Origin: Amyloporia xantha | Lineage: Eukaryota > Basidiomycota > Agaricomycetes > Polyporales > Adustoporiaceae | Direction of reading: 5' to 3' | Length of the DNA: 64,000 nt | Assembly (NCBI GenBank): GCA_036971615.1 | Contig: JAYKKR010000020.1 | Coordinates: 124,001 to 188,000 of the forward strand | The notes under the pieces: generated by a model | Told to the model about the DNA's origin: nothing | Databases searched by the model: none | Seen by the model: the letters and a program-made list of their open reading frames with translations, nothing else | Position numbers and translations under genes: made by a program | Part shown: positions 1 to 64,000 of the stretch, piece by piece | Position numbering within the stretch: position 1 is the stretch's first letter | Layout of the letters: the number at the start of each line of letters is the position of its first letter

Positions 1-1712
1 GGCAGTCACCTTCTTGGTAGCCACGTTTGAAGTACTCAGACTGCAAAAACGAAATGAGCGATCCGAGAGGACGATCAGGTAGCGCAGAGTGCGCACCCGC
101 ATGAGCTCGACGAGAGTGTTGTAGATCCTGGTGCCGTGGGGCAACCAGAAACAGCTGCCGGGACTAAGATCGTTGAAGAAGAATAGCTCTTGTTCCTGGC
201 GTTTCTGTTAGCCCCCGCGTCGACTAGAGGCCCTAAACACAGACCTTTCCAATCTTCCTGTGGTCGCGCTGTGCTGCCTCCGCGGGGAACTCTTTATATT
301 CGGCAAGCTGCTTCTTGTCCAGGAACGAGATGCCGTAGATCCGCTGCAGAGTCATTGCTCGGGTCTCCGAGGAAATACGAGGCGGAGTTCTGTAGGAGGA
401 TGAACGGTGAGAACAACGTGGGCAAGTGATGCGTATCGATTTACCTTGGTAACCATGAACACCTTGATCTTGCCCGTGTGAGGGATATGGAGGCTGACAC
501 ACAGGTCCACCATCGGCCCACAGCGGTATACGGTGGTCGACGTGCCATCGGGAATCTTCGACTCGATGAGATGTTTCTTGTACTTGTTGTACTACGTGCA
601 ATAAAGTGAGTCCACACAAGCTGTTGCGCAGCTTAAACATGATGACTCACCGCGAACATCTCGAGGGGCATCTCCTTCCTCCTTCGAAACGACGAGTCGC
701 TCAAACTTCTGTTTCTCTTTATTCGCCATAGCGGAGAGCTTCTCCAGAGTGGGATAGTCTGCATTCGTGACGACCCTTCACGAACTATTTTCAGTCAAAG
801 GGTTCAATGCGACACCGATAGATCTCACCGTTCATCAATTGCCAATTTGTAGAGGAAACCTTCCCCCGTGGGTGGGCCGATACACAAGTGACACCCATAG
901 TGACGCTCCGCAGCCTCCCCCAAGACGTGAGCCGACGAGTGCCCGAAAACGCACTTCCCTGAAGACTCGGATGAGTGAAAGCTAAAGATAGCACAGCCTT
1001 ATGTTTTCGTCACGACGATTCTACAGGTGTTACGTGGCCAATCCGGAACCTACTGCCTACATAGGGCGATGCCCTCGCGGACAATGAATGGAGACAAAAA
1101 AGATAGCACAGCTTGATTACAGAAGATATTCACCTTCTGGGTGCTCGAAGTCAAGCAGCTCTAGTGAGCACGAGGCTTCGAGAGGTCGCTCCAGATCCCA
1201 GACGTCGCCATTCACCTAGCAGGAGTCAGCGAAGCGCACCGCATTCCCACAAATTTACCACCTTTGCTATGACAATGCGATCGGCAAGACCCTTCGAGAT
1301 CTCTTTCGCGACGTCCATCGGACTTGTCTCCAAGCTAGCTCCTTTGCGTTTTGATCCATCTGGCAAGGTGATTTCGATCTCCTGACGAGGCTGCGCTGTG
1401 TCCGAAGAAGTCAAGCATGCTCAACACCGCGTAATTCCAGGGTACACACATTTTACCCACTCGTCGTACTCGGCTTTCAGTTGGTCGAACATTTTGATAC
1501 GGTTATCGAAGAACTCGGGAGGTTGCAGCTAACCAGTACGAGTTCAGTGTATGCCCATAGTCCATAATGCATGTACATGCCTCCAATGGTTGCCCAGTGG
1601 CCGCAACGCTCTTGTCCTTCTTGTCCTTTGGTTTCTTGCCTTCATTTGCGTGGGGACCCTGTAACGCAGGAAGCTGCGCAGGCTGTGAAGTAGACGCGAC
1701 CGGCGTAGTCAT
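1..1712 (-). pseudogene. THS1: Threonyl-tRNA synthetase relic, 3' part off the window
   Basis: A multi-exon copy of cytosolic threonyl-tRNA synthetase, the enzyme that charges tRNA-Thr, read from an ATG at 1712 leftward off the window edge. Recognisable in order: a Lys-rich N-terminus, the TGS domain ([20 protein letters not shown], about 1390-1330), [13 protein letters not shown], the editing-domain signature [17 protein letters not shown] (about 950-890), [48 protein letters not shown], then the start of the catalytic core with [14 protein letters not shown]. Two changes break it: a 7-bp tandem duplication (CTCCTTC twice on +, 672-685) just before the MPLEMFA segment, and a 2-bp loss near 350 between NDS and LQRIYG. 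Introns remain, so it is a DNA-level copy and not a retrocopy. The first intron looks GC-AG. An intact copy should exist elsewhere because the enzyme is essential. Confidence 0.85.
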
Positions 1713-2459
1713 ATTGGAGACTAGATGAGCTGTCGAATAGTTATATCTGCCGGATTGGAGAACGTGGTGGTGGGCTAATTGCGAGCGAAGCGAGCATATT
1801 CGTAGGGGGTTGAGACAGGTTGAGACCTGTCTCTCAGTGTATCATACGCGGGTTGGTCGAGGTTGCTTTTTGAACTTCGACTCCGCACTTTCGCATTACG
1901 TAAGTGTGCCTGCCACCTCATTTAGTATACCGGTGGTCCTCACATTTACCCTTTCGCTGCTCAGCGGATTTCGAGCAACTGTCGCATCGTTGCTTCAGGG
2001 AGGTTGACTTTTCCCGTCTCAAGCCATTGGTTCAGTATCTATCTCCAGATCATCCAGGAAAGCTCTTCGAAGTCGGAGAAACGGGTCGGCATGCAACTGA
2101 CGAGTTTCGGGCCAATGTCTGGAAGGTACATACTTCGTACGTGCACCACTGCAGAGGATTATGCACCCAGATTACAAAATGCTCGAATGAAAAGGGGCCC
2201 GAAGCCACAGTTTGCTAATGGGTCTCCGCTTTCCATGTTTCTCGCAGACTGCGTGGTGCGCGCACGTCCCAGCCACCTCTAAGCTATGACTGCTCGTTCT
2301 GTCTGCCTTCTTTGTTTTCTACTCTTGCGCACGATCTGAGGATGACAAAAACCAAGGTGGGTCCACCAGTGACGACTGTACAAATAGCTCAGACGGCATC
2401 AACATGACCCTCCTGAGTGTCCACCGTCATTCAGACAGTTCCTCAGACGGTCACAGAAT
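1713..2459. other. Intergenic, nothing recognised
   Basis: Lies between the 5' end of the synthetase relic and the 3' end of the Sfk1-type relic. Short overlapping open frames on + show no recognisable motif, and no repeat stands out. Confidence 0.5.
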
Positions 2460-3120
2460 CTACAGTGTTATGGCAAATACGATGGCGAGTATGATCAAGG
2501 TGATGGCACTGATGCCCTTCGCGATGTATGAAATTTTTAGGTCGCAGATTTTGACAAAGTCGTGGCTGATCCAGTGGTACTGTGGTTGATGCTCAGTCAA
2601 GCGGAACTCACATCATTATAGGGCTTGACAAGATACATTTCGATGATGGTGAAGAGGGCACTCAGGCCGACGCCGATGATGAAAGCGAGCAGGAAGACAC
2701 AATGCAGGCTTGGGCGCAGGCCTGTGTTGAAGATGGACAGCAGGATGAGACCTGCACCTCCAATGAAGGATCTGAGTACTGCGAGGCTGGCAAACACTCG
2801 CTCTCGGTGGCGCATTTTCGGAAGGAGACTAAGGAAGCGACTTGTCAATATCACAGACGGACACAAGTGTGTCTGTAGGACGCTACTCACCGCCCAGATT
2901 GTTGCAGCCACTGCTCAACCACGAGTGTGAGGAAGAACGCCACGCCCGTGATACAGCAGCATAGGATGAAGAGGGGTTCAGGTAACTTGTGTCGAAATCC
3001 GAGATGTACGCGATCTTCCCTTGCTGAGTGATATATTTTGGTCGACCGGTCGCAATGGAGGAGGAAAGGGACGAAGGCAACTGATGCCCTCGAACGTGCC
3101 TTCCTTGTGCAGTACATAGC
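2460..3120 (-). pseudogene. Frag1/DRAM/Sfk1-type membrane protein relic
   Basis: C-terminal two thirds of a multi-pass membrane protein of the Frag1/DRAM/Sfk1 family (in yeast, Sfk1 helps anchor PI4-kinase signalling at the plasma membrane). Readable segments in order: QGKIAYISDFDTSYL, PLFILCCCITGVAFFLTL (a membrane helix), an intron, RHRERVFASLAVLRSFIGG followed by two further helices, an intron, then YIAKGISAITLIILAIVFA and a TAG at 2460-2462. Between the first and second segments the frame slips: a C run (GGGG on +, 2973-2976) is one base short of the frame needed to continue. Upstream of about 3120 no convincing N-terminal exons were found. It could be a true pseudogene or a real gene with one sequencing error and a missed 5' end. 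Family assignment is by motif memory. Confidence 0.6.
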
Positions 3121-5617
3121 CGAGTTGGAAGGTCGCTTATACAGCGAAGTTATGCACAGGTTTCTTGCCCTTTCGGGCTTTTGCTGTAGCGAGTCTATTA
3201 AGTAGGGCGTCCTTCTGAGAGGTCATATAACACAGCGACAGAGTATTCTAGTCGTTTGCGCACAGAGAGCTGAAGACACGACCTTCCGAAGAAGGATGCG
3301 CGACTCTCCCAAAACGATTCAAACTCCGACAGCGATGCCGCGTCTGCGTGCCGAAGCTGAAAGCTGCTTTCCGCCGCACGATCAAAGCTGACCTCTGCTT
3401 TCGGCTTCCTCCGAAGTTGAAAGCAGAGTCGAAATCCTCGACGAAATCCGCGTCGAAATCCCTACTCTGAACCCCCCTAATTTTGAAAGAATCATCTACT
3501 CTGTGTCTTCATTTTAAGATGTAGAAATGAACCGTTATCCGATGTGTGAACAAATGAGCTCTGGTCGCTCAACCTGACTGAATAAACCCAGCGCGCAACA
3601 CGAGTCACGTGCACGATGGCCAAGCTGGAAAAGTGGAGAGCCTGCTGCGTTTTGTGTGATTCAGCTTCGCGAGCAACTAGCCGTCTCACGGGTGCATATT
3701 ATACAAAGACGAGCTTGATTCAGCACTCGAAGCATGAATTCAAGGCCGAGTCACCTGCAGCCTAGCGCTCACATGGATCACTCGTCTCTCTAAATCGACC
3801 AAGATCAGCCAGCCGCACGCCACCCTCGATCGCTCGCTCGCTCACGACGTCTCTCGCTCCGCTCGCTGTCACAGCCCGTCTTTCGCCTTCGATCGCGTCC
3901 CTCGGAGTTCCCTGCCATTCCGACCCTTCGCCTCAACAGCCCGCGACAGCCCTCGGCTTCAAATCCGCTTTTCTACGTCTCTCCCTCTATGCGCATGCCT
4001 CCCGTTCGTCTCGCATTCACGATCTCCCTTCCGCTGCAGCTCATCTCCCTCCGCTTGCCGTACGCGTCCAGGTTAGAGGAGATACTCGACATGCTACCCA
4101 ACGGTGAGTCTTCACATGTCACACTCCATCTCACGCAGACGCGATAGCACCGTGACCCTATCATGCACCAGCGCGGCCGCTCTACACGCTTGAATCACAA
4201 CGTCCGGCCCATGGTAGCGTGCACGTTCAGCTCCTCATCGTCCGGCTGTAGTGGATTGGACGCTGTATCTGATCCATCCCCCTGTCGAATACCAGCCACG
4301 GACAGTCCTTTTAACACAGCTCCCCTCTGCGTGCGCCGTCTGTTGATCGTGCAATTCGTTAGGTACATACACAATCCAGCCGTGCTGTCAGACACTCACA
4401 CCATCCCCAGACCACCCTGCCGACAACAGCAGCACACTATGCAGTCAGAAGCAGGGCAGCGCCCATGTCGAGCCCCGCCGGTCTCTGTACTCCCAATCTC
4501 CGTCAACATCATCCGTCAAGACTGACTCGCCGACTCGCCGACGGTTCTCCCGCTACCTCTGTACATCAAAGCACGCGCCCCCGCCGTCCGCCTATCCGGA
4601 CATGAATACCCGAGGTTCACTTTCCATCCAGCCATCACGAGTGTCGCCCAGTTAAGTAGCGCGCTCGCCTCTTACGTGCCTACTAACACTTACAGTACCT
4701 CGGTCATGCTGTCCATGAACAGCGCATCTCGTCCCGTCTGATAGCGGCGCGGGGGCAGCGTTCGTCCGTCGGCCCGCTCGACCGATCTCACACTGTCCCT
4801 CGGACGATGGGCGCAGAGAATGTGCGCTGACGTTGACGGCGTTCACACCGTCCGGCAGCGGTTGAGGCGCCAGCGCATGCTCTGTCTCGATACTGCGAGA
4901 CTACCGGGTGCGCTTTCTTCTTATGCAGGCTGGTACGGTTTTCCGCCCCACAGTCCTCGAGCAGCGCGTCTCGTGCTGTCCGGCAGCCGCGTTCCTTCGA
5001 CGATCACACGCAGTCCATTATGGACAGGGGGCCGGGCATCGTCTCTCAGGTGATGCCTGTGGACTCTGGTCGATCCCACACCACTGCGTTCCAGAGGCGG
5101 AGCGGGGTTTACTACAGCATCGTGTTGATTGTGCGGGAACCGTGCGTCCGCGTCCGGCGGACAAAGCGCGGGTGCGGATCCGTCTCCGGGAGCGCGCACT
5201 CACGACGCTCGAGTCGTCGTCTATTGGACGATCCAAACTGCGAGCGCAGGGCGCAATCGCGACGTCCAAGTCGTCTGCTGGACGATCCGGACGGCGAGCA
5301 GGCGTCCGCCTGAGTCCGGCTGCAGGACACTACGTATCTTACATCTACTTTCTCTTGCAACTGACCGTTCGCGGTGGTTCGGGCAGGTAGCGCGCTGCCC
5401 GGCAGCAGACGGGCGATGCGGGTGGGCGCATCCGTCCGCGCCGCCGTTCTCTAACAGGACGCAAAGGGCGACGTCGGACGGCAGAGCCGCAGCGGGGCTG
5501 TGGGGACAGACGTCGACCCGTGCTGGACGCGCTGGCCGATCACTCGATGAAAGCGGGGGACCGCTCTCGACGTCTCGCCCAGAAACACTGCGGGCGCGGA
5601 CGTCCGCTGGGCCATTA
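3121..5617. other. Gene-poor stretch, nothing recognised
   Basis: No conserved protein could be read on either strand. There are local low-complexity patches: GAAAGC/GCTTTC-rich sequence at about 3340-3470 and a CGCTCGCTCG run near 3825-3875. Longer open frames at 4900-5700 overlap one another on both strands, as expected for GC-rich noncoding DNA. Confidence 0.4.
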
Positions 5618-5955
5618 TGTACCTGTCATGTAGTCTACACAGATAAATTAGCAAAAATATATCTGTCCAAAGATGTCAGCCACGAGTCTTCAGATATTTG
5701 AACAGAACTCGAGCTTACCACGCGCCGTTCGCGCTCAGGCGAGGCGAACCCCCTTCGCTCGACGTGCTACAGCGATGCTAACTCCCGGCACCTGCAATCG
5801 CCGTCCTTCGCCTCTCGTCGGAACCAGCGCGCCCGACTCGTCGCGGCAATCGCTTTATTCACGGGCGCAGGTGGTGCGCGGGCCGTTCGGCACGGGTCGA
5901 CTTCGAACAGTACGCCTTCCGTTCTAGAGCGACAAACAGCCATCAGTAGTGAGTC
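5618..5955 (-). repeat. Dispersed repeat, copy 1 (inverted relative to copy 2)
   Basis: The reverse complement of this stretch aligns by eye with 14905-15211 on +. Shared blocks in the same order include GAAGACTCGTGGCT, ACAGATATATTTTTGCTA, GGAGTTAGCAT and CTGCGCCCGTGAAT, with diverged sequence and small indels between them. This copy has about 35 extra bases between GTAGCACG and CGTGGTAAGCTC. No coding capacity was recognised. It may be a decayed element or an old segmental duplication; the outer limits are not fixed. Confidence 0.65.
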
Positions 5956-8900
5956 GGGCAGATGAGACTTTGACTAAAGACGTACAGTATGCGCCGATCT
6001 GCGCCGACGCCGTTGCATGCGGATGCGGGCATAGTCAGCTTACATGTACATAGACTCTAGCTTCATTGGTCAGCACCAATAAGAGAACAACGGATACTCG
6101 AGTTTATACATACCTTCGCTACAGGCTCATAACATCTATTAATCGACAGCCTTGTCGCACCACGGGCGGATGGGCGACTGAGTCTGAACAGATCGGATAG
6201 AATCGCTGCTTGGCGGGGAGCATTAGACAGCTTCTGCCCGATTATGACAACGGGCGACGTAAGACCCAGGACGGCTAAAGTCGATCGGCGCATCACGTAG
6301 ATAGCCGATGCTCGTCATCGGGTACGGGTGCTGTGAGGATCCGAAGTCGTTGCGGCATTCGAGGCGTTCGAGGCGTTAGCGGATAATAAGAAGAATCGAA
6401 TGTGATGCCTGCCAGTGGCAGACGCGGCGCTAGCGTGCATTGCACGTTCGGCGTCCGTCGTGCAGGCATGAATGGCGAGCTGAACCACATCATCAGCACG
6501 ATGGGAACAGAAGCGACGACTCCGAACCGTGACCTTTCATGAACGGATCCCCGAAAGACGGAAATGTGATGGAACCAGCAGCGAGCAAGGAACGTGAATG
6601 GAGAAGAGATGGAGAGCTGAGGTGCTCCCTCGAGAGGCAGGAAGGGGAGGAAAGAAGGAGAGGATACTGACCGTCACTCAACAGCCCCCAGCTTATATCC
6701 TCCTCCAATCGGTCCTTCCCACGCTATACCCGCCCCATTCCCCACTTCGGCTTCCCCATCCGCCCGGAATCTTTGTGTCCAATCCCTACCATCGTACGTA
6801 CGCAGCAACCGCTTCAACCTTGAATTCAATGTCAAGTGTTCAAACATCGCCTATGCGTCAGAGGAAGGCGAAGTCCACCGTGAAATGCCCGCGCGCGTAT
6901 TCGCACGCGTGATCGATCATATTGCGAAGCTGTTCGTTGCATCTGAGAGCGGCACCGTCAACACGTCTTCCCGGAAGGAAGACGATCAGGAGGACAGAAT
7001 AACGGAATCCCCTGATTCTCGCGCTGCACACAGAGCACATAGGAACGCAGTGGTGCAGGTCCTATGTTTGATGAGGGAGCAGTGTCGGTCAGCGTCCGCA
7101 AAACTGAATGAGAGGTGTAGAGCCTACCATTTCGGATACGATGAACGCATCCCTCGTTCATGCAGGTAACGCTTCCGATTTCCTCTACTTCCGATTCCAA
7201 TGGGATGGCCGCGCGCATCTCAGTGTCGTCCAGTCTGTATGTCCCGAAAGCTGTGTAATTACATCAGTGGACGGCATGCCGCGCTTCCAAGCGTACGGAA
7301 TTCGATGCGCCGAGTTAGTAAACAGGCGAACATTCTTTCGATCTAGGCGAACGTCGTAATGGCACACAAACGAGACGCCACATGACATCACATCGGTTCA
7401 GTACTCAAGAACTCTGGCGCATATGCGGTACGCCGGATACTTGCTTTCACTGGCACGGCCGTCCGACGCCTTGCAAGCTACGGCCCGGAGGCGATTGACG
7501 CCGTTGTCGTGGTCTGCAAAACAATATATGATATAGACAGCAGCACACTCCGTGAGTGAGCTGCTGGACGGAAATGAGAAACGACTTTTTTCAAACATGT
7601 GAACAAACGTACCTGCCTACCTGCGACGGGCAATGCTTCTACTGCCGTCACCACTGAGAATCGGAGCACGAACTACCAAGCCCGTGGACCAATTCAAACG
7701 GAGGGCCGAGTCATTCCCATCGGAACAGGAACGAGCCGTACATCCGAGCGGACAGAGAGCGGCTATTGGAAGGAGATTCGGAGGAGTACGTAGGGACATG
7801 CTGAAACGCGAACGTACCACCGACGCGATATGATGACCAAGCGCTGGCCGCGAAGCAGAGAGGCCAAGTGTCGTGCTTTTCTCGCTCGTTCTTCTCTCAG
7901 GGCTCACTGTGTTCCTCGCTCGACCGATGCCGCGAATCCTTACTACTGAAAGTTTCGTTTGACTGTTGGTATTCATTCATCAAATCACCCTGTACAGTAT
8001 GTTGTCTACTATCATATTCAAAGTCTGTAAGAGCATAGAATTGGATTAATGTTACGGCAAACGGTGCAGTTTACGAAGGAAAACATACTGTAAGTAGGTC
8101 TGTGTATCCGACTCCGAGTCGTACATCTCCGTGCATACCAAACGCAGGAGAAGGTGTCAAGAGGTTCTCAACGTACCTATATGGCCCCCTGGGACTCGAG
8201 CGAAGGATGCCGAACACGAGACACCTCCGAGTCGCATCAAGATGCCAATATCGCTCGCTTCCCTAAAATGTTTCGGTGGTGCTTAAGCAGAACCGACGGG
8301 ACAGGATATGTAAACACGAGATCTAGTACGATCTGAGAAGTGTTTTCAGACAAAAAGGGAATTTCCGAATACTGAATTGATCCGGGCTCTGAGAGATGTA
8401 TGCACGAGTGGGCGGAAGAAGTTGCAGACGGCCGTAGTTGGTGTATGGTCAGCTCGAGTGCTGTACCTGCCGACAAATGCTGTTGGGCTGCAAGTGGTTC
8501 TAGAGTCCAGCGGGCCGAGGCAAAAATATAGCGTAGAAGGACGGATTCAACGACTTGGAGACTCTGAACTGACGGACTTGAATTCAAAACTTCTCCGAGT
8601 CGCCTCGGACATCTATAGTACTAGTCACAGCCTAAAACTTGTGGGGCAAGGAAAGTGTACTCTGAGTGTATGGAGCGTAGAAACAGAGTGACTGTACTAA
8701 AAGATGGACGGAAGATGAAGGCTAGCGTTTTGAGGCGACGCGGCGGCGATGAATGCAGTGGAGGCGGCATGGATTCCTATTTCCTGTGGCCGATGAACGC
8801 CACCCAGATTATGATATCCGTGTCGAGATCTGACCGATCAGCAGTGCAGGGTAGACAAGAAAATTAGAGGAGAAAGCATCCAGACTCGGAGGACGTCTGT

Positions 8901-11521
8901 GGCTGAAGCCAAATCGGGATAGGCGTCTAATCAAGATCTCGCCGATCGCTCTCGCTCGCACCGTGACTTCGTTCACTTCTCCTTCATGGACGTTCCTCAG
9001 CACTCTCACTGCGTATACTGCATGGGCAACACATATCTCCGGATATCCTGCTCCTGTCCCCAATCTCACTGTCAACACCACTTTCATTGCTACGTTACAA
9101 TTCTACCGCTACGAGATATGAGTCATTTTGGCTCGGTACACTACCAGGCTTCAAGTTGCACGGTCTCCAGCAGACTGGGAAGAAAATCCAGAACTGGATC
9201 GTAATACAACTTTGTGTAACTGTGTAACAGGGCAATACTGTTGTGCATGTGGTCCATAGGTTTGTTATATCAGTTGTAATATTGTCTTTTTGGAAGCCAT
9301 TTCAGCAGTGCTACGTTCATCTTCCGGGATGTGATCTTATCAAAAGCAATTCTCCTTTTGGAGTATCATATTTGTTGTCTCTTCCTTATCTACACCTCAG
9401 GCTGGTACTCCAACTGGTTACTCGGATGTGCTGGTAAGCGATATGAGTCATGCTAGCCTTGGGACTCAAGCTGACCATAGCTTCTTACTGTAGCTTGAGA
9501 TGATAAGTTGGCGAGAACCAAACCGTGCAGAGATGCACTGCGATATCCGTCCTGAAGACAGTCAGTCTCAGTGATTCCCTAAGGTAAGCAGAAGCAGGAT
9601 TACACGTGATCGTGTCCTGATTAGAGGCCTCTCAACTGCGGCTCTGTTCAAGTAGTAGGCAGTACCTCCAATATACACCAGAAGCCGGACGCGATTGGGT
9701 TCCTTCACTGGCACGCTCTGGACGTAATGGACGATTGAGCGGTACGGTCTGTTTTAAAGTACCATCCTCGCGCCGGACGACTTGTGGACGGCGCTCGGAC
9801 ACGGCGTCCAACCTTGAACTCACAGGCAGTCCTGTAGCGGACGCTACGTAGCTTGACCGATCTCGATGGCCTGTCGGCGGCGGATACTCAGACTGTTTGG
9901 TCTCCTACGAGGGCTGCGGTCAGATGTGAAGGGCGAGGATCTAAGGTCCTGGGCGGGATGGTGAGTTTAAGTACTCAGGCTGTGTTCTGTTTCGAGTTGC
10001 AAGGCCGACGTCTGATCTAGATTCATATGGCTCGACTCAGCCGCGCGCAGACTTCGAATGATGAAACGAAGGCAGGGAGGTACGTGTTCATTGATGTTCA
10101 CTGTTCGCCCTGAGCTGACTCGGAGCTTGCCTTTTCAGGCCTACTACATGATCTTGCTGTATCTACAGCACGCATATGAGACTGCCCCGGCCCCGCATCG
10201 TCAGAGTCCATCGTGCAGCGACCGGGGAGTCTCGGTCGACACGGACAGCATCCAACAACCGCCTAATGGGCTGTTGGTTCGTCGTTCAGGAGAATGATAG
10301 GCATGTTCCCCCTGTCTCTGAGTACTGGACGGCAGGGTATGGTTAGTAATGCCATCTCGGACGTGCCACGGTGGTCAGGATAGACTGCATCCGACGGGTC
10401 CCTCGATCAGCCAAGCAGAGCAGTGACCGGCGCTCGGATGCGCATCCGGACAGGAGGCTTGACGTTAGATGAGCGCGAGACCGTATTGCACGACAAGGCA
10501 GGTGCGTTGATTCGCGTCCTCTCATTCTGGAACCGACCGTTCTTGTTTTGACAGCGCATAGTGGTGTGAGCTGTTCACAACGGACGACATTACCTTGCGG
10601 CGTGTCTGCGCCGGACCGGACGGATCGAATGAACGACGTGTACAATGGACGGCGAGGGATAGCTACGCGAAGATCGAGAATGGTGAGAGGCATCACATTT
10701 GATTCTTATGGGCACTGAGCACGTGTGCCGTAGGATCTGCGCTCTGGGTTGGGGCTTGCGTGACGTCGGTCGGGAAGATGTTCTAAAGTAAGTTGCTTCT
10801 GTCTGATCTGCTGTGTGAGCTGACTGGTGGAATTTCGTGTGCCAGAGGACTCTCTCCATTGCCAGTCCCCTGCCATATGCGCGCGCCGTCCACAGCTGCC
10901 CGAGTGGGCAGATTTTGCGCGTCAGGTTCACGGTTATAGCAGGGAACAAACGGCGGATCGGCGGACGCCGGGCGGGGAACGACTTGGTCTGCCTAAGCGG
11001 ACACAATGGAAGGCGGTGTTGCTTCGCACGCAGTATCACCATATATTCAGAAATGGAAAATTGCGACGTCTGGCAGAGGAGACCCTGCAGTGGACTGTTT
11101 AGATTCCATTTCACGAGCAGAGCCTTGTCAGTAGATTTCCATGGCCACTTTTTACGTTGATATGTCGACATGTACAATAAACACACTGACACACCAACGT
11201 TCTCCAAGCCAAAACCAAAGGTATATTCATTGTAAAAATTGCACCGCGCGACATGCGACTAGATGCTCCTTATACTTACTGTAAACAAACAAAAGCAAAT
11301 CAGAAATGGCAGCAATAGAATGGTACAACGACGGCGATAATAACAACGGCAACTCGAAACAATGCAAGACAGCAAAGGATTAACTGCTAAAAATGTTACA
11401 ACCTAGACAGCAAGTAATCATGAGGATGTATGCTCCCTGCCGAGCCCTACACAGCAGGAAAGGAGGCAGGCCTCGCAAACCATGCGCGTCAGACCGGAAA
11501 GCAGATAGTCGACGGAGCTGT
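5956..11521. other. Gene-poor stretch, nothing recognised
   Basis: Open frames of up to 205 codons (10590-11207, -) are present, but none carries a recognisable motif, none pairs with neighbours through plausible splice sites, and most overlap frames on the other strand. I see no gene here that can be defended. Confidence 0.4.
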
Positions 11522-13500
11522 TCAGAGTGAACCCTTTAGCCCGACATGCGGCAGCAACACCTTGCGCTGATGCGCGCGCTGTGCCACCTTCTTCTCCACC
11601 ATCACATCCCTCGCACACTGCGAGCTCGAGCCTGAGTGCTCACATTCCTTCCCCGGTCTCGACACTGGCGACTTCCCTAACACGGAAGATGCCACGCCGC
11701 CCGCGCCCAAGATGGATGAGGTTCCCGCCGGAGCATCCATGATAGGATCAACGGTCATCGGCGAGTCACCCTCCGTCATCAATGTCCACACCGACACCGA
11801 CCCGGACATAGCGGCCGTGTCCGCCAGTGCCTGGACACAAGCTGCCCGCGGGCCCCGCTTGTGCTGTCCACGCCGCGACTCCTTTGGGTACTCACACATC
11901 AGCCTTCTCCGGGCACACTGGCTGCAAGTGAGGACGAAAAACAGGATCGATCTTAAGTAGCAAGCACAACATCAAACCGGGAAAGGGGGCTGCTTACTTG
12001 CAGTGCTGTTCGGGGCTCTCTGGAGCCGGCGGCCCACACGCGATCTTCCGTTCGCGACAGAACAGACAGGCCATGATGGGTTTCTTCTTCACGGGGTCCT
12101 TGCATCTGTTTGGCGTGTTCAATTTGAAGATGGCCTGGCCCGGCCGGTCTTCGCTGTCCGGCATCGGCACTGCAGCCTGTGGGGGTGAGGGCAGGTGGTC
12201 CATGTACCTGTGGTCATGCTCCGAGTGCCCCTTGTCTGGGTGGTTCGACGACGGCGCAGTCTGTGACTCGGCAGATGCAGGCGGGAACTGCGGGTATGGA
12301 TAGTTGACTGCTGGCGGCGGAGATGATCGGGTAGGGAGGGGATGCTTTTGAGGGCGCCCGCGTGGGCGGCGAACCGGCAATGGCTGCGATGGCGGTGGAG
12401 GTTGTTCCTGCAGCTGTAACTGAGGATGAACGGGTGCCTTCCCTTTGTGTACAGGAAAGCCTGGTACACACGCTCAAGTTCTGCCATGGAGGCTTCATCG
12501 AGCAGGGGAAGATGGTCCATTATTGGCCTAGGCCTAGTCGGCTCAGGTGTGGGCATCGGAGAGCGATGAGGTGAAGCCAGCATGGGAGTAGGTGAGCGTG
12601 TATGACTGGCCGCTGGAAGTGGAGCTGGAGTATCCACTGGAATTATGGCTGCTTCGAGTGTGTATGATCGGTTGTGTTGGAAGGCGGGCTGCTGGTAGTA
12701 GTACGGGTCATCTGTGGAGGGGCTTGCAAGTGGAGACTCATACTCGTCTTGCATGTAGAACACCAGAGACTCAGCATAGGAGGCAGAGCTTGAGGGATAG
12801 TTATCAAAATATTTGTACACCTGACAGAAGAGTGGGCACACAGACTGATCGTGTGCATCCTCAAAGGACTGATCGTGCTCGACATCATACCACGGGTCAA
12901 CAAGGCTCTCGGTGTGCCAAGGGATTGGCTGATCCAAGTGCTTGATCTCCTGCTTGACATGATTGATCGCTGATCCATAGAGACCATGCGAGATTACATA
13001 TTCCTGGGAATGAGCTGTCGGGGTGAGCATATGACTGTAGTATGCTCCCTGAGAAGACCATCAATCAATGTAGTTAGAATACCCAAAGCCAGCTGATGAT
13101 AGAGGAATTAATGCCACACCTGCAGATCAAAATGCGCGCCATGCTGCATAAGAGGGAATGCGGCCTCCTGCTGTGACTCCGGGAAGAGGGGCCCGCCGCC
13201 GACGCTGACATCGCCGGCGGACACTGCATACGACAATGGGACTGCATATCGCACGTCCTGGCCATAGTCAAATTCACTGCCATAAGTGGACCTCAATTGA
13301 GACGGTGCCCAATTGGCCTGTTCATGGCCATAGCCGTATGCCGCCGTCGATGACGCACCGACTGGCTGGGCATGGACAGCGGCGATGTTGGTATACACTG
13401 CTCCGCCAAAAGGCTGGGATTCTGGGACACTGCGAGCGTGGGTAGTGATTGACGACGGGAAACCGTGACTGACTGGACTTGAAGTCTGAGAGCGGGGCAT
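11522..13500 (-). CDS. Zn2Cys6 fungal transcription factor with AT-hook
   Basis: A four-exon gene: complement of 11522-11921, 11998-12413, 12470-13048 and 13120-13500, giving about 591 residues from the ATG at 13500. The first 320 residues are low in recognisable structure and rich in Ser, Pro, Tyr and Gln. An AT-hook-like RRPRGRPQK follows near residue 335. The zinc binuclear cluster is split by the last intron: CLFCRERKIAC at the end of exon 3, then C-x2-C-x6-C in exon 4 (CNQCARRRLMC). Spacing is C-x2-C-x6-C-x11-C-x2-C-x6-C, followed by EYPKESRRGQHKRG. Such clusters bind DNA, so this is probably a nuclear regulator; a cluster placed late in the chain is common in mushroom-forming fungi. Joining exons 3 and 4 restores all six cysteines, which supports the model. 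An extra intron inside exon 2 near 12810 cannot be excluded. It is the only apparently intact gene in the left 21 kb. Confidence 0.85.
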
Positions 13501-14904
13501 GATACAATTGATCAATCGAGTTGAGGGATCAATAAATAGCCAAAACAGTCTGTGGGAGCAAAAGGGGGCGATGCAGTGTCGTGTCGGTGAAGGATAAAGG
13601 CGCGATGCTGGTTTGTCTCCCCTAGGCAGACCAAAAATAGTGCCCTTTGAGAGTGAGGGAGGGACGGTCGCTATAAGGGATGCTGGTTGAGGGCAGAGAG
13701 AAAATATGACGGGATGTCATACGGGTAACGTTGAGATACCTTGCCACGCCCACAAGGAGAAGTGGACCCCGAAAATCCTCTGGCGGTTACGAGAGGCGAG
13801 ATGATCACCAGCGACCGTCTCTCTTCAATTCAGTCGCTACACCTGTCTGTATCAGAACCTTCAGCGCTCCCCTGAGGCCGTGGGTGCCATCCTATTCCTG
13901 ACACAAGCAAATTGGCTCGGGTGGCCCAAGTCTGAAACTTAGATGTCTACTTCTTCGTGCACGAAGTTGTTGCGCATCTTCACAACTCGACAGCACGGGA
14001 CCAGCAGCTACATAGCTCTACATGCACCATCCTATTAACAGGCCTGTCACTGCGGCGTGCAATGCACAATCTGCGTGCTTTGACGATGTAGAACAGGAGC
14101 CTAAGTTTCTACTAGGTTAGACACCTCCTATAGAAGAGAACACCCTTCCCCAAAACCTCGCTACAGCTACGCAATGCGATGTATACGACGATAGTCCCTC
14201 TGCTGAAGCACAGACCGGGTCTATTGTCGGCGGTCGCACAGAGATACAGAGTCGGTTACTTGAGACCATGTCCACCGGACCGCAGATAGTAGTGTTCGCC
14301 TTTTGCCCTGTCTCTAGTCAGCCCGATAGCATGATAGACAGCGATGGATATCGTGACTTATGCAGCTTAGCTCCGAACACAATTCTCGTCGTGTCATCCG
14401 ATGACCGAACAGAAAACACCATGGGACCTAGTGAACATGAAGAAACATCGAGGTCTGGTGGCAGTACCCTCAGGCACTCGGGCCTCAGGGTCCAGGGCTA
14501 AGAAATGAGTAGCTGAGAGGACCTGCATGTAATGTATATTTTCAGGATGCCCACCTGTCGTTCGCCAACTCTATATCATTGCTAGGCGTTCAATGGTGCC
14601 CGACGGTTGGATCCGCTCCTGCCCGAGTGACACTTCATGTAGCCAAATTTGCAGATCTGCTTGTGAATGTGGCGACTCAATGCCTCGGAAGGAATTGCAC
14701 AAGCAAAGGCCACCCGACAGGGGTGAAAGGAGGTCGTAGATCAGCCTTTGGCACCAAGGTGTCATGGGTTGAAGTTCGACAATGAGTGCACTTCTTGAGG
14801 CTTTGGGTCAATACTAGTCAATCGGTGGACACGTCCACATCCACATCTTGAATGGCGTCGGCACTTTTCGCCGTGTACGGTACGTGTGTATTCGAAATCT
14901 TGTA
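13501..14904. other. Upstream region of the zinc-cluster gene
   Basis: Contains the presumed promoter of the gene starting at 13500 and about 1 kb without a recognised feature. Confidence 0.4.
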
Positions 14905-15211
14905 TGTCGGACTCACTGCTGACTGTTTCTTGCTATGAAACGGAAGCCAGACCCTCCAAATTGAACCCTAGCCTGAGGTGATACGTTGTCTGCGCCCGTG
15001 AATGGAGCGCTTCGCATGACAAGTCGGGCACGCTGGTTCGGATGAGATCAACCGAGAGCAACGGACGGCGACTGCAGGTTCAGGGAGTTAGCATTGCGGT
15101 GGCACGCCCCGTGGTAAGCTCGCATTTTGTTTACATACCCGAAGACTCGTGGCTAACCGCGTTGAACAGATATATTTTTGCTAGTTTGTTCGTGTTCTAC
15201 TCATGAGACTG
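14905..15211 (+). repeat. Dispersed repeat, copy 2
   Basis: Partner of the inverted copy at 5618-5955. The best-conserved part is 15112-15190 (TGGTAAGCTCG, GAAGACTCGTGGCT, ACAGATATATTTTTGCTA). Homology may continue weakly to about 14800 and past 15211. Confidence 0.65.
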
Positions 15212-18200
15212 TTGTCATAACGACCATTCTGTGTTCATTCAAACCACGCCCTCACTGACTTCGTGATGGGTGCTCTGGGCATTGGGAGCAATGTTGCTAC
15301 ACCTCTCCTCGCGTCCGGTGCCCGCACCGACGTTGTTTGAGCTCCACCGAACTGGCAGCATCGGGACTTGCGCGGGGAAGCATCTGGGGGCCGATAGTGA
15401 AACACATGATGAGCGATAACGCCCCTCCGATCGGTCGTATAGCCGTCGGTCATCATGTACGTACCTCCGCTGCAGTCTCTCGTTCTACTCTGATGTCTCG
15501 CTAGCTCCGTCGTCGCGGCCAAGCTTCCGTAAACGCGCTCGGATGCTTTGTGTTCGTGCACACGCGTATGGCCTTGCCGATGGGAGACGGGCTAAGGAGT
15601 TCCGAGTCTGTGCTGCCGACGTCTGAGCTATAGGCGGACGCCCGGTGGTATCTACTGGAGAATATATTGTGAGTGTCTGCCCCGTGGTGATCCTCAGCCG
15701 GCCTAGAAACAAGGATGCTCGCTGAACGATATCCCCAGGATGCTCGTATGAACAGGTCCGGTGGCCCATACGAAGACCATTCAGCATCCATCGGTGAATC
15801 CTCTAAACTGGTGTGCTCTGTTGGAGAATTCAGCGGATACGTACAGGCATTGTCTATACCGCAGAAGACCGTCGCCCTGCAGAGGTTATGACAATTTTTG
15901 CCAGGAATGACGGGGACTTGCACGGCCATGACAGAGAGTATGGACGCGCGGGGCTCCGCTTGGCTGCCGTGGTCGTGTTTCATGCATGACGAGACGGGCC
16001 GGACCCAAGGGTATAAAAGCTGGGGATTTGGACGGAGTTGGGCGTCATTCGGCCCCCTCCTGTCCTCTCCTCTCTCTTGCTTATTCCCGCCCAATTCACT
16101 GCTACGGCGCTCACCCACCGTCCGCTTGGTATCGCTCGGTTGTCATCTCTTAGGGTTTGTATTTGTGAGTGCTCGGCTTGTAATCGAGATATATTTGTGT
16201 AACAGCTGATGAATGTATGTAGCTCTGTATTGAAACTCACCAGGATGGCTTTCGACGGACAGCGCACTTCCAGATACGAGCAGTGCGCACGTCCGCGGAC
16301 GGCCGATCTTCCTGTCGTCGTTCGGTGAGTCAGCTGTCTTGGTCCTTTGTTGCTCTATGCTGGAGCTCGCGATGATCAGTAACATGAACAGCATGAACGG
16401 ACGCACCTAGCTCGGTGTTGACGACGAGCGAACAGCGGGGGACGATGCCCGGACGTCGCTCAGTGAGTCCGCGGTCTCGCTGCACCGCTCTAGCTGATAA
16501 CGAACAATCCCATCAGCGCGTCAATCGAGGAGCCGCGTGAGCAGCGACGGCGTACCTATCACGGGAAAGTCCCGCCTCTGCGATCACTGCATTCTCGATC
16601 CACACCACTTACAGCACGCTGATGTGCCCCCCCCAGCCATTTTCGTCAGCCCGCAAAACTGACGAACGATGAGGGAACGCTTGCCCGTCGGTCCGCTGGG
16701 GACGTCGTCCGGTGAGCCTCCCCTCTCGCTTGCTGTCCCGCAGACCGGATCGCTGAATTGACGCTCTTCGTCGTACCGCTGGATGGATGCCGATGGACGG
16801 CGGACTGCCAGCAAGTCGTGATCTGTGTCTGTCCGTCTTCGCGCCATCCGATCCGATTGAAGGGCTGAGAGCACGCTGGACGTGAGCACGCGCGGACGTC
16901 ACAGTCCGTGAGCAAGATTGCACCATGGACAACGGACAACAGACTGTAGATCGTTCATCCGCCTCGGGGCTGTGCGCTGTAGTGGAGCTAGAGACACGAA
17001 ATCGGACCTTTATGTAATGATTAGCATACCCGGTCTTAGGCCTCCGGTAGTCGAACTTGTGGGGCCAGGGAGGAGGACACGGGAGGGGAGAATAGGCTTG
17101 GGCGGCGCAGTCAGTGGGAGGCATACACGCGCGGTCCTCTCAAAAGGGCTATACGCACCTTGGGACAAACAAGTGTCCGCCTGCGTGATCATCGCGCTGG
17201 GATTGGGGCGTTGAGGTTGCTACCACGGTTACTGCAGCCGGTAGAGTACAGTGCTCTCGTCTTGACAGTCCTTAGTGTAACATGTGCACACTGTAGGCTC
17301 TGAGCGCGATGACACAGAGCGGGTAGGGCTGATGAATTGTCGAAGTAGCCCGGACCGTCCTAGCTACCGCGGTAGACCGGGGACGGGGGACATCACAGAG
17401 ACGTCACTCCCGTGCAAAAGCCGGTCCGCCGGCTGGCGCTTGTGGATGCATTTGAGCGTGTGGGTTGCTCGGCGTGTCTTGCCTGCTGGAGGGGGATGGT
17501 CATGCACGGGTTCAGCGACGAACAGCCTTGAACGAACGCTGCTGCGCTCGCACGGGGGCGCGAGAGGGCGACAAGAGAACATATGTCGACCGCGCTCAGA
17601 TCTCCTGGCCATCTGCACGAACGCTGCGAATGCGCGTGCGTGTCAATCCGCTAGGGTCAGTCGTGGAATCGCGGATGTGCTGCTGAGCACACCGCACCTC
17701 TTGGTGATAGTGCTCCCGTGCAAAGGAGTGGAGCACGAGGATCGAAGGGGCGGATGGAGTTCGCTGGGGGCGTGCCGTGTACTTTATTGGACCGGGGAGG
17801 ACGTTACTGGCTACATTGTTATGTTCGTTAGAATACAGCGCCGACGAATATATCTGATTTGCGTACCTTTTCTGTATTCCCCGCGGACGAGGGACTGGGC
17901 AACTGCGAAACGATCACCTGTAGCCGTCAGCGCTCAGGACGTAGCGTAGATCGATATTCGCGGTAGCGAAAGAACACAGAGATCTGCATAGTATACCCCT
18001 GCCCCTGCCCTCTAGGCGCGTCTACATGTGTATACGCGAACGAACGAAACATGCGCAATGTTCTCCTGGCCTTCAGCGCGCCGAAGGGCGTATGTTCGAT
18101 GCTGAACGTCCGTCAACGAACCGTGCGGTGTTCGAGGGGCGGCCGCGAGAGGGCGAGAGGAATAAAAGTACCTACGGCGCTGTGCTGCGCTCTTCACCGC

Positions 18201-18800
18201 CTTCACGAGCGCGCCGAATATCTCGTCGAGCGCGGGAGGGTGTCGGATGTAAGCTATAGTACAGCTTGCGCAATAAGCTGATTTGCGCGTACCTTGCATG
18301 TACTCTCTGCGGACGCTCGTTCGGCGCTCAGGCGTGCGCTGCTTCGGCCATCTCGCGTTTCGTGGGGGAAGAGGCAGGAAAGGCGGGAAAGGCGAGGCAA
18401 GCGTGCTGAGACGTTTTGGCAGGGCAGACTCGAGGACGGCCAAACGCGCCTGCGTTCACAGTGCACATATCCTGGAGACGGATGTCGTCGGTCCATTACA
18501 CCTCATTGCACACAGCGCAGTGAAAGCCTAGACGAGTCGTGATATGTCTTTCAAGACCGCCCGGGAAATTGTTTACATGTTGTAGCCATAGTGTATTATT
18601 ACGTAACCTTCGGTCTGCGAAAACGAGGCAGTGATTATTTCCTTTGCGGTAACAGTTTGAATGTAGAGCACTCCGACGGTTCGTTCATTACAGTCGACGT
18701 CGCCGACGACGACAAAGACCGCGAGCAAGAAAGTTGAGAGCTTGTTCAAGTTTGTGCCAAATAGGTGATAGGATGATCAACGCGGCCTCACGACCCAACT
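15212..18800. other. Gene-poor stretch, nothing recognised
   Basis: GC-rich sequence with many GGACG/CGTCC motifs and several overlapping open frames (15501-16118 -, 16609-17124 -, 17284-17949 +) that show no motif and lie opposite or across one another. A GATTTGCG-(C/T)GTACCTT-type motif occurs near 17858 and 18280, hinting at further old repeat copies. Confidence 0.35.
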
Positions 18801-18829
18801 CCCAAACTCCACTATAACCATTGACACAT

Positions 18830-20120
18830 CCCCACCAGTCCATCATCCAGCTACCCATGCTAGGCCCACTGGGCCCTCCGCCCGCCAACAAACCGCTCCA
18901 GAACAACCAGCAATAGCAACAGCAGCCCCAGCCACCTCCACAGCAGCAGGGGCCCCAGCCGTCGGAAATCCCCATTCCTCCCCGGAGTGGCCAGGACTTT
19001 ACGCTCTCGAACGTCCTGCACTTCCTCCAGACGGAATGGCGGAGGTACGAACGCAACCGCAACGAGTGGGAGATCGAGCGTGTGGGAATGCGGGTGAGAG
19101 CTGCTCCTCTGGGCCGTCTGTGCGCGTGTGCGCGTGTGCCCATTGGCAGGCATGCATAGCGCTGCTCGAGCGCTACCGATGCTCGTTCGAGAACGTCAAG
19201 CTCGACCTTATGCGGCAGATCAAGGTGCTCGAGTATGCGTGGCGCGTTGAGCGTTGCGTGGTTCGGTGCTCTGAGTCCGGGCAGCGCGGTTGACGTGTCC
19301 CACTGCAAGTCGAAACAGCTCGCTCAGCCGGCGTCGCAGGCGGTGCCGCCCGCAAACCTCGCCACGCTGCAGGCGCAGATGGGGCAGACAGTGCAAAAGC
19401 ACAACGAGAGCAGCGGGAGCTCGCCTCGCAGCGAGGGTGCGTGTCAGTGCAGCTTACATGTCCCCTACTACAAAGTACTATGGTACAGACTCGCCTTTAC
19501 CTGCCGACCGCATGTCCACGGGCTCGGTCAATGGAGCTGCGACATGCCAGCCTACGAGCGGGACGCAGACGTGGATCGGCAGTACGTCGTGGTCCATCGC
19601 GAATGGAATGGGGGGCGGAGGACGATGGGAACAATGGGCACAATGAGCAAGGGGCACAATGAGCAGGCCGCCGCCTGGGCGTGACCCGAGAAGCCGAGCA
19701 CGGAGTCGGGATTACCTGAAACAGTGTGTCTTTGTATTGTCGCTACACGATTTACAAACTCATGCGCCCTCCGCAGATGTCTCCAAGAGGTGTCGTACCT
19801 CACGTCCCCACAAGCCGTGAACCTGATTCCGAATTGTCCGCTGATCAACAACACGACGCTGCCGCTGCAGCTGCCCAACGTACCCTTTGACGCGTACAAC
19901 GGGCGCCCGCGAAAGCTGATGCCGGAGGTGGGCAAGGAGTACTCGCACGAGGCAGCAGAACAGGCACGACTGGAGGCGTCAGGCCAGGTGACGAGCGGAG
20001 CAGTATCATGGGAGCGGCGGATGCGGGACGAGGAAGACGAAGCGAAAGGCGAAGACGGGGAAGTGGAGGACGAAGATGCGGGAGTCATCGGCGAGGGAGA
20101 CGCATCAAAAGTATGGAAGG
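18830..20120 (+). pseudogene. Striatin N-terminal relic, WD40 part absent
   Basis: Decayed 5' part of a striatin (STRIPAK regulatory subunit; Far8/PRO11 type in fungi). The caveolin-binding and coiled-coil region is readable as FTLSNVLHFLQTEWRRYER then NRNEWEIERVGMR. After an intron come LLERYRCSFENVKLDLM and RQIKVLEYAWRVER, then SKQLAQPASQAVPPANLATL with ESSGSSPRSE, and after another intron CLQEVSYLTSPQAVN and FDAYNGRPRKLMPEVGKEY. An in-frame TAG (18914-18916) interrupts a Gln/Pro-rich stretch ahead of the coiled coil, and the splice donor after WRVER looks lost. Nothing resembling the C-terminal WD40 repeats follows; sequence similarity stops near 20120. A working striatin should be encoded elsewhere. 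Confidence 0.7.
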
Positions 20121-21194
20121 GGCGGGGCAGGGCGAGGGCGGGGCGGGCGGTGCTTACGTGCATGGGCTGCGATTGGTGTGCACAGGGGTTAGGGGCAGAA
20201 AGCCGTAAGTCTTTTTCCACTTTTCGCAGGGTGCAGGTGCAGCATTTCCCCTCCCCGCGGGGACACTCTCGGGGGGTTGTGCGCAGTGTCACAGCTCTTG
20301 ATGGAGTCCTACTTCTCAAAGTGTGGGTGCAGCACTTCCCCTCCCTGGGGGGACACTCTCGCGATGTTACGACTCTCAACGGGGTCCTACTACTCACGGC
20401 ATGTCTTGCTGTAAGTCCTCCCGTCGAGATTTGTGACGCCGTGTGCGTGGTCATCCCTGTCGATGCCGCTTTTCGTTCGATATGTGGCCGGCCAGAAGTC
20501 TCTTCATCCGGTACGCTCTGGAGTGTTCATCGGCAACTAAATATATTGAATCTTCCCCTTCGAATCTACTTGCATACTACATCTGACCTGTACCCGATAG
20601 AAGCCCGTGCTCTCAACTCCGCCTCTCGCCGTCCCATCGGTCACGCAGCAGTCAGTACCGTCCAGATTGTCAATGCACCCCGCAGCGCACACACCCCACC
20701 TATCGCGAAGCGGGCAGACGACGCAGCACCATCCGGCACTCGACGACTCGGCCATCACAGCACATGCAGCGCAGCGGCCCCCTATCGCATTCTATCCCCG
20801 CTCTGTCTGTCCGCCTCTGCACTCACAATGGATGAAGGAGCATCCCCATGCAGCAGTCTCATCCACGCACAGTGACCGCGTGTCTGCGCTCTACTCGAAC
20901 TCGAGTGTCCCAGGTGCTCACTGACATGTAGCCCTACAGACCATCCTTGAGCTCTGCTAACCCGCCGTGTACGACGCTGCCAGCCGGATGTTATGCGCCT
21001 GACGTCCGTCACCTCTCGCGTTTATACTACGAAGGCTACGTTCCTGATGGCGAACTCGAGTTGCTGCACCGCACGGCATCCCGTTCTGTACGCTAGCAGA
21101 GAGCAGTCGGGTCGTCGAGACTAACAGTTACATACTCGAGCCACCATGTACAATGCAGGCTGCGCGTTGTCTTTCGGCTACACTCAGATCATGC
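20121..21194. other. Sequence downstream of the striatin relic
   Basis: No striatin WD40 repeats here. A motif of about 30 bases containing TGCAGCA(T/C)TTCCCCTCCC and GGGGACACTCTCG occurs twice, at about 20240 and 20328. The open frame at 20607-20924 is Ser/Pro/His-rich with no recognised motif. Confidence 0.4.
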
Positions 21195-21347
21195 GTGTGA
21201 CTCAGTTAACTAGGTGTGACTCAGTTAACTAGGTGTGACTCAGTTAACTAGGTGTGACTCAGTTTATGTGACTCAGTTAACTAGGTGTGACCCAGTTAAC
21301 TAGGTGTGACTAGTTAACTAGGTGAGTTAACTGCCTCAGTTAACTGG
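21195..21347. repeat. Short tandem repeat with TGACTCA and GTTAACTAG
   Basis: About eight degenerate units of 18-20 bp built on GTGACTCAGTTAACTAGGT. Five units keep a perfect TGACTCA (the palindromic Gcn4/AP-1 type bZIP site); later units decay to TGACCCA or lose it. It lies about 290 bp left of the retroelement. Confidence 0.9.
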
Positions 21348-21354
21348 CATTATC

Positions 21355-21637
21355 CTAATTTCCTAATAAAGTAAGTATTCTATTCATTAATGCTAGTAAT
21401 GCCTTAATAGGCAACTGTATCATGTGACTGTATTGATCTGCTCCCTTCCATCCTTTTGGCAACCATGGCTCAATTCCACTTACCACCTTCCAGTTTTTTG
21501 TGTTGCGAGTCTTTATATGCCTCAATCGGGCCCAGCCCCTGCAGGAATCATCCACAAACACCCAGAATTGACCGAGTCGCGGGTGATTTTCTGTCGCCCT
21601 ATAGTAAATGCCCCCTCTACCCAGCCAGAATAACACT
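21355..21637 (-). other. Unidentified open frame next to the retroelement
   Basis: An open frame of about 90 codons, rich in Trp, Arg and Lys, ends exactly at the left limit of PLE-1 and starts on a non-ATG codon. It could be the cut-off piece of a gene or element interrupted at 21638. No family recognised. It does not obviously continue the gene truncated at 32269. Confidence 0.25.
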
Positions 21638-22014
21638 AGGTGCGTAGTCCTTAATGCAATTAGCGCCGGGGTACCGTGACACAGTCACGTGACATGGGGC
21701 GTCTAATATACGCGCTCGATGATGTCATGTTCTAGGCCCGCCTGGGCCATGACGTCAGGGGTGGCACATGTGATTGCATGAATCACATGCACCGGCTCGG
21801 GTACTTCGGTGACTTCTCGGAACGGCGGAACGCCGACGGAATGACGTCACTCCTATTTATAGGGGACAGGTCTAGACAATGACATCATAGTCCGAGTCCA
21901 CCCGATAGCGGGATAATGCTATTGGCTCGGTCTCGTCGGCAACTATTAATAAGTTATTATGCCGTCGTACCACTTTTCAAAGTCGTACGATGCGAGGTAA
22001 TTCTCGCTTGACTA

Positions 22015-22086
22015 AGCAAGGGCCTGATGAGTCTATAAAAGACGAAATGGGTCGGTGTTGGATCCCCAGCACCTCATTGCCCAGCT
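22015..22086 (+). ncRNA. Hammerhead ribozyme, PLE-1 left copy
   Basis: Type I hammerhead. Core CTGATGA (22024-22030), stem II GTC/GAC around a TATAAAA loop, GAAA (22044-22047). Stem III is ATGGG with CTCAT, capped by a hairpin GGTGTTGG-ATCC-CCAGCACC; then AT-T with predicted cleavage after 22078. Stem I is GCCC (22079-22082) with GGGC, plus GCT with AGC beyond a small internal loop. All invariant core bases are present. Pairing was deduced by hand. Confidence 0.88.
22034..22040 (+). promoter_or_regulatory. TATA-like box in the stem II loop of the ribozyme
   Basis: TATAAAA is the best TATA box in the pseudo-LTR, 180 bp ahead of the ATG. A start site about 30 bp downstream would fall in the stem III hairpin of the same ribozyme. 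Inference only; no transcript data. Confidence 0.4.
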
Positions 22087-22220
22087 CTGTCCCCCGCTCC
22101 TCAGCAACTTCCTTCGATAAGGTCGCCTTCGGCTCCCATATCTCAGTCGTCGCTTCGTCGCTCCACCACCTAACCTTACCTCAAACGACGCACCCCATTG
22201 AGTTCTTCATTTTCTTTACA

Positions 22221-25200
22221 ATGTCTTCTTTCAACTTCTCCGTTGGAACTCCAGCCTTCCTCCGCGCCGTCTCTCCTCTCGCAGATTCACTTCGGATCAG
22301 CAACGTGTCGGCGCAGTCAGGCGACGAGAGTCACACCTCGTTGCTATACGGCCGTCACACTGCGATTCTCGCGGCCAACACGGTCGATGAGGTCGTTGCC
22401 ATGGTGTCTTCGGACTACCGTGACGTTCTCCGGGGCCCTCTTCTTGAGATCGCCAAAACCGTCAGCAAGTGCTGTTCGGCCCGGGCCACTCTCGCAAAGT
22501 GGGAGCACCACAAAAGTGCCGGAACGTACCCTCAGCACCTCCGCATCGCTAAGCCGGACCTTCAGCTCACGAAGGAGTTCTCCGACTCAGTAACCGCCCT
22601 CGCGCACAAAAAGAAAGTCTCAGACGATTGGGATAAGTATTTGAGTGGCACGCTGGAGGAGTCGATCAAGGCGAAGAAAGACGACGTTGCTCATCAGGAG
22701 GGTCTTTTGAATCGAGATGTGTTGTTCCAGCAGCTCGACAATATCGTTAAGCATCGGTGGCAGGTGGTAAAGACACAGGCCATGGTACCGAAGTTCGTTG
22801 CTTCGCCCAACGACCCGAACGAGCAGGTCGTCGACGGTTGGGAGGTTTCGCCGGCATCAGTTGCCGCCTACCACGCCTGCCGCGAAGACTTGTCGGTCTA
22901 CGTCTTGCGCATCCAGCGGCTCGTCGAGAGTCGTGATGCCGCGTCCCGCCTCAAGCAGGACGCCAAGAAGGAGATCGCTGCTGCCGCCGACGTCGAGATG
23001 GTCGACGTTTCCGAGTCTGCCTCCGCTGGTCCGGGCCCATCTACGATGGCCTTGATCAACAAAGCAGTCGACGCGCGGTATCACAAGCTCGCGGACAAGC
23101 TCTCGAAAGAGTATGCGGCTAAGCAGAAGGTAAGTCCAGGCCCATCGCTTGGCACCAAAGCTTACACGCTAATGTCGTACCTAGAAGAATGGCGGGTCGA
23201 CTCAGTCCAAGGGCAAAGGGAAGGAACTCCCTCGTCCCCCGGAGGTAAAAAGGTACATCCCTCCTCCGACTCGTTCGCGCCAAAGAAGCGCAACTCAGTC
23301 ATCCCTAAGCAGAAAGGCCAAGGCAATTCGCGCGGCGGGTGGGGTAAAGGCTCATCAGAAGAAGGAGCAGGCGAAGGAAAAGAAGGGGAAGGGAGGAAAG
23401 AAGGGTGGCAAGTAAGCGCGTACTATAACGATAAAACATCGTTTACGCCGTTGTCAGAGGGTGAGGCTCTCTCGAGGACTTTTTCTTATCAGTATGGTCG
23501 TCCGTCTTCTCTCCCGGACTGGTTGCTTTCGGTCCCGCATCCTGTAGCAGTACGTTGTGTACTTTTGAATACGCCAGTAGATGTTCTGCGCGCATCCCAA
23601 TTCAAAAGTTATGTTCATCTGTCTACCGGTGTCTCTGTCCCCCGTGAGATACAATATCAGTTGAGTATAGGCATGAAGTTCATGTTCTATGCGCCGTACA
23701 ATCGTGAACTCATACGCGATGCATGGCGTGAATTTAATCGACGCATTCACTGGCGTCTCTTCTTTCACTTGACCGATCAAAATCAGTGGTTTGATCCTGA
23801 GTACGAGGTAAAATCTGAGCGTAAAGCGAAGAGAATGCCCGCACTACCGCACTATATCGAACAAGGACTTCTCAAAGGCAGGCTGTTCGTTAACAAAACG
23901 CTAGCCAATATGCCAGAGTCGCTGGAGTCGGAAGACCATCTTAAGCCGCTCGGTCCGAATCTCCGCCAAGTTCGAGATTTCTTGAAGGCTCACGACTACA
24001 TTGTGACGCCTACAGACAAGAATCTGGGAATCGCGGTGTCAGAGCGCACCTGGATCATCTCTCAAACCTTGGAGGTGCTGTCAAATGTTAAGGATTATCG
24101 ACCCCTTAACAGATTAGCAGCTAACGAAATCCTTCGAGTAAAATGTGCAGAAATGAATGAGATAGCAGACTTAACTGAGGTCTACTTAACTCTTGAGGAG
24201 CCGTTTAACCTGTCAGACTTTTTGCGGTCTAAGATAACACCGGCAGGTTCGAGTAACCATCATATACCTGTATTCTACGGTATACCTAAAATTCACAAAT
24301 ATCCTGTGAAGTTTAGGCCGATAATTCCATGTCACTCGGCCATTCAAAATCCTGCGGCTAAATTCGTTTCTAAAAAACTCAAACCGATTGTCGAATCGGC
24401 GCCAACCATTTTACATGGTACCAAACACTTGGCGATAAAATTGAGTCAACTGAAGTTGCGTCGAGATCGTCGCTGGTACATTGTTACCGGCGACGTCGTC
24501 GCGTTCTACCCAAACATTCCTTTGGACAAATGTCTAAATATTGTTAACGAGCTTTATCTCGAACACTATTGGAGTGCGGATCCGGAACGCGGCGGTGCGA
24601 ATCATGCTAAGAAGGTCCAAGAAATCTTCAAACGTTGTCTCGAGGTTGGCAACACTCGGTTGCTTACACAGTTTCAAGGTGTTTTATATGAACAATTGCG
24701 CGGCCTAGCTATGGGCGTAGCGGACTCACCGGATCTAGCAAATCTGTATGGTTGGTGGTTCGAGCGCAAATGTGATATTATGAATAACGATCTAGTTCCT
24801 TTCTATGGTCGTTACATCGACGATTGTCTCGCGATTGTCTATGCCTCTAGTGAACAAGAGGCATTGGACATTATCTCGTACAATATCCACTTCGATGGCT
24901 GTGTTATTGAGTGGAATGTGTCGCATCGGTCTCAGGTGTTCCTGGACATGACGCTCTACAAAGATGATTTTGATAGATTGCAGCACATGCCATACCGCAA
25001 AGCGGCATCCCACCAAGAAAGGATTCCATGGATATCTCATCACCCACTCGACGTAAAGAGGGGTACCTTTATAGGGGAGATGTCACGGCTTGCCACCCTG
25101 AGTAGTACTAAGCATACTTACTTACAGGCCATGCAAGGCTTGGTCGCCTTGTACATGTGCAGGGGGTATCCCGAACAACTCGTGACTCATTGGCTGAAGA

Positions 25201-25781
25201 ATAACATCTCAGAACGATGGGAAAAACGGCTCAGTGTACCGCGTGACGGCGGTGAGCCTAAGGCGTCGCAAGGCGTTCTTGTACTGAAGTCTGAGTTCAA
25301 CGAGGCATGGAACTACTTTCAAGCGAAAGAGCTTGGAGACGTCATCACAGGATATTGGCGTGAGTGGTGCACACGCGCCGCCACAGGGGACTGGAGTCCA
25401 GAATACCCGTACGAAGACGACATGTCGGGCAGAGCCTCATTCGACGCGGCGTTGAAATTCCGCAGTTGGCATGTAGGCAATGAAACCCAATTTGTTGACA
25501 TTCGTAAGACTGATATCCTAGACCGTCGCTGGTTAGTGTCTCGTAAAAGAACACGAAACCTAGCCGACATCGCAAGTGTCTGGAAAAAGATGATTCTCGA
25601 AAAGCTGGACGAGCGCGTCGTCAACGAACAATCTGCGGAAAGTTCGTCAATGGCGGCGCCTAGTGTTCAAGGCGGCTCGCAGTTGCCCTTCACTCAGCCA
25701 GAGGAAGTCTCTGGGGTTTCTGATGAAGATACCATTTATCTGCACCGCCACTCGCCGGACCCATTTGGGTGGGCGCACTAG
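22221..25781 (+). CDS. PLE-1 Gag-like/reverse transcriptase fusion (or short basic protein when spliced)
   Basis: ATG at 22221 is chosen because it aligns with the PLE-2 start (FLRAVSPLADS versus FLRALSPLVDS); the frame is open upstream only through the ribozyme and leader. Unspliced it encodes 1186 residues. Residues 1-303 are a helical Gag-like region shared with PLE-2 (VAMVSSDYRDVLR, WEHHKSAGTYPQH). RT motifs: GIPKIHKYPVKFRPII from about 687, GDVVAFYPNIP about 757, RGLAMGVADSPDLANLYG, and catalytic YIDD at 865-868 (24813-24824); then FLDMTLYKD, HHPLDVKRGTFIGEMSR and RGYPEQL in the thumb. No GIY-YIG or zinc-finger endonuclease follows. A 55-nt GT-AG intron (23130-23184) lies between Gag-like and RT parts. 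Spliced, the product is join(22221-23129, 23185-23415), 379 residues with a Lys-rich tail ending KKGGK and TAA. Confidence 0.88.
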   Translation: MSSFNFSVGTPAFLRAVSPLADSLRISNVSAQSGDESHTSLLYGRHTAILAANTVDEVVAMVSSDYRDVLRGPLLEIAKTVSKCCSARATLAKWEHHKSAGTYPQHLRIAKPDLQLTKEFSDSVTALAHKKKVSDDWDKYLSGTLEESIKAKKDDVAHQEGLLNRDVLFQQLDNIVKHRWQVVKTQAMVPKFVASPNDPNEQVVDGWEVSPASVAAYHACREDLSVYVLRIQRLVESRDAASRLKQDAKKEIAAAADVEMVDVSESASAGPGPSTMALINKAVDARYHKLADKLSKEYAAKQKVSPGPSLGTKAYTLMSYLEEWRVDSVQGQREGTPSSPGGKKVHPSSDSFAPKKRNSVIPKQKGQGNSRGGWGKGSSEEGAGEGKEGEGRKEGWQVSAYYNDKTSFTPLSEGEALSRTFSYQYGRPSSLPDWLLSVPHPVAVRCVLLNTPVDVLRASQFKSYVHLSTGVSVPREIQYQLSIGMKFMFYAPYNRELIRDAWREFNRRIHWRLFFHLTDQNQWFDPEYEVKSERKAKRMPALPHYIEQGLLKGRLFVNKTLANMPESLESEDHLKPLGPNLRQVRDFLKAHDYIVTPTDKNLGIAVSERTWIISQTLEVLSNVKDYRPLNRLAANEILRVKCAEMNEIADLTEVYLTLEEPFNLSDFLRSKITPAGSSNHHIPVFYGIPKIHKYPVKFRPIIPCHSAIQNPAAKFVSKKLKPIVESAPTILHGTKHLAIKLSQLKLRRDRRWYIVTGDVVAFYPNIPLDKCLNIVNELYLEHYWSADPERGGANHAKKVQEIFKRCLEVGNTRLLTQFQGVLYEQLRGLAMGVADSPDLANLYGWWFERKCDIMNNDLVPFYGRYIDDCLAIVYASSEQEALDIISYNIHFDGCVIEWNVSHRSQVFLDMTLYKDDFDRLQHMPYRKAASHQERIPWISHHPLDVKRGTFIGEMSRLATLSSTKHTYLQAMQGLVALYMCRGYPEQLVTHWLKNNISERWEKRLSVPRDGGEPKASQGVLVLKSEFNEAWNYFQAKELGDVITGYWREWCTRAATGDWSPEYPYEDDMSGRASFDAALKFRSWHVGNETQFVDIRKTDILDRRWLVSRKRTRNLADIASVWKKMILEKLDERVVNEQSAESSSMAAPSVQGGSQLPFTQPEEVSGVSDEDTIYLHRHSPDPFGWAH
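23130..23184 (+). other. Dual-coding 55-nt intron of PLE-1
   Basis: Starts GTAAGT, has a CTAAT branch-like motif and ends CCTAG. Retained, it reads VSPGPSLGTKAYTLMSYL and keeps the RT frame open. Removed, the frame shifts by one (55 is not a multiple of three) into the basic tail. Same position and length as in PLE-2. Confidence 0.8.
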
Positions 25782-26000
25782 TAGTTGTTAGTAAGGTTGG
25801 GTGGTGAAAACTGTAGCCCCCAATTCTGAAGGCAGCGGAAATGCGTCTGCTAGCGAGTCAGCCAGCATGTGGCTTTTATTTGTTATACTCTGGAGACTAT
25901 TCTGTTCGCCCGTTGGCAGTCTCCTTTACATTCTCAGAAGTGTGGAAGGCGCATAACTGGGCCTGTGCCTCTCAGGGGAGGTGCCACTTCGGTGGAGTTG

Positions 26001-26124
26001 CCTCTGATGCATGGGGGGAGGGTACCACGACTACTCTTATGGATGAACTGACCCTGCGCGGCAGTCCTGCGACCGTTGTATAACTGATAATTTCATGTGC
26101 TGTAACTGGCAGCCCGTGATTCGA
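26001..26124 (+). other. Conserved 3' untranslated block of PLE-1
   Basis: Much more similar to PLE-2 (31341-31464) than surrounding untranslated sequence; a run of 27 bases starting ACGACTACTC is identical in both. No shared reading frame explains it. Candidate RNA recognition structure for the RT. Confidence 0.6.
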
Positions 26125-26277
26125 ATGGTAGTTCCTCACGAGCTCTGATTCAGTGTCTTTCAGCTGTTTCGGAAGGGGGGAGATCAGCAACTCTTTCGCT
26201 ACCTCACTTGCAATATCTTGTAAGTACTACGGTTTCTGTGTACACCACAGACGGTACTAACCGAGGCTTTTTACCTA

Positions 26278-26308
26278 ATTTAACCTAACCTAAAACCTAA
26301 CCTAACCG
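26278..26308 (+). repeat. Telomere-like CCTAA units in the PLE-1 3' region
   Basis: Tract of AACCTAACCTAAAACCTAAC type; the G-rich strand would be TTAGG on -. The same tract occurs in PLE-2 near 31600-31630. The unit is mostly five bases, not the TTAGGG common in fungi. Confidence 0.7.
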
Positions 26309-26370
26309 TATGTACATTCCTTAATCGGAAATACAATATTGCTGACTAATTGATGTCATATCAAAAATAG

Positions 26371-26952
26371 TAACCTAACCGAACCTAACCTAACGGACCT
26401 AACGGTCCGGGCCAGGTGCGTAGTCCTTAATGCAATTAGCGCCGGGGTACCGTGACACAGTCACGTGACATGGGGCGTCTAATATACGCGCTCGATGATG
26501 TCATGTTCTAGGCCCGCCTGGGCCATGACGTCAGGGGTGGCACATGTGATTGCATGAATCACATGCACCGGCTCGGGTACTTCGGTGACTTCTCGGAACG
26601 GCGGAACGCCGACGGAATGACGTCACTCCTATTTATAGGGGACAGGTCTAGACAATGACATCATAGTCCGAGTCCACCCGATAGCGGGATAATGCTATTG
26701 GCTCGGTCTCGTCGGCAACTATTAATAAGTTATTATGCCGTCGTACCACTTTTCAAAGTCGTACGATGCGAGGTAATTCTCGCTTGACTAAGCAAGGGCC
26801 TGATGAGTCTATAAAAGACGAAATGGGTCGGTGTTGGATCCCCAGCACCTCATTGCCCAGCTCTGTCCCCCGCTCCTCAGCAACTTCCTTCGATAAGGTC
26901 GCCTTCGGCTCCCATATCTCAGTCGTCGCTTCGTCGCTCCACCACCTAACCT
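26371..26952 (+). repeat. PLE-1 right pseudo-LTR with telomere-like leader
   Basis: Opens with about 43 bases of CCTAAC-type units and the hairpin GGACC-TAAC-GGTCC (26395-26408), missing from the left copy. Then matches 21638-22176. Ends CCACCTAACCT, where it runs into the CCTAA units that begin PLE-2. Confidence 0.92.
26791..26862 (+). ncRNA. Hammerhead ribozyme, PLE-1 right copy
   Basis: Identical to the left copy; core CTGATGA at 26800-26806, predicted cleavage after 26854. In a transcript started in the left pseudo-LTR, this copy would be complete. Confidence 0.88.
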
Positions 26953-27535
26953 AACCTAAACCTAACCGAAGGTAACCTAACGGACCTAACGGTCCGGGCG
27001 GGGGCAATTTGTCCTTAATGCTGATAAGCGCCAGGGTAATGATGTCATACTGACGTCATAGACATGGAGCCTTATCTAAGCGCCAGAGTGACGTCATAGA
27101 CGCCACGTGGTGGTAACGTGACTGATCAATCACATGCTCCGGCTTCGGCTACTTCGTGGAAACCTCGGCCCGGCGGAACTCCGTTCCGATGGTTCTTTGA
27201 TGCGTGATGCATCGGAAGGTTTGTCATGGTTTTTACTAAAAGTGCGATGCCATCGCAAATGAGCGGGATCCGCCATTGGCTCGTTCTATTCTCGGATGAT
27301 CACAAGATATTAAGCCGTCGTACCACTCTCAAAGTCGTACGACGCAGGGTATTTATTTGCTTACCAAGCTAAGGACCTGAAGAGGCATATAAGCCGAAAT
27401 AGGTTTGGTGTTGGATCCCCAGCACCCTATTGTCCTAGCTCTTCGGCCAGCCTTCACTCCGCACCTCCCTCGACTAAACTCGCTCCGCTCGTATAGTCTC
27501 AGTCAGCGCGTCGTTCGGCCCACACCACCTAACCT
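26952..27535 (+). repeat. PLE-2 left pseudo-LTR
   Basis: Starts TAACCTAAACCTAACC, then the hairpin GGACC-TAAC-GGTCC (26982-26995). Two perfect TGACGTCA sites lie at 27051-27058 and 27089-27096, and the hammerhead at 27367-27440. The leader overlaps the last telomere-like unit of PLE-1. Confidence 0.92.
27367..27440 (+). ncRNA. Hammerhead ribozyme, PLE-2 left copy
   Basis: Core CTGAAGA (27377-27383), stem II GGC/GCC around ATATAA, GAAA (27396-27399). Stem III is ATAGG with CCTAT capped by the same GGTGTTGG hairpin; predicted cleavage after T27431. Stem I is GTCC-TAGCT with AGCTA-A-GGAC (one bulged A). Every stem differs in sequence from PLE-1 while keeping pairing. Confidence 0.9.
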
Positions 27536-27578
27536 CACCCATACGCGTTGCACCCCCCATTGAGTTTCATACTTCACT

Positions 27579-30500
27579 ATGACTTACCAGCCTACTCAAA
27601 CAAGCTTCCTCCGTGCGCTTTCTCCGCTCGTCGACTCTGTCCGAGCGACGGGTGCTACTGCTGAGTCTGAAGAGACTTTGCGGTACGCTCGTCACCTCGC
27701 ACTTCAGTCGGCCGCTACGGTCGATGAAGTTATCGCAATGGTGTCTTCGGACTACCGCGATGTACTCCGGGATCCTCTTTTGGGGATCGCAAAGACAACT
27801 TCCAAGTTGCTCTCTGCCCGGTCCACTTTGCAGAAGTGGGAGCACCATAAGAGTGCCGGTACCTACCCCCAGCACATCCGCTCGTCGCGCCCCGATCTCC
27901 AACTCACAAAGGAGTACGCTGACAGCGCGTCCACTCTCGAGCACAAAACGAAGGTCTCAGGTCTCTGGGATGTTTTCATGAGTGGGACGTTGGATGAGTC
28001 CATCCGGGCTAAGAAGGATGACGTCAGCTGGAATGAGGGTTTGTTAGCTCAGGATCGCCTTTTCACTGAGTTAGACACTATCGTCACGCATCGGTGGCAG
28101 TCAGTCAAAGTGACCGCCCAGATACCGACGTTCGGTTCAGCCCCGAACGCGCCCGGCGAACAGATCGTCACGGGATGGGAGGAAAGTCCGGCCGCCAAAG
28201 CCATCTACCACCACACCCGCGAAGATCTTTCGGTCTTCATCCTCCGCATTCGACAACTCGTCGAGCAGAGGGACCTTTCCGCTCGTCTCAAAAACGACGC
28301 AAAGAAGGAGATCGCCGCTTCCGCGGACATCGAGATGCACGACGCAACCGCTACTGGTAATGCGGTTGCAGGGCCCGGTCCATCGACTATGTCGATGATC
28401 GACAAGGCAGTCTCGGCGCGGATGAAAAAGCTCGAGGATACGTTCAAGAAGAACGCGCGTGCTCAGCAGCAGGTAAGTCCAGGTCCTACACTTGGCTCTA
28501 AAGCTTACACACTTATGTCTTACCTAGAAGAATGGCGGCAAGACTCAGTCCTCGGGCAAGGGCAAAGGCCCTCAGCGTCCCCCGGAAGTGAGACAGTACG
28601 TTCCACCTCCCACTCGTACGCGGCAACGTTCCGCAACGCAGAGTTCTTTCACCAGGAAGGCCAAGGCTATCCAGGCGGCAGGAGGGGTAAAGAAGTTTCA
28701 GAAGAAACGCGACGCAGAGGAAAAGAAGGGGAGGAAAGGAGGGAAGAAAGGTGGCAAGTAGGTCGGGACGTTAATACGTCGTTTACGCCCTTGTCACGGC
28801 AGGAAGCTCTGTCTCGGACTTTTACGTATCAGTATGGTCGTCCTTCGTCTCTCCCGGACTGGTTGCTTTGTCTACCGCATCCCGTAGCAGTTGATTGTGT
28901 ACTTTTAAATACGCCAGTTGATGTATTGAGCGCAGCCCGCTTTAAATCATATGTCCATCTGTCTACCGGAGTTTCCGTCCCCCGTGAGATTCAATTTCAA
29001 CTAAGTATTGGCATGAAATATATGTTTTACACACCCATGAACCCTGACCTCATCAGGGCGGCTTGGCGTGACTTCAATCGTCGTATGCATTGGCGTCTGA
29101 AGTTTCAGTTGGAAGATATGAATACCTGGTATGATCCTGAGTATGAGTTTGAAGCGTCAACTAAAGCGACGCGAAATCCCGTACTACCGCACTATATTGA
29201 GCTTGGCCTGCATAAGGGTAGGATGTTCGTTAACAAAACGTTATCCCGTATGCCTGAGCAGCCAGAGACGGACGACACGCTTAAGCCGCTCGGTCCTAAT
29301 CTCCGTCAAGTTCAAGAGTTCTTGCGCGACCACGATTATATCGTGACTCCAACAGACAAGAACCTGGGCATTGCGGTGTCAGAGCGCACCTGGATCTTAT
29401 CACAAACTCTTGAGGTGCTACACAACCGAAAGGACTATCGAGCCTTGACGTTTCGTATGGCACATAAAATCCTCGAAGAGAAGTGCTCAGAGATGAATGC
29501 GATTGTTGAACTTGCGGAAGTTTACCTCGCGCTTGAGGAACCAGCGAACCTCCCCGGATATCTGCGGTCTAAGATAACGGTTCCGGGAACGAATCACCAT
29601 GTACCTATGTTTTATGGTATACCTAAAATCCACAAATACCCTGTGAAATTTAGGCCTATAATTCCATGTCATTCGGCCATTCAAAACCCCGCTGCTAAGT
29701 TCGTCTCTAAAAAACTCAAACCGATTATATTGTCGGCGCCAACCATCTTGCATGGTACTAAACACTTGGCGTTAAAATTGAGTCAGTTGAAACTGCGTCG
29801 AGATCGTCGCTGGTACATTGTTACTGGTGACGTCGTCGCGTTCTATCCCAACATTCCTCTGGACTCTTGTCTGGAAATTGTGAACCAGATGTACTTGGAT
29901 CATTACTGGAGTGCGGATCCGGAACGTGGCGGAGCCGATCACGCTAAAGTCGTAATGGACTTATTTAAGCGCTGTCTCTACGTTGGAAACACACAACTGT
30001 TAACACAATTCCAAGGTGTATATTACCAACAACTTCGTGGCCTAGCGATGGGCGTTGCGGACTCTCCGGATCTTGCTAACCTGTATGGTTGGGAGTTCGA
30101 GCGTCGTTGTGGTATCTTGGATAACGATTTAGTAGCGTTTTACGGTCGTTATATCGATGATTGCCTGGCAATAGTGTACGCTTCTAGTGAACAAGAAGCG
30201 CTTTCAACTATTGCTAATGCTGTAAAATTCGATGGTTGTACCATTGAGTGGAATGTATCGCATAGGTCTCAGCCGTTCCTGGACATGTTGCTCTATAAAG
30301 ATGAGTTCGATAGACTGCAGCACATGCCATACCGCAAGATACAATCCCACCAAGAACGTATTCCATGGATATCTCACCACCCGCTTGATGTCAAGCGTGG
30401 TACCTTCATTGGAGAGATGTCGCGGCTTGCCACCCTGAGTAGCACTAAGCATGCTTACTTACAGGCCATGCAGAGCTTGGTCGCTCTGTACTTGTGCAGG

Positions 30501-31124
30501 GGGTACCCCGAACAACTCGTACTTCACTGGTTGAAGAATAACATCACTGAACGATGGGAGAAAAGGCTCAGTGTACCGCCGGTGGGCGGGGAGCCAAAAG
30601 CGTCGCAAGGCGTTCTAGTCCTGAAATCAGAGTTTAACGAGGCATGGAATTACTTTCAAGCGAAAGAGCTTGGAGACGTCATCACTGGATATTGGCGTGA
30701 ATGGCTCGTTAGAGCCGACACGGGCGACTTCAATTTGGAGTATCCAGCGCCGACCACCAGCGAGAGGTGGGGTGTAAACCCTGCTAGCAAGTTCTTTACT
30801 GGGCTTGCCACTGAAACTCCTTCGGGAATAAGTGCCGTTGTCGATCTGCGTAAAACCGATATCTTTGGTCGTCGATGGTTAGTGTCTCGTAAAAGAACAC
30901 GAAACCTACTCGACATCACCAGTGTTTGGAAAAAGATGATTCTCGAAAAGCTGGACGAGCGTGTTGTGCGAGATGGTGCGGAAGCAGCATCTAGTAGCGC
31001 GGCACCTAGTGTTCTTACCTTTGATGATGTCGTTGTCGGCGCAGGGCAAGCCCCTGAGGTTGACTCTGATAACGAAATAATTCTTCATAGGCACTCGCCG
31101 GATCCTTTCGGGTGGGCGCATTAG
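27579..31124 (+). CDS. PLE-2 Gag-like/reverse transcriptase fusion (or short basic protein when spliced)
   Basis: ATG at 27579; unspliced product 1181 residues, co-linear with the PLE-1 protein. RT boxes: GIPKIHKYPVKFRPII, GDVVAFYPNIP, RGLAMGVADSPDLANLYG and YIDD (residues 858-861, 30150-30161). The polypeptide ends HRHSPDPFGWAH, as in PLE-1. No GIY-YIG endonuclease is visible. The 55-nt intron is 28473-28527; spliced join(27579-28472, 28528-28761) gives 375 residues ending KKGGK and TAG. After the intron the spliced frame is clearly more similar between the elements than the fusion frame (about 55 of 77 tail residues match by eye). No stop or frameshift was seen, so the protein may be functional. 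Confidence 0.88.
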   Translation: MTYQPTQTSFLRALSPLVDSVRATGATAESEETLRYARHLALQSAATVDEVIAMVSSDYRDVLRDPLLGIAKTTSKLLSARSTLQKWEHHKSAGTYPQHIRSSRPDLQLTKEYADSASTLEHKTKVSGLWDVFMSGTLDESIRAKKDDVSWNEGLLAQDRLFTELDTIVTHRWQSVKVTAQIPTFGSAPNAPGEQIVTGWEESPAAKAIYHHTREDLSVFILRIRQLVEQRDLSARLKNDAKKEIAASADIEMHDATATGNAVAGPGPSTMSMIDKAVSARMKKLEDTFKKNARAQQQVSPGPTLGSKAYTLMSYLEEWRQDSVLGQGQRPSASPGSETVRSTSHSYAATFRNAEFFHQEGQGYPGGRRGKEVSEETRRRGKEGEERREERWQVGRDVNTSFTPLSRQEALSRTFTYQYGRPSSLPDWLLCLPHPVAVDCVLLNTPVDVLSAARFKSYVHLSTGVSVPREIQFQLSIGMKYMFYTPMNPDLIRAAWRDFNRRMHWRLKFQLEDMNTWYDPEYEFEASTKATRNPVLPHYIELGLHKGRMFVNKTLSRMPEQPETDDTLKPLGPNLRQVQEFLRDHDYIVTPTDKNLGIAVSERTWILSQTLEVLHNRKDYRALTFRMAHKILEEKCSEMNAIVELAEVYLALEEPANLPGYLRSKITVPGTNHHVPMFYGIPKIHKYPVKFRPIIPCHSAIQNPAAKFVSKKLKPIILSAPTILHGTKHLALKLSQLKLRRDRRWYIVTGDVVAFYPNIPLDSCLEIVNQMYLDHYWSADPERGGADHAKVVMDLFKRCLYVGNTQLLTQFQGVYYQQLRGLAMGVADSPDLANLYGWEFERRCGILDNDLVAFYGRYIDDCLAIVYASSEQEALSTIANAVKFDGCTIEWNVSHRSQPFLDMLLYKDEFDRLQHMPYRKIQSHQERIPWISHHPLDVKRGTFIGEMSRLATLSSTKHAYLQAMQSLVALYLCRGYPEQLVLHWLKNNITERWEKRLSVPPVGGEPKASQGVLVLKSEFNEAWNYFQAKELGDVITGYWREWLVRADTGDFNLEYPAPTTSERWGVNPASKFFTGLATETPSGISAVVDLRKTDIFGRRWLVSRKRTRNLLDITSVWKKMILEKLDERVVRDGAEAASSSAAPSVLTFDDVVVGAGQAPEVDSDNEIILHRHSPDPFGWAH
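28473..28527 (+). other. Dual-coding 55-nt intron of PLE-2
   Basis: GTAAGT...CCTAG; translated in the fusion frame as VSPGPTLGSKAYTLMSYL. Compared with PLE-1, five codons differ only at synonymous third positions and two swap Ser and Thr; the other codons are identical. Confidence 0.8.
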
Positions 31125-31340
31125 TACTGCGAAAGTACGGCCTTGGGTGAAAACTGTAGCCCTCGGTTGGAAATCAAACGAAAGTGTGTCTGCTAGCGAG
31201 TCAGCCAGTGCATGGCTTTACATTGTTGTATGGGGGAGACTATTCGGTTTCACCCGTTGGCAGTCTCCTTTACATTCTCACCAGTGCGGAAGGCGCATAG
31301 GTGGGCCTTAGCCTCTCGTTGACGGTGCCGCTTGTGGATG

Positions 31341-31464
31341 TCTCTGATGCTCGGGGGGAGGGTACTACGACTACTCTTATGGATGAACTGACCCTGTGTG
31401 GCCGTCCTGCGACCTCTATACAACTGTGTATTTCATGTGCTGCAACTGGCAGCCCGCGATTCGA
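31341..31464 (+). other. Conserved 3' untranslated block of PLE-2
   Basis: Counterpart of 26001-26124. Includes a CGGGGGGAGGG G-run and GGATGAACTGACCCTG. Confidence 0.6.
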
Positions 31465-31684
31465 GATGGACAAGCCCTCACTATTGCCTTCAGGAGATGG
31501 TGAATGCAGCAACTCTTTCGCTACCCTACTTGCAATATCTTGTAAGTACCACGGTTTCTGTGTGCATAACAGACGGTATTAACCGAGGTGTTTTACCTAA
31601 TTTAACCTAACCAGAACCTAACCTAACCGTGCGTACATTCCTTAACCGGAAATACATCTATCCGAGATTAATTTCTTGTAATAG

Positions 31685-32268
31685 TAACCTAAACCTAACC
31701 GAAGGTAACCTAACGGACCTAACGGTCCGGGCGGGGGCAATTTGTCCTTAATGCTGATAAGCGCCAGGGTAATGATGTCATACTGACGTCATAGACATGG
31801 AGCCTTATCTAAGCGCCAGAGTGACGTCATAGACGCCACGTGGTGGTAACGTGACTGATCAATCACATGCTCCGGCTCCGGCTACTTCGGGGAAACCTCG
31901 GCCCGGCGGAACTCCGTTCCGATGGTTCTTTGATGCGTGATGCATCGGAAGGTTTGTCATGGTTTTTACTAAAAGTGCGATGCCATCGCAAATGAGCGGG
32001 ATCCGCCATTGGCTCGTTCTATTCTCGGATGATCACAAGATATTAAGCCGTCGTACCACTCTCAAAGTCGTATGACGCAGGGTATTTATTTGCTTACCAA
32101 GCTAAGGACCTGAAGAGGCATATAAGCCGAAATAGGTTTGGTGTTGGATCCCCAGCACCCTATTGTCCTAGCTCTTCGGCCAGCCTTCACTCCGCACCTC
32201 CCTCGACTAAACTCGCTCCGCTCGTATAGTCTCAGTCAGCGCGTCGTTCGGCCCACACCACCTAACCT
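31685..32268 (+). repeat. PLE-2 right pseudo-LTR
   Basis: Copy of 26952-27535 with about three differences (CGGCTCCGG for CGGCTTCGG, CTTCGGGG for CTTCGTGG, TATGACG for TACGACG). The hairpin GGACC-TAAC-GGTCC is at 31715-31728. Ends CCACCTAACCT. Confidence 0.92.
32100..32173 (+). ncRNA. Hammerhead ribozyme, PLE-2 right copy
   Basis: Same sequence as 27367-27440; core CTGAAGA at 32110-32116, predicted cleavage after 32164, 104 nt before the end of the element. Confidence 0.88.
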
Positions 32269-34419
32269 TCTCCTCCTCGTTCGCCGCCGGGTTCCGCTGC
32301 CAATGCCCCTCCAGACTGTCCATCAGCTGCACACTGATGTCCTCCAGCTGCTTCCGCGACGCCTCGGTCGTCTTCCCCAGCTTCCAGTCCTCCGTCCGCA
32401 CAGCAGCACGGAACGCACCGTCAGCAAGAACCATCACCGCGTCGTCCTGCCACACCTCCCAATCAGGCGTACCACGCATCATCAGCATACGCTCCTCGTG
32501 GTACCCTATCCACGACAGTCGCTTGCTCAGTCGCGTCATCCTCGCATGCAGGTCCTCGTTCGGGTGCTGCCTCTCCAGGTCCTCAAAGTCCCCCATCAAC
32601 TTCCGCTGGAGCTTCGAGACATCCGCCACAGTCTTCATCTCAGAGTGCACCTCCTTCGACCCCAGCAACCCCATGATGTCCGACGACTGCTGCCCCAGGA
32701 ACACGAACAGCTGCAATATATATATATTTTCAGCATATGTCTCTCCATTGTAAGCACGCATACTCACCCCAAAGTGCGTCTTGAACATCGTCGTCACCTT
32801 CTCGATCTGCAGGTACGGCGATTGCAGGAAATCCCGCCCGTATCTCGTAAGAGACATCAAGAACTTCACCGCCCGCGGGTGCGCCCACAGCTTCGCGAAG
32901 TGATTCGCGTGCTTCCGACGCGATTCCCCCGTGCGCGACCGCACATCGTTCAGCTCCTTCGCGAGCCTCGCATCGAACTTCCCCGGGACGTGGTCCAGCT
33001 CCCGCAACGCACGCAGCGTCATCAGGAAGTACTCGTCTTCCGTCTCGTAGAACCGATGCATCTCTCGGTTCCGAGACAGATGCAACCCCATCTCCGTACT
33101 CAACTTCTCTGTAATGCGTATTAATAAAAACATCCAATAATAACAATTCAATCGCACACTCACCGTAGACGTACACCTCCGCCGACCACATCGCCTTCTC
33201 CTCCAGACGTGCCCGAGCCTTCTCGTACATCTCCACCAACTTCGTCAGCATATCGTTCTCCACCTCCGTCCGCGCCGTCTTCGCTCTCAGCAACTCCATC
33301 TCCGCCTCCGCCTTCACGTACGAGTCCAGCAACCGCTTGCAGTACATCGCGTTCGCCTCCCTCCGGTGGTGCCCGCCGATGATGTACACCTCCGCCGGCG
33401 CCAACGTACCGTCCTCCAGCTCCGCCCGCGCACTGGGATCGATCTTCAGCTCCGGTAGAAGGTGTCCGGCCCGGCGCTGCAGCTCCCGAGGCGTCAGTGT
33501 ATCGTCCAGGAACTTCTCCGAGATCGCGATCTGGATCATGTTCCCCACTAGCAGCCCACCGTGCTCGACGTTCAACTCCGCCAGCAGCCGAGTCGCCTCC
33601 ATCTTGTTGATCGGCCGATCGTTCCACTGGTGCGGAACGAACACCATCCCCAACTCCTTCGCGAGGAAGTCCAGCAACGGCACCCGCACATGCCCGTACA
33701 GCGCCTCCGAAATCTTCGCCTCCAGCTTCGCCACCTCCTCCCCGCGTTCCTTCGAGTCGTCCGTCAGCCCGATCGCAGTCGTCATCTTCCGCAACGCATT
33801 CTAGATCCCCGTGCGATCGAACGTCAATATCACATCCAGCCCGATCATGGAAATCTTACGTACCTCTGATCTCTCCGCTTCCCTTTCCGCCTTCGTCTGC
33901 TCGTCTTCCTCCTCCGCGGCCTCCTCCTCCCCGTCCCCCTCCTCACTCTCCCCGTCCCCGTCGCTCACCTCCTGCGCCTTCTCCTTCCCCTTCCCCTTCC
34001 CCTTCGCCTTACCTTTCGCCTTCGCCTTACCTTTCTTCTTCCCCTTCGCCACAGGAACAACCTCCTCCACCTCCACCACATCGTCCTCGTCCTCGTCGAT
34101 GACTGCGCCGACTTTCGACGGCCCAGCGATCGTCGCCTGCTTCACAGGCGGCGCAGCAGGCTTCGACTGCCGACGTGGCGGCGCATACCCCTGCGGCACC
34201 CCAGCACGCTGACCGTGCAGCGTGATCGGCCGACTCAGCTGTGTCACAGCCGGCACTGTCCACAGCGTTATCCATGCACACTCTCATAGGTATATGCTAC
34301 TCACCTTCTCCTCCTCCTTCTCCTTCTCCAGAGCTGCTATCAATCTCCTCTATCTCAGGAGGATCCGGTTGCTTGCGGCGGCGGCCTCCTCCGGTTGTTG
34401 TCGCTTTCTTCGGAGGCAT
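32269..34419 (-). pseudogene. Gene with ParB/sulfiredoxin-like motifs, 3' end cut off by PLE-2
   Basis: Five exons on -: 34305-34419, 33864-34255, 33164-33800, 32768-33108 and 32269-32710, with introns of 48-63 nt and matching phases. About 642 residues remain. The N-terminus is Pro/Gly-rich, then an acidic/Lys-Gly-rich linker (GKKKGKAKAKGKAKGKGKGK). From about residue 170 there is a folded region with HQWNDRPINKMEATRLLAEL and VYIIGGHHRREA, resembling box I and box II of ParB-like domains, which bind or hydrolyse nucleotides; this assignment is tentative. The rest is helical and charged. The frame enters the PLE-2 pseudo-LTR at 32268 and would add about 20 foreign residues before a stop at 32207. 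No 3' exon was found on the far side of the elements. The truncated protein may still be made. Confidence 0.65.
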
Positions 34420-35000
34420 GGTAAAGGTGAGTACGTCTCAGTTACAAGTGAAGTCGAGGCGTATCGAACGACCAACGCATCCCAGCGCCCAGTCGATCGA
34501 TACGATCACTCGACTCTCACAGTCACATGCATCGCCCGCACGTGCCTTCTTCGCGCATCCGCATGTCCGAACGGATGCGCGATATCGAGGGTATTTCGTG
34601 GGCTATACAAGTGCGCAGAACGCGCTTCCGTTTGCTTGAACGGATGCGTGATCGACGGGGTAAATATAGCCCCAAATGTATAGCCCCAAAGGGCAAAAAC
34701 GCGCTTCCGCCCGCTTGTGCGGATGCGCGTTTTTGCCCTTTGACACTACACACATTTACCCCGTCGATCGCGCTTCCGTTCGATCGTGCGGATGCGCATT
34801 CGACGGGTATATGTGTATAGTACCCGAGTGCCTAGAACGCGCATCCGCACAAGCGAACGGAAGCGCGTTCGTACATATACTTCATTTCTGTACATTCAGT
34901 ACTCCGTTCGCGCTTCAGCACGCTCTATCCGAAGCGCGTTCTTTTCTCTCAACTCATGTATTTATGGTATATTACCCTACTGTACAGGGTTTCGCTACGT
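34420..35000. repeat. Array of six imperfect palindromes upstream of the truncated gene
   Basis: Six hairpin-capable units at about 34552, 34625, 34695, 34765, 34845 and 34912, built on GCGCTTCCG...CGGATGCGC with 4-10 nt loops. The unit near 34695 extends through AAGGGCAAAAAC...GTTTTTGCCCTT to arms of about 25 bp. Several units pair GCGCTTCC against GGATGCGC and so carry the same single mismatch. No protein explains them. Confidence 0.75.
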
Positions 35001-36302
35001 AAATGTACCTCCCCGCTCCTAATCGGACCTACCCAAACCCAGAAGGGGGGTAAGTGTACCCCAACCCAGTTACAAAAACCCTATATAATCGGCGTCCTTG
35101 TCGACAAGGAGATTGTGCGAATTCTGGGCATACTTTGCAATGTCCACGGAGCACAACTGGTTGTTACGGAAGGTCTCACTTGGTACACTTACAGTGTTCT
35201 CAGAGGAAAGGGCATGAATTTGAATGATGAGTGTCCACGGTCGGCACCACCCTAATTATGACAAAATGAAATTCAGAGCCCTTCCTATGGCTCATGCACA
35301 CCGATCCAAATGGAACGCACGTTCAGCGGAGGACAACGATCGTAGGACTCTGCCGAGCGCACGTGTTACGCGACTCAGCAGGGTACGTGCAACAGCAACA
35401 TACATGACACAATGCAGATCCGCGGACAAGGAGAAGGACCAGACCTGCTGCAGGGCACGACCTTGCAAACGGAGGCACGCACCAGTCACCTTACTACTCA
35501 TTTCGGACAAAAACAGTCACGACCACTGATGATCAGCTCCGTGAAACTGACGAGAGCATGCTGTGTCCGTACTCAAAAGGCTATTCAGAGTCCACGTGTG
35601 TGAGGATGCGGTGCAGATGACGCGATGAGAAGGGAGGAATGGACTTCAAGGCGGTTGCAAATATATATATTGCGAATGGATGTGAGCGATGGACGTACCT
35701 GGCGAGTCTCATGACGCAGCCAGCTCGCCAGATCGCGCAAGAGGCTGTGTGCTACATAAAGGCAATAACGACGTACGCGCGGGGACCCTGATCCTCCGCC
35801 CGGACACGCCAACTGGCCGACACACTCGTCTTCTCTTCTATCAGTGAACCTTGGGACTTGAGTTTGATTTCGACAGTGGACCACCGATTACGTAGCTAGG
35901 CGATCTTGCACATGAACGCATGGCGGGCAGGAGCAGCTGGAGCAGGCGACAGATGGGATACGACGGGGAGCGGGGGTCAACGAGTGTGGACGACCTGTCG
36001 TCGATATTGGACTATGTCGAGTCATTGCGAGGGGGCGGTGAGTAGCGTCGTGTTGCGATCAGGGGCAGCTGTGTTATCTGGGGCCGATAGTAGCGCGCGG
36101 CAGGTTCCAGCCACTGCCCTCGAGAAATTTCGTGCGCGCCTAGGATGGTACCTCTCATGCCTTCCCTGCCCCGGTCTCAGTCTAGCCATCCCAGGCACTC
36201 CTCCACTTGGCCGAGGTTCCTTATCTAACCCACTTACGACTCTCTCTCTCTCTCTCTTCTCACCCTCTCATATTCTCACTTTCTTCCTCACTCTCACTAG
36301 CA
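35001..36302. other. Intergenic and upstream region of the Par32-type gene
   Basis: No gene recognised. A CT-rich run (CTCTCTCTCTCTC, about 36240-36258) lies 45-60 bp ahead of the ATG at 36303, a typical fungal promoter pyrimidine tract. Confidence 0.5.
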
Positions 36303-37669
36303 ATGGCAGACACCGACAGCATCAACTCGAACACGGCATCTACCCGCTCCTCGAGATCCATGTCTCGCGGGAGAGACTTTGTACGTTCATCGGTCGTGTT
36401 CTCCCCGCCCACCTTTCTCACCAGACTGGCAGCAATCCTCCGGACGCGGCGGCGTAGGCAACATTCGCCGTGCTTCAAAGGATCCTGCAACCCCGCCTAC
36501 CCCCCTCTCCCCCTCCAACCCTGCTTCACCGGGCGTCGATCCTGTCCAAGACTTGTCTATCGCCCGCGGACGCGAACCGGCCGTGTCGTCCGAAAGGGTC
36601 AGTCTGCTCGTCTTTGCGCTCCGCCCATTTGACTTACCGCTTCCTTCTAGGCTCTTACTACCGGTCGCGGCGGTTCAGGCAACATCTACTCGGGCACCAT
36701 GGCTCGCATGGTCTCTCACGTCCCACGCGCCGAGGAACATCCACAGACTGCGTCCCTCATGGCCGACCGTGCTGAGAGGGAGGCCGAGTACGAGCGCAGT
36801 GTCATCAGGGACAGTGAGGAGGCCGCCAAGGCCAGAAAAGTGCGCTATCGTCACCGTTCACCTTCTGTTTCCTGTGTCTCATCCCTGCTACCCAGCAATC
36901 ATCCGGCCGCGGAGGTATGGGCAACATCGCCCGCTCGCAGTCCAAGGGCCCGCGCTCCAAGTCCAAGAGCTCCCGGTCCAAGTCCAAGACTCCCCGCTCT
37001 CAGTCCCGAGACAAACGCTCCCTACGTTCACCCTCACGAGAGCCCCGTCACTCAGTCGGACGCGGCGGTGTTGGGAACCTTGTTCCGGGCTCAACCGAAG
37101 AGGCAGAGTACGTCGACGAGCTTGACAACGAAGAGATGGAACGCGTGCGCGCTTCGCACCCCGAGGGCATGTGAGCACATAAAGTCGTTCGCTGTCGGAA
37201 GGCATCGTACTGATCTCATGCCCCTCGCAGCCACTCTACCGGGCGCGGCGGCCTTGCGAACATCACACCGCTCTCCCCGCACTCACCTGACCCTCCCCTC
37301 GACCATGCCCACATCCATTTCAACGATGATGGCACGCCCGTTTCACCCTCACACGAGCACGCCGAGTCGACGGGCCGCGGTGGAGTAGGCAACATCTTTC
37401 GCTCTCGATCTCGCAGTGCCTCCAAGGACCGCTCGCATGCACGTCTCGGCGACATCTGGAAGCGTGTCCGCTCGCGCTCGCGAGCACCCAAAGACAAGGA
37501 GGGGCGCAGCGAAGATGTCACAGGTGTGGAGATGGACATACGCGGGATGTCACTCTCGGACGATGGGCCTCAAACCGAGCAGCGTGAGAACGAGGGCAGC
37601 AGCAGCACCGGCGGTGCAGAAGAAGCTTGGAACACGGGCCAGCCAGTGCCGCAAACGCATGAAGAATGA
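36303..37669 (+). CDS. Par32/Amu1-type protein with GRGGxGN repeats
   Basis: Five exons: 36303-36380, 36433-36597, 36651-36839, 36896-37170 and 37231-37669, all phases matching, 381 residues. Six copies of a glycine motif are visible: GRGGVGN, GRGGSGN, GRGGMGN, GRGGVGN, GRGGLAN, GRGGVGN, separated by Ser/Arg/Lys-rich disordered sequence. This is the hallmark of the family once called DUF3602; the yeast member Par32/Amu1 is phosphorylated under TORC1 inhibition and inhibits the ammonium transporters Mep1 and Mep3. A role in nitrogen or TOR signalling is therefore likely by family. Exons 2 to 5 each start two to four residues before a motif, suggesting growth by exon duplication. Serines near the motifs are likely phosphosites. 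Confidence 0.85.
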
Positions 37670-37771
37670 CTCGCAGCGCGGCGAGTGGGCGCGGCAGCCC
37701 AGCGCAAGCGGCGCGTTGGATCTGCCGTGAACGGGAAGCACCTCACGCTTGCCCGTCCACCCCCACCCGCC

Positions 37772-38275
37772 ATGCCCATCCCGCCGCTTCCAAGTCATGC
37801 TCCCCCTTCCATATCCTCTGTCTCCAGCTCCACCACCTTGTCGTCTCTCTTTTCCTCCGCCAGTTCCAGTAGTACGGCGCGAACGTCTACATCGTCACTG
37901 TCCCTGCCCGAACCCCCTTGCCCCTTTTCCTCACCACGCTCGTCCGTCTACTCTACCTCGTCCGCCTCTTCGGGAGCGCTGTCAATCCCGTTCTCTCCCG
38001 TATCGTCACCGCTATTCACTCACCACTTCAAAATGCCAGCGCATTTGACAGTATTTCCCCCGGAAGAGGACGATGTGGGCGAGCAATTAGCTGCGAATCA
38101 CTTACCAGGTCAAAACTGGACACCCCGTGCAAGAACGATGACATTGCCGACCGTGCACGAGGACCAGGAGTGGGTATCTTTCATCGATCTTGATTGTGTG
38201 CGCAATAGTATAGATTCTTCATATTTCGACACTGAAAGTCCATTTCTTGGGTTTGATTCTGGGTGTCCGACATGA
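37772..38275 (+). CDS. Small Ser/Pro-rich protein, function unknown
   Basis: A single-exon open frame of 167 codons from the first ATG in frame (MPIPPLPSHAPPSISS). The first 95 residues are Ser/Thr/Pro-rich and probably disordered; the C-terminal 70 (HLTVFPPEEDDVGEQLAANH, EDQEWVSFIDLD) look more like a conserved segment. It begins 100 bp after the stop of the Par32-type gene on the same strand, and the frame is open 29 codons further upstream without an ATG. It may be an independent gene or a missed 3' exon of the neighbour. No family recognised. Confidence 0.45.
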   Translation: MPIPPLPSHAPPSISSVSSSTTLSSLFSSASSSSTARTSTSSLSLPEPPCPFSSPRSSVYSTSSASSGALSIPFSPVSSPLFTHHFKMPAHLTVFPPEEDDVGEQLAANHLPGQNWTPRARTMTLPTVHEDQEWVSFIDLDCVRNSIDSSYFDTESPFLGFDSGCPT

Positions 38276-40351
38276 TTCTTCTCTGCCTCTCATTTGGTTT
38301 TTTCTGCGTGCATCGCGGGTCCACTCCTTTCTTCTGTCATGAGCGGTTTCAATTCCTCTGTTGTTGTATCTTTCGACGCTGCTTGTACTCTGCACAGAGA
38401 ACTTTCCTCGTCTGTAACTTACCATACGTGCTCCGTACACCTCGTCCCATCAAGCAGTGCTACAACGTGATTTTGGTCTTATCGCAGTCTTCTACTTGGC
38501 AGGACCCGTCGTATCTGGCTCATTCCGGCCCTGTGCTTCGATCACGCTCAGCCTCTCCGCGTCTACAGTGGTCTCTGGCGCGAGGTCAGGGCATGCTTCT
38601 CGCACAAGTCCCTTCATTGGTGCCGATACACGCCCCATCACGACCACTCTTCCCAATTCCTTATCTTTGACCACACATCCTCCCAAATAATACATTCGCC
38701 GATCACGCATTCGGCCACTCGTATCACCGATGCAGTGCACCATATCTCTGGCAGGCCTACGACTACAGAGCCAATACGACAAGGCGGGCGCCATGGTCAC
38801 GTCACACCAGCTGACCGGCCTTCTCTTCCCACTGAGGCTTGTGCACAGGCGGTGTACGCGGGAGAATTCGCAGGCAGCGGCGAGTAGAGAAATTTGGACA
38901 TCTCCATTTGGGTGCTCCAAGGATGCGTCTATACCACATCGATGCCAGATGCGCCGCGTCCTGCCACATTATGATACGTCAAAAACCAGGACATCCTATT
39001 TTTATCATCTCCGAGTTCGCATGGCCTTTTCTTTCCTTGCCGACTATATCGCGGTTCTTTCCTGGCTTTCTTACCCGTGTGCGGGCATGTGCTGACCGAG
39101 TTCTATTTTTGCAGGCGAAGGCGCTCAGAAGAATGTGACCGGTGCAGCTTAAGAGGGAGCTTGTCAATTGAGGCTGACCTCAGAGCAGGTAATCGGATTC
39201 GCGTGGGGCTCAGACAAGAGATCGTGTGAGGCGAGCGAAGATGGTCGAATTGATAGAAGTGACAGAGAGAAGTGGGCCGGAACTAGAACGACTTACAATG
39301 TATCCCGTATCCCGAGCTAATCGCTTGTATTGTACTTCTGCAGCCAATAACTTCATCAGACAGTGTATGTGAAAATGTAGACCATGTTGGACTAGACGAC
39401 TGAGCGGGAGAAGCTAACAGGGTAGTAGCTTGAGGAAACGGCTTTCTTTGACAAGAACACCCGGCGACGCGTTGATAGACGGCAAGCTAACGGAGAATCG
39501 AGCGTCCGACATTGACTTCGATCTGTCGGGATAATTGATCCGCCTTTGGCATTGATTTGATAAATTCGGTATCTTAGATCTGGACGCCCGACATAAGCTT
39601 GATGCCAGCCGCGAGAAGTGTACAGGAGCGCACGGGTCACCTTCTAATTCGCCGAGTGTGCCTTGCTTATTCGCCAAGAAACCAATAATTTCCAGTCTAT
39701 TTCAGTATATCAAGGGGCTCACTGCACCGGCATCTCGAGTATCCCGACTGCCAGTGTCCAACAGCACTTAAGCCCGGACCTCCATCTATCCTGCATCCGA
39801 TGCATTAGCATACTCAGAGACGGGCAGGACGAACAGTACCCCCAATTCCATGGTTCATATAAGTACTGAATGGGAAATCCTCGTAAGATAGCGATTCAAG
39901 GAGATTTCACCTTACTAGGATTGTGGTGTCATCGAAAGAGGAAGTATCGGAGCGCTTGAGTAACATTCTATACAGAGATTTGGTCTCCGGAGTGATGTAT
40001 TTTCGGACACATCCCCATGCAGTTCAGCCTGAACATCAGCGAGTCGAACATACTCACAAGGTCAAATATAAGAATATAAGAATCAATATGTTGCATTGTG
40101 TACAGCCGATGGCAACCGGGGAGGTCTGGGTAGACGAAACAGAGATCACGACGAAGATGTACGGCGCTCGTATGGGCTTCAGGCGTAACACGTTTGCAAT
40201 ATCATGTCAAGTAGACGTTAGTTTATACATTCGAAGGAGTTCCGGTTCACAATTCAAGACAATGGCGAATGAGTACTGTGCTACTGGTAAAAGGAACTCC
40301 AGATTAAATAGGCTGCGACAGATAGCAAAGGAGATTACGCAAAGCATTTCT
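38276..40351. other. Intergenic, nothing secure
   Basis: The open frame at 38492-38920 (-) and the one at 39923-40375 (+, overlapping the end of the next gene) show no recognised motif or splice support. Confidence 0.4.
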
Positions 40352-41834
40352 TCATACTCGAGGAGTGTTCAATAGCCGCACTTCAAGCATATCCCCTTCC
40401 CAATGTGCGAGCTTCTCAAGGCCTGGTGACTTTTTCTCGGAGCGAGAGGTCACCGTATACCACGTATACGAATGATCTGCCCATCCTCCCGTCAAGGTGG
40501 TCAGATCCAGTCCAATATGGATCAACGATGGGACGCAAACCCCAATGTGCTCTGCGAGTCGTAATAGCTCGAGTTCCGTGGATGATTCAGAAGTCGTGAA
40601 CCAATGCAGGGCGAGTGCTTCCAGATGTGATGACGCTAGAGCTGTGAGATGAGCCGTCTAGGTCGCATTTGTCAAGTCAGTCGGTCGCCTTGCGCGCTCG
40701 ATAGCTAAAGATCAGACTTACGATCCATGATATTTTGTCTTCGTCTTTGGCAAGTCTTGAGCAGCACTGCCGGTTTATGATGATCTCCAAAAACCTCACG
40801 CTAAGGACGGTATTTCCGAGCGAGGACAAGATTCGCATGTTCGGGCAACAAGAAAGTACCACTGGGGATGTCCGCTGCAGTAGTGATATGGTCCCAGAAT
40901 ACCACATGGAATATAATGTCTCCTCCACCGCCTCGAGGTCATATTGCAATTCCAGCCTACGAACAGGACACGACAATGGGATTGGAGTGCGAGTTACGAC
41001 GTGGTCGAGACGCGACCATACTGCCAGATTGACGACATCCTCGACATCCGGTGTTGCTAGATCTAGATAGTGCACATTTGGAAATGCATGCGCAAAAGTT
41101 GATAGGCTCTTGACGTCGCCCCAAAGGCGCAAATGCTGTACGGCAGGCCACACGGTGTCTGGTTCTAATTCCTCCAGAAGACTGGGGCGTCGTGATAGCT
41201 TGACACTAACAAGCGAGTGTCTGAAGTTATCCAAGAGTCTGTCCCGGCCGGGCTTGAGCAGACTGCTCGGTTTTGCGCTCCGCTCGTCGTGGAATGAGTC
41301 CGATATGTCGAGCTCAATGCGACTCGGGCGACTGACCATTCGCGACAGTAGTCCCAAAGTGGCGGTACCTATGTTGACAAGGCGGACGTCATGGAGATAG
41401 GAACGGTTAGCCAATGCATCTGCAAAGATTGGTGCTGCTTCGAATAGATATTCGGCCCTATCGATATCGACTTTGCGCAAATTTGTCGCACATTGAACCA
41501 CTTCGGCAAGAAGGGCAGCACTAGAATAATCGTAGTCGACGTTCCACATAAACGGAGCTGAGTCCCGGTGTGCTCTAAAAGCCCCACATTCGATCCTGAG
41601 GGTCTGCAGAAATGGGATTCGCTGTGAGGTGTCGGCTAGCATGTATGCACAGAACTTGACGATTTGTGTTGGGCCGCCGTGGTCAAGGCCACCAAGAATG
41701 ACCTCCGACAGAAAGTATGGTATCGCCGTCACATATGCGGTACGACAGGACATGGCCAATTGTAGCGCATCAAAAGGTCGAATAAGCAAAAGGATGGTGT
41801 GGATGACGTCGAGATCCAATGACAGCAAATCCAT
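40352..41834 (-). CDS. F-box-like/LRR paralogue A
   Basis: Two exons on -: 40722-41834 and 40352-40657 with a 64-nt intron (GTAAGT...CCTAG), 472 residues. The F-box-like N-terminus is MDLLSLDLDVIHTILLLIRP then FDALQLAMSCRTAYVTAIPY, followed by FLSEVILGG, FCAYMLADTSQRI and diffuse leucine-rich repeats (LRKVDIDRAEYL, VQHLRLWGDVKSL). The family C-terminus is in exon 2 (HSYTWYTVTS, LEKLAHWEGDMLEVRLLN). F-box proteins act as substrate adaptors of SCF ubiquitin ligases; the F-box here is weak and the function is inferred. One of five related genes in this window, all sharing the last-intron position in phase 0 after a Trp-aliphatic pair. Confidence 0.8.
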
Positions 41835-42780
41835 TGTGGAACCCCGAGATGGACTAGTCGGATCGTTGCAACTAGAAGACTGATGTAAGACACATCGCAC
41901 ATGCCTGCTACAGCGACGACAACTTGCCAGAAAGATTTATCCAGAAGTTTCGCAAGTCTCACAGCAACGTTCTGGTTGAGTACCAAGATGAACGTCGAGT
42001 TGTCTGTAAAAGCATAGAGTATAAATTCGTAGAATTTAGAACAGAACCAGAGTCGTCTGGGAAAAGACGCAAAGGAGAACTGACGTCGGCGTCGGCTGCC
42101 TTATCACAACAGGATCTGACGCAGCAAGACCACCGATCTAGCGAGACGGCTTACCACTATCTAACACATAGCGTTGTGTTCACAAGAGAGCTAGAGAACA
42201 AACAATGCTAGTAATCTTGAATGTCTGTCCCCGGACGGAGGGAGCCTTGTTCAAAGGCGGCCAACTTGACGCGCTGACAGAGGTGATCGATTATACTCTT
42301 GCAATTGAGTTGAGAACATTTCACCCTACCCACCAGTGGCACGCTGCGAGCGCTCCACCCCCCTATGATGGGGCGCTACGGAAAGTAATGAAAGATAACA
42401 GGGCGTCAGCCAATGCCATATGCCCCAATTCTACAAAAGCCGAAGGCCGATCTGTACTACTGAACGCCCAACTACTTGAACTGATGACTTCTCAGGTGGC
42501 ATCTCTGGGATAGTGTGACACGTAAACCCCGAGTCACCGTCTGCCCTCACAACCCGTTTTCCCAGCTAGACCAGTAGACCAGGGCATCAGTACTTGTACG
42601 GACTGCCGAACGGGCATGCGTCAACGTGCACCCAGGTCACAATGCGGACGACGATGACAGCGGCTTCCCGCCTCCCCATAAATGCACGTAGATCAGCAGA
42701 GGCGATATAGCTTACATGTGTGTAGTGAAGCTGGATGAGCAAAGCAAAAATGTTAGTCATTCTCCGTTCGAACATACCCG
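41835..42780. other. Intergenic between paralogues A and B
   Basis: No recognised gene; short open frames on + (41924-42211, 42205-42513) lack motifs. Confidence 0.45.
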
Positions 42781-44218
42781 TCACGAGCGATCCGCGCTGA
42801 GCAGTTGCCGCTCAACGGCGCTTCCTTCTGACTCGGTTATCTCCTCCAGTCTCAATGTCAACTCCCCTACTGCATCAGCTGGGACGCGACGGTACCATGT
42901 ATAGACTGGCACATTATCCAATCCATCCCGGTGCCTCTGATGTACAGCGATGCCGACATGTCGCAGGCTCGGATTGCCGGCGAATATGGCACCCGCGAGG
43001 GAAAGGGGGTCGAGCGGCTTCGTTGCATCGAGGACACCAGCACCTATCCGGAGCGAGAGTCCGACAAGTGGGATTGACTTGAATGCGTCCACCCAAATCA
43101 TCTGCTCTGCAGATGAGTGTAAGCCATTGCATAAGAACGAGATGGGTGCGTACGAGCCAATCCAGCGAATCACTGTTCGCCTGCCCAGCCCTGTTCCACA
43201 AGACGTGTAGTCGCAGGAACTTGAGCTCCTGAAGCGCGTCCACAATTTGGCTTTCGAGAGGGGTGTATCCGACGAAGCAAGAGAGCACTACGGGAGACGT
43301 TCTCTCGAGCATCATGCTGCTCCCTACGCTGGCCGCGAAGTTGTACTCCAGTGTGAGACGACGCACAGGGCCCGAGAGTGGGGCAGGGTAGATGGCCGTG
43401 ACTTCATCCAGCTTCGGCCACGATCGGAACGTGCTGCTTTCCCGGGTGAAGTGACATTTGCGGAAATAGAGCACGCGAAGGTTCGGGAATGCAGGGAGGA
43501 GCTTGTCCAGCGCCACAGATCCGCCCAACGAAAGGGTCTGCACGCAAGGCCAGACCACGCCGGACGGCAAAGATGCAGTCATGTTGACACTGTTCCACAA
43601 GGTTAGAGTCTGCAAAGAGCCAGAAAGGTGGTTAAGCGCCATGAAATTGCGTGGTTTGTTTTCAGGCGCGAGAAAATGGTCGATCGTCATGCATAGATGG
43701 AGCTCTCTTGGCCGACTCGTCAGAAGAGAGACAAATCTCAGCACAGGCTCCCCGCCGTGGAAGAAATGAATCTTGTCCAATCGAGGCAGGGCTGCGAGGG
43801 CATGCATGAACATTGGCTGAGCAGTGAACAGAGGATCTGGCTGGTGAATAGTGATACATTGGAGCCGGATTGCATGTTCCAACACGTCAACCAAAAGTCC
43901 GGCGCATGAATAATTTCCCTTGTAAGAGAGGCAGTCATCCTGGATGTCTTTGGACAGCGTTCTGAATGCCTTGTCGAAGAGCTCGAGCGAGCGCAGGTGC
44001 CGGATGCGGTTAGGAGCGTCTGCAAGCATGAACGCACAGAATGATTTGACCTCTTTGGGCCCGTCTGCAACGGCACGACCGAGGAAGACCTCGGACAGGA
44101 AGCGTGGCATGGCGTACCAATAGCCGGCATGGCAGGTTTGCATGAGCTGCATGGCGTCACGCGGAGATATGAACGATAGGAGGTACTGTAGGACATCGTC
44201 GTTCAGGTTATAGAGCAT
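42781..44218 (-). CDS. F-box-like/LRR paralogue B
   Basis: Two exons on -: 43154-44218 and 42781-43104 with a 49-nt intron, 462 residues. Starts MLYNLNDDVLQYLLSFISPR then DAMQLMQTCHAGYWYAMPRF, with FLSEVFLGR and FCAFMLADAPNRIRHL. Leucine-rich segments include LQTLTLWNSVN, VQTLSLGGSVALDKLLPAFP and LRVLYFRKCHF. The last exon gives IPLVGLSLRIGAGV, VPVYTWYRRVP and EGSAVERQLLSADRS. Its closest relative in the window is the decayed paralogue E, from which whole blocks differ by few residues. The acceptor was chosen (CAGAG before CAG) to keep phase 0. Confidence 0.82.
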
Positions 44219-46576
44219 GCCTATGTCTTAATAAATGTCAACGTGCGAAATTCGACTGTAGTAAGGGGCAGAGGCTGTGCGCCACTCACTTGGGCCAAAT
44301 ATCACCGTGGCTCGTCTCATAAGAATGATGATGGGTAAGTGATGGCAGAAAGGTAGCGATGTTTATTTCTGATATCAGGCTATGTTGGCAGAGAGCTTGT
44401 AAGATTCAGCCGTGTATTATGCATAAGAGATGAACATGAAAGCTCGACAAGAGACACGGTGCTCATGAAATAAGAGTGGCGGCGATCAGCCCGATGATCG
44501 TGATCCTATCGCACTGGACCTACAGCACACACGTGATCAAAACGCGTCGCGTCCCCACAATTCATACTCCGCGAAACTGCAGCTATTCAGCCAATTCTGT
44601 TATGCAAATTGTTCCTACTATCCCTAGAACGGCATCGTACTCTTCCCCTATATTCTTAACAGCAAATTTCGCGCCCCAAGCATGGATGCGAGCGTAGACT
44701 GGAGCAGCTACATCTCGAAATTGGGTAAGAAGTCACAGGCACTTGCTGCTGGACACGGTCACCGACAAAGACGTAGGTAAGTCGACCACGCTCGTCCAAG
44801 GCTCAAAATGCAGAAATGTACTGACAATGCACGAAGCTAATGCATGAGATGGGCTTCACTTATGACGCCACACCTAGCGAGTCCAACATTACTTTTATTC
44901 CCCAGCCCGGATTTTGTGATATGTTTTCCTCCTTCCGCTCAGGGCTTTCTACATGCTGACAACTCGGCTCAAGCCTATCTCTTTCTTCAAACGTTAGGTT
45001 CTACAGTACGAGTGTGACCTGACGGCTAACGTCTTTCCGCACAGCCTACCCCGACTTGACACTGTTCGGGATGATAATAAGGGAATACGGGAAGAAACTG
45101 AAGCGACACGATAGTCATACCGCACCCGTGTCCGCAGGTCATCATGTAAAGGGGTCAGCCGATGTACAACACGCAAGAGGCGGGTACAAAATGACGCACT
45201 ACTGATAAGTGCCGTACGCCGACTCCGTGATCGACCGGACGTAAAAGATGCAACGGTCCTCCTTCCCGACGGCGACCATTACGTCGCGCTGCAGCCATAT
45301 TGGCAATTAATACAAAGGGAAGCGGTGGAGCGAGTGTGCAGTGGAAGCCCGTATCCATGCAGAATCCCATCATTTTCGCGACGTGAATACACGATAGGAT
45401 GATCACGAAGACTCCGGGATCATGGCTGGGCGTCATGCCCCAGGGAGAGCGGGGTACCCAAGTACGATCGGAGGACACCGGTGAGATGGCGCAGGCCGTC
45501 GGGACACAAAGCGGACGCCCATAAACGATTACATCGTCCTCCCTATCGATTGTCGGCGTGCGCTCATGTTCTTGTCTCCGTCCGAAAACGTGCTCACCGT
45601 TTACAAGACCTCGGAGGATGCACTGGAGCTGCAGGGCGATTAGATGCAACCCAGGCCAGGGATAGTCGACATCTGGAAAGCAGACCGACGAGGTATCAAT
45701 ATGGGTGGGAGGAGAGGCGTGCCGAACATGCAGGCAGAATGGTGATGGCGGCAGAAGCCTGGGATGTGAGGCGAGAACCTCCGATGGTGGGGGGTGGCTG
45801 GATATGGACAAGCCGGTGTCCAAGGCGTGTACTGGAGAGGGCTTCCGGAAGGCGAAGATGGGCAGGCACCGGAGATGGAGGCGGTAAATCATGGGTGCGG
45901 ATGAGGTAGGTGAGATACCGGACGAGGTCGCTGCTCGGTGCTGTGCTGGCCGGCGACGAGGTCGGTGAACAGCGGTGGACGGACGGAGGCTTTAACGGTG
46001 TGCGGGAAACATGAGACTGGCGTGTCTGTGGTAGAAAGTGGAGGTGAGGCCGGCGGCATGGGGGTGAGGATGGGAGATGGGCGGAGATCGATGAGTGATG
46101 AAACAGTTGTCGGAGGATGAAGCGAGCAGTAAATAACATATATACTTACCGCCTGGCCGTGCATGTCCTCCCCGCCCGGATGCTCCCCGTCTCTCTGTCC
46201 AGCAGCGTACACAGTCGCGAGTGCCAGGGCGAGATGGAGAGGTTGAAGACAGACGGCATCAGCGCGCTGCTCAGGGTCGCGGAGCTCAGGCGACTATGCA
46301 GACTCTGCCCTTTTGGTGCCTTCCGGACTCGTCATTGACTTCTCTGCCCCTTACCTCCAACTGCTAACCTCTCCTCTCCCCCTCCGCCTCTCCCCTCCGC
46401 TTCCTCACCGTCTCCCCACCCACGAGTCTTAATGCTGCAAGTTTTGCACAGATACCCACAGACTGGTGTGTACCGAGCTCGACATCCGGCATTAATGCAT
46501 CTATCGCGCTTAGCACTCATTCCTTTCGCCAGATGTCCTCCGTTTACGATCCCCCAGCGTCCTTCGCCTGCCCAGC
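44219..46576. other. Intergenic region between divergent paralogues B and C
   Basis: About 2.4 kb holding the promoters of two divergently transcribed family members. Open frames such as 45155-45892 (-) are opposed by frames on the other strand and show no motif. A CT-rich tract precedes paralogue C (about 46365-46425). Confidence 0.45.
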
Positions 46577-48071
46577 ATGAGTCTCCTCGACCTCAATAAT
46601 GACGTTCTCACGATGATTCTCTCCTTCGTCCGTCCGCCTGATGCCATACAGCTCGCCCTCACCTGCCACGACGCTTACACCGTCGCCATGCCTCGCTTCC
46701 TATCAGAAGTCGTCCTCGGCTGCCCAGACTCATCGATCATGGGCGGTCCACAGCAGATCACCCTCTTCTGTAAGTACATGCTCGCCGATATCCAGAACCG
46801 CATGCGCCACCTCAAAATCCTCGAAATCAAAGAGGGCGCCTTCGTCGTCTCGTCCGAGAAGGATGGCCGCGAGACCTGGGTCCAGGACTTCTCCTGCGCG
46901 CCCCTCCTCACTGATATGCTGCGCGAGGCTGTCAACCTTCGGAAACTCTACATCCGCGATCTCGAACCCCTCCTGGCTTCCCAGCCGGGAGTGGCCGATG
47001 CGCTGTCCAACTTGGACCGTCTTCGCGACGTATCATTCTACTACATCGGCAAGTGCACCCTCGAGATGCTCAAACACACCATATGCCGCCCACACCGTCT
47101 CGAATTTGGCATGTGGAAGGACGGCTCGTCGCGTGTCGCGGGTGATACCGCGGCGTTCCACTATTACGCGCCCTCGCTCCAGACGCTCAACTTATGGCAG
47201 TGTGCGTGTCTCCTCGAAAGCCTCGGCGAGGACTACGTCTCACACGGCGTTCGCATCCTCGGCCTCGGCGGGCGCATCCCCCTCCTGTCCACCGTCTCCC
47301 GAGAGTTCCCCAACGTGCACACCATCACGTTCGCTCCGGAATGCTCGGTCGAGGAGGAGTCACCCACGGCGTACTGGTCCGCGCTGGACCACGTCGACAC
47401 CAGCATGCCGCTCCCCTTCTTCTCATGTAGCGTGCGCCGCCTCGAGCTGCGCTATGTCTTGGGAGCGGCCCTAATTCGGTTTTCGCAAAGTGCCGTGGTC
47501 AGCAGGACAGTGGAGCTGCTCAGACAGACGAGCCCTGTCGTCTTGTCATGCGTGATGGAGCCGACATTGGAGAGCGACACCATCACCAAGATCGTGAATG
47601 TCATCCCCAAACTGCGGTACCTTGAGCTCCTTTTCAGCCAGCGCGAGCCGCGCATGGACGATAATGCGCATGACATCGAATATTGGATGGTAATCGTTCT
47701 TCGACGTGGAAGTGGTAAACACTGCTGATGTAGGGCGACTATTTTAGAACCAGCACATCCCGCGCCTCGCGAAGGTCCCACTCATGGGTCTCCTTCTCAC
47801 TGGGACCGTCCGCAAGCGGGGTGAGAATGTGACTGAAATCATCGACAGAGTAGCCCTCTTCGCTGCGACGCACATACAGACCCTGAAGGTTATCGGTGTC
47901 GGGCTCCCTGCAAAAGGTCAGAACCACGCCAGGCACCAGCATGCACCCGTGTGGTTCCGGGTGAAGATGCGCATGGATGAGGATGAGCCCATGCTAGAGA
48001 AGCTCTCCAGCGAGGAAGGCGAGATCCTGCAGAACAGGCTGCGCGGATTGGATCGCCCGAATTCGTCGTAG
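46577..48071 (+). CDS. F-box-like/LRR paralogue C
   Basis: Two exons, 46577-47689 and 47748-48071, with a 58-nt intron, 478 residues. N-terminus MSLLDLNNDVLTMILSFVRP then PDAIQLALTCHDAYTVAMPR, FLSEVVLGC and FCKYMLADIQNRMRHLKIL. LRR-like segments include LQTLNLWQCACLLESL and VRILGLGGRIPLLSTV. Exon 2 carries IPRLAKVPLMGLLLTGTVR, APVWFRVKMR and EGEILQNRLRGL. Exon 1 is 1113 nt, the same length as exon 1 of paralogue A, and exon 2 is 324 nt, the same as B, which supports the splice model. The first stop met if the intron is not removed is at 47726. Confidence 0.85.
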
Positions 48072-48569
48072 TTGGTAGGTCACTTAAGCACGACTGACTT
48101 CACGCTCTTACGTGCACGGGGCGTATACACGCCAGCCCCATGATGTCGGGTGTCATGTTCATCTTCTTGCGAAGCTATGGTCCCTGGTACTAGTCCCCAT
48201 TCGTGTTTGCATTTCTTGGAATTTCGGAATTTCGTCGCTCCTGAGCACATATCTACCCATCTTTCTGCTATCTTATCCCTCATATATCTTGTATGTTTAC
48301 GGAGCGGACGATATCCTCCGATGTTGCTGTACTATACGTGTCGTTCTATGGCTTTGTTTTTTGTTTCGTTCTTCCGGGTGTTGTTGTGCTGCGGTAGGCT
48401 TGTGGAGGATTGCATGTACGTTATATAGGAATGGATATAGAGGATGCGCGCCTAAGGTGTGATTGGATCGGAGCACGTGGTTTGAGAGAGTCAGAGGTTC
48501 GAGCCAAACTGGGAACAAACAAAGGGTCTCTACTAGCTGTCCTCATCGTCGTCGACGGCGTGCACCACC
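48072..48569. other. Short intergenic region
   Basis: Presumed 3' region of paralogue C and promoter of the FHA gene; no feature recognised. Confidence 0.5.
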
Positions 48570-51301
48570 ATGCCCGTCCCATTCGCCGCCGCCGCTCATG
48601 GCCCCGTACCACTCCCCGCTCTCTATCTCTATCCTCTCAATGACTCCTTCGTTCCAAAGCATATCTCTCTCGTCAACAACCAACGCGTCAAGATCGGCCG
48701 TCAGACCAACGCCAAGACCGTTCCGGCAGAGCGCAACGGTTATTTCGACTCCAAGGTCCTCAGCAGGCAACATGCAGAAGTCTGGGAGGAGGGCGGCAAG
48801 GCATGTCGAGCCTCTGACCCGCGTCTCGGCCTGTGTCACTCATGCCATTATGCGCAGATATACATCAAAGACGTGAAAAGCTCGAACGGCACCTTTATCA
48901 ACGGAGAGCGCCTCAGCCCAGAAGGACTGGAATCCGAGCCTTTCGAACTCAAGTCGGACGACATCGTAGTATGTGCTCCGTGATCCGTTACCTCGATGCC
49001 GGCCTTACGCGCTTGCAGGAATTCGGTATCGACATCGTTGGAGAAGACAACAAGACCATCATCCACCACAAAGTCGCAGCTCGAGTGGTGTGCGTCTTCT
49101 CAGAGCAAGAGGCCCAGGCGGCGGCGCGCGCCGAGGCGCAACAGAACCCGCCTAGTTACGGTAGTGTAGCCGGCCAGCCCCAACCTTCCAATGCGTTCAA
49201 CTTCTCTGGCGGGCAACAGCCTGCTGCGAATGGTGCCCCGGGGCAGCAACGTCGGCCCTCTATTCAGCAGGGTCTCATCGGCATGGGAGGGATGGGCGGC
49301 AACGTGCGAAACCCGGGCAAGAGCGGGCTCACGTTCGACCACATTCTCAGCAGGTTGCAGGGAGAGCTTCAAAAAAGTCGGGACACTGGCGCCGAACTGC
49401 ACTCGCTCACGAGTGCGATGAATGAGATCCATGACACGCTCGGTGGTAACCTGGTCAGCTTTCTTTTGAGTTATACACGCCTTGCGATACTGATTATGGA
49501 CACCTGCAGCCTCCCAATCTCGCCCCATATCCTTCGACGCTGCCGCCTGTGATGCCTCCGCAGACGCAGCAACAGCAGCAAGAAGCCGAACAGCAACAGC
49601 AACAGCAACAACAGCAACAGGCTCAGGGCTCAGCAGACTCAGCGTCGGCTCTGAATGAGCTGCAATCGCAGCTCCGCGAAACGCAGATGTCTCTAGCCAG
49701 CCATGTCGACAAGATTCGAGCCCTCGAAGGTATGCTGGCGGAACACGAAGCGATCAAGCGCGAAGTCAGCTCCATGCGTGAGTTGATGGAGGAGCGCAAA
49801 CGCGAGATGGAGACTGTGGGACGACATAGCGGTGTTCCTGCCCAGATTCGACACCAGCAATCTCACGACGACGACGAAGGCCGGGATGAGATGCAGTATG
49901 GCTCAGACGATGATGATGCGCGTAGCATTTCGACCATCGTTCCGCATGAGCTGGAGAGGGTGGATGAAGAAGACGAGGAGCAGCTGGCTGCAGAGGAGGA
50001 GGAAGAGGAGCGGAGAAGACGGAGGGATGAGCTTGGGCGCCCGAGGACTCCCGAGCCCACTGGTATGGGCATGGGGGAGGACGAAGATGACCATGACCGT
50101 CCTCGTCGTCGCTCTGAAGCGCCTTCACGTTCAAGATCAGTCTCTCCATTACCTCCTGCAACTACAATCCCCGGAGCATCTGCTGCTCCTCTTCCCGACG
50201 ATCTATCACAACGATTGTCGTTCCTCTCGAAGCAGCTCGAGACTGCGCTTGAGCTGTCTCGGTCACTTGAAGCCCAGCACACTGTTGCGCAGTCGACAAT
50301 CTCCATGTTGGAGTCCAAAGTTACCGCGCTTGAAACTCTTGTGCACGATACACATTCCCAGGTGCAAGTGCAGGCCGATACAACTCAACAGCTTGTCGAT
50401 GCCGTGCGAGGAGACACGTCCTCTTTGCGTACTCCGTTGGTTGAGGACGAGCAGGCGCGTGAGCGGGATTCGCTGACGGAGATGGTGAACGAGTGGAAGA
50501 AGAGTGTCGAGGGGCGCTGGAGCGGTGTGCAGGAGGAGTGGAACGAGGAGCGAGAGCGGCTGCGACGCGCGAGGGATGAATTCGAGACTCGGGTCCGTGT
50601 GGTGGAGGAAGGATTTGGCACTACCGTCTCGAAGGTCGAGTCGGGTTTGGTGGCGATGGCCTCCTTTCAGGCGCAGTCACCTCAACAGTACCTCAACGGT
50701 AGTGCAAAACTGAACCACAGTGGCGGTCTCGTCACCCCTCCCAGCCCAAGATCGCTCTCTGCAGAGTCAACCCGTCCAAGGCAAAGGCGGAAGCGTGCGA
50801 GCTCATCGAGAGGGCGCTCACGATCAGCTTCCACTGGTCCCAACGTGGACGCACAAGCAGAATCCTCTACCTCCTCAATGTCTGAGAATTCGACTAGGCA
50901 TTCAATCCCTAACTCACATGCCCGCCGTCGATCTCCTTGGTCGGCAGATGACTCGAGTGCGAGTGACTCGGAGCCTCTCATCGCTGGTGATGATATCGGC
51001 ACAGGAAAACACGACAGCGAGCGTGGAATCAAGGGTATGCCGTTCCCAATCACCCCAGAGTCATCAGTTCTTAATCACCCTATATCGACCTCCGATGACA
51101 TCTCGGGCACGGCGACAAATTCACGGACAAAAGAGCCTCCGAAAGATATGGTAAGTGCTACCTGTTTATGACCCCAATATCGTGCTCAAGCATATTTTTC
51201 AGTCCCAATTCAATAATATCTCGACGGCTGTTGGACTCCTGGTCCTGAGTGCGGCGGCTGCGGCGGTGATATGGCGGGTGAAGCCCGATGGCTCTTTGTA
51301 A
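48570..51301 (+). CDS. SLMAP-type FHA, coiled-coil, tail-anchored STRIPAK protein
   Basis: Five exons: 48570-48800, 48858-48968, 49019-49453, 49510-51150 and 51203-51301, 838 residues. The FHA domain spans about residues 30-125 (VKIGRQTN, VLSRQHAEVWEEGGK, IYIKDVKSSNGTFINGERLS) and binds phosphothreonine. A poly-Gln run (about 278-298), an acidic stretch, coiled coils (about 300-345, 455-590) and a Ser/Arg-rich linker follow. The last exon encodes one hydrophobic helix (AVGLLVLSAAAAAVIW) and a short RVKPDGSL tail. This layout is that of SLMAP in animals and PRO45/HAM-4/Far9-Far10 in fungi, which anchor the STRIPAK phosphatase complex to nuclear, ER or mitochondrial membranes. Intron 1 uses a GC donor (48801-48857, 57 nt, GCATGT...GCGCAG); removing it joins GGK to IYIKD as in other FHA domains. 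Confidence 0.88.
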
Positions 51302-52113
51302 GTACAAAGGTATTGAAACCGGCTGTTTTCACTATGATTTCACGAGCGTTACTGTCCTTGGACTGTCTACCATTGGCATGTCTTAATTCGATATCCATTC
51401 CTCTTCGCCCACGTACGCCTTTGCCGTCCTTCCACTGTCGACGGAGTCTCTCTTTTGGTTTTTCTTGTGCCTGTATGTCTCTCGATCGATGTCAAAGACT
51501 CATTCTTTCCGTATTATTTAATGACCATCATGACCTTAATATGAATTTCATCTGCCCAGATGCTGTTCATTGAGAGATTTGATAGGATGAGGGGAAACAG
51601 GTCAACCGTACGAAAAGCCAACCTCCTGAGATCCGTTCCTGCAGCGCCTTGTCACCTGAAGTGGCGAGAAACCACGTGGAGTCGCTCCCAAGACACGCAA
51701 TAACCTGACGCTATAGCTTTACAGCCTCCTCATGGTTCATGTGAGTAAACATTGCCGCTTCGCGCAACCTGTCGTACAAACTTTGCTGAGATCAGGAGGT
51801 CTTTAGATCATAAAAAAGAAACTGAGTGCTCTAAAACATGTGACAATAGTCTAGGGAGCAGGATCATTTTCTCAAAGTGTCGCCAGCGCATCCAATAGTT
51901 CACCCCGTATTCCATCCAACAAGTGAGCAGTACCAAAATTTGGTCAGGAACAGACCATCTCGCGCTCAACGCACTTGCGACCTACGATAAGGGAACTTAA
52001 TCATCCCGGCGGCCAAGCATGTTTTTCTCTCGAGGAACATGTCCCCTATGAATATGCGTTCCTAAGGTGAGACGTCGTCCCATGCGTTGACATAATGCAA
52101 ATACTAACCGCCG
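51302..52113. other. Intergenic between convergent genes
   Basis: No gene recognised. A GTAAGT overlaps the stop codon of the SLMAP-type gene (51298-51303), so an alternative extra exon cannot be excluded. Confidence 0.45.
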
Positions 52114-53592
52114 TCAAACGTGTGTCCCCTGGTCGTAATTTGCGTTCAAGAAGTGGTCCCGTAATCGTGCTCCTCTGTCCAAAGGGACGGCGTCTAGCTT
52201 TCTCATTTCGGAGCCGTCCGCGATTCGCCACCAGGAGGGCGGAACGGCCTGTGAACCTTCGAAAGGGTTCTCTCCCTTCCTTGCAAGAGCCAAGCCGATA
52301 TATCGAAGTGATGGCACTGCGTTGGCCATTCGTTGCGACAATCGTGCAAAAGCGGAGTCCCGCATGCTGTTGCTAAGGCCTGTATCGAATTGTGACTCGA
52401 TGTAATGAGTCTTGCGCACGCAAAGGAAAATGGCGACGATAGGTAGAATTCCGATTATTTGCGGAATTTCGTCCTGAATTTTCAGTTATGAGAACAGTAG
52501 AGTGGTACATGCAGCAAATTTACATACCATCCAGGTTTCGAGCTTCTGCACCTTCCCTTCGTCTAGACAGATCTCGAGATATCTCAATCTGGGGACTACG
52601 CCCACCAGACGTGTCCAAAACGCGGCATCGACTTTGGTCTCTACTGGGAGAGACAAAATAATCGGTGAGTTGCGCTGGATAACATCCACGGCATCTTGAT
52701 AATGGTAGGCCGTCAAATCCAGCTGCAACCATCGTACTGGACATGTCACTTTCCAGTGGCGGAAGTCCGGAACATTCCCCTTCAGTCGAGCGAGGTTTGG
52801 CCAGCAACCGTCTTTGAGATGATCAAAATCACCGTCCACCTTGGTGAACACGTCGGTGATCTTCAGAGATTGCAAGTTGGGCATTGCGCGCACGAAGAGG
52901 GACATGCGAGCCGTGCTTCCCCGAAGAGTTAAGGAACGTAATGATGGCATGTGTGGAATGTCGTGAACCTCTGCATGTGGTTGACTACCGTCCGATAGGT
53001 CAAGGTTCGCGACTTCCAGTGCCTGCAAACCATCAAGGGCGACGAGTCTGTGAAAGAAGGTCGGCAATTTCCTGTTGAAAAGAGCAGTGAATGCGAATCT
53101 GCGTGGACGACTGCGCATGGATGGAAGGAGGGCCAATGTAAGGTGGCCGCAGTTGTGGAGTTCCACATCCGCGAGGTTCGGAAGTGCGCATATCGCCGCA
53201 CCAACGCGTGGCTCCTTCATGATGAGGTCCTCGAAACATGCAATGGATAAGCGTTTAAGGCGATGAGCCTGCGCGAGCAGGACCGCGAGGTCGTTGGCTG
53301 CGGAGAAATCCCCCGTACGTTGAAATTCTATGTGGCGAGCGACCCCGAAGGCGGTATTTGTAATGGTGAGCTCTCGCAGGTACGGCAGACGATTCTGCGC
53401 ATCTGCGAGGACGAATGTGCAAAATGCGCTGACTTGGGCCTGCGAGCGGGACAATGTTACGTCCGAAAGGGCTTGTGGCACTCCGAGATCGTGGGCCTTC
53501 CGAGATGTCATGGATAGCTTTAGAGCAGACTGGGAATCTGTCTGTGCTAAGATCTCGCAAAGGACGTCATGATTTAGGGAAAGCAAAGCCAT
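52114..53592 (-). CDS. F-box-like/LRR paralogue D
   Basis: Two exons on -: 52528-53592 and 52114-52473 with a 54-nt intron (GTATGT...TTCAG), 474 residues. N-terminus MALLSLNHDVLCEILAQTDS then QSALKLSMTSRKAHDLGVPQ, with FCTFVLADAQNRLPYLREL. LRR-like parts include LQALEVANLDLSDG and LRSLTLRGSTARM. The last exon begins DEIPQIIGILPIVAIFLCV, a hydrophobic stretch, and is longer than in the other paralogues; its C-terminus lacks the YTWY motif. It is the most diverged intact member. Confidence 0.8.
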
Positions 53593-54393
53593 GCTGTGGA
53601 GAGGAATTGGGGGGCGCGAAGGCAGATATCTACAGCGGACCTCGATACGACCCTATAACCAAAGGGGGATGTTATAAGTCGTGCATGGCACGTCACCTTG
53701 CTGCGACAATTGCTCTTGTCTCCAGCTCAGCATAGGCCGAGACCACGGAGTGATAGCCTAGGACTGTGAGACGAAGATGTGCGTGAATGTGGGTTATAGG
53801 ACCGAAAATGAGCAGAGAAGCGTGAAACTCACGACAACCGTTGACCCTCTCCCAGGAGTAACCACGATTCGGACTTAGATACTGCCGTGAGTACATCAGA
53901 AAGGAAACACCCCGACATGCGGGGTATCGCGATTCGCCAGTGGGCGACAGACGCAGGACCGAGCTATTTCTTGTAGACCGAACATAGCTCTCTTACAGTT
54001 GTCATTTTTTTGCACATTGCAGTCGCTATGGATCCGCTACTGGACTGTAAATCGAGCAATAATATCCAGGACACTGGTCACAAGTCAGTGTGAAGGTGAA
54101 GTTGGGAGTGCGTGGAACCGAGACACATCCGTTCGGATGTACAAGGCATTCGTGGAATCCAGTCTGGTAGAACCACGGCGTGGGTTCTGATCATCGGCGG
54201 TAATCGAAAGTCTATCCAATGGAACACGTAACATCTTACAGGTCGTACACTCTTAAGTAAGTGGCACGACCAATACAGACTTTCGAGTTTCCACACATCA
54301 AGAGAATCATATCAGATAAGACTGCGGAACGGTACAACGCGAGCGATGGGACGAATTCCCATGCTGTCTAGAAATGGGTAACGGATCTATCTT
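53593..54393. other. Intergenic, nothing recognised
   Basis: Between the start of paralogue D and the stop of the permease gene; no motif, repeat or RNA gene seen. Confidence 0.45.
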
Positions 54394-56902
54394 TCAGTCG
54401 TACAACGGAGGTTTCTCATCCTCGACGCTGCTGACCTCTGCTTTGCCCTGCAACTCTCCATCGTCAGCGATGTTAGCTATTGGACCATGGAACCAATGAA
54501 TCCCGCCATAAACAGGGAAGAAGTAATACACCAAACACAGCAGGATCCAAGCCCCTAGGACGACAATCGTGTAGTTCATCTCAGGCCCGGTCGGGTCCGG
54601 GGACGTCGGGAACACCAGAATGATGATCGAGAAGATCATCCACGCCACGGCTACCACGGCTACGGGAAAGCCCTGAGAGAATTCATGGTCACAGAAGAGT
54701 CCAGTGAGAACCAGGTGGCGTGTAACACAAAACAGGCCTCACCAGTCTGCCCAGACTAAACGGTCCCGGTGTCCATTCGGTCCCGCCTGCAAACCTACTG
54801 ATAATAGGGAATTATGTATGCCATGTACAGTCCCACCACTCCGAGACTGAAGATAGCGGATATAGCGCTAGACCCGGCAAACGCGAGGAGTCCGAGCAGC
54901 AAAGCGATGAAAGCTGAGAACCATGCGCAATTCACAGGCGTCTGCGTATGTCGGTTGACACGGTAGAGGACGTTAGAGAATGGAAGACCCCCATCCCGTG
55001 CGAATGCGAACGTCTGTCGAGAGCTTGCCAGGAGCTGTATGACCACATATTGAGGAGCGATCTATATCTATTTTCAACTGTACGTGTGAGAATTGTAACA
55101 CATACCGAACTTGTTCCCATGAAAAATCTTTTAGAAGCGAGATTTCAGCGACATCGGTGGAGACAAGAGGTAACATGATTCAGAACGATGCTTACTGAAC
55201 TGCAACAACCACGGACCAAACAGCCAGAGTACCCTTTTGTCCGAAACTATCGAACAAGATCTAAGCAAGCAGAAGTCAGCAAGGTCGGAACAGGAAACCT
55301 GAAACCGTACAACTGCTCATAGAGCCAAGTCGGGTTCAAATTGACTTACGGCTGCCATGGGTTGACCGATCGGGCTGGCTAGGATATTCTCCACATTAGT
55401 CCCCATGCGGAATGCAATCGCAACGTTGATTGCTACGAAGGCATGTTGTCAGCGTCAATATTATCTTAACTACATTGCTTGGCATAAGCTGACCCCATCC
55501 CAGAATCGCAGCTACACTGGTCGCACAGATCAGCGCCCAAGGAACTGCGATGGCCGCATTAGTAGCTTCCTCGCTAATGTGTAGCGCCGAATCGAAGCCC
55601 GCTACACTCCATGTGTCAGATGGGGCAATGAAAAGAAGGCATAAGCGCACAGATAGTCCACAGAGGCGCTAAGAAGCTTAGCACGAATGCGAATCCGTTT
55701 GGCCAGCCGCTATCTGCAATCGGGATTTTCAGTGCTGATGTTTCGAAGAATCGCGCAACACTTCGCGCTCACAGTTGGTGAATCCAGTAAACGCAAAGGT
55801 TGCCGTGTTCTTGAACTCGTCCGGTGTCGACACAGGCAATGCAATGATGATCGCGAGACACAATCTACTAAATTTGCTTTAGTGTAGGTATCACAAGGGT
55901 GTAGTCGGGGACGCACAAGACATTCAATACCACATAGACAGTCTGAAGGCGAGCAACGACCGACGTAGCCAACGAAGAGATTACCGCATGTGAGATCAGG
56001 ATCGCGACATACACACCGCTAGAGTAATATGGCAAGTCAGCATCCGTTCTTTGACATCTAAACATGAGAGCACAATCCCAGGGAAACAAATAGAATGAAA
56101 ATGGGAAGGGCACTCAGGACTTAGGAAGACAAATTTTCATGATATCGCTAGTAGGTCTTTATCTGTCACGCTTACAATGTTTGACCAGTCGTCGCCGTAA
56201 ACGTTTGGCCTGAACCGATGCTGACAGCAGCCTAGTATGGTCGCAGATAGGACTGTGAGAAGCACATCGAGAAACACCAAACAAGGGATCCTGCGTACCA
56301 TTAACTGGACTGCACAGCCCCAATCGACGGATGCGACTCCGGCGATCAGCCCAATAGTATTGGAGTCTATGGTGCGATCAGTAAAAATTTGTCACATGAA
56401 GGCAACTCCAGCGTACATCCTACTATCCACGACAATAGTCGTCGCCAACGCGGCGAGGCGAACTTAAACGACCAGTAGTAAAGACCTCCGGAGGTAGGCG
56501 CCGCTGAGCCAAGCTCCGCAAGAGCCAGGGTTATGAGCAGGAGAAAGAAGCTGCAGACTCCCCACTATATAAACAAGAGGCATTAGGGACATGATCTACT
56601 GTGAAATAACAAGACCGGCTTACACCCCACACCATGGCCACTGGACCTCCATTGGGCAGAGCGTATACCAGGACCGATCTATACCGGTCGACAGACACGA
56701 TCACGTATAATAGAGTCCAACCCTCACACGTGAGACGGAGGCACTTATGGTCGAAAGCGGAACATTACAGTACGCACGCGATGGATGGAAACAGCCCGAA
56801 TATGCTGAAGACCAGGCCAAACACCTCAAGGGCAGAGAAGGCACGCTTGAACTCTTGCTTGTATCCCAAACGTGCCAGCTCGAGGGCATCTGCCGCGTCC
56901 AT
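54394..56902 (-). CDS. APC-family amino-acid permease with one frameshift
   Basis: A gene of about a dozen short exons on -, from the ATG at 56902 (MDAADALELARLGYKQEFKR) to TGA at 54394-54396. Ordered blocks match fungal amino-acid/GABA permeases: FSALEVFGLVFSIFGLFPS, VYALPNGGPVAMVWG, LALAELGSAAPTSGGLYYWS, WIVGYSNTIGLIAGVASVDW, GVYVAILISHAVISSLATSV, YSGWPNGFAFVLSFLAPLWT, GFDSALHISEEATNAAIAVP, INVAIAFRMGTNVENILASP, SSRQTFAFARDGGLPFSNVL, SLGVVGLYMAYIIP, EWTPGPFSLGRL, and a last exon with two helices and YGGIHWFHGPIANI. Expected to sit in the plasma membrane with about 12 helices. At 54807-54809 a CCC (GGG on +) gives one base too many: removing one restores IIP to IISRFAGGTEW. This may be an assembly error or recent inactivation. 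The donor after VWSVVV is unclear. Confidence 0.78.
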
Positions 56903-58388
56903 TTGATCTCGCCTGATTGCATCGAATCGATGTAAGTTGGGTGATCTCGAACATCTGACCAAGGAAGCGAAGTGAAGAAGCCCACCGTTCGTCCTTCTCT
57001 ACCTTATTCATGGTCAATGTTGCGCACAGAGTAGGACAGATGAAGGTCAAGCAGAAGGCACAGCACGCTTATCGGATGGGCTGAGCCCTGCTCACATAGG
57101 CGAAGGACACTCCACGAGCGTAGGTTTTTCATAGAAATTCGCTTATCAATGACGCCGTCTAAACGGGAAGGTCTGTTATCTCTCCCGACCAACTTGCGAC
57201 GTATCATTGTGATGAACGTACAAATTTGGATAACTTCTCGTCACGAAGGTCATGTGTATGGCGAGAACACGGAACAGAACATTACCGCAATCTGAAAGGA
57301 AACTGTCACGGGAGTCAAGCCCAAGATTGTAATCGCATAGGACGCAGCATTGGTCGGTATTGAGTGTAGATGCATGAGCAGAGAGATAGCACGATGGACA
57401 ATAGAATGTGTGTATAAGTTGAATCAGTTCAAGAGAGACAGGCCGATATCTTGAGGGCGGAGATCTGATTTCGCCGATTTTCAACTCCTGGAATCGTTCA
57501 GCAGCCTAGGCGCAATGGCCCGCAATAAGGTCATATTTTGATAGATGGTCCATTGGACCATGTTAAGGCGACAGCTTGTTAGGTTCCTCTGCAGTCGATG
57601 CTTTTCAGATGTGGGATGAACTCATCTTATGCGCGCTTTGCATGACCAGACTCTCGTCGACGGCTGCCGCCCGTATCAAGATACTCCCTTATTCTCTTTA
57701 CTTGTACCTGGGCTTCGAAGCTCGTGCGGGAAGAAATGTTTGAGGGACTTAGGGGGGATTCAATCTGGCTCACGGTGCCAACCTAGTGGTGACGAGGTCG
57801 CTGAGGGTCGCTGTCGCGGTACGACGCGTCTAAGTGCTGCACGTGACCGTGGATCCCATCCCTCTGGACTTGGCTTGGCCGCTCTCGACGGTCAATCATT
57901 GGTAGTACATACTTACATTTTATCTCATCGCCGCTCCTTGACACTGGCCTGGACCTATGGGCTGCATTGGATTATCGCATTGAATGGAGTATGAGGCACC
58001 GTTCTCGTTATCTGCGACTCTGGACTACGATCAGCTGTGACATCCACGTCCATCGAGGGGCCGCGGTTCTGCCTGGCTAATTGCTATGAACTACGCAATG
58101 TGGATGTGCGCCTGCTAAAACACATTTAAGGCGTGAAGGTATGAAGTACTCCATACCTGTCCCTTTTGTTCACGTCCGCAATTTACTCGTAAGTCTCCCG
58201 ATCAAAACAAGTTGCCGTCACTTTTCATATCTTGTTGCGTATAGTGCTTTGCGACGGTTTAGTCAGAGTCTACATATCAGCGGAACAGATTGTCGGCGTG
58301 CATTTATTCAACAGTAAGCACACTGCCCTTTCTCCCCCTGGCACCACTGATTCTCACAGCATAATTGACAATAGTGCTCGACCACGCA
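56903..58388. other. Intergenic, nothing recognised
   Basis: Shared upstream region of the permease (-) and paralogue E (+). Open frames here have no motifs. Confidence 0.4.
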
Positions 58389-59846
58389 GTGAGCTTGTTC
58401 AACACTCTGAACGATGATGTCCTCGAATATATCCTGCCCTTTATCACGCCTCGGGATGCATTGAGGCTCATGCAGACCTGTCACGAAGGCTACACATACG
58501 CCATGTCCCGTTTTCTATCCGAAGTTGTTCTCGGCAACAAATACGGGAATGGGCCCCAGCAAGTCGCTTCATTTTGCGCCTTCATGCTTGCGCACGACAC
58601 CGATGCCATCACATGCTTGCGCACGCTTACGCTTCTCGACACTGCATTTCTGCCAGTGGACAGCGCACAACTGGGCAGGTCCGTGGCGTTCGATCGTGAT
58701 TATACTTGCGCCGATCTATTTGCCCAAGTGCTGGAGAGAGCGACCCATCTCGAACATATTCTCATCATGCAGCCCGATGCGCTTTTCCAAGCACAACCTC
58801 GCTTCCTGGATATGGTCGCATCACTTCCTAACCTGGACGAGATCACGTTCATCAATGGCGGTCCTCTCTCCGCGCAGTGCCTCTCCCATCTGAAGAGTCA
58901 CCCTCGTGAAGTCAGTCTTCACATGGCTCGAGGCCCCTGCGCCTCCTCAAGGACGACAATCCGCGAGACTTGATGGCGCTCCTACCCCTCTCCGACTCAC
59001 TGCAAACTCTTCACCTATGGAGTAGCACGGACATGTCAGAAACTTTGACGTCAGAAGCCATTTGGCCTTCCGTGCAGGAACTATCGCTAGGAGGAGTAAT
59101 AGCGCTGGATCGGCTGTTGCCTGTCTTCCTCAATGTCCGCACCATGTACTTTGGCGACTGTCAATTCTCTCCTGCCAGCTTTGAGCTTGAGGATTGGCCA
59201 AAGATAGACGAAGTCACAGCGGTCTGCCCTGTACCCCTTGCGGGTCCTGTTCGCCGTCTATCTCTACGATACAACGTGGCACTCGAGCCAAGCACCATTC
59301 CCATTCTCGAGAAAACGTCTCCCTCTGTTCTCTCGTGCTTTGTCGGGTGGAGTGCTCTCGATCCTTGCATTGCACAAGCTGTTCCACGCCTAAAATTTCT
59401 CGAACTCCGCGTGAAGTGGAGCGATTTTACGCAGGCCCGGACTCTCAATGGAGAATTTCAAGCATGGCTGGTGCGTTTATCCATTATCACTCACGAAGTC
59501 AATTTTAACGTTAGTTCAAATTTAGCTCACCTATATAACTCCATTTGAAAGCGTGCCATTAGTCGGTTTGGCACTCCATGTCGGTGCCGGGGTCGTTCCC
59601 CCTGGACAACTCCATCTCAGGAGGCTTATAGACGCCATCGCAACGACGATTCGTAGCCTGCAGTTTGTTGCTCTGTCGATACACGGATCAGGTCCTTATC
59701 ACGGAAAGGATGAGGAAGAACCGATATATACGTGGTATCATCGGATACCACCCTCTGTAGAAGGCACTTGCCCCATATTGGAGGAGTTGCCAGAATGGGA
59801 AGGAAGTGCAATTGGGCGGCAGCTGTTGGACTCAGACTCGTCGTGA
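58389..59846 (+). pseudogene. F-box-like/LRR paralogue E, decayed
   Basis: Close relative of paralogue B (DDVLEYILPFITPRDALRLM, CHEGYTYAMSRFLSEVVLG, FCAFMLAH, DSLQTLHLWSST, LSLGGVIALDRLLP). Where the others start with ATG, this copy has GTG (58389). Near 58931-58940 the frame slips by one base between LHMAR and PLRLLKDDNPRDLMALL, so one base is missing relative to B. After that the frame runs to the usual last intron (59471-59525, 55 nt), and exon 2 (59526-59846) is intact: VPLVGLALHVGAGVV, EPIYTWYHRIP, EGSAIGRQLLDSDSS. Since all else is well preserved, the inactivation is recent, or one of the lesions is a sequencing error. Confidence 0.75.
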
Positions 59847-60521
59847 CGGGTTGGACGACTTGTCCAAGCAGTCGCTATAACTCCTTCGAAACTTACATCA
59901 GGAGGCCGTGGCTTTTTAATACGCGTATCGTTACTTGCTCGTTTTATCGAGTGAAGACTCTTTACATTCTCAATTATGGGATCTCTGGTTGAATGACGCG
60001 TAATGCATCTACTGTGGAGGCCTGGGTGAACAGTGCCGCCACTACGCTCATGCGACGCTGACTCGGTCTTTTATTGTCCTTCGAAAGCTACTTTCCTGAC
60101 ACATGTGCACGATGCAGGTGCAATACTTTTATACGCTACGTAAATTCGTATATCCGCTGCGTGATGACGTTTACAGGCCCGTGAATCTTCCTGCTACTGA
60201 CCCATGATCAATCCTGATACAACTCGCTCTGATTCTACATATATACACAACGTCTGATCGCACCCTGCCTTTGACGAGAAGAACACAGTGGTCGGCTGTG
60301 TCCCGTTCGTTTCACCACTCCAGAACGCATGAACTAACTAAGACAGGCCTGGAACCTACCGATCTCTCAATGGCATACCCAAACGGAAGTCTTTAGCGTT
60401 CCTATATCCGCCTGGGTCAGGATGATATATTATGTCATAATTAGGACTTACAATCTGGAAAATATGATCCCTAACCTCGATACGGCCTTCTCACGTACAT
60501 CATTCAAGAGCGACATAGTTT
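59847..60521. other. Intergenic between convergent genes
   Basis: 3' flanks of paralogue E and of the F-box gene at 60522; nothing recognised. Confidence 0.45.
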
Positions 60522-63004
60522 TCAAAGGAGTTGTGCAAACTGTTGAGTATGCTCTTCGTGGAAATAGGCCGGTCGCCAAGTCAACTGTTCGATACTCTCT
60601 GTCAGGCCTGAGATACGCGCATGCTCCATTTCGATCTGGAAAAAATTAAAGACCGATTTGAGACTCGAGAAATGCCATGAAGGGACAAAACACTGACTGC
60701 CGAGCGCCAAGTGAAAAACAACTTGTGTTCCGGATCATCAGGGGGATGGCAGCATAATCGAGTGTCTGCGATATCCATTCGTAGGCGCACGGTGTAGTCT
60801 GGGTCTTTTCCACACATTCGAATGATGTCTCGAATCCTTGGAACAATAGTGGCAGTCCTGAGTTCTTCACTTGTCCACGCGTACTGGCCTGTCAGGTGGT
60901 ATACCTCGTCTTCATAACGGCCTGGTTCAGATGAGTCATGACTCGGTGGGGAAAGACGCATGCACGCATGAGCGACAGCGTCATGATGAGTCAACAGCGT
61001 CTTGCATCTCGTACATTCGAAGAAAGCTACAGCAAGCTCAAGGTCGGTCGTTCCGATGGCCGCCATCAGGAGTGCTTGCAACTCACGCCTAACTTGCCGC
61101 TCCCACTTCCTGATGATATCTGGCAGACAGTCTTGGATCTCTTTGATCGCAATATCTCCGTCGTTATGTTGACGAATCATCTCTTTGAACGCTGGCGTCA
61201 GAGCGATGTCGGCGAAGTGGGGCACATATCCAGCGGCACCATCCCCTTGGATCTCCGTGTGACGTTCTAAAAACAGATGAAGCGATGTATGCAAGGCGTG
61301 GGGTATGCTGATCGGCAAAGGAAGGTCATCTTGTATGCCTACTGCATAGGCAGCGCCATCTGAGACAGGAGGAATATGGACAAAGTTGTCCTCGTTGTCT
61401 TGATGCATTTCGACATAATCGGCGACTTGATCGGCGTAATCAAAGTATCCAAATTGAGGAGTGCCCTCTGCCTGGAAGGAAGACTCTACATACAGAGCAT
61501 TCTCACCGTAAGCCCCGTTTTCCTCGCTGTAATTGATGTAGTCGCCATTGTGTGCGAAGGCACCGCTTTCGGTAAAGCAGTCCATATAACCAAAGGGTTG
61601 GGCGTATACACTATTTTCAGCAGGCCATATATCTTCAGTGTCGCCAAAATTGGAGCTGTAGCTGTTGGCGTTTCCAGAACATGACGCGCTAGGGATTTCT
61701 ACGGGAAGATAAACGGCTTCGCGGCTGTTGATTATTAGCAACTTGTCGAGAATCTTCTCCCAGTCTATTCATGAAACGTTAGCTCAACAAGATCAACCGA
61801 CTCTCAGAAACATAGAATTTACCGCGCTCCGTGAGAGGCTTAGGCTTGTACACCAGCTCACGAGGTAATCTCCATAATTTCAAACGTAATCGTCCCAGGT
61901 CTAGTTGCTCTAGTCTTTCATGAATTCTAAATTTTTGTTAGCGCGTCAGGCATAACATTCTCTTTCGCTATACTTACTCATCAGTCCTTTGCTCTCTAAT
62001 CTCCTCCGTTGCTATTTCGCGTGCGAGACTCTTCTCTTTCTCCCAAGCTTGACATTGCTGTGCATGCTGACCAGAATCAATCAATCAATACTGATCGCTA
62101 GTACGACCAAAGAGCATACCTTATCAAATGCTTCCACTCGGGCAATCTGTTCTTCTTCGAAGTGCTTCAAAGCACTCTCGTTTCTTTCCAGTGCCTTACG
62201 GGCCAGCGCGAGTTGTTCGATTTGCGGTATATGGTAAAGGGGTGTCTGGCAGGATCCTATCAGCGCATCAATCAATGCGGCTCAGTGGGACACTGAGGAG
62301 GAACTTACTCTTCATTGAATTTAGCAATTCCCTATGACTCCATAAATCTGTGAACTCTCTTTCGCGCCACTTCTTGTAAGAGCCGGAGACGGTCCTGTAA
62401 ACCACCGATGGTATCACCACGCTAATACTTTTTCAGGCAGCCAAGCGGCTTACATTGTTTCTTTGCAAGACTTACAATATCGAACAGCGAATTTCCACAA
62501 GACCGCCTTTGCATTTTTCTTCATACAGTTCTGGCAGAAGTTTCAGATAAGCCAGGCGTCAGGTGGACCATAATAATCAGAGCACAAACATAACATTGAG
62601 CAGAGAACACTAGATTAGCATATGCCGGCTCGCTGAGGTAAGGCGGACAGTCCGGTAAGCCATCGATGTGACTTCTTGCGGAACGCCACAAAAAGCGAGA
62701 TGTGCGACTCATGAGCAGCGTTCGTAATGGCTTGCTCGTGCGAGCCAATTGAAGTAGATCGAGAGGATCTAAATGACTACATATCTACGGCGACGTACGT
62801 CAGAGCATGCTGACTTAGTAGGAGGGCATTTCTGACCTCAAATCCAATATCTACAGGCATATTCAGCATGTCTTTAAGCCCGCCACGTTTTCCACGCAGC
62901 GCACGAGGTCGGCTTGCAAAACCGCGTTGGAGAGAGGTGCCCCCCACAGCAACACAATACGCAGACTGATCAACGGCCTCGGATTTCTTATTCTTGGTAG
63001 CCAT
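60522..63004 (-). CDS. F-box protein of the basidiomycete type
   Basis: Multi-exon gene on - from the ATG at 63004 (MATKNKKSEAVDQSAYC). Exon 1 ends 62837. The F-box spans exons 1-2: LNMPVDIGFE then ICSHLDPLDLLQLARTSKPL and RTLLMSRTSRFLWRSARSHI. It is followed by the family block GLPDCPPYLSEPAYANLVF and a Cys-rich NCMKKNAKAVLWKF/YCKSCKE segment. Later exons give helical charged parts (LALARKALERNESALKHFEE, RLRLKLWRLPRELVYKPKPL, TERDWEKILDKL) and an acidic, Tyr/Asn-rich C-terminal domain ending after a 62-nt intron (60636-60697) with IEMEHARISGLTESIEQL and a stop at 60522-60524. Probably an SCF adaptor. It is not a member of the A-E family; its F-box is stronger and the downstream architecture differs. 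Middle exon limits are approximate. Confidence 0.78.
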
Positions 63005-64000
63005 TGTGGCAGTCTGGGTCAAGAAGCAAGAAGACAGGGTAGTGTGAGATAAACAAATGGATTCTGGATAGTCCTGTACGTCGATACTGGTAAATCCGGT
63101 TGTCTAGCAGGTACTAGCAGTAAGAGACAGCCTCTGCAGAATGGCGCTCATAGGGAGAGGCTCGACCGAGACACGGATGTTTGAGAGTAGTCCGCACGCG
63201 GAGAGCGGGCGAGAGGAGCTAGATCGATATTTAAAACGCGAGGCGATGCTGCGGTTGACTAAGAATCAAGGCCGTGACAGAGAACGGAGAGTTCGACCAC
63301 CCACACGCACAAGACCACACTACCGCGCGCCTAATAAACCGTAACGTAAATAGCACACCCACGGCTCGAAATTCTACGAGCACCAAATTATTCGCCACAA
63401 GACCATTACCAATGGTGGCATTGCGGGCACGGCTTGAGAGAGGCTCAGAGAGCTGCCAAAGTCAGAATTGGACCAGACTGATCGCCACACCGACTCATAT
63501 GGGTATGGACGTGAACTCGGCCTTGTCCGAGTGGTGTGTGGGCGCAAGTCACAGTTCCGAAAGGCCAACGAAGACGCCCTGGCTTGAGCGAATACTGGTC
63601 ATCCTAGTAAAGGACCCCTGTTTGTTGGCCTCGTCGCTCCAGGCTGACATCATGTTGCCACAATGTGTAACCGAATGTAGAGTCCACGATCTATTCCGGC
63701 AATACGTGGTGTCGGAGAACAGTGATGAGGTTTCAAGTCATTCCTAGTAGACCAGAATTCGCTTGAATTGCTGAGTCGTTTGTGAGCCTTTCTATTGATT
63801 CTCGCTAGCAAAATTAGCGTGAGCTGGAAAGAATAAGGACATACGTTGTCTCGGTCTCTGGAACCTTTACGGTATGTTGTGTTCCTCAGTTCCTGAACTT
63901 GTACATTTAGGCGCCCTTGGCGTCTCTCTGGTCGGCGACCCAAATTTGACTCTCACGTCGGCTCACGTCGTTTGGACATACGGAAAGGGCTGTTAGGTTC
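63005..64000. other. Right edge, nothing recognised
   Basis: Upstream region of the F-box gene. The open frame 63274-63747 (+, 157 codons) starts without convincing context and shows no motif. Confidence 0.4.

Follow-up and report, generated by a model that had tools for sequence, protein, structure and literature searches.

Among described systems, the closest in its working to the elements analysed here is BARE1, a Copia-type LTR retrotransposon of barley in which, in the available text of its description (PMC3735527), splicing of a small alternative intron of 104 nt shifts the reading frame and brings in a stop before pol, three residues past Gag; the spliced RNA gives the first protein only and the full frame is present on the unspliced RNA. 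The portion of the same source that deals with copia of Drosophila (PMC3735527) likewise describes a spliced subgenomic RNA for the first protein, made by taking out some 2950 nt, which is almost the whole of pol. The two elements described below, W1 and W2, resemble both in that removal of an intron ends the frame before the reverse transcriptase (RT), as read in the sequence of ten out of ten genomic copies. Their intron measures only 55 nt, is constrained as protein and is followed by a conserved basic tail of 76 or 77 residues, all of which sets them apart from BARE1, a member of another retroelement class (LTR). BARE1 and copia being LTR elements, the likeness is one of working, and membership in their families is not claimed. 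Exitrons are retained coding introns of cellular genes. Like these, the W1/W2 intron bears splice signals and would code for protein if retained; unlike these, it is not divisible by three in length, and the two frames downstream of it are both preserved.

In element type, the comparison is with endonuclease-deficient, telomere-associated Penelope-like elements, with which W1 and W2 share a TERT-like RT and flanking pLTRs, the orientation with the 5' side toward the chromosome end, 5' truncations at telomeric repeats and telomere-like repeats near the 3' end (PMC3846280 and PMC5537684, available sections of both). The same sections do not mention a coding intron that separates ORF1 from RT and can be switched, as proposed for W1 and W2. 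Penelope-like elements were reported at the chromosome ends of Agaricus bisporus (PMC7473861, available text). To account for intron retention in Penelope-like elements, Arkhipova et al. 2013 (PMC3846280, available text) favoured an antisense template and did not exclude an unspliced sense transcript. No switch of this kind in Penelope-like elements was named in the literature searched, a body outside of which lay the defining 2007 paper and most subscription journals.

The window, i.e. the whole stretch of 64,000 nucleotides that was analysed, comprises positions 124001-188000 of contig C13 in a genome of 46.8 Mb on 60 contigs; coordinates are given in the window, and all features lie on the forward strand. 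Two Penelope-like elements of the telomere type are arranged in tandem head-to-tail: W1 at 21638-26954 and W2, a second, diverged element, at 26952-32264. The terminal repeats (pLTRs) of W1 at 21638-22178 and 26414-26954 agree at 540 of 541 positions, those of W2 at 26952-27531 and 31685-32264 at 577 of 580; W1 and W2 represent two diverged families, each with a nearly identical pLTR pair. A candidate hammerhead-ribozyme-like motif (Rfam RF00008) in the W1 pLTR at 22010-22053, with the same match at 26786-26829, scored 21.5 bits, below the gathering score of 48.5 (E 1.1). An unscored stretch of W2 at about 27370-27400 resembles by eye the small hammerhead-like cores of W1. Directly upstream of W1, at 21177-21330, lies a short tandem array with a 19-nt unit (TGTGACTCAGTTAACTAGG).

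The RT region of W1 (23490-25781, residues 424-1186 of the fusion described below plus the stop) matched bacterial RT models (NCBIfam Drt3a, E 4.6e-6), and a fold search with the predicted structure of the fusion returned telomerase as the top seven PDB matches (best E 5.5e-8), the model itself being modest (mean pLDDT 64.8, with residues 297-428, covering intron and linker, below 50). A Pfam scan of the fusion gave no family at E <= 1, GIY-YIG endonuclease included, and the same scan also missed the RT; likewise, no RT family was found in Pfam scans of the window and of the relatives P0001, P0003, P0013 and P0070. For many relatives, the protein database carries precomputed Pfam accessions. 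A sequence search of the PDB with the family alignment yielded nothing clear (Drt3a at E 0.029). All 23 protein matches in the same genome have their 5' side toward the nearer contig end, and 20 of the 22 measured lie less than 80 kb from it, the two exceptions being W1 and W2 at about 146-155 kb inside the contig. Arrays of (CCTAA)n with at least five units were present at nine of the 12 contig ends fetched. At six ends element sequence is directly joined to such an array; the junction lies within ORF1 on C7, within the RT frame on C11 and within the pLTR on C12, C22, C27 and C10. Short CCTAA runs occur near element 3' ends. On the basis of RT fold, location and orientation at contig ends and telomeric junctions, the element is filed with the endonuclease-deficient telomere-associated Penelope-like elements. 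Fungal elements of this group are called Coprina. The telomere-like repeat at these contig ends is of five bases, CCTAA/TTAGG; TTAGGG is the telomere repeat in most fungi.

In W1, exon 1 of ORF1 (22221-23129, 303 codons) is common to both products. The initial annotation had called ORF1 Gag-like, a label that found no support: exon 1 gave a model of long helices (mean pLDDT 89.9) and matched no Pfam family at E <= 1, and a fold search with the model found no PDB match at E <= 0.001. Exon 1 is followed by a 55-nt intron at 23130-23184 (VSPGPSLGTKAYTLMSYL) of the form GTAAGT...CTAAT...CCTAG, which is protein-coding if retained. Its CTAAT at 23169-23173 (CTTAT in W2) is branch-point-like and may serve as such, and an ATG in the RT frame at 23172-23174, with a counterpart at 28515 in W2 and in all ten introns, is removed by splicing. 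Downstream, positions 23185-23415 can be read in two frames. With the intron retained, this segment is the linker of an ORF1-RT fusion of 1186 residues that is open throughout (22221-25781). With the intron removed, the frame shifts into a Lys-rich tail of 77 codons, i.e. 76 residues and a TAA stop at 23413-23415, giving a product of 379 residues. The intron, the open fusion and the frame shift into the tail are thus present as originally annotated. A spliced RNA would encode no intact RT, since the tail frame stops at 23413 and the intron ATG is lost; the next ATG in the RT frame corresponds to residue 485, within the conserved N-terminal part of the RT. The same arrangement is found in W2 with its own intron: exon 1 (27579-28472, 298 codons), a 55-nt intron GTAAGT...CCTAG (28473-28527), a Lys-rich tail of 77 residues plus TAG in the spliced frame (28528-28761) and an open ORF1-RT fusion of 1181 residues plus stop in the retained frame (27579-31124). 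A second donor-like GTAAGY over the tail stop of W1 (23411-23417), which could rejoin the RT frame by way of a second intron, was set aside, as by eye W1 and W2 share no acceptor for it; the site (donor from 23412) reads GTAAGT in copies C10 and C12 and GTAGGT in W2.

A 461-base probe of the same genome identified 11 places, ten of which contain the intron (nine of W1 type and W2); the eleventh (C11:16851) starts 12 nt beyond the acceptor and is uninformative on the intron. Intron length, splice sites, the open retained frame and the intact spliced tail with its stop at the same place were kept in all ten copies, even though copy C7 has a stop elsewhere in the fusion frame and copy C22 is broken into pieces. 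The initial annotation had proposed this comparison of copies together with codon-substitution tests, and had named stops within the intron or a degraded tail as observations against dual coding; in the ten copies the intron has no stop in its retained frame, the tail is conserved, and the dual coding it proposed is backed by the substitution patterns in both frames and by the relatives described below. None of the ten copies was intronless, and of 17 near-matches to the spliced junction in the genome none lay less than 8 kb from a copy, which argues that the RNA turned into DNA was unspliced, or antisense.

All relatives were assessed at the protein level. The fusion as query found 245 proteins (120 listed) and a query with the RT alone, which carries no bias towards fusions, 389 proteins (120 listed); among the latter 120 there were 78 full fusions, 18 with a partial ORF1 and 24 without an ORF1 match. 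Seven of these 24 span the site (P0102, P0114, P0119, P0128, P0130, P0132 and P0134), P0097 begins at its V-S, and the remaining ones start later or at contig limits. Mycena metata, Armillaria fumosa and Lentinula edodes, each a member of the Agaricales, are among the named relatives. Alignment-based scans of viral and genome contig collections returned 14 and 45 pattern matches and no relative's DNA. In 79 of the 96 listed relatives with ORF1, a donor-like tripeptide ([KRQ]V[SRGCH]) occurred no more than 80 residues past ORF1 (0.10 expected), some of these matches, e.g. one in P0070, possibly arising by chance, and KV[SR] in 59 of the 96 (0.012 expected); in 17 of the 96 the tripeptide was absent from the first 80 residues. 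On back-translation from the proteins, splice signals could be encoded within the retained peptide of some clades, ADFFLG stemming from CTGAC TTCTTC CTAG and ITNW from CTAAC. Taking all listed matches plus W1 and W2, 93 of 112 fusions carried the tripeptide and entered a hidden-frame test, in which the presumed spliced frame after the intron had the highest K/R content (0.252) and the lowest stop chance (0.017 vs 0.041 in ORF1 and 0.042 in RT). In P0013 and P0021 a Gly/Arg-rich stretch lies upstream of the donor-like site, and the basic part may precede the intron there.

The spliced ORF1 as query found six proteins. Four proteins annotated as ORF1-only, from Mycena metata, Gymnopilus junonius, Armillaria fumosa and Psilocybe cubensis, have 19-23 Lys/Arg within their last 60 residues, although such gene models may be predictions without transcripts. 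P0125, on a contig of 1283 nt, has the same appearance with no splicing and must therefore be cDNA or else lack the intron, and P0124 (250 aa) stops short of the tail. Five Lys-rich ends were compared with the hidden frames of the relatives: that of P0122 scored above shuffles (16.9 vs 13.3), that of P0123 barely so (15.4 vs 15.0), and those of P0121, P0125 and P0126 were not above shuffles.

The intron was analysed for selection in the retained frame. In the nine W1-type copies all seven variable columns fall on third positions of this frame, with P values of 1.6e-4 for all 55 sites, 1.5e-4 without the splice signals and 5.9e-5 for the centre (columns being treated as independent in all substitution tests, and the copies being related). 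With W2 added, ten of 12 variable columns are at retained third positions and the other two are Ser/Thr exchanges; in the eight copies other than C7 and W2, pN was 0.000 and pS 0.226. This pattern indicates that the intron is translated. It bears on the reading in which the intron is an ordinary constitutive one, spliced mRNA yielding the RT through reinitiation or internal entry and the openness of the intron being incidental. The splice signals are good, the layout GTAAGT...CTAAY...YAG occurs widely in this genome (898 matches vs 492 for the reversed control) and other fungi have proteins annotated as ORF1-only, as such an intron would lead one to expect; yet protein constraint on the retained frame is at odds with constant removal, and the first RT-frame ATG left after splicing, at residue 485, lies inside the conserved part of the RT. 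We regard constitutive splicing as very unlikely.

The overlap downstream of the intron showed the opposite preference. There, it is the spliced frame whose third positions hold most of the variable columns, 18 of 26 (P 7.7e-5, under the same treatment of columns), and pN/pS in this frame (0.146) resembles that of ORF1 (0.134), which argues that the tail is translated too. In the retained frame pN/pS was 2.55, no better than in the unused third frame (2.23), the linker being held open with its residues free to change. Between W1 and W2, 59 of 77 tail residues are identical vs 36 of 76 linker residues. At synonymous sites the overlap varied less than ORF1 (pS 0.124 vs 0.298), as expected from double use, though another nucleotide constraint could also explain it. 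When synonymous tail codons were redrawn, the retained frame stayed open with P 0.005-0.009 (three copies), an underestimate at least for copies of the W1 type, since the same simulation overpredicted stops in exon 1 of W1 (mean 16.1 vs 8 observed; W2 12.4 vs 11).

These patterns leave only a slender chance that the intron is never spliced, the fusion being the sole product and the Lys-rich frame a side effect of the linker being repetitive and rich in G/A. Fusions do prevail in the listed set, 78 of the 120 relatives being full fusions and 18 partial ones, but a side effect would hardly account for an overlap that conserves the spliced frame over the retained one, for a tail better shared between W1 and W2 than the linker, or for a tail stop at the same position in ten of ten copies. 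Judged from the alignments, neither permanent splicing nor its complete absence fits the intron and tail patterns together.

Two constrained overlapping frames are also a mark of programmed frameshifting, by which the tail frame could be reached on unspliced RNA with no splicing at all. However, a TAG directly precedes the first codon of the tail frame in all ten copies, and this frame has more stops inside the intron, so that a frameshift would need to hit the acceptor exactly, and the segment is bounded by consensus splice sites at invariant spacing; we consider frameshifting extremely improbable. It is just as hard to believe that no fusion is made and that the RT starts at the intron ATG (23172 in W1, 28515 in W2), splicing turning the RT off by removing it: the ATG is indeed in frame in ten of ten introns, but the seven variable columns of the nine copies, all synonymous, occupy positions 12-36 of the intron and so precede its ATG, which is at position 43; this favours read-through from ORF1, and most listed relatives are predicted as fusions.

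We consider it likely that a short, alternatively spliced intron acts as an on/off switch for the polymerase in this telomere-associated Penelope-like element. Both arrangements are intact, and the substitution patterns show protein-level constraint on the intron when read in the retained frame and on the tail when read in the spliced one. Points that weigh against the switch are the unconstrained residues of the linker, the 17 relatives lacking the tripeptide, the CTTAT of W2 and the Lys-rich ends that mostly did not rise above shuffles. Selection in both frames lends indirect support to both RNAs being made and translated, and we infer that the tail frame is reached by splicing and not by another device. 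The spliced RNA would give only ORF1 with its conserved basic C-terminal tail, which is probably nucleic-acid binding, and the unspliced RNA would be translated through the coding intron into the ORF1-RT fusion with a disordered linker. That retention sets the ratio of structural protein to polymerase, as the initial annotation proposed, is suggested by analogy to BARE1 and copia; on this reasoning the ORF1:RT ratio would be regulated, and the unspliced RNA would presumably be the template of retrotransposition.

For a large clade of mushroom Penelope-like elements the prospects are evenly balanced that the short coding intron is a polymerase on/off switch throughout, that the intron-containing RNA, as the only one to make RT, is also the template by cis-preference, so that the intron cannot be lost, and that the two frames, the coding intron and the splice switch form one old, jointly selected device. 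If the switch exists, the polymerase mRNA is the intron-retaining form, and the sense transcript gains a reason to be the template. The splice strategy of BARE1 and copia would then have been invented separately, in telomerase-related elements. If the switch holds for the clade, it would answer, for this clade, why Penelope-like elements keep introns despite moving via RNA.
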